Assembly: GCA_017433765.1 (NCBI GenBank)
Contig: JAFRGO010000001.1
Coordinates: 1 to 63,881, forward strand
Origin: Candidatus Saccharimonadota bacterium
GTDB taxonomy: Bacteria > Patescibacteriota > Saccharimonadia > Saccharimonadales > Saccharimonadaceae
Reading direction: 5' to 3'
DNA length: 63,881 nt
The position numbers were made by a program, and so were the translations under genes. Positions 1 through 63,881 of this stretch are shown piece after piece. The first letter of the stretch is position 1. Every line of letters begins with the position of its first letter. The notes beneath the pieces were generated by a model, which was not told the DNA's origin, did no database searches, and worked only from the letters and a program-made list of their open reading frames with translations.

Positions 1-183
1 ACCTACAGCAAATCCCTCGAGGAGCTCATCGCCATCGACTGCGCCTCTGTCCCCGAGATTTTCTACGCCAAGCTCGAGTCCGTCCGCTCCCTGCGCCAGA
101 CCGTCGCCAGCGACGTCGCCTCTCTAAACAAAATCATCTCCTCCCACAAAAAGGCCGTCGAGTCCCTGAAAGGTTCCCTATGA
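1..183 (+). CDS. C-terminal end of an unidentified protein (partial)
   Basis: An open frame runs in from the window edge and stops at 181-183 (TGA), giving 60 visible residues. The text is helical and rich in Leu, Ser, Lys and Glu (it ends AVESLKGSL), and could be a coiled coil. Codons end almost always in C, as in other plus-strand genes here. The stop overlaps the ATG of the next gene in an ATGA junction, so the two are translationally coupled. I do not recognise the family. Confidence 0.6.
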   Translation, partial: TYSKSLEELIAIDCASVPEIFYAKLESVRSLRQTVASDVASLNKIISSHKKAVESLKGSL

Positions 184-518
184 CCTCCGGCGCTCGTAAC
201 CTCCTCCTCCTCGGCGTCTTCTCCCTCCTCATCGCCCTTGCCACCTCTGGCGTCTCCCTCGCCCTCTACCATAGCTCCGGTGACATCTACCTCGACCGCT
301 CCCGCCCCGGCTACCTCCCCGACGAAGAGGAAATCGAAGAATACCAATCTACCCACGAAGAAGACTATAGCTTCTCTAGCACCACTCGTATCGACGCCGA
401 CACCCTCGACGAATACCTCGACCACTATTCCGCCACCGTCGAGTCCCTCAACTCTCTCAAGGACCCCTTCTCCGCCACCCCCCTCTCCGACGAGTCTCTT
501 GGCTTCCCCGCAAAATAA
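180..518 (+). CDS. Small membrane-anchored protein, unknown function
   Basis: A 112-residue protein with one hydrophobic segment at about residues 7-30 (LLLLGVFSLLIALATSGVSL), preceded by one Arg. An acidic outer region follows (PDEEEIEEY, then HEEDY). It is probably an inner-membrane anchor with an exported C-terminal domain. It overlaps the preceding gene by ATGA, so it is the second gene of an operon that enters from outside the window. It is followed convergently by the cysteine-desulfurase-like gene after 11 bases. I see no family motif. Confidence 0.65.
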   Translation: MTSGARNLLLLGVFSLLIALATSGVSLALYHSSGDIYLDRSRPGYLPDEEEIEEYQSTHEEDYSFSSTTRIDADTLDEYLDHYSATVESLNSLKDPFSATPLSDESLGFPAK

Positions 519-529
519 CCCATTCTTTT

Positions 530-1693
530 CTATTTCACAATTTTCCCCATCACCCGCTCCACCTTCTCTATATCCTCCGGCCGGTTGTGATATCCTAGCG
601 AGAATCTCACTAGCGGCGGCAAATGCTTCACCTTGTCCAGGTAATAATGCGCGCAAAAATACCCCGTCCTCGCCATAATCTTCTCCGCCCCCAGCGCTTC
701 CCCCAGCAAATGCGAATCCACCCCCTCGACAAAGAACGACATCGTCGGGTTCGCCTCTCTATTCACGAGCCTTACCTTCGGACTATTTTTCAGCCACTCA
801 AACATTTCCGTATAGTTCCGCTCCAGATTTTGTCGCTCCTTCTTCCCCAACTTTTCCAGCCAATCTATTGCCCGCCCCAGCGCGATAATCTCTCCCCACG
901 CCTGCAGTCCCGTCTCGAACTTCGTGTAGAGATGCTCCGGATTTTTCTCGCTCGACAGCAGATACGAATCCCTGTCCACGTCGTCCACCATCCCCCCACC
1001 GATAAACGTAGTCATAATCCTCGGCAAAAAGTCCTTCCGTACCACCATCCCCCCCAGGCTCGGCGCATACATCTTGTGCGCGGAGAAACAAATCGCGTCC
1101 GCCTCGGTCTTTTGTATCGTCTCCACCGAATGCGCCATCCCCTGCGCCGCGTCGATGATAATGCTCCCGCCTGTCTTATGCACTCTTTTTACGACCTCTT
1201 TAATATTGCCGAGCTTCCTTCCATCGATATTCGACGCCGAGTTCACCACCACCAGTGCCCTCTCTGGTATCGCCTCGACCTCTATCGACCCATCTTCGTT
1301 CCGCGCGACGACTTTCCTCGGGAGACCATTTTTCTTCGCAAACGTCATCGTTGCCAAGAACGGGGAATTATGTTCTATATCGCTCGTCACTACAACATCA
1401 TATTTGCTCGCGTCAACTTGCGCCAGCAAAAGATTTATTCCATAACTAGTATTTAGCGTGAAGGACACAAAATAATCTCTGTGCGACAACTTGAGATATT
1501 TCAGCACCTTCTCTCTCGTTCCCTCGACTCTCTTGTCTGTCTCGACCCCCCACGGATATTTCACTCTCTCCCCACACGAGTTAAACTTCATATAATATTC
1601 CTCCAGCGCCTCGATCACCGGCCTCGGCCGCAGGCTCTGGCATGCCCCGTCTAGATAAACTTCACCCTCTCTTAGATAATCAAAATCTTCCAT
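530..1693 (-). CDS. Aminotransferase class V, SufS/CsdA-like cysteine desulfurase
   Basis: A PLP enzyme of fold type I. The motif FSAHKMYAP carries the Schiff-base lysine, IIIDAAQGMAHS holds the PLP-binding Asp and Gln, and ARTGYFCAHYY resembles the RxGxxCA segment that places the persulfide cysteine in group II cysteine desulfurases. About 387 residues is normal for SufS. The likely role is sulfur mobilisation from cysteine for Fe-S clusters or tRNA thiolation, but no suf or mnm genes are adjacent, so the acceptor is unknown. A TTG 18 bases upstream would extend the frame. I chose the ATG at 1693 because TATAAT lies 6 bases before it, which fits the leaderless pattern of this genome. Confidence 0.82.
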   Translation of the reverse strand: MEDFDYLREGEVYLDGACQSLRPRPVIEALEEYYMKFNSCGERVKYPWGVETDKRVEGTREKVLKYLKLSHRDYFVSFTLNTSYGINLLLAQVDASKYDVVVTSDIEHNSPFLATMTFAKKNGLPRKVVARNEDGSIEVEAIPERALVVVNSASNIDGRKLGNIKEVVKRVHKTGGSIIIDAAQGMAHSVETIQKTEADAICFSAHKMYAPSLGGMVVRKDFLPRIMTTFIGGGMVDDVDRDSYLLSSEKNPEHLYTKFETGLQAWGEIIALGRAIDWLEKLGKKERQNLERNYTEMFEWLKNSPKVRLVNREANPTMSFFVEGVDSHLLGEALGAEKIMARTGYFCAHYYLDKVKHLPPLVRFSLGYHNRPEDIEKVERVMGKIVK

Positions 1694-1731
1694 TCCTCTA
1701 TTATATACCAATTTGTGCTACAATATAAACT

Positions 1732-2844
1732 ATGGTTTGTGTTGCTGCTTTCATCATTCTCGGTCTCGTCGGCATTTTTGTCGCCCTGATTTCCATTTTT
1801 CGCCCCGCCATCGGCCGCGCCTACTGGAAAGTCTTCCACAAATCCCTCGGTTGCGTCTCCAAAAAGGTTCGCTTCCAGAAGTGCGACACCAATTTCAAGG
1901 ACGACGTGAAGAATACTCTCCTGAAGAAAGTCATCTTGAAGCGCCCCGACCTCGTCAAACCCCTCTCCATCACTATTGAAATCCTCTCCACCCTCTTCGT
2001 CATCGTCTTCATCTGGGCAGTCCTGACCTCTATCAAGGCCCTCCTCGCCCTCTGGGTTCTCGGCACCTGTAACGTCGATCGCCCCGCCTCCTGCACCCTC
2101 TCCTCCGAGGCCTGTTCTCTCGGCGACGACAGCGCCAGCCTCTCCTTCTTCGAGGGTATCGGCCGCTGGTTCACCGAATGGGGCGACATTTTCTCCGCCA
2201 TCCCCGACCGTCTCAAGACTTGGGACGCCGCCGACTACTACCTCGACTCCGCCACCGTCTTCGCCCCCAGCTCCGCGGAAAGCTCGGCCTCGGAAACAAC
2301 TTCAGAAAACTCCTCAACTTCAGAAATCCCAGAGAAAACCGCCCTCGACCTCTTCGACCCAGGTTGCTCTGCCTGTTTGAGTAGCTTTAGGAACCAGCTC
2401 TCCTCTGGCTTCTTCTCCGAATACCACACCGCCCTCCTCCTCTACCCCATCGAACTCTCCGAAGGCGAATACAAATTCCCCTCCTCCGGCCTCATCGCCC
2501 GCTACTACTACGCCCTCGCCCTCGCCTACCCCGACGAAAACTACGCCTACCGCCTCATCGAAAAGATTTTCACCGAAAAATCCTCCGACGGCATCCTCTA
2601 CCAGTCCGTCTTTAATACTACTAAAGACCTCTCCGACTCCGAAGAGCTCCTCATTTCCTGGCTCAAGTCCGAATTCGGCTTCCATTCCGGCGAGCGCACC
2701 GAGATCAAATCCCTCGCCCACTCCGCCCAAGTTGACTCCGTCCTCGCCGAAGTAAAGTCCATCGCCACGGACAAAATCCACATCACTGGCATCCCCACCC
2801 TCATCTACGACGGCCAAAAACACCTCGGCCTCTACTCTATCTAG
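1732..2844 (+). CDS. Membrane protein with thioredoxin-like domain (CSAC)
   Basis: A 370-residue protein with a hydrophobic N-terminus (residues 1-20) and a second membrane stretch at about 80-110. A Ser/Thr/Glu-rich linker follows, then a domain with CSAC (in DPGCSACLSSF) and near the C-terminus GIPTLIYDG, the cis-proline signature of thioredoxin folds. It is inferred to be an extracytoplasmic thiol-disulfide oxidoreductase of the DsbA/thioredoxin-like group, possibly for cysteine-rich surface proteins such as the LTD protein at 25-26.7 kb. A TACAAT box lies 7 bases before the ATG. It overlaps the end of the convergent MurC gene by 4 bases. Confidence 0.65.
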   Translation: MVCVAAFIILGLVGIFVALISIFRPAIGRAYWKVFHKSLGCVSKKVRFQKCDTNFKDDVKNTLLKKVILKRPDLVKPLSITIEILSTLFVIVFIWAVLTSIKALLALWVLGTCNVDRPASCTLSSEACSLGDDSASLSFFEGIGRWFTEWGDIFSAIPDRLKTWDAADYYLDSATVFAPSSAESSASETTSENSSTSEIPEKTALDLFDPGCSACLSSFRNQLSSGFFSEYHTALLLYPIELSEGEYKFPSSGLIARYYYALALAYPDENYAYRLIEKIFTEKSSDGILYQSVFNTTKDLSDSEELLISWLKSEFGFHSGERTEIKSLAHSAQVDSVLAEVKSIATDKIHITGIPTLIYDGQKHLGLYSI

Positions 2845-4073
2845 CCCTGCATCGCTTTCCTAAACCACCCGTCCGCCGGCCCCGCCGTCATCATTACCAC
2901 CAAATAGCCCTCGCTCACGAGCCTTCGCAATTCTTCTGCTAATTCCTCCCCCACCTCCGCCGGCGTCGCCAATCCTTCTCCCTCTACTTCGCTCGCCAAT
3001 TCTTCCGCCGTCAACACTCTCACCCCCTCCGGCTCCCGCACCAGATAGGTCGGCAACCAAAACACCTTCTCCGCCCCCGCGAAACAATCCCTATACCCCT
3101 CTCTAATTTTTACCTGCCTTGCGTTCTGATGTGGCTCATACACTACCACTACCCCCTTCTTCCCCAGCCTCTCGGCCTCCTCCTTCGCAATACCTATCGT
3201 CGCCCGAATTTCCTCCGGATGATGCGCATAGTCGCTATACGCCCCCTCGGCTATCCTCTCAAATCTCCTCCCCGCCCCAGGGAATTTTTCCAGCACCTCG
3301 GCGACCCTCTCTTCGCTAATCGTTAGCCCCTCTCTCTGCACTATCCTCCCCACCGCCTCCTTCGCCAACGTCGCGTCTATCTTCCGTGCCTTCCCCGCAA
3401 TCTTGATTCTCTCGTCTATCCCCACCCCCTCGATGACTTCCCCGCTCTGCTCGCGGAACTGCGCGAACGCCTCCGCATAACTCTCTCTCGTCGGATAAAT
3501 ATCCGGATGGTCATAATCCACCGTCGTCACCACCGCTATCTCCGGTCGGAACTCGAGGAAGTTCCGGTCATATTCGTCCGCCTCATAAATCATCCACTTC
3601 GACCCCGCCACATATTCTCCCGCCCCGCCGAAGGGAAGCGTCGAACCCACGAGATAAGATACCGCCACCCCCAGCTCTCGACAAGCATAAATAATCATCG
3701 CCGTCGTCGTTGTCTTCCCGTGCGTCCCCGCCACCGCCACCATCTCTAGCCCGTGTTCCTTCCTTGCAGTCTCGATTATCTCTCCCCGCTTCGAGCTCTT
3801 TATTCCCAATTCCCTCGCCATCGCCAGCTCCGGATGCTCCTTTGCTAGCGCCGACGTATAGACCAGCCAGTCTATCTTCCCCTCGCTATTTTTTTCGCGC
3901 AGAAATTCCCCGTCCTGCTCGCCGATTTTCACCTCAATCCCCGCCTTCTCTAGTTCCGGCAACACCGCTCCCTCGCTTCTGTCGCTCCCGCACACGCTAT
4001 GCCCCATTTGCTTTAGAAACAGCCCCAACGCCCCCATCGCCGTCCCGCATATCCCCGAAATATAAATCTTCAT
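2841..4073 (-). CDS. murC: UDP-N-acetylmuramate ligase, MurC/Mpl type
   Basis: A cytoplasmic peptidoglycan-precursor ligase that joins UDP-MurNAc to L-Ala (MurC) or to a recycled peptide (Mpl). The N-terminal Rossmann segment reads SGICGTAMG, closer to the ICGTxMG text of Mpl than to the GIGGxGMS of classical MurC. The ATP loop AVAGTHGKTTTTAM lies near residue 110, and EADEYDR and YAHHPEEI are typical Mur ligase motifs. About 410 residues. The ATG at 4073 sits 6 bases after TATAAT, so the mRNA is probably leaderless. Only one Mur ligase is visible here, so MurC and Mpl cannot be told apart with certainty. Confidence 0.85.
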   Translation of the reverse strand: MKIYISGICGTAMGALGLFLKQMGHSVCGSDRSEGAVLPELEKAGIEVKIGEQDGEFLREKNSEGKIDWLVYTSALAKEHPELAMARELGIKSSKRGEIIETARKEHGLEMVAVAGTHGKTTTTAMIIYACRELGVAVSYLVGSTLPFGGAGEYVAGSKWMIYEADEYDRNFLEFRPEIAVVTTVDYDHPDIYPTRESYAEAFAQFREQSGEVIEGVGIDERIKIAGKARKIDATLAKEAVGRIVQREGLTISEERVAEVLEKFPGAGRRFERIAEGAYSDYAHHPEEIRATIGIAKEEAERLGKKGVVVVYEPHQNARQVKIREGYRDCFAGAEKVFWLPTYLVREPEGVRVLTAEELASEVEGEGLATPAEVGEELAEELRRLVSEGYLVVMMTAGPADGWFRKAMQG

Positions 4074-4145
4074 ACCCCTATTATAGCATTTTTTCCCGAA
4101 ACTTCCCAAGCCCCTCCGCTTATGCTATAATAAACTCGTATATCT

Positions 4146-4829
4146 ATGCCCAAAAATCGTAAACTCCATCGCCCCAGCCTGAAAACCTGGCAACTCGTCC
4201 TCATTCTTTTTCCCCTCCTCTTTTTGACGGCCTCCTTTCTCCGCCTCGACCATATCCGCATGGCCGAACTCCGCGACGCCGTTTTGAAGGCCGACGAGCT
4301 TGGCGACGACGAAGCCCTCTCCTCTTCCATCCGCGAGCTAAAATCCTTTGTCTCTAAAAACATTATCGTCAACATCACCGAGACCAACGGTTCTCTCGAG
4401 CTCTCCTTCGGCACCGGTCCCTTCTATCTCGAGCACTCCTATCACCTCGCCGCCGACGCTGCCCTCTCCGAAGCCGAGACAAAGCTGACCAAAGACGACA
4501 ACAATCCCTACGGCAATATCTACATCCTCGCCTCCGACGTCTGTAAACCCCTCGCCGCCGCCAACGGTTGGATTTGGTCCAGCCCGGGCTACATCAACTG
4601 TATGACCACCGAAATCCAAAAATACCCCTCCTCCAGCGAGCTCGTCGATACTCTCGTCGCCGACATTCCCTCCACCGAGCTCTACCGCCGCGAATTTTCC
4701 TCCCCTCTCTGGGCTCCCTCCTTTTCCGGCTTCTTTGTTCTCCTTACCCTCGCTGTAAGTGTTGTAATTTTTATACGTTTTCTTATCTGGCTCGTATTGC
4801 GCTTATCCCTGTTATTCTTCCGAAACTAA
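4146..4829 (+). CDS. Membrane protein with two terminal TM segments, unknown
   Basis: A 227-residue protein with a basic start (MPKNRKLHRP), a TM segment at about residues 17-32, an exported central domain and a second TM stretch at about 195-225. The central domain has two cysteines (DVCKP and YINCM) that could form a disulfide. TATAAT lies about 13 bases before the ATG. I do not recognise the family. The layout (TM, about 160-residue outer domain, TM) suggests an envelope protein. Confidence 0.65.
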   Translation: MPKNRKLHRPSLKTWQLVLILFPLLFLTASFLRLDHIRMAELRDAVLKADELGDDEALSSSIRELKSFVSKNIIVNITETNGSLELSFGTGPFYLEHSYHLAADAALSEAETKLTKDDNNPYGNIYILASDVCKPLAAANGWIWSSPGYINCMTTEIQKYPSSSELVDTLVADIPSTELYRREFSSPLWAPSFSGFFVLLTLAVSVVIFIRFLIWLVLRLSLLFFRN

Positions 4830-4860
4830 ATTTTTTCTTAAGGATTTTGGGATAAACCTC

Positions 4861-4889
4861 TTGACTATTCTCTCTAGGGGTCATAAGAT
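4861..4889 (+). promoter_or_regulatory. Sigma70-type promoter of the 68-aa protein gene
   Basis: TTGACT, a 17-base spacer and TAAGAT. Transcription would begin near 4896, giving a leader of about 25 bases that contains the AAGGAG ribosome site 6 bases before the ATG at 4920. This is one of the few genes here with a classical leader. Confidence 0.7.
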
Positions 4890-4919
4890 GGAATTACGAT
4901 TAACTTTAAGGAGCAATTC

Positions 4920-5126
4920 ATGGCTTACAAACACACCAACGGCAAGGGAATCACTTACTATCTTCGCAAATCCGAAGTTACCCTCAAGGGTGGCAAGCCC
5001 CAGACTATCTACTTCTTCACCAAGAACGAAAATGGTGGCAAGGGTACTCCCTGCGATCTTCCTGCTGACCGCGAAGTGAACGAGAATCCTCGCAACGGTT
5101 TCTTGACCCTCAAGAAAAAGGCCTAG
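4920..5126 (+). CDS. Small conserved CPR-type protein (AYKHTNGKG family)
   Basis: A 68-residue basic protein beginning MAYKHTNGKGITYYL and ending LTLKKKA. I recall near-identical starts (AYKHTNxKGxxYYL) in many Saccharibacteria and other CPR genomes, where the function is unknown. It has a strong stand-alone unit: consensus promoter, AAGGAG site and intrinsic terminator. Codon use is unusually purine-rich for a plus-strand gene here, with AAG and GGC runs. Taken together this suggests high expression. A nucleic-acid or ribosome-binding role is only a guess from charge and size. Confidence 0.8.
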   Translation: MAYKHTNGKGITYYLRKSEVTLKGGKPQTIYFFTKNENGGKGTPCDLPADREVNENPRNGFLTLKKKA

Positions 5127-5146
5127 TTCTATTTCTGGCCTCGATT

Positions 5147-5173
5147 CCGCCCCGCAAGGGGCGGATTTTTTAT
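5147..5173 (+). terminator. Intrinsic terminator
   Basis: A 7-bp GC stem (CCGCCCC / GGGGCGG) with a GCAA loop, followed by ATTTTTTAT. It ends the 68-residue protein gene. Confidence 0.9.
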
Positions 5174-5252
5174 CTAGATTTCACAAAAACCCTCGCTTAT
5201 GTTTGTCTTTTTATCTCTCGTCGGCTACACTTGAAAAAAGTAAAGGAGGTAA

Positions 5253-6014
5253 ATGAATATCAAATCCACTTTGGCCCTATCGCTAGCCACCCTAGCCAGC
5301 CTAACTTTCTCGACGGCGCCAGCTTTCGCTGTCGGCAGCGCCGCTAGTGGCGACTTTGACGGTCTCGGCACCGAGAACGTCGTCGTCAACTACCGTAGTC
5401 TCACCCGAGAAGCAGACGCCATCACCAATCTCGTCGGCAACAACGATCTAGAAATCACCGCCGACGTCGGCTACGCTTGGGACGATCTGAGCTTCACCTA
5501 CGTCCGCGACATCCATCGCACTTCCACCCTCACCACCGACGGTGGCTACCAAGAAAACACTACCGTCACCGGCGGCACTTGGTATCGCGGTAGTTACGAA
5601 AGTCAAGCCGACCTCGACGCCGACGCCAACGCCGTTGCTCTCCCGCGCAAGAATATGGACGACTACGAAACCAACACTCTCGACGCTACCTCAATCATCA
5701 CCGACGCCGAGTTCCAGGTTCTCCCCAAGCTTGCCGTCCGCAACTACGATACCGAGAAAACCGCCTCGTTCTACTTCGTCGTCGATAAATCCGACCGCGC
5801 GAATTATGACGCCTATGGCCAGCTCCTCTTTATCGATAGCGAGGCCTGGGGGTATGGCGCCTACTTCTACTATGGCGGCATGCAACCTTTCGAGATTGCG
5901 CCTAGCTCTACCACTATCTATGGAGTCCTCCCGATGACTTTCGAGTCCGACGACGTTACCTTCAGCCCCTTCGCCATCGCCATGACCATCCACTTCGAAG
6001 GAATACTCAACTAG
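5253..6014 (+). CDS. Secreted protein with signal peptide, unknown
   Basis: A 253-residue protein with a classical signal peptide (residues 1-26, ending PAFAVG, cleavage likely after AFA). The mature part is acidic, with many Asp, Tyr and Thr and almost no Cys, typical of a beta-rich extracellular domain. There is no C-terminal anchor. The start is fixed by AAAGGAGG 5 bases before the ATG. A promoter TTGTCT-N17-TACACT lies at about 5204-5231. The two one-pass proteins that follow may form an operon with it (22-base gap). Confidence 0.72.
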   Translation: MNIKSTLALSLATLASLTFSTAPAFAVGSAASGDFDGLGTENVVVNYRSLTREADAITNLVGNNDLEITADVGYAWDDLSFTYVRDIHRTSTLTTDGGYQENTTVTGGTWYRGSYESQADLDADANAVALPRKNMDDYETNTLDATSIITDAEFQVLPKLAVRNYDTEKTASFYFVVDKSDRANYDAYGQLLFIDSEAWGYGAYFYYGGMQPFEIAPSSTTIYGVLPMTFESDDVTFSPFAIAMTIHFEGILN

Positions 6015-6036
6015 CCAGGAATAACTTTAGCCGTCT

Positions 6037-6840
6037 ATGAAGCCTATCAACAAAAAAGACTACGACGCCACCTTCTCGCTCGGCAATCGGGACTTGAAGT
6101 GCTATTCGAGGAAAAAGCTCGCTTCCCGCTACCCCACCGGCAACTACGAGCTCCTCGGCGAAACTTGCTCTCACAATCGAGAGTCAGCCATCGCCGGGCT
6201 CGACCTGTCCTCCGAGCAGCTCGTCGTCTCTGCCTACGGCTCTCATAGTCGGCTAAAATACAGCCGCCGCTACTTCCTTGCCGTCGGCCGCAACCAATAC
6301 ATTTGTCTCCTAAAGAGTCGCCTCTTTCCCCTTCTTTTCTTCCTTCTCGTGCTCGGTATTCTTCTTTCCTGTATTCTTTCTATCCTCATCTTCTTCCGCA
6401 CGCCCGTTCTCGCTCCCGACTATCCCCTTCCCACTGCTGACACTCATGCCACCCGTATCGAAAACGACCATACCGCCAAATCCGACAGCGAGACCGGCGG
6501 CGGCAGCGTCCGTCTCCGTTTCTCTCGCGTCGCCAAAGTCAATCTCTCCACCGGCCTCATCTCTATTCTCTACCAGAACCCCAACCAATCCAACCAAGAC
6601 AGCGTCCTAACTCTAGTTCTCGTCAAAGACGGCCAAGAATACATTCTTGCCCGCTCTGGTCTCGTGAAGGCCGGCACCCAACTCACTCAGCTCCAGCTCA
6701 ACACCAGCGAAGTTGCTCTAGCGGAGGGTGTTTATCAAGGCAAATTCCTCATCGACCACTACCATCCCACCACCGGCGAGAAGGCCCTCGCCAACTCTTC
6801 CCTCGACGATGTCGAGATTCAGGTTCGCCATGACTCCTAG
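6037..6840 (+). CDS. One-pass membrane protein, unknown
   Basis: A 267-residue protein with a basic cytoplasmic part of about 90 residues, a strong TM segment at about 95-125 (LFPLLFFLLVLGILLSCIL) and an exported domain of about 140 residues. The exported part has beta-strand-like text (VTLVLVKDG) resembling the C-terminal half of the next protein, so the two may be related or may assemble. It overlaps the next gene by 11 bases. Confidence 0.65.
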   Translation: MKPINKKDYDATFSLGNRDLKCYSRKKLASRYPTGNYELLGETCSHNRESAIAGLDLSSEQLVVSAYGSHSRLKYSRRYFLAVGRNQYICLLKSRLFPLLFFLLVLGILLSCILSILIFFRTPVLAPDYPLPTADTHATRIENDHTAKSDSETGGGSVRLRFSRVAKVNLSTGLISILYQNPNQSNQDSVLTLVLVKDGQEYILARSGLVKAGTQLTQLQLNTSEVALAEGVYQGKFLIDHYHPTTGEKALANSSLDDVEIQVRHDS

Positions 6841-7336
6841 AGAACGCAAAATCCTTATCATTCTAGCTATTATTTTTACGCTCGCCCTGCTTTCTGCGGG
6901 CTTGATTTTTATTTTCCGCGACCGCCTCACTCGCACGGGCGATTTTGAGGCCCCCGCCCTCGACTCCTCCGCTCGCACCGGCTTCCCTTCCGATCTCTCC
7001 GCCGACCTTTCCTATACCAAAATGACCGCCAGGGAAGACTACGCTATTTTCCTCTGCGCCACTCCTCGCCTCGACGGCGATCTCTTGACTCTCTATTTCA
7101 CTTCCCCGCCCTCCAATACTGCGCTCCTGAAGTTCCGCGTCTTTAGTCCCGACGGCACTCTCCTCGCCGAGAGTGGCCTACTCGAGCCCGCTAGCTATCT
7201 AGAGAGCATTAGGCTCGACCATCTCCCTCTCGCCGCCGAGTCCGTCACCCTGAAAGTCATGTCCTACACTCGCGACACCTATCTGAGCGACGGCGCCTTC
7301 TCTCTCACTCTTCCCCTCACCCGCGCCTCTCTCTAG
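6830..7336 (+). CDS. Signal-anchor protein, unknown
   Basis: The ATG at 6830 gives 168 residues: MTPRERK, a TM segment at about 8-30, then an outer domain with repeated beta-type text (LLKFRVFSPDGTLLAESGLL). The overlap with the preceding gene implies translational coupling. An upstream ATG at 6728 would place about 34 extra residues inside the preceding frame and is unlikely. Possibly a partner of the preceding protein. No known family recognised. Confidence 0.65.
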   Translation: MTPRERKILIILAIIFTLALLSAGLIFIFRDRLTRTGDFEAPALDSSARTGFPSDLSADLSYTKMTAREDYAIFLCATPRLDGDLLTLYFTSPPSNTALLKFRVFSPDGTLLAESGLLEPASYLESIRLDHLPLAAESVTLKVMSYTRDTYLSDGAFSLTLPLTRASL

Positions 7337-7339
7337 CCG

Positions 7340-7368
7340 TTGCATTTTCTCTCATCTCTCGTTATAAT
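7340..7368 (+). promoter_or_regulatory. Promoter of the tRNA(CAU) gene
   Basis: TTGCAT, a 17-base spacer and TATAAT, with the tRNA 5' end 13 bases downstream of the -10 box. Confidence 0.75.
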
Positions 7369-7380
7369 ATTCCTGTGGTC

Positions 7381-7456
7381 GGGGGCGTAGCTCAGGGGTT
7401 AGAGCAGGCGGCTCATAACCGCTTGGTCGTTGGTTCGAACCCAACCGCCCCCACCA
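7381..7456 (+). tRNA. tRNA with CAU anticodon, probably tRNA-Ile2
   Basis: A complete cloverleaf: acceptor GGGGGCG/CGCCCCC, D arm, anticodon stem GGCGG/CCGCU around CUCAUAA, T arm GUUGG/CCAAC, encoded CCA. The anticodon-arm text (AGAGCAGGCG...CGCUUGGUCG) is close to bacterial tRNA-Ile2, where C34 is modified to lysidine by TilS. The other two CAU tRNAs of the window look like initiator and elongator Met, which supports the Ile2 reading. Its last 18 bases are repeated at 7609-7626. Confidence 0.85.
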
Positions 7457-7492
7457 TAGAAATAAGAGAGCCATCAGGCTCTCTTATTTCTA
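7457..7492. terminator. Perfect palindrome after tRNA(CAU), likely terminator
   Basis: Two 16-base arms (TAGAAATAAGAGAGCC and its complement) around ATCA, directly abutting the CCA end. The U-rich 3' arm fits a rho-independent stop, possibly bidirectional. Confidence 0.7.
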
Positions 7493-7523
7493 TCTTGACT
7501 GTTGGGTTCGAGCCAGGTGCGCC

Positions 7524-7608
7524 ATTTTCAAGGAGACGAGAGAAAATCTAGAGCTTGCTCTAGATTTTCCGAGACGACGCCGAAAATGTCAAGGAGGCGA
7601 AGCCTCCG
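7524..7608. repeat. Hairpin element copy 1, between tRNA end and its duplicate
   Basis: A nested inverted repeat. The inner part is a 12-bp stem GAAAATCTAGAG/CTCTAGATTTTC with a CTTG loop (7542-7569). Outside it are ATTTTC/GAAAAT, then GACGACG and a small hairpin GGAGGC-GAA-GCCTCC. The same order of motifs (GGAG, A-run, CTTGCT, T-run, CCGACGACG or GAGACGACG, AGGCGAAGCCT) recurs at 36563-36645 beside tRNA-Ser. No open frame of note. Confidence 0.6.
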
Positions 7609-7626
7609 ACCCAACCGCCCCCACCA
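7609..7626 (+). repeat. Direct repeat of the tRNA(CAU) 3' end
   Basis: ACCCAACCGCCCCCACCA is identical to tRNA positions 7439-7456, including CCA, 170 bases downstream. This is the arrangement expected of an attachment-site or insertion footprint at a tRNA 3' end. Confidence 0.8.
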
Positions 7627-7635
7627 AACCGCAGA

Positions 7636-7661
7636 ATAAACCCCGTAGGGGTTTTATTTTT
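7636..7661 (+). terminator. Intrinsic terminator-like hairpin
   Basis: AAACCCC-GTA-GGGGTTT followed by TATTTTTG, just after the duplicated tRNA end. From here to 7781 I see no gene. A weak stem CCGAC/GTCGG followed by a T-rich stretch near 7727-7771 is the only other structure. Confidence 0.65.
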
Positions 7662-7781
7662 GTGGTTTGCTAGCCGGGGCGGCAAGGGCGAGAACCATTC
7701 TTGCCATCCACCAAGGACGAACCAGAAAAACCGACGCTATGAAGACAACCCTAGTCGGAGCTTTTTGATTTTTCCCGAATC

Positions 7782-8141
7782 GCCAAAGACTCCATCTGTC
7801 CCCGTGGCTGGCAACTACCGACCTACGACACTACCGACCCCAAATCCTACTACAACCTCATCATTCGTGTCTATGGAGGCAATAACCGCCCATACGCTAA
7901 CCGTCTAGACGGCACTCTCGCCGACTCCATCCTTCTCTCTCAGCCTCTTTCCTTCCTCCGTTCTGGCTACTACCATTGGCAGACGGCTTCCCGTAACTAT
8001 CGCGGGTCAGACGGCCGCTATTGGGAGTCTCGCATCGCCTCTGTAACGCTCGCTAACTACCTGTACTTCTACTCATCCAGCTTGAACCCCCAGTACGGCA
8101 ACTTTCGTGGCTACGGCTTCTCGGTGCGCTGTGTGTCTCGG
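7782..8141 (+). pseudogene. Start-less C-type-lectin/FISUMP-like cassette, copy 1
   Basis: The frame reads AKDSICPRGWQLPT through WQTASRN to GYGFSVRCVSR. This is the C-terminal domain text I associate with Fib_succ_major (FISUMP)-type C-type-lectin-like domains found at the ends of Saccharibacteria surface and pilin proteins. There is no start codon. An in-frame TAG sits at 7752-7754 and no signal or TM segment precedes, so this is a truncated or silent cassette. After CVSR the frame runs on without the stop present in copy 2. Its first 98 bases (7782-7879) are identical to 8834-8931. Confidence 0.7.
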
Positions 8142-8221
8142 CAGCCCTCAAGCGTCATAATAATCACACTTCGTTTTATGTTATTGCTCCTTCGGGTAAC
8201 GTCACGTTTCTTCCCGTATGG

Positions 8222-8227
8222 TATAAT
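8222..8227 (+). promoter_or_regulatory. -10 box of the CdiA-CT-like gene 1
   Basis: TATAAT ends 6 bases before the ATG, so transcription is expected to start at or next to the ATG (leaderless). I see no ribosome site. Confidence 0.65.
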
Positions 8228-8233
8228 CAACTT

Positions 8234-8638
8234 ATGTCCAGCAAAACCAAAAGAGACTACAACGTAATCGTCCCGCGCTCTTATGTCCCAAAGCCATCTC
8301 TAGTAGAAATGTCTGCCGCCGATATTCTAGTAGATTTTTTCGAAGCCGATGTGAAACTTATTAAACGCGGCAGTGGCAAAACCCCAGATTTTTTGATAAA
8401 AGGAATCTATTGGGAACTAAAAAGCCCTACTGGCTCCGGTAAGCACAATATTCAGCACAAAATCCAAGACGCCGCCGAGCAATCTCGTAACATTATCATA
8501 GATGGCAGGGAATCAAAACTACATCCCCTCAAGTTAAAACACGAAGTCCAACACCAATTTGACATCATCAAGAAAGCAAAACGTCTAATTCTTATCGACA
8601 AATCCGGGAAAGCGGTTGAAATTTTTAGAAATAAGTAG
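8234..8638 (+). CDS. CdiA C-terminal-like PD-(D/E)XK nuclease, copy 1
   Basis: A 134-residue soluble basic protein. The core TPDFLIKGIYWELKSP gives the Asp...Glu-X-Lys layout of a PD-(D/E)XK nuclease, followed by GSGKHNIQHKIQDAAEQS and a NIIIDGR strand. This text matches what I know of the CdiA-CT tRNA-nuclease family, which often occurs in CPR as short stand-alone proteins. There is no secretion signal and no recognisable immunity protein beside it. The gene is more AT-rich, with fewer C-ending codons than neighbours, suggesting transfer. A small-RNA promoter is embedded in its last codons. Catalytic activity is inferred only. Confidence 0.7.
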   Translation: MSSKTKRDYNVIVPRSYVPKPSLVEMSAADILVDFFEADVKLIKRGSGKTPDFLIKGIYWELKSPTGSGKHNIQHKIQDAAEQSRNIIIDGRESKLHPLKLKHEVQHQFDIIKKAKRLILIDKSGKAVEIFRNK

Positions 8639-8644
8639 TAAAAT
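8616..8644 (+). promoter_or_regulatory. Promoter of small RNA A, inside the nuclease gene end
   Basis: TTGAAA, a 17-base spacer, TAAAAT. The -35 box lies in the last codons of the nuclease gene and the -10 directly follows its stop. Predicted start about 8651, at the base of the first hairpin. Confidence 0.6.
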
Positions 8645-8650
8645 ATAGAT

Positions 8651-8753
8651 AACGAAAGCTCGCCAGGCAGCGTTGCAACGCAGGTTCGGAGCTTTCATTT
8701 ATCGAAGTTCTTGCACGGGGCGTAATGCTCCTACCGCAGGAGCTTCTTTTTTT
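8651..8753 (+). ncRNA. Putative small RNA A, two hairpins and terminator
   Basis: Two stem-loops in about 100 bases. The first (8654-8696) is closed by GAAAGCTC/GAGCTTTC and contains the self-complementary GCGTTGCAACGC. The second (8704-8746) is closed by GAAGTTCTTGC/GCAGGAGCTTC, with an inner stem GGGGC/GCTCC and loop GTAAT, followed by T7. The second hairpin matches 56683-56725 in length (43 bases), closing stem and position relative to a CdiA-CT-like gene. It could be a regulator or RNA antitoxin of the nuclease, or merely a terminator region. A dedicated promoter argues for a separate RNA. Confidence 0.55.
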
Positions 8754-8800
8754 GCCCTCGCCGCCACTTCTTTTTTCCGTTTTTCTCCTCCACCGCCGGC

Positions 8801-9187
8801 AGTGATTATGGCCTTACGACCAACGGGAATGTGGCCAAAGACTCCATCTGTCCCCGTGGCTGGCAACTACCGACCTACGACACTACCGACCCCAAATCCT
8901 ACTACAACCTCATCATTCGTGTCTATGGAGGTACATATCGTGCTAACATCAGCGGTTCCTTAGCCGACTCCATCCTCCTTTCCCAACCTCTTTCTTTCCT
9001 CCGTTCTGGCAACTACTATTGGCAGACGGCTTCCCGTAACGATCGCGGGTCAAACGGCTTCTATTGGGAGTCTCGTATCCTCTCTGTATCGAACGCTAAC
9101 AGCCTGAACTTCTACTCATCCTATTTGAACCCCCAGAGCAGCAACACTCGTGGCTACGGATTCTCGGTGCGTTGTGTGTCCAGGTAG
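8801..9187 (+). pseudogene. Start-less C-type-lectin/FISUMP-like cassette, copy 2
   Basis: An in-frame stretch SDYGLTTNGNVAKDSICPRGWQLPT to GYGFSVRCVSR and a TAG stop. It extends further upstream than copy 1 but still has no ATG, RBS, signal or TM segment. GTG at 8831 is the only nearby start and has no ribosome site. Against copy 1, about 14 codons in the second half differ in sense. Nearly all are NNC/NNT codons changed at positions 1 and 2, as expected if both derive from AAC/AAT template codons. Best read as a silent or displaced variable region. Confidence 0.7.
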
Positions 9188-9221
9188 TCCTTCGATGCCT
9201 AAGTTCTATCCCTCGCCACCC

Positions 9222-10163
9222 CTAATTCCTATTATACCCATGCTCCTTCGTCAGCAACACTTCCTTCCACCAGCTCTCTCGGTCTAGCACCACCTGCGCC
9301 TCGCTGTTTATCTCGAAAGTCTCCAAAATCGAATACTGAAAGTTCTCCTCGATATATTCCTTGCTCCCACTTTTTGCTATCAGCTTTCGGAACGCCTCGT
9401 TCGGATAAATCACCTTGTTTTCCCCCTGTGGCAGTTCTCGGAAATTCCCCTTGGCCCTAACATATTCCGCCCAGCGCCCATAAATCCCCTCCGCGCCACT
9501 CGCCGAACCCACATATTGCCTCCCCGTCGCCCTGTCCGTTATTAGATACACTCCCTTCCGCGCCTTGAGCTTCTCTACCCAGTCCGGCACCTTTAGCACT
9601 TCTGCTAGCTGTCGATAAGTGAGCTTGACGTTCAGGAATCCCGGAAACGCCTTCGCCGCCGAAATCCCCAACACTCCCGCCACGCTGATTTTCTTGATAA
9701 TTTCCGGATTCGCCCGCCTCGGGTTCAGCCCTCGCTTGTTCTCATACAATATCACCAGCCGCCCCAGATACGGCTCGTATTCGTCTAAATCCACCTTCTC
9801 TACCACCCTCTTGCTCTGCGCATCCACCACCCTAAACGCCGAGACTAGAATATGTAGATTTTTGCCATAAGGATAGGGAATGAAATTAAACGCCACATCC
9901 CCGTCGTGTAGCCTCCGCCCGCGCAACTTTTCGCTCCCCCTCGACTGCGTCATATTCACAACAAATTCGCTCTCCCCGTTCGCGTACAGCCCAAAAAGCT
10001 CCCTGTCGCTCCGGATATTTCGCTCATTTTTCCCCATCAACCTCACAAATTCCTCGTCTTCCGTATAATTTTTCGGGTCATAATGCCACGGGCTATGGAA
10101 CACTAGCGCCACATTCTCGAACTTGTCCAGCCCCAGCATTTCCCAGAAATTTATTTTTTCCAT
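9222..10163 (-). CDS. GIY-YIG nuclease-domain protein
   Basis: A 313-residue protein. Its C-terminal third has KGVYLITDRATGRQYVGSA, a GIY-YIG core (GVY...YVG), followed by an Arg in YGRWAEY and later a Glu-rich helix. The N-terminal two thirds have no motif I recognise. Third gene of a minus-strand operon behind the ABC ATPase and permease, 17 bases after the permease, with AAAGGAG before the ATG. The link to the exporter is positional only. Homing-type or DNA-repair nuclease activity is plausible. Confidence 0.72.
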   Translation of the reverse strand: MEKINFWEMLGLDKFENVALVFHSPWHYDPKNYTEDEEFVRLMGKNERNIRSDRELFGLYANGESEFVVNMTQSRGSEKLRGRRLHDGDVAFNFIPYPYGKNLHILVSAFRVVDAQSKRVVEKVDLDEYEPYLGRLVILYENKRGLNPRRANPEIIKKISVAGVLGISAAKAFPGFLNVKLTYRQLAEVLKVPDWVEKLKARKGVYLITDRATGRQYVGSASGAEGIYGRWAEYVRAKGNFRELPQGENKVIYPNEAFRKLIAKSGSKEYIEENFQYSILETFEINSEAQVVLDRESWWKEVLLTKEHGYNRN

Positions 10164-10180
10164 CAGCTCTCCTTTTACAA

Positions 10181-11794
10181 TTACACCCCCAACTTTAGAT
10201 ATTTCCTCTCTCCCTGCGTCACAATCACTAGATACAAGACCAGCGCCATAGCCACATAAACCCCATCCACTATCGCCATCCCCGCCGTCTGCCCAGTCAG
10301 AAATACCGCCCCAAACGTCAGCGCGACCGTCGCCAACATCATCCCCAGCCCCAAAAACGTCGCCACCATCACGCTCGCACTCTGGCGCACCACCACCGCA
10401 TCATTATCCGCGTCGAACCTCGGATATTTTAGATTTATCAGTATTCCTATCAACTCAGTCGCCAATGGCATCACCACCACTCCCACCAGCACCAAAATCG
10501 CATCCACCACCCCAAACTGGAATCGCAGACTCATCACCACTCCTCCGGCCGCAGTCACCGGCACGATTAGCAGCATCGCCGCCAGCACCTTCGTCATCAA
10601 CACCTTCCTCCCGCTAATCGGCAACGCCTTCAGCACATTTATCGCCCTCCCCTCCAGCGAAATCATCGTCGCCGTGATACAAGTCAGAAGGCTCGCAAAC
10701 GCCACCATCGCAAACGTCACCCCAGGCATCACCGCCCGCATCTCCTCCACCGTCAGCGGAAAATCCTCGACCGACGCCATCAACGAACCCGTAATATCGT
10801 CAAACTTCGCGCACGTCAACCCCACCGCCACCACGAAAAACACCAGCCCCATCGCCGTATTCACTAGCAACACCGGCGTATTAAAATACCTCGTCATCTC
10901 CTTCCGCACCATCGCCATCGTCTGCGACCGCCGTCGGAAACTATACTTTGCGTTCCTAGTTTCCGCCCTATTAACCGTCCCCAGCTTCGTAATAATCTGG
11001 AAACAAAACCTCCCAATCACCGCCACGGCTACCGCCACCACCGCCAAATTCACCGCCACAAACAACACATATTCCCCCACATCGAACTCCTCCGCCAGTC
11101 GCACAAACGCCCCCGCCGGATAATAAACCCCCGCCGCCATCTCGCTCACCGCCGCGATATTTTGCCCATCAAAATCCGTCTCCGTATTCACCATAAACAC
11201 CGCCCCCACCATCCCAAACATCATCGCAAACGACAGAATAATCTGTAGCAGCGTCTTGTGCCGAAACCTCCCCGCCACCGCCGCCACGACCAGCCCCACC
11301 ACGCACGACGCCGCTATCGGTATCACCGGCACCAGCACCAACATCGTCACCGCCACCGCCCAGAACCCCACTCCCGTCTCCGCGTTCATCGAATACGCCA
11401 CCACTGCCGGCAACAGAAAAATCAAACAATACGCCATCTCAAACAGATAGAACTTTATCATCCTCGCCAGCACTATCGTCGTCCGCTTCACCGGCATCGC
11501 CAATAGCATATCGTTGTCCCGCGGCCGGAACAACAAATCGCTCGCCTTATAGCTCCCCTCCATGATGATAATCACCGCCGTCACCACGGTATAGATCGCC
11601 AAAATCGCCACCTGCGCCCCCTCCTTCGCCAGCTCCGTCGTCAGCGTGCTCGCACTCACTAGCATCGCCAGCCCAATCAGCGCTCCCAACACCAACGGCA
11701 TCGCCCTCTTCGCCCCCTCGGACTTTGCCTGATAATTAAAAATCTGCAATCCCCCCGCCATCGTAGCCTTTAGCAGTGAACGCAACTTGCCCAT
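10181..11794 (-). CDS. ABC-2 type exporter permease
   Basis: A 537-residue polytopic membrane protein with about 12 hydrophobic segments in two halves and cytoplasmic text such as DNDMLLAMPVKRTTI and ALPISGRKVLMTK, typical of ABC-2 permeases. It starts at ATG 11794, sharing a base with the ATPase stop (TAATG), so the two are coupled. The substrate is unknown. The neighbouring metallopeptidase and GIY-YIG protein do not define it. Confidence 0.85.
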   Translation of the reverse strand: MGKLRSLLKATMAGGLQIFNYQAKSEGAKRAMPLVLGALIGLAMLVSASTLTTELAKEGAQVAILAIYTVVTAVIIIMEGSYKASDLLFRPRDNDMLLAMPVKRTTIVLARMIKFYLFEMAYCLIFLLPAVVAYSMNAETGVGFWAVAVTMLVLVPVIPIAASCVVGLVVAAVAGRFRHKTLLQIILSFAMMFGMVGAVFMVNTETDFDGQNIAAVSEMAAGVYYPAGAFVRLAEEFDVGEYVLFVAVNLAVVAVAVAVIGRFCFQIITKLGTVNRAETRNAKYSFRRRSQTMAMVRKEMTRYFNTPVLLVNTAMGLVFFVVAVGLTCAKFDDITGSLMASVEDFPLTVEEMRAVMPGVTFAMVAFASLLTCITATMISLEGRAINVLKALPISGRKVLMTKVLAAMLLIVPVTAAGGVVMSLRFQFGVVDAILVLVGVVVMPLATELIGILINLKYPRFDADNDAVVVRQSASVMVATFLGLGMMLATVALTFGAVFLTGQTAGMAIVDGVYVAMALVLYLVIVTQGERKYLKLGV

Positions 11795-12501
11795 TATTTC
11801 GCCTCTAGCTCTAGGAACACTTTCTCTAGCGACTTGTCTCCCCGAATTTTCTTCATGTCGCCCACCTTCACGATTTTCCCCTTCTTTACAATCGCCACCC
11901 TATCGCACAGCTTCTCCGCCATATCCAGTATATGCGTCGAGAAAAACACCGTCCCTCCGCCCTCCACTATCCCCCGTAGCACCTCTTTCATATCAAAAAT
12001 CGCCTTCGGGTCCAGCCCCACAAACGGCTCGTCCATAATCAGTACCTTTGGCTCGTGCGCCAGCGCCGCAATTATCGCCACCTTCTGCTTCATCCCGTGC
12101 GAGAACGACTTTATTGTGTTCCCTAGCTCCTTTTCCATCCCAAACATCTCCGCATAGCGCCGAATATTCTTCTCTCTCACCTCTGTCGGCGTGTCATACA
12201 TATCACACACAAAGTTAATAAACGCCACCGCCTTCATATCCTCATACAGCTCCGGGTCGTCCGGAATATACGCCATCTCTCTCTTGCACGCCAGCGGCTC
12301 GGCCTTTATCGACTTCCCGTTCACCAGTATTTCCCCCTCCTCGAAATCCAAAATCCCACAAATCGACTTTATCAGCGTCGTTTTTCCCGCCCCATTATGC
12401 CCAATAAACGCAAATATCTCCCCCTTATCGACCGTGAAAGACACCTTATCCAGCGCCTTCTTCTCGCCATAATATTTACTGACATTTTTTATCTCTATCA
12501 T
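11794..12501 (-). CDS. ABC transporter ATP-binding protein
   Basis: A 235-residue ATPase: Walker A GHNGAGKTT at about residues 34-42, signature SFSHGMKQK, Walker B VLIMDEPFVGLDP and the H-loop STH. The likely partner is the permease downstream. The start MIEIKNVSKYYG is chosen over an upstream TTG-type extension, because the extra text is low-complexity Gly/Arg and TATAAT ends 4 bases before this ATG. Confidence 0.9.
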   Translation of the reverse strand: MIEIKNVSKYYGEKKALDKVSFTVDKGEIFAFIGHNGAGKTTLIKSICGILDFEEGEILVNGKSIKAEPLACKREMAYIPDDPELYEDMKAVAFINFVCDMYDTPTEVREKNIRRYAEMFGMEKELGNTIKSFSHGMKQKVAIIAALAHEPKVLIMDEPFVGLDPKAIFDMKEVLRGIVEGGGTVFFSTHILDMAEKLCDRVAIVKKGKIVKVGDMKKIRGDKSLEKVFLELEAK

Positions 12502-12647
12502 ATTCTCATTATACCACATTCGCCTTCCCTCCACCCCGCCTCCCGAGCCTCGCAATCCCGCCTCCAAAGCCCCCAAACAACCCCCAATAACCTGCCCTCC
12601 TCGCCTCCTCCCACCCCTGTCTCTCGAGCCTCTCAATAAGCTACTCC

Positions 12648-12676
12648 TTGACAAATTCACCAATCTGTGCTATACT
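12648..12676 (+). promoter_or_regulatory. Consensus promoter of the DUF1704-like peptidase gene
   Basis: TTGACA, a 17-base spacer, TATACT. A leader of about 65 bases follows, with an ATGCAA/TTGCAT hairpin (about 12698-12714) and a GGGGGG-containing ribosome site just before the TTG start. A longer leader than usual for this genome. Confidence 0.75.
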
Positions 12677-12750
12677 CAACTCGTGCATATTTATGTATGC
12701 AATTATTTTGCATATCGCAAAAGCATCTTAAAATAAAGGGGGGAAAATGA

Positions 12751-14016
12751 TTGTTTACAGTCAAAGATTTACAGCGTTCCGCGTCCAAATACCAACTCAT
12801 CTATCTCAACTTATCCTACCGAATCTCCGCGCTTAACCCCGTAGAAATGCTTACACCCACCAACCTCGCTTCCGCAAAAACCGCCTGGCTGGAGAAAGCC
12901 GAGTGTGGTCTCTTTACCAACCCTTCCTTCCACTACAACCAAGCCCTGCTCTCCGCCGCCGCCTCCCAGTCCGACGCTCTCGAATCGCTCAAATACACCA
13001 TTGACGATACTCCTGCCGTTAGCGAATCCGACGCCTTCCTGCTTCGCCACTACCGGCGTATCGCGGAAGACGCCTTGCTGACTACTCGCATGGCCAAAGC
13101 TATGCTTGCCGGCGATGATGTTGCTCTGGCTCAGTATGTCCTCGCAAAATACGGTCGTCCGGAGGAAACCGAGCGTGCTTTCAGTCTAATCTACCGACCC
13201 ACCGACGAATCCTCATCCGACGAGGAAACCGAAAAAGCCGAGGAAGCCGAAGCAAAAGATTCTCTCTCCGCCGAGCTAAAAGAGCTAAAAAAGCCCCAGC
13301 TCAACGCCGAGTTTATCAAAAAAATCTTCCTCTGGGCTATGACTCAGTACGGTGTTAGGCCTTGGCCGGTAGAAATCCTGAAAAACTGCTCCGCCATCGA
13401 TGTTCGCGACAAAAACTCCAGCCGTTATCCCATGATTGCGATTCCCGCGAGTCGCAAAGTCGGCGCCCTGAAGCTTGCCGAGTTGGTCGGTCACGAAATC
13501 GAGTGCCACTGGCGCAATTCCCAAAACCTTTCCCTTATCAACTGCCTCAAATCCGACGACGAGCTCGTCTACGAAGGTCTCGCCAAAGACAAAGACCTTG
13601 CTTTCCAGAGCAAATACGCCACGGATTCTACGCTTGCGCCCTTCTATGTCCTGGCGCAAAATATGGCTCTTCAGGGCCGAGGTTTCGTCGGCATCGCCAG
13701 TTTCGTCTACGAGAACACTGCCAGCCCCAAAAAGGCTTGGACCGTCGCCTACCGTACTCTTCGCGGTCTAACCAACACAATCAACCTGCACGGATACGCC
13801 TTTACAAAGGATCGTGCCTATTTCGAAGGTCTGCTCTATGTCCAGCGCCTGCGTGATTCTGGTCGGGATATCTACTTGAACTTTGGTGCCCTTAGCCCCA
13901 GAGACTTAGAAGACTTGTCCGCCTCGCTCGACCGCAAAAGCGTCCTCGAGTCAGAAATGCTAAGCGACCTCGACATCCAGAGCAAAACCCTCGAGAAAAT
14001 CGCCCAAGAACTGTAA
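12751..14016 (+). CDS. DUF1704/MATCAP-like zinc carboxypeptidase
   Basis: A 421-residue protein. HEIECH at about residues 248-253 gives the HExxxH zinc motif, and YEGLA (Glu near 275) gives the third ligand, the pattern of the DUF1704 / tyrosine-carboxypeptidase MATCAP family. An acidic spacer (DESSSDEETEKAEEAEAKD) separates N- and C-terminal parts. There is no signal peptide, so it acts in the cytoplasm or is exported by another route. The start is TTG: the AAAGGGGGG site lies 7 bases upstream, and the nearby ATG at 12747 is out of frame. The substrate in bacteria is unknown. Confidence 0.72.
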   Translation: MFTVKDLQRSASKYQLIYLNLSYRISALNPVEMLTPTNLASAKTAWLEKAECGLFTNPSFHYNQALLSAAASQSDALESLKYTIDDTPAVSESDAFLLRHYRRIAEDALLTTRMAKAMLAGDDVALAQYVLAKYGRPEETERAFSLIYRPTDESSSDEETEKAEEAEAKDSLSAELKELKKPQLNAEFIKKIFLWAMTQYGVRPWPVEILKNCSAIDVRDKNSSRYPMIAIPASRKVGALKLAELVGHEIECHWRNSQNLSLINCLKSDDELVYEGLAKDKDLAFQSKYATDSTLAPFYVLAQNMALQGRGFVGIASFVYENTASPKKAWTVAYRTLRGLTNTINLHGYAFTKDRAYFEGLLYVQRLRDSGRDIYLNFGALSPRDLEDLSASLDRKSVLESEMLSDLDIQSKTLEKIAQEL

Positions 14017-14022
14017 ACAAAA

Positions 14023-14047
14023 CCCGGCCTTCGCCGGGTATTTTTTT
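14023..14047. terminator. Intrinsic terminator between convergent genes
   Basis: CCCGGC-CTTC-GCCGGG followed by TA and T7. It ends the peptidase gene and overlaps the last bases of the rubrerythrin gene. Confidence 0.9.
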
Positions 14048-14585
14048 AATAATTTTCGCTTTTGACCTCGAAATAGCTCTGCGGGTGGCTACACACCGGG
14101 CAGACCTCTGGCGCATATTTCCCCACTACCACGTGTCCGCAGTTCCGGCAAATCCAAATCGTGTCCCCATCTTTCGAGAAGACCTTTTTGTCCTCAATAT
14201 TTTTGAGTAGCTTTCTAAATCTTTCTTCATGTCGCTTCTCAATCTCCCCCACTCCGCGGAACTTTTTCGCAATCTCGTCGAAGCCTTCCTCCTCCGCCGT
14301 CTTCGCGAACTCCTCATACATATCCGTCCACTCATAATTCTCCCCCTCTGCCGCTGCGCGCAAATTTTTCTCCGTCGATGACACCGCTCCACCGTTCAGT
14401 TCCTTGAACCACATCTTCGCGTGCTCTTTCTCGTTCCCAGCCGTCTCCTCAAAAATCGCCGCAATCTGCTCATAGCCATCCTTTTTTGCCTTGCTCGCGA
14501 AATAAGTGTATTTATTCCTCGCCTGGCTCTCCCCCGCAAAGGCCTTTTTGAGATTTTCTTCGGTTTTGCTTCCTGCTAGATTCAT
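14046..14585 (-). CDS. rbr: Rubrerythrin
   Basis: A 179-residue non-haem di-iron peroxidase protecting against hydrogen peroxide. The ferritin-like four-helix domain has GESQARNKY and EEKRHEE-type iron ligands (text [13 protein letters not shown] and [10 protein letters not shown]). The C-terminal rubredoxin domain has CRNCGH and CPVCSHP. The start has AGGAG 4 bases upstream, and TATAAT lies about 20 bases further up. Useful for an anaerobic or microaerophilic epibiont in an oxic mouth or soil niche. Confidence 0.92.
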
Positions 14586-14665
14586 AAAACTCCTATCTTA
14601 TTCCGTCTATTATACCGCAAAACTACTTTTATTTTTCAGGAAAATCTATTATAATCATAAGTAAT

Positions 14666-15619
14666 ATGGAAGAAAAAGACTTTAACCCCACTAGCAATAA
14701 TATCGAAACTCCGGCGCCCACTCCCGAGCCGACCCCTGAACCTGCCGCCGAGCCCGCTCCTGAGCAGCCTGCCCCCGAGGCTGCTCCTGCGCCGGCCGAA
14801 GTCGAAGCCGCTCCCGCCCTCGAGCCTACGCCCGTCGCCGAGCCTCTTCCGACCCCTGTTGCCGAGCCGGTCGTCACCGCCGCTCCGAAGAAGTCAAAAT
14901 CCACCCTCTTCCTCCTTATCGCCCTCGTCCTCGTTCTCGTCGGTGCCGCGATTGCTTATATCCTTATCTTCAAGCCTTTCGGCAAGACTTCTGACGCCGG
15001 TGCCACCACCACCCGCGACCAGCTCGCCGAAGAGCTCCGCGATGCCTCCTTCGCCGCCGACGTTGACGAAGAAAAAATGCTCTCCAAACTCAACTCCTCT
15101 CTCTCCGAGAAGGACGCCGAGTTTTCCGACAAACTTTATGGCCTCTATCTCCTCGCCGGCAACGGTTACGCTGGCTCCGCCTATATCGAATTCTATGGCC
15201 TTATCGACGGTCGTGAACTCACCCCCGCCGAGACCTGCGCGGTCGATGATTTCCACTATCTCATCGCCCTGAGCAACGAAGATTCCTCCCTCGCTAGCTA
15301 TTTTCTTAACCTCCGCAACGAAGCCTGCGACCCGCTCTTTGCTGACGGTGCCGAGTTTGCGAAGCAAGACAACGAGACCACCCTTGCCTACGCTCGCCGC
15401 CTCCAGTCCAACAACTTCTTCTCCGCCTCCATCGACGCCTTCAACGATGTCGATTTTAGCAGTTTGTCTAGCGAAGACGCCCTCAAGGTCTATCGCACCC
15501 TCCTCGCCCACTACCGCCTGATTCACGACGAAGTCAACTACAACAATATCCAGACTCTCATCATCCCTCTCGAGAATCCTCTCGACTCCCCCAATTGCGA
15601 CGGCGAGAACTGTCTATAG
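14666..15619 (+). CDS. Pro/Ala/Glu-rich one-pass surface protein (paralog 1)
   Basis: A 317-residue protein: a cytoplasmic N-terminus of about 75 residues made of PEP/APE-type repeats, a TM segment at about 80-102 (LFLLIALVLVLVGAAIAYIL), then an outer alpha-helical domain. The outer text ETTLAYARRLQSNNFFSASI is clearly related to the proteins at 17962 and 18803 (DFAYAKRLFLSG and DLAYAKRLFEAG), giving a three-member family with TPR-like helices. The promoter reads TATAATCATAAGTA directly before the ATG, shared with the genes at 17962 and 36391. Function unknown. Confidence 0.7.
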   Translation: MEEKDFNPTSNNIETPAPTPEPTPEPAAEPAPEQPAPEAAPAPAEVEAAPALEPTPVAEPLPTPVAEPVVTAAPKKSKSTLFLLIALVLVLVGAAIAYILIFKPFGKTSDAGATTTRDQLAEELRDASFAADVDEEKMLSKLNSSLSEKDAEFSDKLYGLYLLAGNGYAGSAYIEFYGLIDGRELTPAETCAVDDFHYLIALSNEDSSLASYFLNLRNEACDPLFADGAEFAKQDNETTLAYARRLQSNNFFSASIDAFNDVDFSSLSSEDALKVYRTLLAHYRLIHDEVNYNNIQTLIIPLENPLDSPNCDGENCL

Positions 15620-17434
15620 TTTGCCACAATCCGGACTTAGTGGGATAGCTTCCTCTGTTCCCACTATCTCCGTTTTTTCTTCCGGCAGAATTGTTGCTCT
15701 CATCCACCCACCAGGGAAGCCCTCTCGGTTATAGGCCACCACGGTCACCGTATTTTCTCGGCTCTTGTCAAGGTCATATATCTCCACCTCTCCGCCATCC
15801 ATATACCCCATCATCACGTCGTTGACGAGTATTATCGCCTTCTCTCCCTCGAGCGTGAAGCGCATCTTATCTACCTCCTCGCCTTCCTCGTATTGGAAGT
15901 TCACAATTTTTGCCTCTTCACCGATATTTTCGTTCTGTCCCGTGAGTGTGAACGTCGGCTCCGCTCGTAACTGGAAGCTTTCTTCGTGGTTGAGAATATA
16001 GCTCGTCGAGAGTTGTAGCTCGTCGAATATATCAAAGCTCGCTCCGCCCGTCGCCAGCGTCAATTCCTCGTATTCCGAGATAAACTCCGTCGGCGTAATC
16101 GAATAGAACACCACCGGGTCGATTTCGTTGCTCCGATTCACGATACTGACCGGCGTCAGCCCATTCTCTGGATTATGATAGCCCGAATTTGTGAGAATAA
16201 TGATCGACTTGTCCGCCCCATTTTTCCACGCTAACGTGTTCATCACCTCCATCGCCGCCGGCAATACCGACTCGTCGTCGTCCCCGCCCGTCCCATCGAT
16301 GGATACCATCTTGTCTAGCTCCGCCTGGAAGTTTTCTCTCGTACAGGCCTGCGCCGGATTCGTCGTGAAACCACAATGCATCGTCGTCGGGAACGGATCG
16401 CTGAGGTCGCGGTATTCAAACAATGCCACCTCTCCCCCCTGGCTCCAGACCGACTCCGCCAGCCTCGTCGCCTCGGCCTTATAGCTGTCTATCGCCCATT
16501 GCATCGACCCCGTCGTGTCGAACAATATCGCCACATTTTTCGTCACCGCCGTAATCGTCCCCCGCGCTGCCATATCTTTGACGATACGGTTATAAATAAT
16601 TCTCGCCGCATCATTATAAATATGGTCTGCATTCAGCGAATTCCCATACGACCCGTGCGGATTCAGCGATTCGTCCAGATTCAGGAAGTTTATTCTCCCC
16701 GTACATACCGCGTCATAATGATTACAAAACACCCCAACTTTATTCCAAAACGTTGACGGCCCATAAGGTTTATTCCCGCCGAGCAAGCCCTCGTTCACCC
16801 AACAGTCCGGCACGTCCGCTCGATAGGCTGACTTCAGCCCGTTCAGGCACGCCGGCGAGACTACTCCTCCCGTTCCTTCTGGCAAATACAATTTCGGGTC
16901 GCCAAAAGTTGCGACATAGACAATTTTATCGTTCAGCCCCGCCTGGTCGAGTAGCAATAGTGCCGTCGAAATCACCTGCGCCCCCTGCGACAAGCCCGCA
17001 ATCACAAATCTCGTCGCCGGACACCTCTCTGACACTTCTCTGACATACGCCACTAGCTCCCCCACTCCCTTCGAGACACTCGATCCATAGCGGTAGCTCT
17101 GTCCTCCCGAGATTCCCGCCCCTACCATCGTGAAGAATTCGCGAACGCTCCCCGTCCCAATCCCTTCCGCCGGATAGCGAAATCCTCCGTGCGCCTCCGT
17201 CCCCAGTTCGTAGAAATTATAATCCAGACTCGTCGTCGCAAACTCGCTCGCTATCGCCGCCTTGAAATCATTATAATTATTATCCGTTCCGTCTATCTTC
17301 GCCCCGCTCCCATCTACCCAGACAAACTTCACCCCCACACAGCGTTCGCCCGCCCTAACTTTGTTTGGTATAAAATCGAACGACGCAGTAATCACTACTG
17401 CCGCCATCACCCCAATCAATATTTTCCTCAACAT
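15614..17434 (-). CDS. Secreted cutinase-like hydrolase fused to a VWA domain
   Basis: A 606-residue protein with a signal peptide (about 1-28, ending KVRAG). Residues 30-270 look like a cutinase-family serine esterase: nucleophile GLSQG near 150, then FGDPK, and HYDAVC with the expected Asp, plus a downstream His. Residues 305-490 form a von Willebrand A domain beginning AILFDTTGSMQ (MIDAS-like) with TGGDDDES. The C-terminal 110 residues are beta-rich. Related cutinases in mycobacteria cleave lipid esters, so a role against the cell envelope of an actinobacterial host is a reasonable inference. It ends convergently with the preceding gene, overlapping by 6 bases. Confidence 0.75.
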   Translation of the reverse strand: MLRKILIGVMAAVVITASFDFIPNKVRAGERCVGVKFVWVDGSGAKIDGTDNNYNDFKAAIASEFATTSLDYNFYELGTEAHGGFRYPAEGIGTGSVREFFTMVGAGISGGQSYRYGSSVSKGVGELVAYVREVSERCPATRFVIAGLSQGAQVISTALLLLDQAGLNDKIVYVATFGDPKLYLPEGTGGVVSPACLNGLKSAYRADVPDCWVNEGLLGGNKPYGPSTFWNKVGVFCNHYDAVCTGRINFLNLDESLNPHGSYGNSLNADHIYNDAARIIYNRIVKDMAARGTITAVTKNVAILFDTTGSMQWAIDSYKAEATRLAESVWSQGGEVALFEYRDLSDPFPTTMHCGFTTNPAQACTRENFQAELDKMVSIDGTGGDDDESVLPAAMEVMNTLAWKNGADKSIIILTNSGYHNPENGLTPVSIVNRSNEIDPVVFYSITPTEFISEYEELTLATGGASFDIFDELQLSTSYILNHEESFQLRAEPTFTLTGQNENIGEEAKIVNFQYEEGEEVDKMRFTLEGEKAIILVNDVMMGYMDGGEVEIYDLDKSRENTVTVVAYNREGFPGGWMRATILPEEKTEIVGTEEAIPLSPDCGKL

Positions 17435-17517
17435 ATCCCGAGTGTAATCTGGCGAACAGGGAATAGCAAGCTTGAGCCCCTTATTTTCTTTCTCTGCTTA
17501 TGCTATAATAATTTTAT

Positions 17518-17943
17518 ATGGAGACAATTCGGACCGCCTGCCGTCGCTTTCTTTATCGCCTAAAGCACGATTGGTTTCGTTTTGATAACGTCCTTTTGAC
17601 CGTCTGTGCCGTTCTTTGTCTTGCTTGGACCTATGGTAGCATCGTCAGTATGTCTCGCAACTGGGAACTTGCCCAGACTCTCGAGCGCAAGCGCCGCGAG
17701 CTTGCTGTCCTCCAGCTCGAAGTCGAAACTCTCGAACTCGAGAATGCCTACTACGCTTCCGACGAATACGCCGAGCTTTCCGCTCGCGCCAAACTCAACA
17801 AAAAACTCCCCGGCGAAACTCTCGTCTATCTGCCGAAAAACTCCTCTTCCGCCAAGAACAAACACCTCTCCACCCTCGCCTCCGCCCCTGTCGAACGCTC
17901 CAATTTATTTGAATGGTTGTCCTTCCTTTTTGGAATTGAATGA
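17518..17943 (+). CDS. FtsL/FtsB (DivIC)-like septum protein
   Basis: A 141-residue bitopic protein: a short basic cytoplasmic part, a TM segment at about 24-44, then a coiled coil (ELAQTLERKRRELAVLQLEVE) followed by LELENAYYASDEYAELSARAKLNKKLPGE. This layout and the x-x-A-R-x-K-L text after the coil are typical of septum-formation initiator proteins. It acts in the divisome at the cell membrane. TATAAT sits 8 bases before the ATG. The surface gene at 17962 follows after 18 bases but has its own -10 box. Confidence 0.72.
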   Translation: METIRTACRRFLYRLKHDWFRFDNVLLTVCAVLCLAWTYGSIVSMSRNWELAQTLERKRRELAVLQLEVETLELENAYYASDEYAELSARAKLNKKLPGETLVYLPKNSSSAKNKHLSTLASAPVERSNLFEWLSFLFGIE

Positions 17944-17961
17944 TGTATAATCATAAGTAAT

Positions 17962-18801
17962 ATGGAAAAATATAATCATTCTTCTACCCAGCCTGTCTTG
18001 CCTCCGCTCGACAAGCGTAATAAAAAAATCTTCCCGACGCCAGTCCTCGTCGCGATTGCTCTTTTGCTTTGTCTCTGCGTCGGCGGCCTAGTCTACTATA
18101 TCCTCCATCTCCGTGCCACTACTCCCGCCTCGACCAATACCACCGTCGTCGATTGGGACTACGAAAAGGCCCCGGTTCTTCCGACCGAGTCCTCTGCCTA
18201 TACCGAATCTTCCGACGTTTTGACTCTTCGCGAGGGAATGTTCGGGGCCCTCTCTAATATCTACGCCGTCTCCCCTTCTTCAAAAGAAGACATCATCAAT
18301 GTCCTCAACGCCTGGATTACTTACCCCTCCTCCGAAGCATCGAAGTTGTCCCTCGACGTTTTTGCTGTCTTGGGTCTTATCTACGAAGGCTATAATTCCA
18401 CAGCCCTCGACCTCGCCGACCGAGTTTACACCGAAGAAGGCGCGAATCTCACCCCCGCCGACTCTTGCGAGCTTTCTCGCTACCGCAAGCTCATCAACTC
18501 CCTAGATACCGGAGTAGTTTATACCGACGAATATCCCGACGGCTGTCCTGCCGCCCCCGCGAAGGACGAGTCCGAGACTGATTTCGCCTACGCTAAACGC
18601 CTCTTCCTCTCCGGCTATCTCTATCCTGCCGCCGCAGTCTTCCGCACTCTCGACCTTCCCGCCGGCGACAGTATCGACCAGGACGCTTCTTTCGCCTACA
18701 ATGTTCTATTCTTCTATTATAATCTCACCGGTGATAGCGAAGCCAAATCCGCTTTGACGACCAAACTAATTCGCACCGACGTTGCGGAGGACAAGGAGTA
18801 A
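17962..18801 (+). CDS. One-pass surface protein (paralog 2)
   Basis: A 279-residue protein: a short cytoplasmic tail, a TM segment at about 29-50 (LVAIALLLCLCVGGLVYYIL), then an outer helical domain with three Cys (SCELS and DGCPA). It is paralogous to the genes at 14666 and 18803 by the shared DFAYAKRL segment and overall order. The same 13-base box ATAATCATAAGTA precedes the ATG. First gene of an operon continuing to 22497. Confidence 0.7.
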   Translation: MEKYNHSSTQPVLPPLDKRNKKIFPTPVLVAIALLLCLCVGGLVYYILHLRATTPASTNTTVVDWDYEKAPVLPTESSAYTESSDVLTLREGMFGALSNIYAVSPSSKEDIINVLNAWITYPSSEASKLSLDVFAVLGLIYEGYNSTALDLADRVYTEEGANLTPADSCELSRYRKLINSLDTGVVYTDEYPDGCPAAPAKDESETDFAYAKRLFLSGYLYPAAAVFRTLDLPAGDSIDQDASFAYNVLFFYYNLTGDSEAKSALTTKLIRTDVAEDKE

Positions 18802-18802
18802 A

Positions 18803-19621
18803 ATGGAAAACAACGACCCCCAAACCAACACCACCCCCATCTCTGCCTCTTCTACTCCCATTGTCACGATTTCTTCCGCGACCGAGAAGAAAACCACTTC
18901 CACTCGCCCTCTGCTTATAGTCTTTATCGTCTTGCTTATTCTCAGCGTAGCTGGACTCGCTTGCTATATCATCTTCTTCTTGCGACCTTTTGCCGTCGCC
19001 GCCCAACCGACCACTTCTGTCCCGACGATTATTTCCAGCTCTGCTGACGCCCGCGACCGCCTCTCTCTTGCCGTTCGCGACGCCGCTCACACCGGCTCCT
19101 CCGAGAACGTCAACGCTGCGGCCGATTCTGTTCTTGATGCTGTGTCCAATTCTGTGGATTTGACCAACCTCCGCCTCTACGCCGTCTATCTTCTGACCGC
19201 GTTGGATTATTCCGGCGACGCTTCTTCTCGCCTTATCGCCCTCCAGACCGATACTAGTGTCAGCCTCTCTCCCTCCGAGCTTTGTTCCGTCCGCGATCTC
19301 CAATATCTCCTCGCTCGCCATAGTAACTCCGATACTCTCGACGGCTATCTCAATGACCGCTCCCAGGCCTGCTCTGGCCTCTTCGTCTCTGGTGACTATG
19401 CTCGTGTCGCCGACGAGACCGACCTTGCCTACGCCAAGCGTCTCTTCGAGGCGGGCTTCTATAGCGAATCTGCGGCAATATTTGCCAACATTTTGAGTTC
19501 TTCTTCACTTTCTTCCGCAGAATACCTCTATGTCCTTGGCGTTCTCCGTGATTACTATTCCGTTGTGAACGATTCTGCCTCGTTGAATGCTATCGAGGAA
19601 CGCTATACGAATGCCTTCTAA
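18803..19621 (+). CDS. One-pass surface protein (paralog 3)
   Basis: A 272-residue protein: a Thr/Ser-rich cytoplasmic tail, a TM segment at about 37-60, and an outer helical domain with DLAYAKRLFEAGFYSESAAIF related to paralogs 1 and 2. AAGGAG lies 6 bases before the ATG at 18803. An upstream ATG at 18782 would start inside the preceding gene without a site. Adjacent paralogs 2 and 3 look like a tandem duplication. Confidence 0.7.
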   Translation: MENNDPQTNTTPISASSTPIVTISSATEKKTTSTRPLLIVFIVLLILSVAGLACYIIFFLRPFAVAAQPTTSVPTIISSSADARDRLSLAVRDAAHTGSSENVNAAADSVLDAVSNSVDLTNLRLYAVYLLTALDYSGDASSRLIALQTDTSVSLSPSELCSVRDLQYLLARHSNSDTLDGYLNDRSQACSGLFVSGDYARVADETDLAYAKRLFEAGFYSESAAIFANILSSSSLSSAEYLYVLGVLRDYYSVVNDSASLNAIEERYTNAF

Positions 19622-21692
19622 AAGATTTGCACCCCTAGCTTTCCTGGCTCTCGCCCTAGTTCTGCTGGGGTGCACATCTTTTTCTCAACCCGCTTCCGCC
19701 CTTAACCTCGACCAGTCCACCCAGACCGCCAACATCTACGCTGGCTCTGGTGCTAGCGACTCAGTCAGCCGCACCTTCCTCCACCAAATCACCCGCCAGC
19801 TCTCCGAATCTTCCTATGCCGGCTCGCTTACGGTCGCTTGGTCGCTTCAGGGTTACGGCATCTCCGGTTCTGTCACCGGCAGCGCCACCTTCCCCTGCGC
19901 CGGCGTGACCGTCACCCATCGCCAACATACCGAATATTGCTCCGGCAGCGCCGAGACCATCTCCGTGATTAACGATTTTCGCCGCACCGTCACGATGACC
20001 AATTCTTTCAACTGTAGTTCCACTACCGAGATTTGCCCAGGCGCCGCCAAAATCGGCTATACTCGCAGCGGCAATAATTACGTTCTCTCTAACTCTAGCT
20101 ATTGCCAGACTTTAAGCGTTAGTAAGACCGTGACCGCTTCCGCGAGCAACAACTTTGCTCCCTCTGCTTCGAGCGACACCAACAGCTCCGCCGTTTGTAT
20201 CAACGTCCACCGCCCCTACAACTACAAGCTCGAGCTCAATATCTCTTCTAGTCTTTCTACTACTATCGCCCCCAACGTCGAATATTCCCGCATCGCTAGT
20301 GCTTCGCTTGCGAACAACGACCGCGTCGATAGGACTCGCAACGCCAGTGTCACCCCGGCCGACACCGCTACTTATCTCTTCGTCACTCTCCTTAGCCCCT
20401 CTGCCAATCCCCAATCCGCAGACGCCTACAAGGCTCGAGACCTTGGCTCCGCTACCCTGGCCAGCGTCGAACAATACATCAGGAATAATTTTGGTAGCAT
20501 CGTGAGCACTTCCTCTGCTACCGGCTCCATCAGTCCCAACTCGAGCCAAACTACCTCCGCCTCTCTAAATCTCCCCGCCGATACCCCCACCGGTTCCAAA
20601 GTCTGCGTCGTTGCCGCCGCCAACTACACTAGCTTCAATGGCTACGTCAACAACGGCAACAAAATCCCCATGGCTAACGCTGGCGAATTTAGTGCCTACT
20701 CTGGCGGCAATCCTAACGAAAAAGACTGGCGCCTTTCCAATGTCAGCTGCGCCCTCGTGGTCAAGGCTTCTCGCTTCAAGGTCGTTGGCGGTTCCGTCTT
20801 CTCTGAAGGTCCCGTCCGCGCCGTCTCCGATGCTTCTTCGTCGAACGGCCGTACCTACGGCTCCTGGGTTGATTACGGCGTCATCTCCAACTCTTCTGTA
20901 AAAAACACCGCCTCTGGCGCCGCCCTCCTGAACGGCTCTACTAGTGGTTTTAGTAGCCTTTCTCTCTATCCTATGACCATCGCCAACCTCGACGTCAACG
21001 CCCTCGGCTACGCTGCCGTCTCCCACACTCCCCTCCGCGACCGCGTCATCTATCGCTACACCCAGCCTTCCACCCTCCGACTCGTCTCTACTTCCTTGGG
21101 TAATGTCGATTTTAGCTCGACTGTTCTCCGCTTCTATACCAGCTTCGCTGACGCCTCTTTCTCGACTCTCTTGTCGGATAGTCCCGACGCCGCCGCTATC
21201 GGTGACAGATATCGCTATACCCATATCGGCTCTTCTTCTAGCATCAGGACTTCTACCCCTCTCGCGGCCGGCGTCACTCATATCATCTACTCCGAATACG
21301 ACATCAATATCGCTAGCAATTTCACCTACGCCGACGGCCCCTACACTAACGCCAAGGACGTTCCCCAATATCTCATCATTTCCGGTGGTAATATTCGCAT
21401 CGCTAGCAACGTTACTCGCATCGATGCCTGGCTCGTCGCCGCCGGCAGCGTCTCTACCTGTAGCAAACAATCCTCGACCGAGACCTGCGAAGAAAATCCC
21501 ATCGAAATCAACGGCCCCGTTCTTGCTTCCAGCGTGAAGCTCAACCGCGTTGCCAACACCGACAGTCTTACCGGTGCCGTTTCCGAGACCTTTACTCTTC
21601 CGGCCTCGTCCTATCTCTGGGCCAACGTCCAGGCCGACGCCTATTCTCGTGCCATCACTACCTATTCGCGCGAACTAGCCCCGAGGAAATAA
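19611..21692 (+). CDS. Large exported Ser/Thr-rich surface protein
   Basis: A 693-residue protein with an N-terminal signal. LVLLGC resembles a lipobox, with an alternative cleavage after PASA. The mature part is Ser/Thr/Asn-rich with many Cys, and its C-terminal 150 residues (ISGGNIRIASNVTRIDAWLVA ending in NGPVLASSVKLNR) resemble a parallel beta-helix-type text I have seen beside minor pilins in CPR. It starts within the preceding gene (11-base overlap) and is followed after 1 base by a prepilin. A pilus-associated adhesin is the best guess. Confidence 0.65.
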   Translation: MPSKRFAPLAFLALALVLLGCTSFSQPASALNLDQSTQTANIYAGSGASDSVSRTFLHQITRQLSESSYAGSLTVAWSLQGYGISGSVTGSATFPCAGVTVTHRQHTEYCSGSAETISVINDFRRTVTMTNSFNCSSTTEICPGAAKIGYTRSGNNYVLSNSSYCQTLSVSKTVTASASNNFAPSASSDTNSSAVCINVHRPYNYKLELNISSSLSTTIAPNVEYSRIASASLANNDRVDRTRNASVTPADTATYLFVTLLSPSANPQSADAYKARDLGSATLASVEQYIRNNFGSIVSTSSATGSISPNSSQTTSASLNLPADTPTGSKVCVVAAANYTSFNGYVNNGNKIPMANAGEFSAYSGGNPNEKDWRLSNVSCALVVKASRFKVVGGSVFSEGPVRAVSDASSSNGRTYGSWVDYGVISNSSVKNTASGAALLNGSTSGFSSLSLYPMTIANLDVNALGYAAVSHTPLRDRVIYRYTQPSTLRLVSTSLGNVDFSSTVLRFYTSFADASFSTLLSDSPDAAAIGDRYRYTHIGSSSSIRTSTPLAAGVTHIIYSEYDINIASNFTYADGPYTNAKDVPQYLIISGGNIRIASNVTRIDAWLVAAGSVSTCSKQSSTETCEENPIEINGPVLASSVKLNRVANTDSLTGAVSETFTLPASSYLWANVQADAYSRAITTYSRELAPRK

Positions 21693-21693
21693 A

Positions 21694-22497
21694 ATGACGC
21701 TCTTCTCTCGCTCCCGAAAATCCGCCTTCACCCTTGTCGAGGTCTCCCTCTTCATCGCTCTTACTGGCGTCTTGCTCACTGGCGTCATCGTTGCCACCCA
21801 GGGTAGCGTCTCGCGTCAGCGCTTCGCCGACTCGACCCAAGACCTCGCCGATTACCTTCGCGAAGCCTATTCCGCCGTTTTCTACGTCCAAAACTCCTCC
21901 GTCTCCGATCCGGGTCGCACCGATATCGCCATCTATGGCAAAATGCTCACCTTTGGCGAAGAATGTGGCTCTTCCGCGACCTGCAACTCCAACCAAATCT
22001 CCTCCGTCATCTACTCCTACGACATCGTTGGCAACGCTATCAGCGCCTCCGCCTCCGCCGACTACGCCGAGCTCGACCCCCTGACCGCTCTGACTTCTCC
22101 GGGCATCTCCGCTCATATCGACTATACCACCCGCGCCTCCCACCTCCCCCTCTGGGGCGCCTCCGTCGAAAACACCGGCGCCTCCGGCGACAACACTCTT
22201 TTCCGCGGCGCTCTTTTGATTATCCACTCCCCAGTTTATGGCACTGTCTATACCTACACTCTGCACGGTTCCGTCATCCCCTCTGGCAACGTCCAACTGT
22301 CCAACTACGTCAACACCTCCGCCTCTCCTCGCTCGGTCTATTTCTCTCTTGCCGCTCTCGACCTTTGTCTCGACTCGCCCGACCGCTTCTACGCCCTCGG
22401 CACCAGCCGCCGCAATATCCGCGTTGCCCGCAACGGCCGCAATTCTTCCGCCGTCCAGCTTATCGAAGTGGACGATTCCGACAACGCCTGTCGCTAG
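21694..22497 (+). CDS. Prepilin-like protein (minor pilin)
   Basis: A 267-residue protein with a short basic leader (MTLFSRSRKSA) before FTLVEVSLFIALTGVLLTG. This is a class III prepilin N-terminus with Glu at +5 and cleavage expected before Phe by a PilD-type peptidase. Below the helix it has a GspH/PilX-like globular domain with ECGSSATC (a possible disulfide). Last gene of the 17962 operon. The initiator tRNA follows. Confidence 0.8.
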   Translation: MTLFSRSRKSAFTLVEVSLFIALTGVLLTGVIVATQGSVSRQRFADSTQDLADYLREAYSAVFYVQNSSVSDPGRTDIAIYGKMLTFGEECGSSATCNSNQISSVIYSYDIVGNAISASASADYAELDPLTALTSPGISAHIDYTTRASHLPLWGASVENTGASGDNTLFRGALLIIHSPVYGTVYTYTLHGSVIPSGNVQLSNYVNTSASPRSVYFSLAALDLCLDSPDRFYALGTSRRNIRVARNGRNSSAVQLIEVDDSDNACR

Positions 22498-22500
22498 TTC

Positions 22501-22529
22501 TTGCATTTTTGCGTTTTATGCTATATAAT
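22501..22529 (+). promoter_or_regulatory. Promoter of the initiator tRNA
   Basis: TTGCAT, a 17-base spacer, TATAAT. The tRNA begins 12 bases after the -10 box. Confidence 0.75.
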
Positions 22530-22540
22530 ATATATACCGT

Positions 22541-22617
22541 CGCGGGGTAGAGCAGCCTGGTAGCTCGTTTGGCTCATAACCAAAAGGTCGCTGGTTCAAA
22601 TCCAGCCCCCGCAACCA
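22541..22617 (+). tRNA. Initiator tRNA-fMet (CAU)
   Basis: CGCGGGG acceptor with the C1xA72 mismatch, AGCAGCCUGGUAGCUCG D arm and encoded CCA mark an initiator. The anticodon stem reads UUUGG-CUCAUAA-CCAAA. The usual three G:C pairs at 29-31/39-41 are therefore U-A, G-C, G-C. A weak hairpin with a long T-run (22622-22646) follows and probably terminates it. Confidence 0.93.
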
Positions 22618-22746
22618 AAATCCTCCATAGGGGGTCTTTTTTTATTTTTTCTTCCAAAAAACTCCAGAAAACTCCCAAGAAATCCTCAGAAACTCTCAAA
22701 AACCCCAGAAAAACTCCAAAAATCTCCCAAATTTTACGAAAACCCC

Positions 22747-22775
22747 TTGCAATCTCATTTTTTCTGTGCTATACT
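22747..22775 (+). promoter_or_regulatory. Promoter of a very short RNA
   Basis: TTGCAA, a 17-base spacer, TATACT, with an expected start at about 22782, which is the first base of a terminator-like hairpin. Confidence 0.65.
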
Positions 22776-22781
22776 AAACTT

Positions 22782-22820
22782 GCTCGTTTAGTTGCCCCCC
22801 CAACTATTCGAGCTTTTTTG
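22782..22820 (+). ncRNA. Putative tiny RNA: single hairpin with C6 loop and T6 tail
   Basis: GCTCG-TT-TAGTTG, loop CCCCCC, CAACTA-TT-CGAGC, then T6. The promoter lies directly upstream, so the whole transcript would be about 40 bases of hairpin. A second -10 box before the next prepilin shows this is not simply that gene's leader. The C-rich loop could pair with purine-rich ribosome sites, but that is speculative. Confidence 0.45.
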
Positions 22821-22858
22821 TTGTCCAGTTTTCTTTCTGTTTATGGTATAATTATCCC

Positions 22859-23857
22859 ATGAAGCACAAATCTGCCTTCACTCTTGTCGAGCTGACTATT
22901 GCTATCGCCTATATGTCGATTTTGATTCTCTCTGTCGCCCTTGTGATTTCCGACACTATCGCTAGCTACCGCAAGGGCATCTCCATGAAGCTCGTCAACT
23001 CCGCCGGTCGCGATTTGATAGAGGATTTCACCTCCACCCTCAACGACTCCCCCGCCATTTCCTACACCTCCCTCTGTGCCACCTACTACGATTCCTCCCC
23101 CTCCGCCCCTGGATACTCCCAATACCAAGCTTGCATCGCCGACAATGCTTATAATCTCATCTACCAACAATGGTATGCCGACATCTCCACCGACAACGGC
23201 GCCACCTTTACTTCCACTCCAGTTTTTGGCGCCTTCTGTACTGGTAAGTATTCTTATCTTTGGAACACCGGCTACACCATCGCTGACGGCTATCTCGCCC
23301 GCGACTACACCAACCGCGCCACCGACCATATTCCCCATGCCGTCCTATCTTACACCTACGAATCCGTTAGTCGTACCGATGTTAGCACCTTCGATTCTAC
23401 TCCGACCGGCCACAATGCCCTGAACTTCCGCCTGCTAAAAATCCCCGATCCGCTCCACGCCGTCTGTGCTTCTCGTCTCGTTGGCGATTCCTATTCTTAC
23501 AATTCTGACTTCAAGACCCCCTTCGTGGCCAACGGCGACTATTCCTTTAATTTCGAGATTCGCGTCATCCCCGGCAACGTTTCCACCGCCTACCCGCTTT
23601 CCGCCGAGCCGGCCGAGCTCTTGCCCTATTCTGGTACGACTCTCGCGCTCTACGATTACGCCGTCTTCCGCCCTGCCCAGAATTTCACCTCAAAACGTCT
23701 ATTCTATTCCGCCTCAATTGTCCTCGCCACCATCTCTGGCGGCGTGAACGCCATGTCGTCTTCCAACTACTGCTCTGCCCCCTCCGATTTTTCCGCCGAC
23801 TTTGACTACTGCGCCGTCAACAAATTTAACTTTGCCATGCACGCTACTGGCAGTTAG
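22859..23857 (+). CDS. Prepilin-like protein (minor pilin)
   Basis: A 332-residue protein beginning MKHKSAFTLVELTIAIAYMSILIL, a type IV prepilin signal (cleavage before Phe, Glu5 present). The large C-terminal domain is Ser/Tyr-rich with several Cys. TATAAT ends 6 bases before the ATG (leaderless). It probably forms an operon with the PilX-like gene 7 bases further on. Confidence 0.8.
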   Translation: MKHKSAFTLVELTIAIAYMSILILSVALVISDTIASYRKGISMKLVNSAGRDLIEDFTSTLNDSPAISYTSLCATYYDSSPSAPGYSQYQACIADNAYNLIYQQWYADISTDNGATFTSTPVFGAFCTGKYSYLWNTGYTIADGYLARDYTNRATDHIPHAVLSYTYESVSRTDVSTFDSTPTGHNALNFRLLKIPDPLHAVCASRLVGDSYSYNSDFKTPFVANGDYSFNFEIRVIPGNVSTAYPLSAEPAELLPYSGTTLALYDYAVFRPAQNFTSKRLFYSASIVLATISGGVNAMSSSNYCSAPSDFSADFDYCAVNKFNFAMHATGS

Positions 23858-23864
23858 GAGTTCT

Positions 23865-25214
23865 ATGCAAAAAACCAAACGTGGTGCTGCCTCAATTTAC
23901 ACCGTCGTCATAACCTGTCTCCTCTTCGGGGTTATTTCCGTAGGTTTTGTCCAAATCATTCTCCGCGAACGCAAAAAATCCATCAGCAACGACCTCGCCG
24001 ACTCCGCCTACGATTCTGCTCTCGCCGGTGTCGAAGACGCCAAACTTGCTCTTTCCGAATATTATAGCTGCATCAACGATGGCTATAGCTCCTCCTCCTC
24101 TTCCGACCACACTATCCGAGGGAACTACTGTCGCTCTACCATCTCTCTTGTCGAGGAATCTTACTCCAACTGCGACGCCGTTACGAAGATTCTCGGTCGC
24201 AACGGTGGCACTCCCGCCACTTCCGCCAACGGCGGCGAAGTTCTGATTCGCGAAGTCGTCAACGGCGCTACCGACACCATCCAAGCCTACACCTGCGTCC
24301 AAATCTCCACCGTCCTCAACGACTATCGCTCCACTCTCAGCTCCTCCAGCCCCACCAGCGTCGTTCCTTTCTACAGCTCCAGCAACTCCCCTTCCTTCGA
24401 TAATGCAAAATACGTCCGCGTCAGTTGGTTCTCCCAGGACAACCTCGATTCTTACAACACCAACTATCGCAACTACAACCGCTCCACCAACTCCTCCACC
24501 TTCCCTCCGCTCAACGCCACCGACTCCTCTAGCGGCTCTGGCTACATTCCCGTCCCTCCGACCCTCTCCTTCTCCATCTTCCAGACCGCTAGCCAGTTCA
24601 CTCTCTCCCAGCTCGACGATACGGGCGGCCTCAACGCCACCAACCGCGCTACGGTTTGGCTCGTCCCCTCCAAGAACAGTTCCAACACCACTGTCACGAA
24701 AAGTCAGCTCGTCCAGTCCAACAACCACACCGCCTCTGGTACCACTAACAATCCTATCGTCATTGGCTGCGATTCTTCCGAAGCTCGAGAGTTCATTTGC
24801 ACCGCCACCCTCGAACTTCCTGACGTTCGCCCCGGCCCCGACAACAGTCCCTCTCGCCAGAGCTCGGGTGGCTCTTTCTTCGCTCTTCTCTCCCTCCCCT
24901 ATGGCACTCCTGATACCGACTTTTCCGTCGAGCTCCTCGACGCCTCCGGCAATCTCATCCCCCTCGACAATGTCCAAGTTTCCGTTGACTCAACTGGTCG
25001 CGCCAACGATGTCTTCTCGCGTGTCGAAACTCGCCTCGAGTTCCGCGACACCTTCTTCCCCTTCCCCGACTTCGCCATCGAAGCTGGCGGCGGCTCCAGC
25101 TCCGGCGGTCTAGAAAAATCCCTCAAAATCGACGGCAACTGCTGGGCAGTCATCAACGGCGAGCTCCAGAACAGCGATTCCGCCGTCATCTACGACCTCT
25201 GCCACGTCGAGTAG
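23865..25214 (+). CDS. PilX-like pilus assembly protein
   Basis: 449 residues from the ATG at 23865, chosen because TTAGGAG lies 4 bases upstream. MQKTKRGAASIYTVVITCLLFGV is the PilX-type N-terminus, followed by SDLAD/SAYDSALAGVEDAK text that I know from CPR pilus operons. The rest is a Ser/Asn-rich exported domain. It probably caps or primes the type IV pilus together with the prepilins upstream. Confidence 0.72.
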   Translation: MQKTKRGAASIYTVVITCLLFGVISVGFVQIILRERKKSISNDLADSAYDSALAGVEDAKLALSEYYSCINDGYSSSSSSDHTIRGNYCRSTISLVEESYSNCDAVTKILGRNGGTPATSANGGEVLIREVVNGATDTIQAYTCVQISTVLNDYRSTLSSSSPTSVVPFYSSSNSPSFDNAKYVRVSWFSQDNLDSYNTNYRNYNRSTNSSTFPPLNATDSSSGSGYIPVPPTLSFSIFQTASQFTLSQLDDTGGLNATNRATVWLVPSKNSSNTTVTKSQLVQSNNHTASGTTNNPIVIGCDSSEAREFICTATLELPDVRPGPDNSPSRQSSGGSFFALLSLPYGTPDTDFSVELLDASGNLIPLDNVQVSVDSTGRANDVFSRVETRLEFRDTFFPFPDFAIEAGGGSSSGGLEKSLKIDGNCWAVINGELQNSDSAVIYDLCHVE

Positions 25215-26690
25215 TTACTTTTTCTTCGTCAGTTTCGTTTTGATTTCTTTGCGATACTCAAACAGCACATATAGCGCCCCCGCTACTCCTACCCCCACTA
25301 TCGCCCAAATCGCCACAAAAGTCGATTCTTTCGCAAAACTCTCTGCCACCACCGGATAGTCCGCCCCGTCATTTGTGACGATTTTTCGGCATCTATTCGT
25401 CTCTGGGTTGCGATAATATCCTTCCGCGCATTCCGCCAGCGCCGTCGTCGCGGTCGTTTCATACTTTTTACATCTATTCGTCAGCGGATTTCTATACGAC
25501 CCCTCTGGGCACGCCGCGAGGCTAGTATTTATCGCCGTCGCCTTGACGCAGTTCCCAGTTTCCGGATTCAATACTTTCCCCTCCGCACAACTTTTATATT
25601 TCTGATAATCATTTTCCGCGTTCGGCGTCGGCGCATAAGTCTGCAACCACTGCTCGCTCCCGTCATCATTATATCCAAACATCGCATACGCCACCCCCTT
25701 CTTTTGTCCGTTCATATAGACCAGGGAATCCACCACCGCCCCGTCCGCATCGACCAACTCAATCGTATTTGAGACGGTCGGATTTTTCGTCAGCGTGAAC
25801 CCTTCCGGATAATAAGCGTGATATCCCTCCGGCAAAATAATTCCCGTGAGCAGATAACTTTTATTTTTATATTTTAGGCTACAACCTTCGAGATTTACCT
25901 GCGTCGAGTTTGTATTGTATAGTTCGACGAATTGTTCCGTCGCCGTGTTTTCGTAATAAGACAAGATTTCGTTAAAAATCACTCCTCGACATCTCGGTTC
26001 CGGCGTTTCCTCGCCCTTCGCCTCCTCCGGCACTTTCAAAACTTCTCGCCCTTCGCTATATTCCGGCTCCCATCCATCAACTTTCGTCCAGCTATCGAGA
26101 TATTTTATTCCTTCTTCCTCCTCGGGGTCGTCATTTGGTACTTTTTCGCTATCACGCACTAGCGTCGGTTTACCGCTATCCATCTTTGGATAGCATCCCG
26201 TATCGAACTGGAAGTTCCCCCAACAAACCTTGTCGATTTCCTTTATCGTATCTTCTCCCGCCTCGTCCTTCGTCTTCATCACTAGCGCAATTTTCCCCGC
26301 CGACCCCGCAATATTTGGCGAACTATAAATCAAATCCGCGTCCACCCCCACGCCCTCCGAGCTACTTGCGAGCCGGAGTAGGAGAGACTCACCGATCATC
26401 TCCGTCCCATCCGAAAAATCGTAAACGGATTTAGGCTCGCTACTACTATTGTTGGTATAGTAGATAGAGAGACCGGTGAGCAAAAGGGAATCACTGGACA
26501 AACGGACTAATTCCACTAGTTCGCCAGTGTTTTGTTTGCCGTCAACAGTATATCCAGGACTGACGGCTCGGAGGAGGAGTTGGGGGTTCTCGCTGTCCAG
26601 CATTTCTGTCTTTGCGCTCGCCCGCGGGAATGGGCCAGCTATCAGGCTTAACAGTAATATCGCTAGAACCCCTAGATACCTCGTTTTCAT
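25215..26690 (-). CDS. LTD-domain surface protein with Cys-rich repeats
   Basis: A 491-residue protein with a signal peptide (ending PRASAK), two lamin-tail (LTD)-type domains (about 35-170 and 235-350, with FNEILSYY and FVELYN motifs) and an acidic linker. Three short repeats of the form C-x-E-G-x-Y/V-x-NPxTxxC follow, then a C-terminal TM segment and basic tail. LTD domains often bind DNA or polysaccharide in secreted bacterial proteins. The cysteines imply extracytoplasmic disulfides, consistent with the redox genes near 27-30 kb. It abuts the pilus gene end with no gap. Confidence 0.75.
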   Translation of the reverse strand: MKTRYLGVLAILLLSLIAGPFPRASAKTEMLDSENPQLLLRAVSPGYTVDGKQNTGELVELVRLSSDSLLLTGLSIYYTNNSSSEPKSVYDFSDGTEMIGESLLLRLASSSEGVGVDADLIYSSPNIAGSAGKIALVMKTKDEAGEDTIKEIDKVCWGNFQFDTGCYPKMDSGKPTLVRDSEKVPNDDPEEEEGIKYLDSWTKVDGWEPEYSEGREVLKVPEEAKGEETPEPRCRGVIFNEILSYYENTATEQFVELYNTNSTQVNLEGCSLKYKNKSYLLTGIILPEGYHAYYPEGFTLTKNPTVSNTIELVDADGAVVDSLVYMNGQKKGVAYAMFGYNDDGSEQWLQTYAPTPNAENDYQKYKSCAEGKVLNPETGNCVKATAINTSLAACPEGSYRNPLTNRCKKYETTATTALAECAEGYYRNPETNRCRKIVTNDGADYPVVAESFAKESTFVAIWAIVGVGVAGALYVLFEYRKEIKTKLTKKK

Positions 26691-26750
26691 ACGGGCATAG
26701 TATCACGCGAAAGCTTTTTATGTAAAGCATAAGTGTGTTATAATGAAACT

Positions 26751-27422
26751 ATGCTAGCCTATCTCTCGGAAATCTTCCTTTCCGCTCTTATTCTCTCCTC
26801 GCTCCAGCTTGACCTTGGCGGTTTTCTCGTCCTTTATCATTCCACGAAGGCGAAGTTCTTCTCGCGCAAGACTCGCGCCCTCGCCACGAGCTACATTCTC
26901 GGCTCCCTCACTATGTTCTTCCTTCTCCTCTCCGTCGGCCTCTTCCTCTATACCTTCATTCCGCCTCTCTACCTCATCATCGCTCTAGTTGTCGTCGCCC
27001 TAGCCGCTTGGCTCCTTTATTATCGCAAGGGTCGCTCGACCGAGCTTTGGCTCCCGCGCCCCATCTCTCGCTTTCTCCACGCTCGCGCCGAGGCTACTTC
27101 CTCTTCCATCGAGGCCTTCTCTCTCGGTCTCCTCACTCCTCTCGCTGAGTTGCCTTTTGTTCTCCTCCCCTCGCTAGTGGCCGCCCAAGCTCTACTCTCG
27201 CTCGACAATAACCTACTCGTACTGGGCTTTACCCTGCTTTATCTTTTTATCGCTATTCTGCCCCTGCTCGTTTGTCGGCTCTTCCTTCGTCGTGGCTCCT
27301 CGCTCGTTGATGTCCAGCGCTGGCGCGTAAGGAACCGCCTCTTCTTCCGTATTTTTGCCGGTGTGCTCTATCTCGTCCTTGCCTTTTTCCTCTGCTGTTT
27401 CGTCCTTTGGGGGACTTGCTAA
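26751..27422 (+). CDS. Six-TM membrane protein, possibly CcdA/DsbD-like
   Basis: A 223-residue polytopic protein with about six TM segments and basic loops (AKFFSRKTRAL and LLRRGSSLVDVQRWRVRNR). Length and position at the head of a redox cluster suggest a CcdA/LysE-superfamily protein, but I see no conserved TM cysteine pair, so the assignment is weak. TATAAT ends 6 bases before this ATG (leaderless). The next gene overlaps its stop by one base. Confidence 0.6.
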   Translation: MLAYLSEIFLSALILSSLQLDLGGFLVLYHSTKAKFFSRKTRALATSYILGSLTMFFLLLSVGLFLYTFIPPLYLIIALVVVALAAWLLYYRKGRSTELWLPRPISRFLHARAEATSSSIEAFSLGLLTPLAELPFVLLPSLVAAQALLSLDNNLLVLGFTLLYLFIAILPLLVCRLFLRRGSSLVDVQRWRVRNRLFFRIFAGVLYLVLAFFLCCFVLWGTC

Positions 27423-27682
27423 TGTCTAAGCGTTCCACCGCTATCTCCGCCCCTTCGCCCGACACCATCCGCCTCGACATTCTCCGCGAAGCGCGCGTGC
27501 TGGGCCTCCACGCTGGTTTTGCCGAAATGGTCTCCGACTCCGTAGCGCAAAAGGTCGAACGCTACCTCGAGAGCCATCCCGTCGTCACCGCGAAGGATAT
27601 TGACCTACTTGTCTCCCGCGAGCTGAAGCAATACAACCCAGATTTAGCTTATATTTATCGTAATCGTGATAAAATAATATAA
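27422..27682 (+). CDS. Small ATP-cone-like protein
   Basis: 86 residues from the ATG overlapping the preceding stop. The end YNPDLAYIYRNRDKII and the pattern of helices resemble the ATP-cone domain of NrdR and ribonucleotide reductases, but the usual N-terminal VxKRDG strand is missing. It could be a stand-alone nucleotide sensor. Coupled to the genes on either side (no gap to the flavoprotein). Confidence 0.5.
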   Translation: MSKRSTAISAPSPDTIRLDILREARVLGLHAGFAEMVSDSVAQKVERYLESHPVVTAKDIDLLVSRELKQYNPDLAYIYRNRDKII

Positions 27683-29080
27683 ATGGCAAGCAAAAATTTC
27701 GATTTTGACCTTATCGTAATCGGCTCCGGCGCCGCCGGTACCTCGGCCGCTCTGACTGCCGCCTCCGCGGGCCTCCGTGTCGCCATCGTCGAGTCCGCCA
27801 AATGGGGCGGTTCCAACGTCAACGTCCTCGACCTGCCTTTCTCTGCCGCTTCCCGCTTCGCCCATTCTTATTCTTCCGCCTGTGCCGCCGCCAAATTCGG
27901 CGTCAGTTCCGTCTCCCTCCGCTACAACTACGCCAACCTCCAGACTTGGCTCGAGACCGCTCGTCGGCGTTTCGCCACTAGCGCCAAAAAATCCCTCGCC
28001 GAAGCCGGCGTCACCTGTCTTTCCGGCCTCGCCCACTTTCTCTCTCCTTACGATTTATCGGTAGGGAAGCAGACCTACTCCGCTCCGAAGTTCATTATCG
28101 CCTCTGGCTCCACGCTTTCCACCGGCGGGATTATTGGCGCCGACGACCCCAAAACCGGCTATCTAACCCCCTCTACTGCCTTTTCCCTAAAACGCCTTCC
28201 CAAAAACATGACTATCATCGGCGCTGGCGCTACCGGCATCGAACTCGCTGAATATTACGCCACTCTCGGCGTTAAAGTCGCTCTTATCGACCTCGCCCCG
28301 CGCGTTCTTCCACGCGAAGACGAAGAAGTTGGCTCTCTTCTCGGCGTCTATCTTTCCGAGATTCTTAATGTCCGCCTTTTGACTCAGACCCGCGTTCTCT
28401 CAATCTTAAAAGATGGCGACCTAAAACGCGTTGTTTTTCTTCGCGGTGGTCTCGAAAAGTTCCTCAAAACCGAAACCGTCCTTCTTGCCACCGGTCGCAA
28501 AGCTGCTCTTGACCTTGGTCTCGAAAACGCCGGCGTTAATTTCGACAAAAACGGTATCACTACCGATTCCTACCTAAATACTTCGATGAAACACATCTTC
28601 GCCGTCGGCTCCTGTGCTTCCTCGCCCGAGCCTTACCCGAAGACTACCGAGCTTTCCTCCTACGAAGGCGCCCTCGCCGCCGCCAATGTCCTCTCTCGTT
28701 CCAAAAACCTCGTCTCTCGCGTCGGCTTTATCCGCTTCGTCAACACCTCTCCTTCCGTTGCCTGCGTCGGCCTTTCTGAAGACGATTGTCTTCGCGCTCA
28801 TAAAAGATACGAAAAATCCTTTGTTCCTATTTCTTCCATCGCTATTTCTAGCGTCGACAACGCCAAATTCGGCTTTTTGAAACTTATTGTCGATATCTCC
28901 GACTCGAAACGACCTCTTCTTGGCGCCTCCATCGTCTGTCCCAACGCTGAACTTCTAGCCTCCGAGCTTGCTCTCGCTGTCCGCCACCGCCTCCCCGTCG
29001 TCGAGCTGGCCTCCTCCCCAGTTCTCTCGAACTCCTACTCCGAACTTCTCCGCCTCGCCTCCCGCGCTCTAATAAAATAA
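27683..29080 (+). CDS. Pyridine nucleotide-disulfide oxidoreductase-like flavoprotein without redox cysteines
   Basis: A 465-residue protein with the FAD motif IGSGAAGTSAALTAAS, the NAD(P) motif IIGAGATGIELAEYY, a second FAD motif IFAVGSC and a dimerisation domain, in the order of lipoamide dehydrogenase / mercuric reductase. Where the family has GGTCLNVGCIPSK, this protein reads GGSNVNVLDLPFS, so both active-site cysteines are lost. The C-terminal His-Glu motif is also not evident. It may reduce quinone, oxygen or a small molecule through flavin alone. Neighbours are a six-TM protein and a DsbA-like protein. Confidence 0.8.
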   Translation: MASKNFDFDLIVIGSGAAGTSAALTAASAGLRVAIVESAKWGGSNVNVLDLPFSAASRFAHSYSSACAAAKFGVSSVSLRYNYANLQTWLETARRRFATSAKKSLAEAGVTCLSGLAHFLSPYDLSVGKQTYSAPKFIIASGSTLSTGGIIGADDPKTGYLTPSTAFSLKRLPKNMTIIGAGATGIELAEYYATLGVKVALIDLAPRVLPREDEEVGSLLGVYLSEILNVRLLTQTRVLSILKDGDLKRVVFLRGGLEKFLKTETVLLATGRKAALDLGLENAGVNFDKNGITTDSYLNTSMKHIFAVGSCASSPEPYPKTTELSSYEGALAAANVLSRSKNLVSRVGFIRFVNTSPSVACVGLSEDDCLRAHKRYEKSFVPISSIAISSVDNAKFGFLKLIVDISDSKRPLLGASIVCPNAELLASELALAVRHRLPVVELASSPVLSNSYSELLRLASRALIK

Positions 29081-29118
29081 TTTTTGCTAAAGCCCTCTTC
29101 TTTTGTTATAATCATCCT

Positions 29119-29853
29119 ATGAACAAGTATCTAAAAATCACTCTTATTTCTCTCGGCCTCGCCGCTCTTATTGCCCTTATTATTCTTGGTATCTCTCGCG
29201 GCACCAAAGGCGATTACGACATCAACGCCATCGTCCCCGCTTCTTCTGCCTCTGGCGATATCGCCGAACATGTCGAAGGCCCTCTTGACGCTCCTGTCGT
29301 TATTATTGAATATTCCGACTTCCAATGTTCCGCCTGCGCCTCCCATGTTGACCTCGTCACCGAACTTGTCGAAAAATATGCCGGCAAACTCGCCGTTGTC
29401 CACCGTACCTACACGATTAGCTACCATCCCAACGCCTTCGCTGCCGCCTGCGCCGCTGAAGCTGCCGGCCTCCAGAGCCACGACGACCTCGACTACTGGA
29501 AAGTCTACGGCGACTATCTTTATAAAAACCAAGCCGAATGGTACTACTCCGACGAAACCGAGCGCACCCAGCTCTTCACTCAATATTTCGCCGACCTCGC
29601 CGAAGATGACGATGCTCTTAATCTCGACCAATTCCTCTCCGATTTTACTAGCAACGCCGTGAGCAAGAAAGTCAATTTCGACCTCTCCCTTGCCAACCGT
29701 AACTCCGCTATCGACTCTATCCAATACACCCCCGCCTTCTACCTCGACGGCAAAATCATCGACTTCGCCTACGACAACCCCGACAACCTCTCCTTCATCG
29801 ATTATCTCTCTCGCGCCATCGACGAAAAGCTCTCCTCTCTAGAAAATTCCTAA
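29119..29853 (+). CDS. DsbA-like thioredoxin, membrane-anchored
   Basis: A 244-residue protein with an N-terminal TM anchor (about 7-27) and a thioredoxin fold of the DsbA/thioredoxin_4 type. It has CSAC in YSDFQCSACASH (about 70) and a cis-proline segment YTPAFYLDG near 210. It probably forms disulfides in exported Cys-rich proteins of this region. TATAAT ends 6 bases before the ATG. Confidence 0.85.
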   Translation: MNKYLKITLISLGLAALIALIILGISRGTKGDYDINAIVPASSASGDIAEHVEGPLDAPVVIIEYSDFQCSACASHVDLVTELVEKYAGKLAVVHRTYTISYHPNAFAAACAAEAAGLQSHDDLDYWKVYGDYLYKNQAEWYYSDETERTQLFTQYFADLAEDDDALNLDQFLSDFTSNAVSKKVNFDLSLANRNSAIDSIQYTPAFYLDGKIIDFAYDNPDNLSFIDYLSRAIDEKLSSLENS

Positions 29854-29874
29854 AAATATGATATAATTCTCTAT

Positions 29875-31671
29875 ATGAGAATATTATCGAGCGAATCTAG
29901 AGATTATTTAGGCAAAACTATCACCGTTGCTGGCTGGGTCAATTCCCGCCGCGACCATGGTGGACTTATTTTTATCGATCTCCGCGACCATACCGGCCTC
30001 CTCCAGCTCGTCGTTACTCCCGAAACCGCCGAAGCCTTCTCTCTTGCCGAGACTCTTCGTGACGAATTCGTGATTTCTGCCTCTGGCAAAATGCGCGAGC
30101 GCGCTCCTGAGTTGAAAAATCCCAACATCCCCACCGGCGACATCGAGCTTGTCGTTGATTCTCTCGAACTTTTGAACCGCTCCGAGCCCCTCCCCGTCAA
30201 TACCCACGACGAAGGCGCCGAATCTAGCGAAGAAATGCGCCTCAAATATCGCTATCTCGATCTTCGCCGCCCTTCGATGCAGAACTTACTCCGCGAACGC
30301 TCCCGCTACTACGCCTTCCTTCGTAACTACATGTACGCCCACGATTTTACCGAGATTACTACTCCTATCCTCGCCAACTCTTCCCCCGAAGGCGCCCGCG
30401 ACTTTCTCGTTCCTTCCCGTCTCCACCCTGGTACTTTTTATGCTCTCCCCCAAGCTCCCCAACAATTCAAACAACTCCTCATGGTCGGCGGCGTCCCTCG
30501 CTATTTCCAGATCGCCCCTTGTTTCCGCGACGAAGACCCTCGCGCCGACCGTCTCTATGGTGACTTTTACCAACTCGACCTCGAGATGTCCTTCGTTGAC
30601 GACGGAGAGACTGTCCGCACCACCGTCGAACCTTTGATTACCAGCCTTGCTACCGACTTTGCCGCCAAAAAACTCGTCCTTCGCTCCCCGGTCGCGAAGT
30701 CTTACCTCAAAAAGGGCGAAACCGTCCCCCGCATCCCTTATACCGTCAGCATGGAAACTTACGGCGTGGACAAACCCGACCTGCGCTATGCCATGGAGCT
30801 CGTCGAGCTGACTGATGTTTTTGAAAACACCGACTTCAAGGTTTTCAAGGCTCCCTGCGTCAAAGCCATCTGCGTCAAAGGCGGTGCCTCTCTTACTCGT
30901 TCCCAGATTGACGCCTTTACCGACCAGGCTCGCAAACTCGGCGCTGGCGGTCTTGCCTATATATTATATGTCGATGGCGAAGCCAAATCCCCGATTTTGA
31001 AATTCATGTCCGACGGGGAAATAGAAGCGGTCAAAACCCATACTGGCGCCACCGACGGCGACGCCGTCTTCTTCGGCGCCGACGAACGCCCGCTCGTCAA
31101 CAAAGTCCTCGGCCAACTCCGTATCGCCTTCGCTGACCATTTTAATCTCAAATCTGACTCCGAGATTGCCCTCTGCTGGATTGTCGACTTCCCCTTCTAT
31201 GAATACGACGACAAGCTGAAAAAACTCGACTTCGGTCACAACCCCTTCTCTATGCCCAAGGGCGGTTTGAAGGCTCTCGACGCCGCCAAAACTCTTGAGG
31301 ACAAACTCGCCATCGTCGCCGACCAATACGACATGGTCATGAACGGCTACGAGATTTGTTCTGGCGCCGTCCGTAACCATAGCCCCGAAATCATGTACAA
31401 AGTCTTCAACATCCTCGGCTTCTCCAACGAATACGTCGAATCCCGCTTCGCTGGTATGTTGAATGCCTTCAAATTCGGCGCTCCACCCCACGCTGGTTGT
31501 GCTTTTGGTATCGACCGTATTTTTATGGTGCTCGAAGACGCTCGCAACATCCGCGACATTATCGCCTTCCCAAAGAACGGCTCTGGTCTCGACCTCATGA
31601 TGAACTCCCCCTCCCCCGTTGACGATATCCAGCTCCGAGAAACTCACCTGATTATTGACCGCGAGGAATAA
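29875..31671 (+). CDS. aspS: Aspartyl-tRNA synthetase, bacterial type
   Basis: A 598-residue class II synthetase: the N-terminal OB fold (VAGWVNSRRDHGGLIFIDLRD), motif 2 with FRDEDPRADR, the bacterial GAD insertion region (about 290-410) and C-terminal motif 3 GIDRIFMVL. It charges tRNA-Asp, or tRNA-Asn also if no AsnRS exists. TATAAT lies 7 bases before the ATG. It heads a cluster ending in ruvB; the next ATG overlaps its stop. Confidence 0.95.
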   Translation: MRILSSESRDYLGKTITVAGWVNSRRDHGGLIFIDLRDHTGLLQLVVTPETAEAFSLAETLRDEFVISASGKMRERAPELKNPNIPTGDIELVVDSLELLNRSEPLPVNTHDEGAESSEEMRLKYRYLDLRRPSMQNLLRERSRYYAFLRNYMYAHDFTEITTPILANSSPEGARDFLVPSRLHPGTFYALPQAPQQFKQLLMVGGVPRYFQIAPCFRDEDPRADRLYGDFYQLDLEMSFVDDGETVRTTVEPLITSLATDFAAKKLVLRSPVAKSYLKKGETVPRIPYTVSMETYGVDKPDLRYAMELVELTDVFENTDFKVFKAPCVKAICVKGGASLTRSQIDAFTDQARKLGAGGLAYILYVDGEAKSPILKFMSDGEIEAVKTHTGATDGDAVFFGADERPLVNKVLGQLRIAFADHFNLKSDSEIALCWIVDFPFYEYDDKLKKLDFGHNPFSMPKGGLKALDAAKTLEDKLAIVADQYDMVMNGYEICSGAVRNHSPEIMYKVFNILGFSNEYVESRFAGMLNAFKFGAPPHAGCAFGIDRIFMVLEDARNIRDIIAFPKNGSGLDLMMNSPSPVDDIQLRETHLIIDREE

Positions 31672-32300
31672 TGCGCAAATACCTCCTCTGTACTACCGCC
31701 ATCTTCACCTTTGTCGAACTCCTCATCGTCCTCACCCATAGCTTCCTCGAGGGCTACGGCTTCCATCTCGAATATTCCTTTAGCCGCTACATCGGTCTCG
31801 AGCCGTGGAGCATCATTCTCTTTTTCTTCACCGCGCTTGCGATTTTGTTTTCGCTCTTTGGCTTCTACCGCATCTTCGACCGTCTCAACCACCTCAATCT
31901 CCTCGAGAAGCTCTCGGCCCTTATCATGTCCATTGGCCTTCTCGGCCTCAGCGTCTGTCCGGTCGGCTTTTTCGACCAAACTTGGGGCGACTACGGCGTC
32001 GTCAGCCAACTCCACCGCATCTTCGCTTCGATCATGTTCACCTTTTCCACCATCTTCGTCTTCCTCCTTCTGATTCGTTTTCGCCGCAACCGCCACTTCC
32101 TTCTCGCCTCCGCTCTCTTCGTTTCCTACGGCTTCGTTCTGATTGTTTCTTATGCGCTTAAGTTCGCCTGGATTTCCCGCTACTTCCTCATCGCCGAATC
32201 TGTCTTTCTCTTCCTTTTTCCCACCCTCCTTGCCCTCTTTCTCCCTGTCCCCGAAGAGGAAAATAGTGCTATAATAAAAGAAAAGAAAGTCGAGGAATAA
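31671..32300 (+). CDS. Six-TM membrane protein, DUF998-like
   Basis: A 209-residue protein with about six TM helices and the text GYGFHLEYSFSRYIG near the first loop. The general layout resembles DUF998 (Frag1/DRAM-like) proteins. Start overlaps the aspS stop (TAATG). The C-terminal tail is charged (EEENSAIIKEKKVEE) and carries an internal TATAAT in its DNA that may add transcription for yebC. Confidence 0.55.
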   Translation: MRKYLLCTTAIFTFVELLIVLTHSFLEGYGFHLEYSFSRYIGLEPWSIILFFFTALAILFSLFGFYRIFDRLNHLNLLEKLSALIMSIGLLGLSVCPVGFFDQTWGDYGVVSQLHRIFASIMFTFSTIFVFLLLIRFRRNRHFLLASALFVSYGFVLIVSYALKFAWISRYFLIAESVFLFLFPTLLALFLPVPEEENSAIIKEKKVEE

Positions 32301-32301
32301 T

Positions 32302-33003
32302 ATGTCTGGACACTCCAAATGGGCTACCACCAAACGCCAAAAAGCCGTCGTTGACGCCAAACGTGGCGCACTTTTCACCAAAATCGGCAACCAAATCGCC
32401 ATCGCCGCCCGCGCTGGCACCGACCCCAATATGAACCCCTCCCTCGCCATGGTGCTCGAGAAAGCTCGCCTCGCCAATATGCCGAAGGCCAACATCGAGC
32501 GCGCTATCGCTCGCGTCGCCGACAAGACCAGCGCCGCCCTTATCGAAGAAGCTTACGAAGCCTATGGCCCCGCCGGCGCCGGCATCATTATCGAAGTCGC
32601 CACCGATAACAAGAATCGCACCATGCCCGAGGTCCGCTCCACTCTGACCAAAAACGGCGGCCGCATGGCCGACCCAGGCTCCGTCATGTTCCAATTCTCC
32701 CGCAAAGGCGTGATTGTCATTTCCGAAAAAGGCGAAGACGCCCTCATGATTGCCCTCGACGCTGGCGCCGAAGACGCCGAAGAAGTCGAAGACGGTATCG
32801 AAATTTATACCTCTTCTTCCGACCTCATGAAAGTCCGCCAATCTCTCCTCGACGCCGGCCTGACCGTCACCACCGCCGAACTCCGCTACGTCCCGACCAC
32901 CACCGTTCCCGTCGAAGGTGCCGATGCCGAAAAGCTCGAAAAACTTCTCGACGCCATCGACGACCTCGACGACGTTGTCAACGTATCCACTAATGCGGAA
33001 TAA
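32302..33003 (+). CDS. yebC: YebC/PmpR family protein
   Basis: A 233-residue protein starting [21 protein letters not shown], the diagnostic YebC/TACO1 N-terminus, with three-domain length. It acts either as a DNA-binding regulator or, as shown for relatives, in translation of proline-rich stretches. The latter would suit this proline-rich proteome. It sits directly before ruvB (2-base gap), a common bacterial neighbourhood. Confidence 0.93.
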
Positions 33004-33005
33004 CC

Positions 33006-34025
33006 ATGGCGATTAACCGCGTCGTCGATACTAGCGTCAACGAAGCCGACCCCGAGGAGGAGAAAATCGAGATTTCCCTCCGCCCTCTGACCTTTGCCGA
33101 CTATATCGGCCAAGAGCACTTGAAATCCAACCTCAAGGTCGCCATCGACGCCGTGAAAAAGCGCAACGACGGCACCACTCTCGACCACGTTCTCCTCTAC
33201 GGCCCACCAGGGCTAGGGAAGACCACCATGGCCAACGTCATCGCCCACGAGATGAACGCCAACCTCCGTGTCACTTCCGGCCCCGCCATCGAACGTCCAG
33301 GCGACCTCGCCTCGATTTTAACTAATCTTTCCGAAGGCGACGTCCTCTTCATCGACGAAATCCACCGTCTCCGCCGCACCGTCGAAGAAGTCCTCTACTC
33401 CGCGATGGAAGATAGCAAGCTCGACATTGTCATCGGCAAAGGTCCCGCCGCCCACTCCGTCCGCCTCGACCTTCCCCATTTTACCGTCATCGGCGCCACC
33501 ACTCGCACCGGCTCCCTCGCCGGCCCTCTTCGCGACCGTTTCGGCCTCATCCATCGCCTCGAGTATTACAAACTCGAAGAAATCGAGCGCATCATCACTC
33601 GCACTGCCAGCATCTTGAATACCCAAATCGCTCCCGCCGCCACCGCCCTCCTTGCCACTCGTTCTCGCCTCACCCCCCGCATCGCCAACCGCATCTTCAA
33701 ACGCGTCCGCGACTACGCCGACGTCAACGGCGACGGCATCATCGACAAGCCTATCGCCGAAAAAGCCCTCGCTCTCATGGAAATCGACGAGCTTGGTCTC
33801 GACCCCGCCGACCGCAATATGCTGACCCTCATGTACCAGAACTACGGCGACCGCCCCGTCGGTCTCACTACCATCGCTGCCCTGACCGGCGACGAAGTCA
33901 CTACCGTCGAGGACTATCTCGAACCCTATCTTCTCCAGCTCGGCCTCATCGAGCGCACCCCTCGCGGCCGCATGATAACTAACAAAGCAAAGGAGCATCT
34001 AAACCATGTCAACCACTCTCACTGA
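33006..34025 (+). CDS. ruvB: Holliday junction helicase RuvB
   Basis: A 339-residue AAA+ motor: Walker [10 protein letters not shown], Walker B LFIDEIHR, sensor 1 ATTR, arginine finger region GPLRDRFG, and a C-terminal winged helix ([13 protein letters not shown]). It drives branch migration with RuvA, encoded at 59.8 kb. Overlaps the next gene by 20 bases. Confidence 0.96.
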
Positions 34026-34575
34026 TCTTCGCCACGCCCGTTCCGCGCAAGATTTCCCCTTCCTCTCTCTCGAGGACGGCGAATACGTCGTTCTCTCCAT
34101 CGCCCGTTCCCGCCTCGGACTCATCTTCGTCTGGTTCTCGGAAATCGTCGGCTTTCTCGTCCTGACCTTGATTTTGCTCAGCTTTGGCTCCTCCTCCGAC
34201 TCTGCCCTCGCCCCCGCGACCAGTTTCATTCGCCTCATCATCTTCTGCCTCTACGGCGTCCTCATCCTGACCGGCGTCGTCGGCACCAAGGTCTATCTCG
34301 ATAACAAAATGTACATCACCAACAAACGCGCCATCCAAATCTCCTCCAACGCCCTCTTCCACAAATCCACGAATATCATCGAGCTCTCCCGCATCGAAGA
34401 TGTTTCCTACGCCCAGGCCGGCCTCCTCGACTACCTCTTCCACATGGGCACCATCCGCATGTCCACCGTCGGCGACGAGACCACCTACACCTTCCGCTTC
34501 GTCGATACTCCCACCGACGAGATTAAGACCATCACCCACCTCGTCCACGAGACTAAATCCTCCTCCCAGGACTAA
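34006..34575 (+). CDS. PH-domain (bPH2) membrane protein
   Basis: A 189-residue protein with two TM helices (about 44-65 and 74-98), followed by a bacterial PH domain ([16 protein letters not shown], then [13 protein letters not shown] and [15 protein letters not shown]). The start has AAAGGAG 10 bases upstream inside ruvB. Family members sit at membranes; their ligand is usually unknown. Confidence 0.8.
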
Positions 34576-34577
34576 CT

Positions 34578-35090
34578 ATGCCTAGCCCTTTCCAAAACCC
34601 AAAAAGCCCTTCCCAAAATCCAGAAAATTCCGCCGCAAAAAACTCCCCCACAAAAACCTCGGCAGGGGACAACCTCCCCCGCACGCGAGAAGTCAGCTGT
34701 GGCTGTATTATTATCCACGACGGCCACGTCCTCCTCGAAAAACAACTTTCCGCCGACGTCAATTTTTGGGGCTTCCCAAAGGGTCATTCCGAGCCGGGCG
34801 AGACTTTTATCGAGACCGCCCTCCGCGAGACTCGCGAAGAAGTCGGCCTCGAAGTCGAAATCACCGACCCCACTCCGCTCACCATGAACTACCATATCCC
34901 CGCCCGCAACTCCGACAAAACCGTCTATCTCTTCCTCGCTCGTCTGAATCCAGACAAAGACAATACGCTCAAAATCCAGACCGCCGAACTAGAAAGCGCC
35001 CTCTGGGTCCCCTTCACTGAGGCCGAAGACTTACTTTCCTTCGACCTCGCGAAATCCCTCTGGCGCTCTCTTCTCCCCCGACTTAACTAA
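34578..35090 (+). CDS. NUDIX hydrolase
   Basis: A 170-residue protein: a disordered N-terminal 35 residues rich in Pro, Asn and Lys, then a NUDIX domain with the box GHSEPGETFIETALRETREE (GX5EX7REUXEE). Closest in style to Ap4A/mRNA-cap-type NUDIX proteins. Substrate unknown. Two bases after the PH protein stop and converging with the next gene (4-base overlap). Confidence 0.9.
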   Translation: MPSPFQNPKSPSQNPENSAAKNSPTKTSAGDNLPRTREVSCGCIIIHDGHVLLEKQLSADVNFWGFPKGHSEPGETFIETALRETREEVGLEVEITDPTPLTMNYHIPARNSDKTVYLFLARLNPDKDNTLKIQTAELESALWVPFTEAEDLLSFDLAKSLWRSLLPRLN

Positions 35091-36391
35091 TTGTCCAATC
35101 TCGAATCTGGCGTGAAGTCGTCTTGCGCATCTCTCGACGCCACGAACACACAGGCCGCCGACGTCCCGCTCCCCCTCTTCGTATCCACCACCCCGCTCAC
35201 CGGGTGATAGACCGCCGTCGTTGGCGAATAAGAAATCGTCTGGCATATCTGTAGCAACTGTCCCGGTTCATCTGGCGTCGTATAAGTATAGCTCGACGAC
35301 ACCGACGTTCCACTCACGCTCTTGCTCTCGAGATTCTTCGTCACCCCCGTCAACATATTCTTCTCCGTCGTCACTATCGTCGAATACGAGGCATTATTCA
35401 CATACCCCGCCGGGCTCGAACTGAGGCTGTGTCCGAAATCAATTGTCACGCTCTGCCCCTTCGTATTCGCCTGCCACGGAGTCGTCTGCACGGTATAATT
35501 CGTCCCATTTATCCTCGCCGTCGAAGTCGAACTAAAACTAATATCCTGCGCCGCTGGCGTCTTGACATACACGCACGCCTCCGACGAGCCCGTCCCGCCT
35601 CCGCTCGTCCAGTTCCCGTTCGAATAAGTCGTCCCCGACGTCGGGCTATACGATACCGTTCGGCAAACCCTCTTCGTCGTATTATCCGTCATTGGCAAAT
35701 TATAAGTATAACTCTTACTACTCGACGTCCCGCTAATCGACTCGGTCTCCACGCTCGCCCCATCCACCGTAATCACCGCCGATGTGAATCCAGCATTCCC
35801 CGCATATCCCGCCGGACTGCTACTCAGCGAACTCGAGAAATTTATCGTGACCGACGACTGCCCCGCCGTCGTCGCGTAGGCCCCCGCCGCGCTACTATAG
35901 CTCGCCCCACCTATCGTCGCCGAGCTCGACGCCGAGAAACTCACCGTCGAAGACGTCACCGTTGGCGTTGACGGCGTCGGCGTATAACAACTACTTCCGC
36001 AACCGCCAGTATTATTTTGCACTACTACCACCGGCCCGCTAGTCGTCGAGGAAGGAATCACGATTTCAGTATTGGTACCATTATTTTGCGGATAATAACA
36101 TCCACTCGAACAGCCAGGTGAGATATAATAATTATGCCCAGTATTCGGACTAACATTTCCAACAATAGTAGTACTAGTATTCCATTGATTCGTTCCACTA
36201 GCCCACCCGCCATTATTAGTGTATCCACTACTATAACTTCTACTTCCACCGCTATAACTACTAGATCCGCCGCCGCCCACGATAACCACCGCCTCGGCGC
36301 TTCCTCCAATTGTCCCCGCCATCAATACCGCCATCGCCATCCCCGCCAGGCCTTTTCCTATCCCCTTTTTAAGCATACTTTTTCTCATCAT
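35087..36391 (-). CDS. Secreted Gly/Ser/Tyr-rich repeat protein
   Basis: A 434-residue protein with a signal peptide (MMRKSML..., ending SAEAV), a low-complexity Gly/Ser/Tyr/Asn region with CxxxC pairs (residues 35-145), then two copies of a beta-rich repeat (about 150-280 and 285-415). Each repeat contains SLSSSPAGY and a YSPT...ACV/F end. Probably a surface adhesin or S-layer-like protein. The promoter TATAATCATAAGT directly before the ATG is shared with the paralog genes at 14666 and 17962. Confidence 0.7.
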   Translation of the reverse strand: MMRKSMLKKGIGKGLAGMAMAVLMAGTIGGSAEAVVIVGGGGSSSYSGGSRSYSSGYTNNGGWASGTNQWNTSTTIVGNVSPNTGHNYYISPGCSSGCYYPQNNGTNTEIVIPSSTTSGPVVVVQNNTGGCGSSCYTPTPSTPTVTSSTVSFSASSSATIGGASYSSAAGAYATTAGQSSVTINFSSSLSSSPAGYAGNAGFTSAVITVDGASVETESISGTSSSKSYTYNLPMTDNTTKRVCRTVSYSPTSGTTYSNGNWTSGGGTGSSEACVYVKTPAAQDISFSSTSTARINGTNYTVQTTPWQANTKGQSVTIDFGHSLSSSPAGYVNNASYSTIVTTEKNMLTGVTKNLESKSVSGTSVSSSYTYTTPDEPGQLLQICQTISYSPTTAVYHPVSGVVDTKRGSGTSAACVFVASRDAQDDFTPDSRLDN

Positions 36392-36417
36392 ACTTATGAT
36401 TATATCTTAATTTTTCA

Positions 36418-36440
36418 CAAAAATAAAGTCCTTTCGGACT
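36418..36440 (-). terminator. Terminator of tRNA-Met
   Basis: On the minus strand AGTCC-GAAA-GGACT followed by TTATTTTT, 3 bases after the tRNA CCA. Confidence 0.8.
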
Positions 36441-36442
36441 CT

Positions 36443-36519
36443 TGGTAGTACCGACTGGGATCGAACCAGTGACCTTGGGCTTATGAGTCCCACGCTCTAA
36501 CCATCTGAGCTACGGTACC
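36443..36519 (-). tRNA. Elongator tRNA-Met (CAU)
   Basis: A cloverleaf on the minus strand with acceptor GGUACCG/CGGUACU (a G1-U72 wobble), anticodon loop CUCAUAA, T arm ACUGG/CCAGU and encoded CCA. It lacks initiator features and its body resembles elongator Met. Ile2 cannot be fully excluded without comparison. Confidence 0.85.
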
Positions 36520-36541
36520 ATATCCCCAGTATAACATATTC

Positions 36542-36562
36542 TGGCGGAAGGGACAAGATTCG
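36542..36562 (-). repeat. Direct repeat of the tRNA-Ser 3' end
   Basis: 21 bases identical to 36698-36718, i.e. the CCA end, acceptor strand and part of the T arm of tRNA-Ser, placed 156 bases away in the downstream direction of that tRNA. Confidence 0.8.
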
Positions 36563-36645
36563 CCGCCGAGGAGGAGTGAAAAAACTTGCTTTTTCTGGCC
36601 GACGACGAGGCGTCTAGAATCTTCCGGCTAGGCGAAGCCTAGTCG
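36563..36645. repeat. Hairpin element copy 2, beside tRNA-Ser
   Basis: Contains GAAAAAA-CTTGC-TTTTTC, then GGCCGACGACGAGGCG, TCTAGA and the small hairpin GCTAGGC-GAA-GCCTAG. The order of motifs on the plus strand matches the element at 7524-7608, although the two tRNAs point in opposite directions. No coding potential seen. Confidence 0.6.
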
Positions 36646-36686
36646 ATAATAAAAATATAACCCTTTACGGGCTATATTTTTATTAT
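36646..36686. terminator. Bidirectional palindrome, terminator of tRNA-Ser
   Basis: Arms ATAATAAAAATATA and TATATTTTTATTAT with a GC core (CCC...GGG); U-rich on either strand. Confidence 0.75.
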
Positions 36687-36697
36687 TCACTTCCGCT

Positions 36698-36783
<86 letters not shown>

Positions 36784-36847
36784 GTCTAGAATTATACCAC
36801 ATTTCCGCCCCTTTCCCAAACTCCCTGCCCTGTGCTATAATATCCTT

Positions 36848-37234
36848 ATGAAAAAAGGCTTCACTCTTATCGAACTCATCATCGTCACCGCCGTCGCCGG
36901 CCTCCTCTTCCTCGTCTTCGTCCTCCAAAAATCCGCCGTTGACGCCATGAACCGCGACGACGCCCGCAAGACCGCCATCAACGCCATGTACTACGCCCTC
37001 GAGGAGAGCTTCTACCCCTCCCACGGCTACTACCCCGAGACCATCTCCGAAGAGAACCTCCCCGTCATGGACCCTGCCCTCTTCACCGACCCCTTCGGTC
37101 ACAATCTCGGCTCCGAGCAGAGCTCCTACTCCTACACCCCCGCCAACTGCACCAACGGCAAATGCAAGGAATACCTCCTCCGTACCACCCTCGAGAAAGA
37201 AGACCTCTATCTAAAGTCCTCCCGCCACAACTAA
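36848..37234 (+). CDS. Type IV pilin-like protein
   Basis: A 128-residue protein beginning MKKGFTLIELIIVTAVAGLLFLV. This is a textbook prepilin signal: cleavage after Gly, Phe1, Glu5, then a 20-residue helix. The small globular domain has CTNGKC near the end, a likely D-loop disulfide of pilins. TATAAT ends 6 bases before the ATG. Stands alone, so it could be a major pilin or pseudopilin used for DNA uptake with ComEC. Confidence 0.88.
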   Translation: MKKGFTLIELIIVTAVAGLLFLVFVLQKSAVDAMNRDDARKTAINAMYYALEESFYPSHGYYPETISEENLPVMDPALFTDPFGHNLGSEQSSYSYTPANCTNGKCKEYLLRTTLEKEDLYLKSSRHN

Positions 37235-37346
37235 CCCCAACCAGTCCCACCACTCCTCTCCGTTTCTCTAAAAACCTAGCCAATTTCCCGCTAGCTTTCC
37301 TCTCCGTCCCATGTTATAATCTCTCTATAATAAAAGAGAGGTATTT

Positions 37347-38390
<1,044 letters not shown>

Positions 38391-38392
38391 TC

Positions 38393-39148
38393 TTGACTTA
38401 CCAAGTCACCGACCTCCGCCCCGCCGTCCGTTCCGAGAACCGCGTCAACGTTTTCATCAACGGCTCCTTCGATTTTTCCCTCGACCTCTCCCAGGTCGTC
38501 GATTACCACGTCAAAGTCGGCGCTACCTTCACCGAGGACGAACTCGCCACTCTTCGCTCCGCCTCCGAGTTTAGCAAGCTCTACAATTCCACTCTCGAGT
38601 GGCTCCTCGCTCGCCCCCGCTCGGTGAAGGAAACTCGCGACCATCTCCACGAGCGTCAATATCGCCGCGCCGCCGAGAACCGCGCCCGCCTCGCCAGGGG
38701 GGACCGCGAGCGTTCCGCCCGCCTCGACCGCTACCCCCAGTCCAATCGTTTCCCGGGGTCCAAAAAATCCCCCTCCACCAAGCTCCTCCCCGAAATCTCC
38801 GACGACAACATCGCCAAAGTCCTCGACCGTCTTCTCGAAAAAGGCTACCTCGACGACGCCAAATTCGCCCGCTTCTACGTCGAGAACCGTCACCAGAGAC
38901 AGGGAATCAGCCCTCGCCGCCTCGAACAAGAACTGCGCAAAAAGGGCCTCTCCTCCGAACTCATCGCCGAGGCTCTCGCCTCCAGCCCTCGTGACGAGTC
39001 CGCCGAGCTCGAGAAACTCATTCGCAAAAAACGCGCCCGCTACTCGGACGACAAATTAAAAGCCTACCTCCTCCGCCAGGGCTTCTCCTACTCGGCTATT
39101 TCTGATGCTCTCGAAGCCTACAGTTCAACCAACTCAGAAACCTTATAG
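38393..39148 (+). CDS. recX: RecX regulator of RecA
   Basis: A 251-residue protein with three-helix RecX repeats (LEWLLARPRSVKETRDHL, then LLEKGYLDDAKFARFYVENR and GISPRRLEQELRKKGLS). TTG start two bases after the recA stop. About 35 residues rich in Arg/Lys/Pro (RENRARLARGDRERS type) separate the first and second repeats, longer than usual. Modulates RecA filaments. Confidence 0.88.
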   Translation: MTYQVTDLRPAVRSENRVNVFINGSFDFSLDLSQVVDYHVKVGATFTEDELATLRSASEFSKLYNSTLEWLLARPRSVKETRDHLHERQYRRAAENRARLARGDRERSARLDRYPQSNRFPGSKKSPSTKLLPEISDDNIAKVLDRLLEKGYLDDAKFARFYVENRHQRQGISPRRLEQELRKKGLSSELIAEALASSPRDESAELEKLIRKKRARYSDDKLKAYLLRQGFSYSAISDALEAYSSTNSETL

Positions 39149-39188
39149 ACCCCAGAGCTTCATAACTCGACCAACCCATAACCCCAAA

Positions 39189-39207
39189 TGTTGTAATTTT
39201 TACAACA
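39189..39207. repeat. 19-base dyad TGTTGTAA-N3-TTACAACA, intergenic copy
   Basis: A perfect inverted repeat between recX and the convergent PRC-barrel gene, extended by AAA/TTT on each side. It may also serve as a bidirectional terminator. Further copies lie inside genes at 41910, 53083 and 58126. Confidence 0.65.
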
Positions 39208-39208
39208 T

Positions 39209-39802
39209 TTACTCTTCGCCACTACTTCGATACGACTCCGAATATCTCCCATTCCGAAACGGATTAACAAAATTCGGCACAAAATCCTCCCTCGTCGCCC
39301 GCTTTTTTATCTTCTCTTCCTCATCCCTGACCACGATTTTCTCGTTCGTTATCTCGACTATCTCCTTCCGCGAAATTACCAGCTCCGGGTCCAATACCGC
39401 CTTTATCGCCGGCCGCTTCACGACAATCTGCATCACCCGAAAATCTGCCGTATCGACCGTATAATCCACCACCTTCCCCAGCTTCGACCCCTTTTTCGTC
39501 ACGACCTTCAGCCCATCGATTCGGAATTTGTCCTCCCTGACCTTATCAATCTTCACGATATCCCCAGGAAACGCAAAATCATCCGCCGAGTCAATCACCA
39601 TTCCAATCGCCGACATCTCCCGTATCATCTTCGTATCGAGAATATTTCCGATTTCTCCCCGCACTAGCGGCCCCTCGACATAAAACGCCACGATTTTTAG
39701 CTTCCGCGGGTCAATAATCGCCTCCTTGACCCAAGCCGTCGCTCCCCCAATATGCAGACTCAGCACCGGAAACCCAGCCAACCTCGACGCAGTCACTAAC
39801 AT
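39209..39802 (-). CDS. PRC-barrel domain protein
   Basis: A 197-residue protein with two PRC-barrel halves (about 1-75: MLVTASRLAGFPVLSLHIGG...VKEAIIDP; and 80-160: KVVTKKGSKLGKVVDY). It is followed by a charged tail. Such proteins bind RNA or membrane partners; in RimM the barrel binds ribosomes. TATAAT ends 6 bases before the ATG. Next to RNase Y but separately transcribed. Confidence 0.8.
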   Translation of the reverse strand: MLVTASRLAGFPVLSLHIGGATAWVKEAIIDPRKLKIVAFYVEGPLVRGEIGNILDTKMIREMSAIGMVIDSADDFAFPGDIVKIDKVREDKFRIDGLKVVTKKGSKLGKVVDYTVDTADFRVMQIVVKRPAIKAVLDPELVISRKEIVEITNEKIVVRDEEEKIKKRATREDFVPNFVNPFRNGRYSESYRSSGEE

Positions 39803-39820
39803 GCTTTTATTATATCAAAT

Positions 39821-41338
39821 TTATTTCGCGTATTCCACCGCTCTCGTTTCGCGAATCACATTCACCTTGATTACCCCAGGATAGCTCATCGTCGCCTCAA
39901 TCTTATTCGCGATATCTCTCGCCAGCTTCAGCGCCGTCAGGTCATCAATCTGTTTCGGCTCCACAATCACTCTTATCTCGCGTCCCGCCGAAATCGCATA
40001 GGCTTTGTCGATGCCATTAAACGACTTCGCGATATTCTCTAGGTCGCGCATCCTCTCGGCAAAGTTCTCCGCCGAAATATTCCTCGCCCCAGGTCTCGCC
40101 GCGGAAATCGCATCCACGATTTTCACGATAATCGCCTCTGTCGTCGTCTGTTCTATATCGTCGTGATGCGCCGCAATCGCGTGTACCACCGGCTCCGGCA
40201 TCCCATATTTCTTCGCCAACTCCGCCCCAATTTCCGCGTGCTTCCCCTCAATCTTGTGCGTCACCGCCTTCCCAATGTCGTGCAGCAGCGTCGCCGTCTT
40301 CGCAATCCGCTTATCCGCCCCGATTTCCTCCGCAATCATCCCCGCAATATGCGCCATCTCTATCGAGTGCAGTAGCACATTCTGCCCATAGCTCGTCCGG
40401 AACTTCAGCTCCCCGAGCAAATGTAGCATCTCCCTCGGAATCCCCACCACTCCGACCTCTCTCGCCGCGTCCTCCCCCGCGCGCACGACTTCTTTCTCAA
40501 TTTCTCTCTCGGCCTTCGCCACCGCTTCCTCGATGCTCGCCGGATTGATTCTCCCGTCCTTCATCAGCCTCTCTAGCGCATATCTCGCTACCTGCCTCCG
40601 AATCGGGTCAAAGCTCGACAACACCACCATCCCAGGCGTGTCATCGACCAAAATATCCACCCCCGTCGCGCGCTGTAGCGCCTGAATATTCCGCCCCTCT
40701 TTCCCAATAATCCTCCCCTTCATCTCGTCGTCCGGCAGTTTCAGCGCCGTAATCGTCCTATCCGCCGTCACTTCCGAGCTCATTCTCTCCATCGCCGTCA
40801 CCAGAATCGACTGCGCCGTCTCGTCAATATCGTGTTTTATCTCTTTCTGTTCCTTCGTAATCAGCCCCACGAGGTCCTGCTTGATGTCGTTCTGTGTCAT
40901 CAACATCAACTTCTCTCTCGCTTCGGCCTTCGATAGCCCCGCGATTTTCTCTAGCTTTTCGTGCTGCTTAATCCGAATTTCCTTTATCTCCCCCTTCAGG
41001 TCTTCCAGCTCCTTTTCCTGCTTCGCCAACTTCTCGGTCTTCTTCTCTAGCTGGTCGATTTTCCCGTCCAACACATTTTCCCGCTCGTTGAGCCGGTTTT
41101 CTGTCTTTTTCCATTCCTTGCGGCGCTCAGCTTCTTCTGCTTGCGCCTTTTCGCTGATTTTTGTGGCTTCCTTTTTCGCCTCGAGGACGATGTCGCTCGC
41201 CTCATGCTTTGCCTTGCGAATCAAATCTTCGGCCTTGTCCTTCCCCCCGTTTTCGTTTTTCTTGTTATACGCGAAAATTCCGCCCGCGCCCAGTCCAATC
41301 CCGACCACCGCGGCGATTACGATTCCCACTATTTCCAT
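39821..41338 (-). CDS. rny: Ribonuclease Y
   Basis: A 505-residue protein: an N-terminal TM anchor (IVGIVIAAVVGIGLGAGGIFAY), a long coiled coil (about 35-190), a KH domain (GRIIGKEGRNIQALQRATG) and an HD domain (LLHDIGKAVTH, metal-binding His-Asp). Membrane-bound endoribonuclease that starts mRNA decay. Start ATG with GAGGA site. The leader is about 100 bases with a CTGGTAT/ATACCAG hairpin, unusually long here. Confidence 0.95.
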   Translation of the reverse strand: MEIVGIVIAAVVGIGLGAGGIFAYNKKNENGGKDKAEDLIRKAKHEASDIVLEAKKEATKISEKAQAEEAERRKEWKKTENRLNERENVLDGKIDQLEKKTEKLAKQEKELEDLKGEIKEIRIKQHEKLEKIAGLSKAEAREKLMLMTQNDIKQDLVGLITKEQKEIKHDIDETAQSILVTAMERMSSEVTADRTITALKLPDDEMKGRIIGKEGRNIQALQRATGVDILVDDTPGMVVLSSFDPIRRQVARYALERLMKDGRINPASIEEAVAKAEREIEKEVVRAGEDAAREVGVVGIPREMLHLLGELKFRTSYGQNVLLHSIEMAHIAGMIAEEIGADKRIAKTATLLHDIGKAVTHKIEGKHAEIGAELAKKYGMPEPVVHAIAAHHDDIEQTTTEAIIVKIVDAISAARPGARNISAENFAERMRDLENIAKSFNGIDKAYAISAGREIRVIVEPKQIDDLTALKLARDIANKIEATMSYPGVIKVNVIRETRAVEYAK

Positions 41339-41446
41339 AGTTCCTCTTTCTATTTTTGCTTTTGCTGGTATTTTTCTCTATACCAGCGGGTTAACAAAAC
41401 ATATCAATTAAGAAAGTTTAATATATAATCCCCCATCTCATTATAC
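41339..41446 (-). promoter_or_regulatory. Long 5' leader and promoter of rny
   Basis: On the minus strand a GTGGTATAAT box near 41440-41446 precedes about 100 bases of leader containing the stem CTGGTAT...ATACCAG close to the ribosome site. Autoregulation of RNase genes through their leaders is known in other bacteria; here it is inference. Confidence 0.45.
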
Positions 41447-41544
41447 CACACTTTCCGTTCCCGTCCAAAATCTACGAAAATTCACAAAAACCCTCCAGAG
41501 AGCCAACAGGGGTCATTGGAGCGCGGAGCAAAGTTTCGACAATT

Positions 41545-41877
41545 TTACTTTTTCGGCTTTGAAATATTCGCCTCTCCCCCATATTCCGGAATAATTATTT
41601 CGCACTTCTCTCCCCTATGATTATAGAGCGGCACCCCCAATTCGTGCACCAGCGTATTCACCACCGCCGCCCCAATCCGCAGCCCCGTGAAACTCCCCGG
41701 CCCCGCGAAAAACGTGATTTCCGTAATATCCTCCCACCCCTTCCCGTTCTCCTCTAGCTTCTCGAAAATAAACCTATGCAGCCCCTCCGCCATCTCTCGC
41801 CCGCCCTCCCAGCTATATTCCTGCTCGTCGAGCCGTAGCTTCGCCGTCATCGTTGACGTGTCTAGATACATCTTCAT
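41545..41877 (-). CDS. tsaB: TsaB-like protein, N-terminal half only
   Basis: 110 residues starting MKMYLDTSTMTAKL, with TFFAGPGSFTGLRIGAAVVN, the diagnostic TsaB segment. Typical TsaB has about 220 residues; the second ASKHA half is absent here. It overlaps tsaE by 4 bases (ATGA), so they are coupled. The product helps TsaD and TsaE make t6A at position 37 of ANN-decoding tRNAs. The upstream in-frame ATG region is low complexity and antisense-like and was not used. Confidence 0.75.
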   Translation of the reverse strand: MKMYLDTSTMTAKLRLDEQEYSWEGGREMAEGLHRFIFEKLEENGKGWEDITEITFFAGPGSFTGLRIGAAVVNTLVHELGVPLYNHRGEKCEIIIPEYGGEANISKPKK

Positions 41878-42284
41878 TCCACCGAAATCTCCCTTCTCTC
41901 CTCCGTTAATGTTGTAATTTTTACAACATTCCGCTTTTCCGGCAACAGCCCCTCGACCTCCCCCGCCCACTCCACGACCACCACCGCGTCCTTCTCCTCC
42001 AGCGTCTCCGCCAGCTCCTCTGCCATTATTCCAGGCTCCTCGAGCCGATAAAAATCATAATGTACCAGCTCCCCGCCAGGGAAGCGGTATCTTTTAGAAA
42101 TCGTAAAACTCGGGCTCACCACCGTTTCTTCCACCCCCAGCCCCTTCGCCAGTCCCCGCGTAAAAGTCGTCTTGCCCGCCCCCACGTCCCCGCGCAGTTC
42201 CACCACCGCCGGCAACTCTAGCCCCTTCGCGAACTCCTCGCCAAACTTTCTCATCTCCCCCTCGCTCTCTACGACTTTTTTCAT
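41874..42284 (-). CDS. tsaE: tRNA t6A ATPase TsaE
   Basis: A 136-residue P-loop protein: ELRGDVGAGKTTFTRGLAKGLG, the conserved SPSFTISKRY and HYDFYRLEEP. The catalytic cycle enables TsaBD. TATAAT ends 6 bases before the ATG. The DNA for its C-terminal NVVKITT is the 19-base dyad TGTTGTAA-N3-TTACAACA, a repeated motif. Confidence 0.92.
   Translation of the reverse strand: MKKVVESEGEMRKFGEEFAKGLELPAVVELRGDVGAGKTTFTRGLAKGLGVEETVVSPSFTISKRYRFPGGELVHYDFYRLEEPGIMAEELAETLEEKDAVVVVEWAGEVEGLLPEKRNVVKITTLTEERREISVE
41910..41928. repeat. 19-base dyad inside tsaE
   Basis: TGTTGTAA-TTT-TTACAACA, identical to the intergenic copy at 39189-39207. In the tsaE frame it encodes part of NVVKITT near the C-terminus. 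Confidence 0.65.
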
Positions 42285-42303
42285 AGCCCTATTATATCAT
42301 ATT

Positions 42304-42330
42304 TTGGCACTCTATATACAAAAGTGCTAA
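42304..42330. promoter_or_regulatory. CIRCE operator (HrcA site) before dnaJ
   Basis: TTGGCACTC-N9-AAGTGCTAA, differing from the CIRCE consensus TTAGCACTC-N9-GAGTGCTAA at one base per arm. It covers the -35 region of the dnaJ promoter, whose TATAAT is at 42339-42344, so HrcA binding would block transcription. HrcA itself is not in the window. Confidence 0.85.
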
Positions 42331-42352
42331 TTCTGTGCTATAATATATTTAT

Positions 42353-43273
42353 ATGTCAAAACGCGATTACTACGAAATCCTCGGCCTCACCAAATCCGCC
42401 TCTAGCGACGAGATTAAAAAAGCCTACCGCAAACTTGCGATTAAGTATCATCCTGATAAAAATCCGGGGGATAAAGACGCCGAAGCGAAATTCAAAGAAA
42501 TCTCCGAAGCCTACGAAGTCCTCTCTGATAAAGAAAAACGCGCCCGCTACGACCAATTCGGCCACGCTGGCGTCGGCGGCAATGCCGGCAATCCTTTCGG
42601 TGCCGGTGCCAACCCCTTCGGCGGCGGTTTTTACAGTACAAACGGCCAGTCCTTCAACTTCGACTTCTCCGGTGGCGGCCTCGACGACATCCTCGGCGCC
42701 TTCTTCGGCGGCGGTTTTGGTCGCGCTCGTCGCCCCGCCCACGGCGCCGACGTCCAGACTCGCGTTTCCATCTCCTTCAAGGATGCCGTTTTCGGCACCA
42801 CCGTCTCTGTTGAGGACGCCAACGGCAAGAGTTTGAAGGTAAAGATTCCTGCCGGCATCGACGACGATATGTCCATCCGCGTCAAGGGTCGTGGCGGCGA
42901 CGCCCCCGAGGCCGGTGGCGAAAAAGGCGACCTCTACGTCCGCGTCCACGTCAAACCTGACAAGAATCTGACCCGCGAAGGCAACATCATCCTCTCCGAG
43001 GCCCACGTCCCCATGGTCGATGCTGCCCTCGGCACCGAAATCGCCGTCGAGACCGTCGATGGCCCCGTCACCATGAAAGTCCCCGCCGGCACCCAGTCCG
43101 GCACCCCCTTCCGCCTCTCTGGCCACGGCCTGATTATGCGCTCCGACGGCGACCGCGGCCCCCACATCGTCACCATCATCGTCGATACCCCGACGAAACT
43201 CTCGAAAAAACAGCGCGAGCTCCTCGAAGAGTTCCGCGACCCACGCAACAAAAAGCGCGGCTTCTGGAGCTAG
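42353..43273 (+). CDS. dnaJ: J-domain co-chaperone, DnaJ/CbpA type without zinc finger
   Basis: A 306-residue protein: a J domain (residues 1-68, with HPD in [10 protein letters not shown]), a Gly/Phe-rich linker (about 75-125) and C-terminal substrate-binding domains. The four CxxCxGxG zinc repeats of DnaJ are absent, so it has CbpA/DjlB architecture. It stimulates DnaK. Controlled by a CIRCE element. TATAAT lies 8 bases before the ATG, with no ribosome site. Confidence 0.93.
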
Positions 43274-43488
43274 TAACTAATTCGCTCCTCGACCATCCCC
43301 GTCGCCATATTTCTCACCACAAAATCCACCCCGTTCGCCGCCTTTTCCACCCTATGCGTCACCCAGCCGTCCGCATTTCTCACCACTAGCGACCCCGACA
43401 GCGCACTCCCCTCCAGATACGACTTTCTCCCATCCGCCCCCGTCATGATTAACGCGTTTCTTAGCAACATCTCCTCAATGCGCCCCAT
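43270..43488 (-). CDS. Small hypothetical protein
   Basis: 72 residues from the ATG at 43488, chosen because GGAGG lies 5 bases upstream (an earlier TTG would be read through the site itself). The text [26 protein letters not shown] suggests a small beta-sheet domain with a repeat-like VVRN motif. It converges with dnaJ, overlapping its stop. Function unknown. Confidence 0.6.
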
Positions 43489-43623
43489 ATTTACCTCCAA
43501 ATTTTCCCTATTATACCACTCGTGCTAAAACTTAAAACCCTTGACTTCCTCTAATTTTCACTTCCTAACTAAAACCCCAAACCTCCATCCAGAAACAAAA
43601 ATCCCAAAACTTTTATGCCTATC

Positions 43624-43652
43624 TTGACAAAATCGACGAAATTTGATATAAT
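43624..43652 (+). promoter_or_regulatory. Promoter of the RimB/RimK-like pair
   Basis: TTGACA, a 17-base spacer, TATAAT, ending 6 bases before the ATG: a full consensus promoter driving a leaderless gene. Confidence 0.75.
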
Positions 43653-43658
43653 AGACTT

Positions 43659-44165
43659 ATGATTACCACAAAATCCACCCCTAATCTCCCTGTTCTCGGC
43701 TCTACCGAGTATGTTTCTGTGGCCTCCATCTCTCGCGTCCCCGCGAAAATCGACACCGGTGCCGACTCCTCCGCTATCTGGGCTTCCGCCCTCGATGTCT
43801 CAAAGTCCGGCGTCCTCTCCTTTTGCCTCTTCGGCCCCTCCTCCGAGTTTTACACCGGCGAGCGTCTCGAGACCCGCGACTACCGCGTCAAGGTCGTCCG
43901 CTCCTCCAACGGCGACGAAGAAATCCGCTATCGCGTCGAGCTTCCTCTTATCCTCGGCGGCCGCACCATCCGCGCCAACTTCACCCTTGCCGACCGTTCA
44001 AAAAACAACTTCCCCATCCTCATCGGTCGCCGCACCCTGAAGGGCAAATTCCTCGTCGATGTCTCCTCCGCCTCGGTGAAAAAGACCCCCAACCCTCGCT
44101 CCGTCGGCCTGAACCAAGAGCTCGCCGCCGACCCCTACGAATTTCATCAAAAATACCTCAAATAG
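43659..44165 (+). CDS. RimB-like retropepsin-fold protease (PF05618 type)
   Basis: A 168-residue protein with AKIDTGADSSAIWAS, the retropepsin-like DTGA active-site motif of the ATP-dependent zinc protease/RimB family, and later FPILIGRRTL. In Proteobacteria RimB trims the glutamate tail added by RimK. The RimK homolog follows after 13 bases, supporting a matched ligase/protease pair. Cytoplasmic; no signal. Confidence 0.82.
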   Translation: MITTKSTPNLPVLGSTEYVSVASISRVPAKIDTGADSSAIWASALDVSKSGVLSFCLFGPSSEFYTGERLETRDYRVKVVRSSNGDEEIRYRVELPLILGGRTIRANFTLADRSKNNFPILIGRRTLKGKFLVDVSSASVKKTPNPRSVGLNQELAADPYEFHQKYLK

Positions 44166-44178
44166 AGAAAGGAACTAT

Positions 44179-45087
44179 ATGAAACTAGCTATTCTATCCA
44201 ACGGCAACGCCAACTACTCCACCAAACGCCTCGTCGAAGAAGCCGAAAAACGCGGCCACGACGTGAAGGTGATTAAATACAAGAACTGCTACCTCTCTCT
44301 CGACGATAAGCACCCCGACGTTTTCTACAAAGGCGAGAAACTCAAAGGTTTCGACGCCATTCTCCCGCGTATTTCTAACAGTATGACCAAATACGGCTGT
44401 GCCGTCGTCCGCCAGTTCGAAATGCAGGGCGTCTGGACTTCCGCCTCCTCCGTCGCCATCACCCGCACCCGCGACAAACTCCGCTCCGCCCAAATTTTAG
44501 CAAAATACGGCGTCGATACTCCGAAAACTCTCGTCTCTCGCAACACTAGCGACATCGACGACCTTATCGACCAAATCGGCCTCCCCGTCATCATCAAGCT
44601 CGCCACCGGTACCCACGGCAACGGCGTCATTCTCGCCGAGACAAAGAAGGCCGCGAAATCCGCTCTCCAAGCCTTCTACCTCTACAACGAAGATGGCACC
44701 AACATCCTCCTCCAAGAATATATTAAAGAATCCGCCGGCACCGACATCCGCGCCTTCGTCGTCGGCAACCGCGTCATCGCCTCCATGCAGCGCACCTCTC
44801 TCGACGACGATTTCCGCTCCAATCTCCACCAAGGCGGCTCTGGCATGGCGGTGAAACTCACCGACGAAGAGAAAAAGGTCGCCCTGAAGGCCGCTCGCGC
44901 CATGGGCCTCCACGTCTGCGGCGTCGATTTGATGCGCTCCTCTCGCGGTCCGCTCGTCCTCGAAGTCAACGCCTCCCCAGGTTTCGGCATCGAAAAAGTC
45001 ACCGGTCGCGACGTCGCCTCGAAAATCATCGACTACATCGAACACAACGCCACTCGCAAAAACTCCAAAGACCGCGTCGGCGCCTAA
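44179..45087 (+). CDS. rimK: RimK-family ATP-grasp ligase
   Basis: A 302-residue ATP-grasp protein: the N-terminal RimK domain, the substrate-cap text PRISNSMTKYG, LPVIIKLATGTHGNGV (ATP lid), VVGNRVIASMQR and GVDLMRSSRGPLVLEVNASPGFGIE (metal-binding E/N). Family members add glutamate to ribosomal protein S6 or other C-termini. AAAGGAA precedes the ATG. The rpsF target is not in this window. Confidence 0.88.
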   Translation: MKLAILSNGNANYSTKRLVEEAEKRGHDVKVIKYKNCYLSLDDKHPDVFYKGEKLKGFDAILPRISNSMTKYGCAVVRQFEMQGVWTSASSVAITRTRDKLRSAQILAKYGVDTPKTLVSRNTSDIDDLIDQIGLPVIIKLATGTHGNGVILAETKKAAKSALQAFYLYNEDGTNILLQEYIKESAGTDIRAFVVGNRVIASMQRTSLDDDFRSNLHQGGSGMAVKLTDEEKKVALKAARAMGLHVCGVDLMRSSRGPLVLEVNASPGFGIEKVTGRDVASKIIDYIEHNATRKNSKDRVGA

Positions 45088-45095
45088 AATCCTCC

Positions 45096-45128
45096 TTGTT
45101 TTCTTCTGGGGGGGGGGGGTGCTATAAT
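45096..45128 (+). promoter_or_regulatory. Promoter with G12 tract in the spacer
   Basis: A TTGTTT-like -35 (45096-45101), a spacer of 21 bases holding twelve consecutive G (45108-45119), and TATAAT at 45123-45128 in the extended form TGCTATAAT. Slippage in the G run would change the -35/-10 distance and hence promoter strength, as in known phase-variable promoters of Neisseria. Confidence 0.7.
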
Positions 45129-45171
45129 ATAAGCATATATATTATATACAAAGCTTAAACAGGAACAAAAC

Positions 45172-46284
45172 ATGGAAGAAGAAAACAAAGGAAAAACCGC
45201 ACCCATCGACTCCGTGCTCCAGTCGTCCGAGAAACAGAGCCCCGAGCCCAAAGAAAAATCCCCCAAAGGCCAGAAAATCGCCCTCGTCATCTGTATCCTC
45301 CTCGCTCTCGCTGGCCTGGGTTTCGGCATCTACGGCTTCTTCTTCAAAAAACCCTCGCAAAGCGAGGCTCTCGATTCTCTAGACCTAGAGGCCATCACCG
45401 TCGTTTCCGACCCGAAGGAACTCTCCGCCACCCCATCTTCCTCGGAACCCCAAGAAGTCGTCGTCACCAACCCCTACATCATCCGCGACCTTAACCATAA
45501 ACTAGCTACTGTACATGGCGTCAGTCGTGCTGATTATGTTACGGAATCCAGTAAATATATCAGTACGGCCATTGCCTACAACAGTGTTGACAACTTGTAT
45601 AACGAAGGTCTGTCCGACAGTGACAAGGCCGCAATCGCTGTATCCACGGGCCAGTTCGACAATGGCTGGAATTTAAGTCGAGATATGGTCGAGGCTATCC
45701 TTGCCGACGTAAATGAATATAGATCGCAAAATAGCAATCTTGTGCCTCTGATGACTCAGGACGAACTACGCTCCTCCTCCTATATTTCCTACACAAACGC
45801 TAATCAGAACTATTCCGACTTCTTCGGTGGCACCTTGCCAAAAGAGAACGTTAACGGTGGCTGTACTCGCTCCTACAGATATATCGCATCGGCTGACATC
45901 TTTATTGATACAATCACTTATAGCGGTGTCGGCGGTTGTGGCGGCGCAGGTTTTCCAGGTTTTGCCGTTCGCAAAGGCGATTACAAGTCAAAAGGTAACG
46001 AAATCCATATTGACGTCAGTACCCTTACTTCTCTAGTGAGCGAGAATGATTATGAGATTTGTGATGTTTATAGCGGTTACCCAGACATTAGGCGGGACGG
46101 CGAGACGCTAAAATTCAGCCAAGAAAAAATCGATTCTTACGCAAACAATAGTTATTATTGTGGCTTTCCTGACGGATACCTAGCCTCCCACGACTCTCTG
46201 TTCGACAACGCCACCTCCTATCGCTTCACCTTCAAGAAAAACTCCGACGGCATTTACAACTTTTCCAAAGTCGAAAAACTCTAA
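45172..46284 (+). CDS. One-pass surface protein, putatively phase-variable
   Basis: A 370-residue protein: a charged cytoplasmic tail (about 1-38), a TM segment at about 39-60 (IALVICILLALAGLGFGIYG), then a large outer domain with Cys pairs (NGGCTRS, GVGGCGG, YEICD, YYCGF). The C-terminal strand YRFTFKKNSDGIYNF resembles the remnant at 55.9-56.1 kb. Codons in roughly 45490-46190 are much less C-ending than in the two ends of the gene, so the outer domain may have been replaced by recombination. Weak AGGAA site. The promoter carries G12. Confidence 0.7.
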   Translation: MEEENKGKTAPIDSVLQSSEKQSPEPKEKSPKGQKIALVICILLALAGLGFGIYGFFFKKPSQSEALDSLDLEAITVVSDPKELSATPSSSEPQEVVVTNPYIIRDLNHKLATVHGVSRADYVTESSKYISTAIAYNSVDNLYNEGLSDSDKAAIAVSTGQFDNGWNLSRDMVEAILADVNEYRSQNSNLVPLMTQDELRSSSYISYTNANQNYSDFFGGTLPKENVNGGCTRSYRYIASADIFIDTITYSGVGGCGGAGFPGFAVRKGDYKSKGNEIHIDVSTLTSLVSENDYEICDVYSGYPDIRRDGETLKFSQEKIDSYANNSYYCGFPDGYLASHDSLFDNATSYRFTFKKNSDGIYNFSKVEKL

Positions 46285-46329
46285 CCCCCAGCCATTTTCT
46301 AGGGGGAAATGTGCTATAATAAAACTGTT

Positions 46330-46848
46330 ATGGGCAATCAGGCTTTTATTGACGGACAAAATCTCACGCTCGGTACCACTACGAGCAAGCACCCCTGGAA
46401 AGTAGATTTGTATCGGTTTCGCGAATATCTACGCAAGAAATACAGCGTAACCAAGGCGTATTATTTTATCGGATGCATAAATGACGAGCTTCAAAGCCTC
46501 TACGACGCGATCCAAGACGCTGGTTTTATCATTGTATTCAGGGCGCACTATCCCGATGCACTTTCAAGCAAGAAAGGCAATGTTGATACAGACATTGTCT
46601 TTACAATGATGAAAAACTTTCACGAATGTTCCGGTGTTAACAAATTTTTCTTGGTATCTGGCGATGGCGATTATTATAAAACCATCAAATACCTCAACGA
46701 GCAGGGCAAACTTGGCAAAGTTTTGTTCCCGGCGCATGGAAAAGCTTCGTCTTTGTATCGTCAGCTAGGCAATAGTTGCTATGATTTTCTCGATAAGCGC
46801 GAGATACGCGAGAAGATTGAGTTCAAGAGTCGTCAGCATAAAAAATGA
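46330..46848 (+). CDS. NYN-domain (PIN-like) putative RNase
   Basis: A 172-residue protein with FIDGQN at the start, GNVDTDIVFTM in the middle and FLVSGDGDYYK: the acidic residues of the NYN/PIN metal site. It probably cleaves RNA. AT-richer with different codon use from most neighbours, suggesting acquisition. TATAAT lies 9 bases before the ATG. A predicted minus-strand RNA ends over its last codons. Confidence 0.85.
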   Translation: MGNQAFIDGQNLTLGTTTSKHPWKVDLYRFREYLRKKYSVTKAYYFIGCINDELQSLYDAIQDAGFIIVFRAHYPDALSSKKGNVDTDIVFTMMKNFHECSGVNKFFLVSGDGDYYKTIKYLNEQGKLGKVLFPAHGKASSLYRQLGNSCYDFLDKREIREKIEFKSRQHKK

Positions 46849-46897
46849 GGGTCTTCGCTTAGGTAGTTAGCCGTTCGCGCTGCCCTCGTGGTAATGT
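46838..46897 (-). ncRNA. Putative small RNA C, antisense to the NYN gene end
   Basis: On the minus strand TTGTAA-N17-TATAAT (46904-46932) precedes about 55 bases folding into a hairpin closed by GAGGG/CCCTC (46847-46887) and ending in ATTTTTTAT. The terminator side overlaps the stop codon and last codons of the NYN gene. The hairpin could also be that gene's own terminator; the minus promoter favours a separate RNA. Confidence 0.45.
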
Positions 46898-46903
46898 ATC
46901 TAC

Positions 46904-46932
46904 ATTATAGCACAGATTTCTAAAAATTACAA
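46904..46932 (-). promoter_or_regulatory. Minus-strand promoter before small RNA C
   Basis: TTGTAA, a 17-base spacer, TATAAT read on the minus strand. It lies just beyond the comEC terminator, so it is not needed for comEC. Confidence 0.55.
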
Positions 46933-46960
46933 TAGCCTCCGTCAAACGAGGCTATTTTTT
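46931..46960. terminator. Terminator at the end of comEC
   Basis: AATAGCCTC...GAGGCTATT with T/A runs on both sides. It overlaps the last codons and stop of comEC and can act in both directions. Confidence 0.75.
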
Positions 46961-48513
46961 AGAATTGACTTTCGTCGCCTAACCTTCCTCACCGCACTCA
47001 CCCCCAACCAAATCACCAGTGGTATATATAATAGAAACACCCACCCATTCCCAGCTTCGACACTAATCACGAACATCGTCTGCTTCGCAAAAAACTCCAT
47101 CACCACTAGATGATAGTCAATCAAGATTTTTACCACCCACCCCAGGATATTTCCAACAATAGGGAACGCTAGCGCTCCCGTCGCCAGCGTCAGCCCCATC
47201 ACTACCGGTATCGTCGGCAAAATCAGCACATTCGCCACCACCGAAATCAAACTTATTTGCCCGAAATAATACAGCGTTATCGGTACGCATAGCAGTTGCG
47301 CCGAGATTGTGACGATGACAATCTCGGCAATCTTTCCTACCTTCGCCGGCTTCTCCACTACCTTCTTCTTCCGCCCCAGCCCTTCGTCCGCCGCGATTAT
47401 CCTCTCCTCCTCGCTTATCCCCAACACGTTCCCGCTCATCACGTCGATATATTTTTTCTCCTTCTCTCCATAAAACAGCGCCTTGATTTTTGGAGCCACG
47501 AGTAGTATCCCGATATATGACGCGAATGACAGTAGCCACCCCACGTTCGTCGCGAACATCGGATTTATCACTAGCGTTGCCGCCATTGACAATATTATTA
47601 TTCTCCACGCCTCGAACCTCCGCCCCACATACCACGCCGACAGCGCCGCGATCGTCACGATCGCCGCCCGCGTAATGCTCGCCGTCCAACCAATAATCCC
47701 GCCAAAAATCACAATAAATATTATCGAGAAAAACGTTCCCGCAAACCTCGACAACTTCCCAAAGATTTTTTTCGCTCCGCCGACCAGTATTCCGAGATGC
47801 GTCCCGCTCGCCACCACAATATGCGTCAGCCCAATAATTCGCAACACTTCTAATAGCTCATCATCCAAACCGTTTTTCATACCCAGTAGATACGCCAGCG
47901 CCAACTTACTTTCTTCCTCCGGTACATATTTTTCGATTCTCTCCGCAAACCCATTTCTCATCTCGAGATAAAAATCCCTCGGCTCTGGCTTTTGCGCTTC
48001 AATCAATTCCGGCCGATACATCGCTCCCGAAAAACTCCCAAAGCCCTCGCTCATCTTCCCCTTCAGCTTAACTTTGTCGCCCCGCTCCAGCTCTCGATAT
48101 TCCTGATTTAGCTTCGCAAAAATCACTCCACTCACCGCCTCTTCACTCTCCCCGAAACTTATCTCCTTTAGTCGCAAACTCGTCGCACTTTCGTCCACAT
48201 CCGGGTCTTCCGCTATCGTCGCCACTATCTCGACCGTCTGCCCGCCGAACTGCCGTATATATTCCTCCCCCGCGAGGTCAAATCCCGTCCTTACCGACGC
48301 GATTATCATCCCTCCCGCCACCATCAGCGCTAAAGTCAAATAATTCGGTCGGAAAAACGCCACGATAAACAGTACCGCCACGAATCCAATCCACACCGGC
48401 GACGAGAAAAATTCCCACCTCACTATGAACATCAGCACCGTCCCGATAATAATCCCCACTGCCAGCCCGACCACGAGCCAAGATTGGTGGATTTTTTCGA
48501 GCAACTTCTTCAC
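46942..48513 (-). CDS. comEC: Competence DNA-uptake channel ComEC
   Basis: A 523-residue polytopic protein: two N-terminal TM helices, a DUF4131/OB region (about 85-165), then the competence domain with HIVVASGTHLGIL and WTASITRAAIV. The C-terminal metallo-beta-lactamase-like domain found in long ComEC proteins is missing, as in many CPR homologs. It imports single-stranded DNA. GTG start with GGAAGA upstream; the nearby ATG is followed by an in-frame stop. Fits the pilins and RecA in this window. Confidence 0.9.
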   Translation of the reverse strand: MKKLLEKIHQSWLVVGLAVGIIIGTVLMFIVRWEFFSSPVWIGFVAVLFIVAFFRPNYLTLALMVAGGMIIASVRTGFDLAGEEYIRQFGGQTVEIVATIAEDPDVDESATSLRLKEISFGESEEAVSGVIFAKLNQEYRELERGDKVKLKGKMSEGFGSFSGAMYRPELIEAQKPEPRDFYLEMRNGFAERIEKYVPEEESKLALAYLLGMKNGLDDELLEVLRIIGLTHIVVASGTHLGILVGGAKKIFGKLSRFAGTFFSIIFIVIFGGIIGWTASITRAAIVTIAALSAWYVGRRFEAWRIIILSMAATLVINPMFATNVGWLLSFASYIGILLVAPKIKALFYGEKEKKYIDVMSGNVLGISEEERIIAADEGLGRKKKVVEKPAKVGKIAEIVIVTISAQLLCVPITLYYFGQISLISVVANVLILPTIPVVMGLTLATGALAFPIVGNILGWVVKILIDYHLVVMEFFAKQTMFVISVEAGNGWVFLLYIPLVIWLGVSAVRKVRRRKSILKNSLV

Positions 48514-48575
48514 TCTTCCATCATATCATATCTTCTCCTCTCGTCCTTTGCCCAAAAAAGTGTTATAATGTCCCC

Positions 48576-50492
48576 ATGACACAACAAGCCAAGCCCCAAC
48601 CTTCTTCTACTAGCTCTAACTATTCCAACCTCTTTCGCTCGATTCTCTTCGTTCTTCTCTTGGCTATTTTTGGCTTCGCTCTGATTTCTACTTTTTCCAA
48701 CTCCGGCTACAAGGTCGAAGAAGTCCCCCTCTCCGACGTTATTTCTCGCGCCAACGACGAAAACGGTAACATCAAATCTATCACTATCAAAGGCTCTACC
48801 CTCGAAATTACCCTCAAAGACAAAGATTATCCGACCCAGACCTCCCGCAAAGACACCTCTGGTACCCTCTACGACCAGGGTCTAATCAACAAATGCGCCG
48901 ACCTCTCTGGCGACGAGCTTCTTGCTTGTACTGCAAAATACCCCACGATTACCTATCTCGAAGATGTTGATGTGTTCGGTATTATTCTCGATGTGGCTCT
49001 TGTTGTTGTTCCGATTATTATTGTCGTTGTCTTTATTATTCGCATGATGAATCAGGCCCAAAACCTCAACAACCAAAACCTCGGCTTTGGCAAGTCCAAG
49101 GCGAAACTCTACGGCCCCGACCTGAAAAAAGTCACCTTCAAGGATGTCGCCGGCAACGAATCCGCCAAACAAGACCTCACCGAAATCGTTGACTTTCTGA
49201 AACATCCGAAAAAATACGAAACTCTCGGCGCTCGCATTCCTCGCGGCGTCCTCCTCGCTGGCGACCCAGGCACGGGGAAGACTTTGATGGCCCGCGCTGT
49301 CGCCGGCGAAGCTAATGTCCCTTTCTTCTCTATCTCCGGTTCCGAATTTTCCGAAATGTTCGTCGGCGTTGGTGCTTCTCGCGTTCGCGACTTGTTTAGC
49401 AAGGCCAAGAAAAACGCCCCCTCGATTATCTTCATCGACGAAATCGACGCTGTCGCTCACAAGCGTGACGCCCGTGGCGGTGCTGGTCGCGAAGACGAAC
49501 AAACCCTGAACCAAATCCTCGTCGAGATGGATGGTTTCGAAGATTCCGCCGGCGTCATCGTCATCGCCGCCACCAACCGCGTCGATATGCTCGACAAAGC
49601 CCTCCTTCGCCCCGGTCGTTTCGATCGCCATGTCAACGTTTCTCTCCCCGAGCGCAAGGACCGTCTCGAGATTTTGAAGGTTCATTTCAAAAACAAGCCT
49701 CTCGACAAAGACGTTGACCTGAACGCCCTCGCCAAAAAGACCGCCGGCTCTTCTGGCGCCGACCTCGCCAATATCGCCAACGAGTCCGCCATCACCGCCG
49801 CTCGTCTCGGCCACAAGTCCATCACCAACGCCGACTTGACCGAAGCCTTCGAGCGTGTCGCCATCGGCCCCGAGCGCAAGTCCAAGGTCATGAACGACAA
49901 CGAGAAAAAAATCACCGCCTATCACGAAGCTGGCCACGCCATCGTCGGCCACGTTCTCCCCGACTCCGACCCCGTTCACAAGGTAACGATTATCCCCCGC
50001 GGTCGCACCGGTGGCGTCACTTGGTTCCTTCCCGCCGAAGACCGTAGTTATAAGAATATCTATGAACTGAAGGACATTCTCGCTCGTGCCATGGGCGGTC
50101 GCATCGCCGAGCAACTCATCTTCGGCAAAGACAATATCACGACTGGTGCCTCCTCCGACCTCTCCAATGTCGCCGAGCTCGCCAAGGAAATGATTACCGA
50201 AGAAGGTATGGGTTCCAAACTCCGCCATCTCGTTTTCCCCGCCGAGAACACCGGCTACTATACGATTACCACTAGCAAGCCCTATTCCGAAAAAACCGCC
50301 GAGCTAATCGACGAGGAAATCAAGAAACTCACCGCCGAGGCCGCCCTTCGCGCCGAAGCTGTTTTGAAGGCGAACAAGTCCGCTCTCGACCATCTCGCCG
50401 CCGCCCTCCTCGAGCACGAAACTCTCGAAGAATCCGACCTCGTCCCGTTGCTAAAATCCACCACTCTTCCCGCCGAAGCAAAGCTCCACTAA
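48576..50492 (+). CDS. ftsH: ATP-dependent membrane protease FtsH
   Basis: A 638-residue protein: two TM segments (about 25-45 and 133-158), an AAA+ domain ([23 protein letters not shown], second region of homology RPGRFDRH) and the zinc protease motif [10 protein letters not shown]. Degrades misfolded or regulatory membrane proteins. TATAAT ends 6 bases before the ATG. Confidence 0.97.
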
Positions 50493-50537
50493 AGCCTTTT
50501 TCGCCCTTTTCCCGTTCTTTTTGCTATAATATATTCT

Positions 50538-52166
50538 ATGAAGCGTTTTAAGTTCCGTTCGGTGATTGCTCTCGCCAACATGCGGCTCTCGGTCAAATCC
50601 GCCGCCGTCATTCTTGCGAGCAGCACCCTCGTTTCCGCGCTCCTCGGCATCTTTCGCGACCGTCTTCTCAACTCCTACTATCTCGACACCTACCCCACCG
50701 GCATCGACGCCTACACCGCCGCCTTCACGATTCCCGATTTCATGTTCTTCGTCCTCACTTCTGGCGCTCTCGCCGTCTCCTTTATTCCCGTGTTCAACCA
50801 ACGTCTTGTCGCCGGCAACAAAACTTCCGCTTGGCAACTTTCTTCCAGTCTGCTCAACATTCTCGCCGTCGTCACGCTCATCACTAGCGTCCTGATTATG
50901 ATTTTTGCCGACCCGCTGATTCGCTATGTCGTCGGCCCGGGTCTCGACGAAGCCGGCACGATTCTCGCGATTAACATGATGCGCGTAATCGCGATCAACC
51001 CCTTCCTCATGTCCATCGCCACCGTTCTCTCCTCCATCCAACAAGCCGTCGGCCGCTTCGTCTTCTACGCTCTCGCCCCTGCGCTCTACAACATCGGCAT
51101 TTTGATTGGCATCACCTGCTTCACCGACGGCATCGACCTCTTCGGCCTCCATCTTTTCGACGGCGGTATCATGGGTGTCGCCCTCGGCGTCGTCTTCGGC
51201 GCCATTCTCGAAGTTTTCATCTCTCTCGTTGGGCTTTTTGGCCTCGGCTTTGACTACGAGTTCAAAATCCATTGGAAGAACCGTGGCTTCCGCGACGTTT
51301 TGAAACTCCTCCCCGCCCGTTCCCTCGACCAAGGTATCGACTATATTAACGGCATCGTCAACACCAACCTTTCCTCCCGCATGGGCGCTGGCGCTCTCCG
51401 CAGTTTCAACCAAGCCACCTCTCTCCAAAATATGCCCGTCTCGCTCATCGGCGTCGCGATTTCTACCGCCTTCTTCCCTCAGCTCACCGAAGAGGTCGGA
51501 GAAGGGAACGAAGCCAAATTCAACGACACCTTCCGCACCGCCCTCCGCGCGATTATCTGGATTGCCCTCCCCGTTTCCGCGATTGCCTTCTTCGCCCGTG
51601 GCTACGTCGTCAACTTCATCAAAAACGGCGGCGACCAGCTCATTTCTAATATCCTCGCCACCCTCATTCTCGCGATTTTCGCCCGTAGCATTTTCCACAT
51701 CGCCTCGCGCGGTTTCTACGCGAAGCAAGACACTCGCACCCCCTTCGTCGTCTCTATCTTCGCCATCGGCGCCACTATCGGCCTTTCCGTCCTCTTCTAC
51801 TTCCTCGATTGGGGCGCAGAAGGTCTCGGCTTCGCCCAATCCCTCGGCGCCATTCTCGAAGTCATCATCCTCATCACTATTCTCCAAATCCGCTCCGGCC
51901 ACACCCTCCTCAACTCCTCCTTCTGGAAAGCCTTCGCCCGTATGCTTCTCGCCACCTTGATTACTAGCTGTGTCGCCTATTCCATGACCAAGTTTCTTCC
52001 CCTCCTCGCCACCGACAACTCCTTCCTCGCCACCTTCCCCAAATTCTGTGTGATTTCTCTCGTCTCCCTTGTCGCCTACCTTATCGCTAGTTATTTCTTC
52101 GACCTCGCCGAAGTCAAGCCGATTTTCGCCAAGCTGAAGCATATCCTCTTCCGCAACGCAAAATAA
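50538..52166 (+). CDS. murJ: Lipid II flippase MurJ
   Basis: A 542-residue protein with about 14 TM helices of the MOP superfamily: SALLGIFRDRLLNSYY (helix 1 Arg pair region), FVLTSGALAVSFIPVF and RSFNQATSLQNMPVSLIG, all MviN/MurJ-like. Flips lipid II for peptidoglycan synthesis; pairs with the MurC-type ligase at 3-4 kb. TATAAT lies 7 bases before the ATG. Confidence 0.93.
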   Translation: MKRFKFRSVIALANMRLSVKSAAVILASSTLVSALLGIFRDRLLNSYYLDTYPTGIDAYTAAFTIPDFMFFVLTSGALAVSFIPVFNQRLVAGNKTSAWQLSSSLLNILAVVTLITSVLIMIFADPLIRYVVGPGLDEAGTILAINMMRVIAINPFLMSIATVLSSIQQAVGRFVFYALAPALYNIGILIGITCFTDGIDLFGLHLFDGGIMGVALGVVFGAILEVFISLVGLFGLGFDYEFKIHWKNRGFRDVLKLLPARSLDQGIDYINGIVNTNLSSRMGAGALRSFNQATSLQNMPVSLIGVAISTAFFPQLTEEVGEGNEAKFNDTFRTALRAIIWIALPVSAIAFFARGYVVNFIKNGGDQLISNILATLILAIFARSIFHIASRGFYAKQDTRTPFVVSIFAIGATIGLSVLFYFLDWGAEGLGFAQSLGAILEVIILITILQIRSGHTLLNSSFWKAFARMLLATLITSCVAYSMTKFLPLLATDNSFLATFPKFCVISLVSLVAYLIASYFFDLAEVKPIFAKLKHILFRNAK

Positions 52167-52208
52167 CGACAAATACCCTTTCCTATAATTTTGTGCTATA
52201 ATAAGCTC

Positions 52209-52976
52209 ATGGCAAAAACTTATATCGTGGGCAACTGGAAAATGAACTTTACCGTCGGAGAAGCTTCGCTCTATCTCCATAAGTTGCTCTCGCGTCTTCC
52301 TGCCTCCCGCTCCGTCCAGGTCATCGTCGCCCCCTCGACCGTCGCTCTCCAGCCTCTCTCCCTCCAAGTTGACCGTCGCCGCCTAAAACTCTGTGCCCAG
52401 AACATCTGTCCCTACGATTATGGTGCCTTTACCGGTGAGACCTCCGTCGCCCAGCTCCGCTCTATCGTTGATTATGTCCTCGTCGGCCATTCCGAACGTC
52501 GCCTGCTTTTCGGCGAGACCGAGAAAGACATCCGCGCTAAAGTCTCCGCCGCCCTCCGCGCCGATCTCACCCCCATCATCTGTCTCGGCGAGACCGCCCG
52601 CGAGCGTCGTGACGGTGAAACCGCTGACGTTCTCCGCGACCAACTCCTCTCCGCCCTCCGCGACGTCTCGGTCGAAGATTTACCGAAAGTCATCCTCGCC
52701 TACGAGCCAGTCTGGGCGATTTCCTCGACTAGAAACTCCCGCCTCGCCCCTCTCGACAAGGTTTCCGACGCCATCTCTCTCCTCCGTCGCACTCTGGAGA
52801 AGACTTTCGGCGCCGAGCTCGCCTCTGCTATTCCTATTCTCTACGGTGGCTCCGTCTCCCTCGCCAACGCCTCCGCCTACCTCGGGCTCGACGGCGTCAA
52901 CGGCCTGCTTATTGGGGGTGCTAGCTTGATAAATTCGGAGTTTACTGGTATAATAGACCTAGCAAAGGAACTATGA
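52209..52976 (+). CDS. tpiA: Triosephosphate isomerase
   Basis: A 255-residue TIM barrel: GNWKMNF (catalytic Lys), GHSERR (catalytic His), AYEPVWAISS (catalytic Glu and loop 6) and the phosphate-binding YGGSV. Glycolysis, together with Pgi and AckA in this window. The ATG at 52209 lies 6 bases after TATAAT; an in-frame earlier start would lie in the promoter. The next gene overlaps its stop (ATGA). Confidence 0.97.
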   Translation: MAKTYIVGNWKMNFTVGEASLYLHKLLSRLPASRSVQVIVAPSTVALQPLSLQVDRRRLKLCAQNICPYDYGAFTGETSVAQLRSIVDYVLVGHSERRLLFGETEKDIRAKVSAALRADLTPIICLGETARERRDGETADVLRDQLLSALRDVSVEDLPKVILAYEPVWAISSTRNSRLAPLDKVSDAISLLRRTLEKTFGAELASAIPILYGGSVSLANASAYLGLDGVNGLLIGGASLINSEFTGIIDLAKEL

Positions 52977-53908
52977 CCCAGACCAAACCAATCGATTTCT
53001 TCCGTCCGGACTGGACCGATTCTCCTTCCGCCCGCAGTTCCCAGGCTTCCCTCAAAAAGAAGCCTCTTTCTAGCGCTCATAATGTTGTAAAAAATACAAC
53101 ATCTTCCCCTGTTAATCCGCCGAAACCCGCCATTCTCGAGCGTAATGTCCCTCGTGGCGCCCATACCGCCGAGCTGAAGTCTCGTCGTGGCCCCGCCATC
53201 GTCACCCACTATCCACCCAAAGCCCCCATCTCCTCCCAGATTCCCCTGACTTCCCCCGCGACCACTCCTCGTCGCCCTACCTCCGTATCGAAACCCTCCG
53301 CGTCGAAATCCGCCGTCCCGAAATCCCCCACCCAGTCCTCCGTCCCCAAGCTCGCGTCCAAGCCCACTCTCCGCTCCGCGAAGGAGGCCCCTTTCGTCGC
53401 CCATCCTTCCTCCTCTCGCGTCGCCAAAACTACTCCGAAGCCTGCTGCTAGTTCTACTCCTGCGCGCACTAAATCCGCCACCAAGCCTCGCAGTCCAAAG
53501 CCCGCCTCTAGCACCCCCTTCCTCGCCTCCGTCAAAGTTGACAAGGTTCCCTTGAGTGCTGGCCCCGCCTCCTCTTCCGACTACGCCGCCGAGCTCTCGA
53601 CCGAGGCCACCATCGAACCGCCCGCCCCGAAGCTCATCAAAAAACCCGAACTCCCCAAGCTTAGAGAGCTCGCTAAAAAGTCCGAGCCGAAAAAATCCGA
53701 ATCTCGCAGACAGCCCGACTTCGCCGACCAGCTCGATAAAAAACTCTCCTCCTCCGAGGCCGACGACCCCCGCCGTTCTCGTCGCCCCGACCCCGTTCGC
53801 CCTCGGATTAAAAAACCTCGAGTTCACATTCCCGCTCCCGTCATTATCGCCGTCGCCATCTTGCTCGGCATCCTGACAGGCATAGGCGTTTTCGCCTTGA
53901 TTTCCTAG
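52973..53908 (+). CDS. Low-complexity cytoplasmic protein with C-terminal TM anchor
   Basis: A 311-residue protein: about 285 residues rich in Ser, Pro, Lys and Ala (SKPSASKSAVPKSPTQSS style), then one C-terminal TM segment (IIAVAILLGILTGIGVFALI). A tail-anchored, probably disordered protein. Its DNA carries the dyad TGTTGTAA-AAA-ATACAACA, read as NVVKNTT. Coupled to tpiA. Function unknown. Confidence 0.6.
   Translation: MTQTKPIDFFRPDWTDSPSARSSQASLKKKPLSSAHNVVKNTTSSPVNPPKPAILERNVPRGAHTAELKSRRGPAIVTHYPPKAPISSQIPLTSPATTPRRPTSVSKPSASKSAVPKSPTQSSVPKLASKPTLRSAKEAPFVAHPSSSRVAKTTPKPAASSTPARTKSATKPRSPKPASSTPFLASVKVDKVPLSAGPASSSDYAAELSTEATIEPPAPKLIKKPELPKLRELAKKSEPKKSESRRQPDFADQLDKKLSSSEADDPRRSRRPDPVRPRIKKPRVHIPAPVIIAVAILLGILTGIGVFALIS
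53083..53101. repeat. 19-base dyad inside the low-complexity gene
   Basis: TGTTGTAA-AAA-ATACAACA, one mismatch from the other copies. It encodes VVKNTT within the disordered region. Confidence 0.6.
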
Positions 53909-53925
53909 CCCGACTTTGCTATACT
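53897..53925 (+). promoter_or_regulatory. Promoter of the 27-residue ORF
   Basis: TTGATT, a 17-base spacer, TATACT. The -35 box lies in the end of the preceding gene. A leader of about 55 bases with a CGCTC/GAGCG stem follows. Confidence 0.6.
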
Positions 53926-53985
53926 AGATAAATCGCTCTCCATTTTACTAGGTCGTCCGAGCGAAAATAAGGAGCATTCTTTTCA

Positions 53986-54069
53986 ATGCGTATTCGACTC
54001 AAGCGCTCTCACACACGCAAGCAGTCCAAAATCCCTCCTGCCCCCTGGCAAGAGTTTATCGAATTCTAG
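53986..54069 (+). CDS. Small basic 27-residue peptide
   Basis: ATG 53986 to TAG 54067-54069, encoding MRIRLKRSHTRKQSK... ending APWQEFIEF. AAGGAG lies 9 bases upstream and a consensus-spaced promoter precedes, so it looks like a real small gene. The first half is strongly basic. It converges with the methyltransferase gene and overlaps its last codons. No family recognised. Confidence 0.5.
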   Translation: MRIRLKRSHTRKQSKIPPAPWQEFIEF

Positions 54070-54643
54070 TCAATATCGCCAACGTTTCTCTCTGGGAGAA
54101 CTTCCAGGCCTTATTGTCTAGTGCCAAAAATTCCTCTACCGCCTTTGCCGCCCCAGGCAACTGCGGGTTATTATAGTCATGCACGATTATTTTTCCGCCC
54201 GCGCTAACTTTTCCTGCCACTAGCCCCAGCGAAGTTTTAATCGACTGATACAAATCTCCGTCGAGAAACGCGAAACATATTTCCTTCGGCAAATCTCCCT
54301 CTGGGTCTAGTTCGCTAAACCACGCCTTCTTGATTATCGGCAGCGCCAAATTCGCTCGGAGAAACCTCTGCTTGACATACTTTTTCGTTACCTTCAATTC
54401 TCCTTCCCGGAAGTCCCTCCCCGCCTCGGAAAAGTCTTCCGCACTCTTCTCGGGCAGTCCCTCAAACGAGTCATAAATCCACAACTTTTTCTCGCTCCCC
54501 GTCTTCTTCAACCTTTCCGCGAACAACAGGGAACTATCCCCTTCATAACACCCCAGCTCCACCACATCTCCCGCCACAGCGAGACAATCCCCCAGATTTT
54601 GGAGGATTATCTCTGTCTCGCTTGTCGAAACTTGGCGTAGCAT
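54056..54643 (-). CDS. TylF/MycF-like class I SAM methyltransferase
   Basis: A 195-residue protein: DVVELGCYEGDSSL (SAM-binding motif I), YDSFEGLPE and FAFLDGDLYQSIKTSL, GGKIIVHDYNNP, matching macrocin-O-methyltransferase-type enzymes. The substrate is probably a sugar or small molecule; in a genome this small it may modify surface glycans. Directly follows ackA (1-base gap). Confidence 0.82.
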   Translation of the reverse strand: MLRQVSTSETEIILQNLGDCLAVAGDVVELGCYEGDSSLLFAERLKKTGSEKKLWIYDSFEGLPEKSAEDFSEAGRDFREGELKVTKKYVKQRFLRANLALPIIKKAWFSELDPEGDLPKEICFAFLDGDLYQSIKTSLGLVAGKVSAGGKIIVHDYNNPQLPGAAKAVEEFLALDNKAWKFSQRETLAILTRIR

Positions 54644-54644
54644 T

Positions 54645-55832
54645 TTACTTATCGAGCAGCATCGTCGCCTTGCGAATCATTTCCTCGAACTCGTCCGTCC
54701 GAATCACATAAATCGGCTTCGAGTTCTCGGTCGCAATATTCGTGTGGCGCTCGACCATCTCCCCCTTGTTCTTCGCATCATCCAGCGAGAATCCGAGATA
54801 TTCGAGCTCGTTGCAAATCAACTCTCTGTCTTCTTTCGACCTCTCACCAATCGTCGCAGTCATCACAATCGCATCGACTCCGTTCATCGCCGCCGCCATC
54901 CGCCCAATCTCGGCACGGATGCGATAGCCATACAGCTCGTGCGCAAACTTCGCCCGCTTGTCGCCCTTCTCTTCCAGCTCGATAATCTCGCGCATATCGT
55001 CCGTCTTTCCCGACACGCCCTTTAGCCCACATTCCTTGTTCAGATACTTCTCGAAATCTTCGTCGTTCATCTCCAGCTCGCGCTTAATCGCCAGCGCCGC
55101 CGCCACATCCATGCTCCCCGCTCTCGTGGACATCATCACCCCCTCGAGCGGCGTGTATCCCATCGTCGTATCATACGATTTTCCGCGGAACACCGCCGTC
55201 ACCGAGCTTCCCGACCCGATATGGCAGACAATCATTTTTTCCGGCAGGATTTTCTCGCCTTCCATATATTTCACAATCGACCCCACCGACAGCCCGTGAT
55301 AACCATATTTCTTCACATCCGTTTTGTCCGCCAACTCCGTGTCGAACGCATAATATTTCGCCACATCCGGCCGGCTATTGTGGAACGACGAGTCAGAAAT
55401 CGACAAAATTGGCGTCCCCTCAAAGATTTTCACAAAATGTTCAATCTCCCCCGCCACCACCGGCACGTGCAGAGGCGCCTTCTTCTTCGCGTCCTCGAGC
55501 TTCTTGAGATATTCTTTATCGACAATATGGTCTTCCGCAAAATACGTCCCAGGCGCCGCCACTCTCGCCAGCACCACGTCGATTTTTGTTCCCTCCGGCA
55601 GATAGCCTTCCTCGCTGAGGATTTCGTTAATATGCGACACCGTCGTCGCCAGCGTCTTGAAATCCTGTGGCAACTTTTTCTTCGTCCCGTTCGCCCGCTT
55701 CAGCGTGCAAACCACGCTCTGTTTCTCGAATTCAAAATGCAACGCACAGAGAAACTCGCTGTCGCGATACAGCGCATATTTCCTCGACGAACTTCCGGGG
55801 TTAGTAATAAGAATCAATCTGGTCTTGGTCAT
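54645..55832 (-). CDS. ackA: Acetate kinase
   Basis: A 395-residue ASKHA kinase: ITNPGSSSRKYALY, YGYHGLSVGSI, VCHIGSGSSVTAV, TPLEGVMMSTRAGSMD and the C-terminal ATP-binding text. Makes ATP from acetyl phosphate, the likely end of fermentation. Leader of about 35 bases with AAGGAAAG before the ATG; TATAAT near 55864-55869. The Asn in ITNPGSSS is the usual family residue. Confidence 0.95.
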   Translation of the reverse strand: MTKTRLILITNPGSSSRKYALYRDSEFLCALHFEFEKQSVVCTLKRANGTKKKLPQDFKTLATTVSHINEILSEEGYLPEGTKIDVVLARVAAPGTYFAEDHIVDKEYLKKLEDAKKKAPLHVPVVAGEIEHFVKIFEGTPILSISDSSFHNSRPDVAKYYAFDTELADKTDVKKYGYHGLSVGSIVKYMEGEKILPEKMIVCHIGSGSSVTAVFRGKSYDTTMGYTPLEGVMMSTRAGSMDVAAALAIKRELEMNDEDFEKYLNKECGLKGVSGKTDDMREIIELEEKGDKRAKFAHELYGYRIRAEIGRMAAAMNGVDAIVMTATIGERSKEDRELICNELEYLGFSLDDAKNKGEMVERHTNIATENSKPIYVIRTDEFEEMIRKATMLLDK

Positions 55833-55892
55833 TTTTCTTTCCTTCTACTTATTTTCTTCCCTAAATTATATAACCTTTCCCCCTCCTTTTCA

Positions 55893-56144
55893 AGCTCCGC
55901 GTTTCCACCAAAAATCGCAAGCGTCGAAGCCGGCGAAGACAGCTTTACCGCCCTCGCGTCAGTCTTTTATCTCAATGCTGCCGAAGCCACAAGCAACGGC
56001 GAGCGCCTATCCAATTGCGACGACAACGTCTATAATTGTCCCACCATCAACATGGAAAGCCTAGAAACAGGGCACTCTATCTACGAGTTCAAGTTTATTG
56101 AAGAAGATGGCGGATATAAGCTAACCGGCGTTACGAAAAAGTAA
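55893..56144 (+). pseudogene. C-terminal remnant of a surface protein
   Basis: An open frame of about 80 residues (PPKIASVEAGEDSF...IYEFKFIEEDGGYKLTGVTKK, stop at 56142) with no start codon or ribosome site, lying behind the ackA promoter. The final strand YEFKFIEEDGGYKLTGVTKK resembles the C-terminus of the surface protein at 45172 (YRFTFKKNSDGIYNFSKVEKL). It appears to be a truncated relative or silent cassette. The 130 bases up to the next gene hold nothing else I can identify. Confidence 0.6.
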
Positions 56145-56275
56145 ATAGCTCAATTCCAGAAAAGCCCCCGCAGACTATTCCTTTTATCCCATTTTTCTGT
56201 CAAAGCACGACTGTCAAAACCAAGACGGAAGAACAAACATTTTTATTTCTAACCTAAAAGAATTATAATGATGTT

Positions 56276-56617
56276 ATGCAAAACAAAAGAAAAACTGGAA
56301 TTTTTATTGCACCAGGTCGCAAACCTTGGCCCCACGAACTGCGAGTGGCAGAAATTCTTTCCCTCGCTGGTCATTATATAGAATTCCTAGAGGAAGGTAA
56401 TTTACATACGGCCGATATCAAACTAGACGGAATAGAATACGAGATAAAATCTCCAGAATCTTTCAATGCGAATACTCTTGAGCATACATTAAAAGATGCA
56501 ACTAAACAATCACCAAACCTTATCATAGATACTTTCCGCATCAAAAAAGTTAGAGATTTGAAAGTTCGAGCCTTTTTGGTTAATCAAATGCGTAAACAAA
56601 AACAGATAAAAATATAA
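56276..56617 (+). CDS. CdiA C-terminal-like PD-(D/E)XK nuclease, copy 2
   Basis: A 113-residue soluble protein: HELRVAEILSLAGHYIEFLEE, then TADIKLDGIEYEIKSP (Asp...Glu-X-Lys), then LEHTLKDATKQSPNLIID. Same order and fold pattern as the protein at 8234, though shorter and divergent. AT-rich. TATAAT ends 6 bases before the ATG (leaderless). No immunity-like protein nearby. A small RNA gene follows 60 bases after the stop, as at copy 1. Confidence 0.7.
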   Translation: MQNKRKTGIFIAPGRKPWPHELRVAEILSLAGHYIEFLEEGNLHTADIKLDGIEYEIKSPESFNANTLEHTLKDATKQSPNLIIDTFRIKKVRDLKVRAFLVNQMRKQKQIKI

Positions 56618-56644
56618 TTATGATTACAAAACACGGTCAAATCA

Positions 56645-56673
56645 TTGATATTTCTGCTCTGATTTGATATAAT
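56645..56673 (+). promoter_or_regulatory. Promoter of small RNA B
   Basis: TTGATA, a 17-base spacer, TATAAT. Expected start at about 56680, just before the conserved hairpin. Confidence 0.7.
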
Positions 56674-56679
56674 ATAAAT

Positions 56680-56730
56680 ATCGAAGTTCTTGCAGGGCGC
56701 AGTATGTGCTTAGCGCAAGAGCTTCTTTTT
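56680..56730 (+). ncRNA. Putative small RNA B, same hairpin as small RNA A
   Basis: Begins with ATCGAAGTTCTTGCA, identical to 8701-8715. The hairpin (56683-56725, 43 bases) is closed by GAAGTTCTTGC/GCAAGAGCTTC with an inner stem GGGCGC/GTGCTT and loop AGTAT, then T5. Compared with RNA A, one closing pair changes from U-G to U-A, and the inner stem differs in sequence but still pairs. That is the kind of change expected of a conserved RNA. The transcript would be about 50 bases. Confidence 0.6.
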
Positions 56731-56773
56731 GCTTTGCAGATAAATATTTTTCAATATGTTATAATATATAGAT

Positions 56774-57763
<990 letters not shown>

Positions 57764-57816
57764 TGAAAATCACAACCCTGAAACCCAGCCCCTAAAAACC
57801 CAACCCCCAGATACCC

Positions 57817-59034
57817 CTACAATAATTTCTTCATCTCCCCCTTATACGCCTCCACCCCCGGCTGGTCGAACGGATTGACCTTGCCGAGCTTCGCCGACAC
57901 CGCGCACGCCACCATAAAGAAATACATGAGAAATCCCATCGTCCTCTCGCTCATCCCCCATGGCGCCTCAATCACCACCGTCGCAATTCCGCTCTTTTTG
58001 TGCGCTCGTATCGTCGCTTCCTCCGCTATCGCGTTCAACTCCCCGAGACTCCTCCCGACCAGCTTCTCCGTCCCGACCGCCACCAGTCCCTTCGCCTCCG
58101 GCACCACCACCGACTTCTCCTCCGTTGTTGTAATTTTTACAACAGTTTCCATAATCTTCCTCGACCCCTCTTGGACGTATTGCCCCAGAGAATGCAAATC
58201 GCTCGTATAAATCACGCTCGCCGGAAACATCCCCCCGTGCCTCTTCCCCTCGCTCTCCCCAAACAGCTGCTTCCACCACTCCTGAAAATACCTCATCTCT
58301 GGCCGGAAACTCGCCAAAATCTCCACCCTCACCCCCGCCTCATACTGCGCCCTGCGGAAAAACGCATACTGCGCCACCATCGACTGCGCAAACTCCCCGT
58401 TTAGCACCTGCTTTTTTCGGCAAATCTCCCGCCCGCGGAAAAACTCCTCCACCTTCACCCCCGCCACCAGCATCGGCAGCACCCCCACCTCCGTAAATAC
58501 CGAATACCTCCCTCCGACATTCTCCGGCACGCCGAACCTCGTGTATCCGTTCGCCAGCGCCTCGTCGTGCAGCGCCCCCGCCTTCCCGTCCGTCACCGCA
58601 TATATCCGACGCTTCGCCCCCTCCACCCCATATTTTTTCACCAGTATTTCCTTGAAAACTAGAAACGCCGCCGCCGGCTCCAGCGTCGTCCCCGATTTAG
58701 AAATCACCAGCACGGAGAAATCCACCCCCTCCGGCTCCACCTTCTTGACTATCTTCTCCATCCCCCGCGCCGACAAATCATTCCCCGCGTATAGCACCTC
58801 TGTTGGGCTCTCCGGCTCTACCGCCTCAATCACCGCCCGATGCCCCAGATACGACCCCCCAATCCCAATACATACCAGATATCTCGAGCGCCTCTGTATC
58901 TCCTTCGCCGTCGCCTCCAGCCTCCGCATCTCCTCCGGCGCTATCGTCCCCGCCAGCCACCCCCCCATCTTATCCTGCGCAATCTCCGTCAGGATTTTTG
59001 TCGCCAGTCGCGCATTCACAAGATTCTTGCCCAT
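57817..59034 (-). CDS. pgi: Glucose-6-phosphate isomerase
   Basis: A 405-residue SIS-fold enzyme, short but within the range of compact bacterial PGI: CIGIGGSYLGHRAVIE, VISKSGTTLEPA, GGRYSVFTEVGVLP and a catalytic-Lys region near the C-terminus (NPFDQPGVEAYK). Glycolysis. The start MGKNLVN has TATAAT 8 bases upstream; an overlapping ATG is out of frame. The DNA for TVVKITT carries the 19-base dyad. Confidence 0.95.
   Translation of the reverse strand: MGKNLVNARLATKILTEIAQDKMGGWLAGTIAPEEMRRLEATAKEIQRRSRYLVCIGIGGSYLGHRAVIEAVEPESPTEVLYAGNDLSARGMEKIVKKVEPEGVDFSVLVISKSGTTLEPAAAFLVFKEILVKKYGVEGAKRRIYAVTDGKAGALHDEALANGYTRFGVPENVGGRYSVFTEVGVLPMLVAGVKVEEFFRGREICRKKQVLNGEFAQSMVAQYAFFRRAQYEAGVRVEILASFRPEMRYFQEWWKQLFGESEGKRHGGMFPASVIYTSDLHSLGQYVQEGSRKIMETVVKITTTEEKSVVVPEAKGLVAVGTEKLVGRSLGELNAIAEEATIRAHKKSGIATVVIEAPWGMSERTMGFLMYFFMVACAVSAKLGKVNPFDQPGVEAYKGEMKKLL
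58126..58144. repeat. 19-base dyad inside pgi
   Basis: TGTTGTAA-TTT-TTACAACA, identical in the core to the copies at 39189 and 41910. It encodes VVKITT in pgi. Confidence 0.65.
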
Positions 59035-59173
59035 ACATAACCATTATACCACACCCACTTCGCCCCGTGCTCATTCTCCCCGCTATTTCGCGCCGAACTT
59101 CCTTTTCCCAGTTGCGCCCCACCGAATCGTCCCATCTTTCTTTTCTCGCCCCTTTGTGCTAAAATAACCCTAT

Positions 59174-59260
59174 GCCCGAGTGGCGGAATTGGCAGACGCG
59201 CTAGCTTCAGGTGCTAGTGACCTCACGGTCGTGCAGGTTCAACCCCTGTCTCGGGCACCA
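59174..59260 (+). tRNA. tRNA-Leu (CAG)
   Basis: An 87-base class II tRNA: acceptor GCCCGAG/CUCGGGC, anticodon CAG at 59208-59210, long variable arm (UGACCUCACGGUCG) and encoded CCA. A TAAAAT box lies shortly upstream. A T7 run directly follows the CCA and may help terminate it. Confidence 0.94.
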
Positions 59261-59360
59261 TTTTTTTGGCTTTTTCCATTTCCATCTTGCTTTTTTCGTT
59301 CATCTGTGATATAATAATAAATGGCTCTCTGAGCCAATAGTACCTTCCAAGGAGGATATT

Positions 59361-59717
59361 ATGAAAGATTATCGCAAAACCCGCTTAGTTGACTTTCTTC
59401 TCAATTTTACCTCAGAGCCCATTTCCGTCTATGAGGAAAGCACGGGAATCATTCGGACTTATCCCCCTCTTGACGACCCCCTCCCAGAGTTCAGAGGTGA
59501 CCGATGCCTTGGCAAGATTTTCTGCTGCGTCGTCTCTGGAGATACTCTGAAGGCCGAAATCGCCCACGGTCGCCCCCTCGACGATCTCTGTCTCGTCTCC
59601 GACACCTCCCATGGTCGCGACGACAGGCTGATTTCGCATCTGATTTGGGCTGCGAACCCGAAGATTAGGCTTGTTATCTATCCGGGAGTCAACCGTACTT
59701 GTGTCCAACACGCCTAA
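59361..59717 (+). CDS. Small soluble protein, unknown
   Basis: 118 residues, no signal or TM segment, six Cys/His-rich positions scattered (DRCLGKIFCCVVSGD, ending RTCVQHA). AAGGAGG lies 6 bases before the ATG. A leader with a GGCTC/GAGCC stem follows TATAAT near 59310, and a terminator follows the gene. The single-gene unit with a strong ribosome site suggests good expression. I do not recognise the family. Confidence 0.62.
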   Translation: MKDYRKTRLVDFLLNFTSEPISVYEESTGIIRTYPPLDDPLPEFRGDRCLGKIFCCVVSGDTLKAEIAHGRPLDDLCLVSDTSHGRDDRLISHLIWAANPKIRLVIYPGVNRTCVQHA

Positions 59718-59724
59718 CTCCTCC

Positions 59725-59748
59725 CGCCCCCGCTATGGGGGCATTTTT
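59725..59748 (+). terminator. Intrinsic terminator
   Basis: GCCCCC-GCTAT-GGGGGC followed by ATTTTTC. Confidence 0.85.
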
Positions 59749-59842
59749 CTTGCCAAATCCAAAATCCAAAACCCAAAACCCGCCGACCCCCATTTCCAGG
59801 CAAAGCGCCCTCCGCCCGTAGCATTTATGCTATAATTATCCC

Positions 59843-60409
59843 ATGATTGCACACATTTCCGGCAAAATCACCGAGAAGTTCGCCTCCTCGCTCATCATCG
59901 ACGTCCATGGCGTCGGCTACGAACTGACCGTCCCCCTCCCCGACTTCGAGCTCGCCCACCTCGACGACGAGCAAAAGTTCTACACCTACCACAAGATTAC
60001 CGACTCCTCCGAAGAACTCTACGGCTTCTCCTCCCTCGCCGCCAAACGCCTCTTCGAGCTCCTCATCTCTGTCAACGGCGTCGGCCCCAAGGCCGCCATC
60101 GCCCTCCTCTCCCTCGGCTCCGCCGAGGACGTCCGCAACGCCATCGCCAACCGCGACTCCCTCTTCCTCTCCTCCGCCAAGGGCGTCGGTCGCAAGTCCG
60201 TCGAACGCATCATTCTCGAACTCTGCGACAAAGTCGGCGCCGCCTCCGCCCTCGCTCCCGCCCGCTCCGCCCTGAACGCCCACGACGAAGCTCTCGACGC
60301 CCTCATCGCCCTCGGCTTCCAACTCAAAGAAGCCACCGCCATTCTCCAAGACATCGACCCCTCTCTCCCCACCTCCGAGCGCGTCCGCCTCGCCCTGAAA
60401 TCCGCCTAA
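59843..60409 (+). CDS. ruvA: Holliday junction protein RuvA
   Basis: A 188-residue protein: the N-terminal OB domain (MIAHISGKITEKF...GVGYELTVPLP), helix-hairpin-helix motifs (ISVNGVGPKAAIALLS and AKGVGRKSVERIILEL) and domain III at the C-terminus binding RuvB. Partner of RuvB at 33.0 kb; not in the same operon. TATAAT ends 6 bases before the ATG. Confidence 0.96.
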   Translation: MIAHISGKITEKFASSLIIDVHGVGYELTVPLPDFELAHLDDEQKFYTYHKITDSSEELYGFSSLAAKRLFELLISVNGVGPKAAIALLSLGSAEDVRNAIANRDSLFLSSAKGVGRKSVERIILELCDKVGAASALAPARSALNAHDEALDALIALGFQLKEATAILQDIDPSLPTSERVRLALKSA

Positions 60410-60473
60410 TAAAACACTAGCTTATTGTGTTTTTATAATTTAAGATGTAAAATAAATAAAAAGAGGATATGCT

Positions 60474-61166
60474 ATGCCCGCCGACGAGAATTCCAGAAAA
60501 ATTTTTGACAGAGAAATAGCTCCGCTTATCGACGGAAAAACCTCAGACGAACTCATCGACGTTTTTTCGCGCACTAGCAAAGATTTTTTTGATGAACTAT
60601 TGACCAAAAACAATGTCAAAGAACGACAATTCGCCGCAATGGTTGGCTTCAAAGATGAGTTTTTTGTCCGCAGGCTAGCCGAATGCCTTATTTCCGAGAA
60701 CCACCTAGCCGATAATTTTTACTGCAAAAAAGTAACCTCGAGCAGAACCGCCGGCATCAAAGGTAGGATAACTTCCTTTATTTCTAGGAAGGAGCTCACC
60801 TTTGGTGGCGATTGCGTAATCTTCAACAAAACAACAAAAGCCCCTGTTTTGATAATCGAATGCAAAGAATACATCGACATGACGAGGCTAAAGGAGCTAA
60901 TCGGCGAGTCCCGCATTCTCAAGGCTCGAATCCGACATTCCCGCCGCGTATATCCCAATCTAAAATTCTGGGTTTTTGCCGAAGTTCTCGAATTGACCGC
61001 GGATTGGCAAGAGCTACTAGAAAAATCGAATCTAAAGTACAAGATAGACAAGATTTTTATCGCCAGGAACGGCAAACGCACGGACACCGACGCTACTCCA
61101 GACAAGACAAAGCTGCTCTATTTTAAGCAAGAACTAGAGGCCCTCATTATGCGGAGTACAAAATGA
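60474..61166 (+). CDS. Type II restriction endonuclease, PD-(D/E)XK fold
   Basis: A 230-residue protein. GGDCVIFN (Asp near 106) and VLIIECKEYIDMTRLKEL (Glu-Cys-Lys near 123-125) form the nuclease core. The N-terminal helical part (FFDELLTKNNVKERQFAAM) is probably for recognition. Overlaps the methyltransferase by ATGA, so endonuclease and methylase are translated together. AT-rich with mixed codon use, unlike neighbours: likely acquired. Recognition site unknown. Confidence 0.75.
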   Translation: MPADENSRKIFDREIAPLIDGKTSDELIDVFSRTSKDFFDELLTKNNVKERQFAAMVGFKDEFFVRRLAECLISENHLADNFYCKKVTSSRTAGIKGRITSFISRKELTFGGDCVIFNKTTKAPVLIIECKEYIDMTRLKELIGESRILKARIRHSRRVYPNLKFWVFAEVLELTADWQELLEKSNLKYKIDKIFIARNGKRTDTDATPDKTKLLYFKQELEALIMRSTK

Positions 61167-61996
61167 CTACCATTCGGAGTTTTGGCGAAGATATAAAACT
61201 CGTCCTGACGGATATGTTTGACGAAGGCGGTCTCCCTAGCCTCTCAAGCGAATCTGTCGATGCTATTATTACCGATTTTCCCTACGGTACGCTCAACAAA
61301 CGCAACGGTTGGGACAAGATAATCGACTACGATAAGTTTTGGCGAGAAGCAAATAGGGTAGGCACAAAAACCACGCCAGTCATCTCTACCGCCCAAATGC
61401 CCTTCACGGCCTACTTAATATCCACGAATTACAAGGATTTCAAATATACCCTCGTTTGGGAAAAGTCCAAGGCTACCGGCTATCTGAATGCAAAAAAACA
61501 GCCCATGCGCGCCCACGAAGACATCGTCGTTTTCTACCGCAAACAATGCACCTACAACCCCCAGATGACCGCCGGCGAGCCCTACAACAAAGGTTGCGCC
61601 GTGCGCGACACTATGGCCTACGGCAAACAAGAAAAAGCCATTCTAGTCAAAAACGACTCTGGCCTCCGCTATCCCCGTTCAGTCCAATATTTCGTCACCG
61701 CCGAGAGCGAAGGCAAATTCCACCCCACCCAAAAACCTGTGGCTTTGTTCGAGTGGCTAATAAAGACCTATACCAATCCAGGCGATTTAGTCCTAGACCC
61801 ATGCATGGGTTCGGGTACTACTGCGATAGCGGCCCGTAGAACCGGCCGGCGCTTTATCGGTTTCGAGAACAACAAAGAATATTTCAACAACGCCGTCGAA
61901 CGCGTAGCCCAGGAATACCCCGAGAAAACAGTAGAATTGAGTTTTTCCCCCTTCCCAAATCCCCAAAAATATGCTAAAATACCCCTAACTGTCTAA
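61163..61996 (+). CDS. DNA methyltransferase, beta class, of the type II R-M pair
   Basis: A 277-residue protein. Catalytic motif ITDFPYG (motif IV, a DFPY variant of D/SPPY) comes before the SAM motif PCMGSGTTAIAARRTGRRFIGFE, the beta-class order used by many N4-cytosine and N6-adenine enzymes. Protects the site cut by the preceding endonuclease. Which base is methylated cannot be read from the motif with confidence. Confidence 0.88.
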   Translation: MTTIRSFGEDIKLVLTDMFDEGGLPSLSSESVDAIITDFPYGTLNKRNGWDKIIDYDKFWREANRVGTKTTPVISTAQMPFTAYLISTNYKDFKYTLVWEKSKATGYLNAKKQPMRAHEDIVVFYRKQCTYNPQMTAGEPYNKGCAVRDTMAYGKQEKAILVKNDSGLRYPRSVQYFVTAESEGKFHPTQKPVALFEWLIKTYTNPGDLVLDPCMGSGTTAIAARRTGRRFIGFENNKEYFNNAVERVAQEYPEKTVELSFSPFPNPQKYAKIPLTV

Positions 61997-62010
61997 TCAA
62001 GGTTAATTAT

Positions 62011-62514
62011 ATGAGTTTTTCTATTCTCAAACAAATCGGTGACGCCCAGAAAAAATCTGCTATTGTTGACGTCCGCTCCGGTGATACCGTCAAAGTCACT
62101 CAAAAAATCAAAGAAGGCGAAAAATTCCGCTCCCAGGTCTTCGAAGGCGTTGTTATCCGCGTTGACCGCAAGGATTCCCATACCGCCCGCATCGTCGTCC
62201 GCAAGATTGCCTCTGGTGTCGGCGTCGAGAAGTCCTTCCTTCTCCACTCCCCCCTCGTCGAGAAAATCGAAATCGTCCGCCGCTCGAAGGTTCGCCGCAA
62301 CAACCTCGGCTATCTCCGCGCCCGCTCTGGTAAGTCCGCTCGCCTCGTAGCGAAGGATTTCGACCGTCTCGCGGTCAACACCCTCAAAGAAGACGCCCCG
62401 GCCGCAACTCCCGAAGCCGTCGAAGCTCCAGCCGAGACTGCCGAAGCCAAAGCCCCTGAAACCGAACCCGCTGAATCTTCCGCCGCTGATACTACTACCG
62501 AACAATCCGCCTAA
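62011..62514 (+). CDS. rplS: Ribosomal protein L19 with acidic Ala/Glu/Pro tail
   Basis: A 167-residue protein; the first about 120 match L19 (GDTVKVTQKIKEGEKFRSQVFEGVVI, GVGVEKSFLLHSPLVEKIEI, VRRSKVRRNNLGYLR). The last 45 residues (EDAPAATPEAVEAPAETAE style) are an acidic low-complexity extension. TAAAAT stands about 30 bases upstream. Coupled to the next gene by TAATG. Confidence 0.95.
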   Translation: MSFSILKQIGDAQKKSAIVDVRSGDTVKVTQKIKEGEKFRSQVFEGVVIRVDRKDSHTARIVVRKIASGVGVEKSFLLHSPLVEKIEIVRRSKVRRNNLGYLRARSGKSARLVAKDFDRLAVNTLKEDAPAATPEAVEAPAETAEAKAPETEPAESSAADTTTEQSA

Positions 62515-63533
62515 TGCTCCTCGGCATTGACGAAGTTGGACGTGGCCCCTGGGCGGGGCCACTTGTTGTGGGCGCCGTCATTCTCCCTCATGACGCATCT
62601 GGTTTTCTCCCCGCTTGGACTGCCGACCTCACCGACTCGAAGAAACTCACCCAGAAAAAGCGCGAGGCCTTGAGTGCACAAATCCTCGCCCTTTCCCCCG
62701 CCGCCGCCCTCGGCTGGGTCTCCAGCAGGGAACTAGATTCCCTCGGCATGTCAAAATCTCTCGTCCTCGCCACCCGCCGCGCCGTGAAAAATATCCAGCT
62801 CGCCCATGTTCCCTTCGACGAGATTATTATCGACGGCACCGTCAACTTCCTCGCCGACACCCCCTTCGCCCCCTACGTCTCTACCTTGAAAAAGGCCGAC
62901 TTCCTCATCAAAGAAGTCTCCGCCGCCTCCATCATCGCCAAAGTCGCCCGCGACGCCTACATGGCCTCTCTCGAAACCCCCTACCCGGGCTATGGCTTCG
63001 CTCAGCACGTCGGCTACGGCACCGCCCTCCATCGCGAGGCCCTCGCTACCCTCGGCCTCTGCCCCGAGCACCGTCGCTCCTTCCGCCCCATCGCCGAATT
63101 CCTCGCCCAAACTTCGGACACTCAAAATCCCAAAAGCCAGACCCCAAACGCTAAAACCTTAAAAACCAAAAATTCCAGAACTACCACCAAACAACTCGGT
63201 GATCGCGCCGAAAACCTCGTCACTCGCTACCTCCTCGACTCCGGCCACACCATCGTCGCGCGCAATCATAAGACCCCCTTCTACGAAATCGATATCATCT
63301 CAACAAAAGATGACCATATCTATTTCACCGAGGTGAAATATCGTCGCGACAGCTTCCGCGGCTCCCCCCTCGCCATGGTTGACGAGCGCAAACAGCGCCA
63401 GATGACCTTCGCCGCCGAAAGTTTCCTAAAGTTCCAGCCCCTCCTTCGCGCCCACTTCTCGCCTCTCCTCGCCGTCGCCGCCGTCTCTGGCGCCGACTTC
63501 CACCTCGACACCTGGTTCCCACTTTCGGAATAA
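62514..63533 (+). CDS. rnhB: RNase HII fused to YraN/UPF0102 nuclease-like domain
   Basis: A 339-residue fusion. Residues 1-200 are RNase HII: GIDEVGRGPWAGP (catalytic Asp-Glu), DSKKLTQKKRE, IIIDGTVNF, EVSAASIIAKVARD. A Lys/Asn/Thr linker (about 203-225) leads to a YraN-like PD-(D/E)XK domain: LGDRAENLVTRYLLDSG, YEIDIISTKDDHIYFTEVKYR. Removes ribonucleotides from DNA; the second domain may process branched DNA. In other bacteria the two are often neighbours. Confidence 0.9.
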   Translation: MLLGIDEVGRGPWAGPLVVGAVILPHDASGFLPAWTADLTDSKKLTQKKREALSAQILALSPAAALGWVSSRELDSLGMSKSLVLATRRAVKNIQLAHVPFDEIIIDGTVNFLADTPFAPYVSTLKKADFLIKEVSAASIIAKVARDAYMASLETPYPGYGFAQHVGYGTALHREALATLGLCPEHRRSFRPIAEFLAQTSDTQNPKSQTPNAKTLKTKNSRTTTKQLGDRAENLVTRYLLDSGHTIVARNHKTPFYEIDIISTKDDHIYFTEVKYRRDSFRGSPLAMVDERKQRQMTFAAESFLKFQPLLRAHFSPLLAVAAVSGADFHLDTWFPLSE

Positions 63534-63574
63534 GCCGGCACAACTTCCTCCTAAAATCTCGGAATAACCTCCCA

Positions 63575-63606
63575 AAAAGTCTCCGGAACAATTCCCGGAG
63601 ACTTTT
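63575..63606. terminator. Intrinsic terminator
   Basis: AAAAGTCTCCGG and its complement around an AACAATTC-type loop, T4 on either strand; between rnhB and the convergent RNase J gene. Confidence 0.75.
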
Positions 63607-63656
63607 CAACTTCTTCGCAGAATTATTCCGCAGCCGCAACCTCGCCGGCTAGGCTT

Positions 63657-63881
63657 CTACACCTTATTTATCACTGGTATCACAATCGGCGTATGCCCCG
63701 TCGCATCAAAGAGAATATGCGTAATATCTTCCTTTATCTCCTCTTTCAGCACCTTCAGTTCTGGCTCCGTCGATATCGACTTGTCGGTTTTCTGCCGTAG
63801 ATAATGTCGTATTTTCCCGATTAACTCCTCCGAATTATCGAGATAGATAAACGCCCTCGAGACAATATCTGGCGTCTTGAT
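63657..63881 (-). CDS. rnj: C-terminal end of ribonuclease J (partial)
   Basis: The last 74 residues are visible, beginning IKTPDIVSRAFIYLDNSEEL and ending TPIVIPVINKV. This is the end of the RNase J C-terminal region (PDIVSRGFVY, then a helical dimerisation segment and RRPMILPV-type tail in relatives). RNase J is a 5' exo/endonuclease for mRNA decay and would work with RNase Y at 39.8 kb. The catalytic domain lies outside the window. Confidence 0.85.
   Translation of the reverse strand: MKTPDIVSRAFIYLDNSEELIGKIRHYLRQKTDKSISTEPELKVLKEEIKEDITHILFDATGHTPIVIPVINKV

Follow-up and report, generated by a model that had tools for sequence, protein, structure and literature searches.

Diversity-generating retroelements (DGRs) are mutators that overwrite their own product, and silent-cassette systems are, to our knowledge, archives without a dedicated source of new variants. 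Silent-cassette gene conversion is known from the donor sites of Borrelia vls, Neisseria pilS, and Treponema tprK. The arrangement described below resembles these systems in that a single surface-protein region is represented by many partial copies, start-less, in frame, and mosaic with one another, and a long gene lies elsewhere; it differs from them in that the cassette variation bears a signature of retroelement mutagenesis and in that exchange with the expressed gene is not shown here. Among retroelements, the closest are DGRs with C-terminal variable regions (BPP-1 type and the cellular DGRs of CPR/Patescibacteria; PMC8144416), with which there are two points of likeness: (i) adenine-specific changes of AAY codons in a C-terminal domain and (ii) in relatives of the bacterium studied here, a reverse transcriptase (RT) bearing an SQ motif, together with a template and a target gene whose product is membrane-anchored. 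However, the variable regions of those DGRs lie inside the target coding sequence, whereas the copies considered here are mostly start-less, intergenic, numerous, and without a 3' homing tail. DGRs with several or remote targets have also been described (PMC8144416, PMC10907252). That of Thiohalocapsa PB-PSB1 has several variable regions per RT and template, some of them in trans, together with target duplication and recombination, but the additional targets there are described as target genes (PMC10907252), while the extra copies here have no start. Both halves, the DGR and the silent-cassette archive, are already known kinds; their combination was not found described in the literature searched. 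That search (DGRs with silent cassettes, gene conversion, or Saccharibacteria; subscription papers and preprints were outside its scope) returned no start-less, DGR-derived cassette library.

The window, that is, the whole stretch of 63,881 nucleotides that was analyzed, comes from a gut Saccharibacterium and contains two such copies (Table 1). The original prediction had described a pair of start-less cassettes sharing 98 identical bases, and these bases do form an exact repeat. Both cassettes are real, but the homologous part of the second begins ~50 nt earlier than had been proposed, near 8783 (TAGSDYG...).

Table 1. Features of the cassette locus, in coordinates of the window
Feature	Position	Strand	Remark
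tRNA-Met gene, ahead of the cassettes	7381-7456		
Cassette 1, C-terminal portion of a FISUMP-like domain, start-less (AKDSICPRGW...GFSVRCVSR)	7782..8141	+	stop codon absent from the homologous position
Constant block, cassette 1	7782..7879	+	98/98 identical to 8834-8931
Variable core, cassette 1	7953..8114	+	14 sense-changing codons, 13 in genus-template AAY columns
Complete ORF with a CdiA_C domain (PF18451, 58 bits), between the cassettes	8234..8638	+	profile match
Pyrimidine-rich tract immediately 5' of cassette 2	8745..8782	+	similar to the 5' junctions that start-less copies have in relatives; resemblance only, no statistics
Cassette 2, longer start-less FISUMP-like fragment (TAGSDYGLTTNGNVAKDSICPRGW...GFSVRCVSR*)	8783..9187	+	stop codon retained
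Constant block, cassette 2	8834..8931	+	98/98 identical to 7782-7879
Variable core, cassette 2	8996..9157	+	counterpart of 7953-8114

Both cassettes are 5'-truncated open frames, and both lack usable starts, as the original prediction had it: a search for in-frame ATG, GTG, or TTG found none in cassette 1 from the preceding stop (7752) as far as 8082 and only an internal GTG, at 8831, in cassette 2. Downstream of the constant block, the loop at 7880-7919 carries in-frame indels between the cassettes, and the gapless part that follows (7920-8148 against 8963-9191, 229 nt) is 85% identical; both copies end in GFSVRCV. Their boundaries differ from each other and from those of the short cassettes of relatives. 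As for the neighboring features, a repeat of the tRNA-Met gene's 3' end (acccaaccgcccccacca, 7437-7456) lies ~170 bp downstream at 7608-7626, the pair resembling the two ends of a small tRNA-integrated element. The ORF between the cassettes, for which no solved relative was found by sequence, carries a domain that we take to be a contact-dependent inhibition toxin-like C-terminal domain.

The cassette domain is FISUMP/Fib_succ_major-like, with profile scores under the curated cut-offs (TIGR02145, 25-29 bits against 41.65; PF09603, 23-25 bits against 33.9), which is to be expected since the domains are truncated. Judged by these profile scores, the window cassettes are FISUMP-like fragments rather than members of the family. 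AlphaFold models of the cassette and of a full domain had mean pLDDT values of 51 and 48, a low confidence that was too poor for a fold search, and no solved structural relative was found by sequence; the C-type lectin fold therefore remains unconfirmed.

The mutation pattern between the two copies was as the original prediction had described it. The C-terminal half contains 14 codons whose sense differs. Thirteen of these end in C or T, and the third codon position is altered in a single one of the 14 (AGC/TAT at 8079); ACG/TCG at 8046, the only codon with another ending, is still compatible with a change at A. Thirteen of the 14 fall within the 20 of 63 codon columns in which at least 40% of 11 DGR templates from the genus read AAY (Fisher p=9e-8), which rules out a chance similarity to these columns. 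When the templates were taken one by one, p lay between 2e-5 and 6e-9. No synonymous difference lies inside the AAY columns, while five are found directly 5' of the variable core and four base differences directly 3' of it; these flanking differences, the loop indels, and the ORF with the CdiA_C domain go beyond the original prediction. Compared across the two cassettes, the non-hot bases of the core differ at 2/125 positions, the aligned flanking bases at 9/60 (p=8e-4), and the hot bases at 21/37, with third codon positions alone giving 2/54 in the core against 8/20 in the flanks (p=3e-4); the hot positions in this block test were taken from templates of relatives, none from the window species. 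From these figures we infer that the flanks diverged first and that rewriting or exchange of the core came later, since homogenized constant positions combined with scrambled A positions are the pattern left by rewriting from a common template or by exchange with a product of such rewriting. The 98-nt identical block adjoining a block diverged by 15% (p=8e-4) is a second sign of block-wise exchange. The restriction of variation to template-A positions that marks a DGR is therefore seen at this locus, albeit indirectly, through relatives' templates and the block test, and the proposed DGR-type mutagenesis has strong but indirect support.

The assembly to which the window belongs (G000; 327 kb) is only 49.6% complete. 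The original prediction had noted no RT or template in the window, and none was found in this whole half-complete assembly either: no RT, further cassette copy, template repeat, or full-length gene matching the cassettes was detected. With half of the genome missing, this absence cannot serve as the refutation that the original prediction had named. As both copies are 5'-truncated and start-less and no RT or template was found, we do not file the locus as a DGR; a DGR should have its variable region toward the 3' end of a gene that is expressed, and neither copy is so placed.

Genuine DGRs are present in the same genus, which we compared across 174 metagenome-assembled genomes, one per species and without strain comparison. 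FISUMP matches occur in 165 of these genomes and an RT (RVT_1) match in 97, often adjoining a FISUMP gene. Eleven template/variable-region pairs were recovered, with mismatches nearly all at template A (e.g., 19/19, 20/20, and 20/20), and IGNL[ST]SQ and YVDD motifs were present in seven of the eight RTs read. The RT, template, and A-specific variable region that together define a DGR are all found in the relatives G023 (RGIG2268, goat duodenum), G101 (RGIG5850, sheep jejunum), and G003; the relatives with DGRs are ruminant-gut Ca. Saccharibacteria where named. The RTs of G023 and G003 carry IGNLSSQ/YVDD, and that of G101, on its contig C8, is a homologue 74% identical to the RT of G023. A second RT of G101, on contig C9 (L063:3951-4586), was rejected as a DGR RT for want of the SQ motif; it has YMDD and is perhaps retron-like. 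The RT and template lie on separate contigs in G023 and G101, whereas in most of the genus members examined target, template, and RT follow one another compactly.

Six relative species each hold about 25-126 dispersed copies of the variable domain, mostly start-less. We obtained 31 matches to one cassette in G023 (29 copies aligned) and 45 in G101 (40 aligned), and in both species the aligned copies are intergenic and share a fixed 5' boundary. The units of G023 are ~207 nt long, running from a fixed point (CC|CGCGAC) to a 3' end near GCGGTG, often head to tail in the gaps between ordinary genes, while the copies of G101 mostly begin at ACC|AGAGCC and are scattered over both strands. In G003, G009, G068, and G074 there were 29, 45, 29, and 126 matches, with open frames mostly <200 aa. 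Across the cassette families examined, the third position is C or T in 84-99% of cases in hypervariable columns (78% in one diverged G074 family), compared with 42-68% in conserved columns. The matches of G074 (loci L129-L140) form at least two or three cassette families, and no DGR RT was detectable in this 97% complete assembly; the library of G074 may have outlived its mutator. In relatives, the 5' ends of long start-less copies often coincide with, or immediately follow, extended pyrimidine-rich tracts (L126 end, L127 start, L061 near 15042, and L108 near 1040), a possible clue to how copies are inserted. An interpretation of the cassettes as ordinary small genes was rejected, as in-frame upstream starts were roughly as common as chance would give (15/25 and 13/37 cases against 46% expected). 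A scan of viral contigs with the G023 cassette start gave no match, nor did one of genome contigs with P0002, whose exact peptides were too specific.

Long target ORFs of at least 935 and at least 971 codons, with a hydrophobic N-terminal stretch, occur in G023 and G101. They enter the repeat at contig ends, from which it appears that the assemblies break at the repeat. When each species' copies were compared against its own single template, those that share the template's 3' tail mostly had no non-A mismatch in the variable region and for this reason appear to be the ones rewritten by the DGR. Some of them are start-less (G101 C2:53206 and C5:750; in G023, C8 and C16 by contig ends). Sixty-two copies of the two species were classed as being without the 3' tail of the target gene; they showed many A-site differences and departed from the template at as many as 52 non-A sites. 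C5:750 was counted among them, although it does bear a tail like that of the template and matches it at every non-A site. Pairs of cassettes in both species are mosaic, sharing segments beyond what permutation gives, e.g., 8/8 mutated A sites identical inside one segment and 5/25 outside it.

Could the window pair simply be dead debris, functionless duplicates of a DGR target that have lost their 5' ends and are decaying in place? This is the strongest of the alternatives, though we think it unlikely. It agrees with the missing starts, with the lack of a matching full-length gene in the half-recovered assembly, with the drift of the window flanks, and with the drift of relatives' cassettes at non-A sites. 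Decay is harder to reconcile with both window frames having stayed open despite indels and synonymous drift. It is likewise hard to reconcile with the 62 cassettes of G023 and G101, whose aligned units contain no stop codon at all, where simulation from the distinct non-A substitutions led us to expect ~6 and ~8 in the two species (~14 in total), whose internal length changes, where clear, come in multiples of three, and whose synonymous changes exceed the simulated expectation. Moreover, at least six species of bacteria with reduced genomes each hold a large library.

A less probable alternative, to which we give little weight, is that the cassettes are displaced yet live DGR targets, rewritten in trans and with no role as donors. 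The homogenized constant positions of the window cores would fit, as would the stop codon of cassette 2 and the start-less, tail-bearing copies of G101, which equal their template at every non-A site; yet the 3' part of cassette 1 is lost, the window shows no shared tail, the base differences directly 3' of the core oppose a recent 3'-anchored retrohoming of both copies, and most copies in relatives are tail-less and drifted. Finally, ordinary lectin paralogues under diversifying selection without any retroelement, for which only the missing RT and template in the half-complete assembly speak, can hardly be entertained, given NNY-only changes that coincide with template AAY columns and divergence in a block pattern.

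We therefore consider it probable that the window pair are silent copies of the retroelement-diversified C-terminal part of a FISUMP surface protein, kept for recombination into a full-length gene. The original prediction had left open silent donors or displaced variable regions, which agrees with the start-less variable-region libraries, long targets, and DGR RTs of the relatives; the donor role remains inference only. In the mechanism we propose, a DGR would write A-specific variation into variable regions that carry the 3' homing tail, start-less copies included, its RT and template in the window species lying outside the recovered half of the genome. Shorter, tail-less copies would escape rewriting and persist as dispersed, in-frame, start-less cassettes, and recombination would probably carry segments of them into the full-length gene, in the manner of vls- or pilS-type systems. 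Selection on frames that have no start would imply that cassettes are at times expressed after such recombination, which is likewise inferred.

What is shown directly is the signature in the window and, in relatives, the DGRs, long targets, cassette libraries, segmental mosaics, and frame maintenance. Several start-less, homologous, in-frame cassettes, as a silent-cassette system should have, are present (two in the window and the 62 stop-free ones of G023 and G101), and so is segmental mosaicism (the G023 and G101 pairs and the block pattern in the window). Membership of the window pair in such a library is inferred, as is the read-back of cassettes into an expressed gene, which has not been shown, and the mechanism that makes and moves cassettes, whose cutting, copying, and insertion at a fixed 5' boundary have no known basis. 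Several points count against our preferred reading: the window genome, half of which is missing, has yielded only two cassettes, with dissimilar boundaries, and none of the other components; intact frames could also be explained by recent copying from expressed genes; exchange between cassette and expressed gene was not directly observed, with one genome per species; and the largest library, in G074, has no detectable DGR RT.

Whether a two-tier system operates, in which a retroelement randomly varies copies of a surface lectin, start-less ones among them, tail-less variants are shed as silent cassettes and kept in frame by selection, and recombination returns them to the full-length gene, is in our judgment evenly balanced. 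If such a cassette library is real, it would be a natural record of past DGR products, an archive set atop a mutator in bacteria with reduced genomes. A lineage joining the two would, if confirmed, account for the way in which an episymbiont could generate variants of its surface and also retain them.
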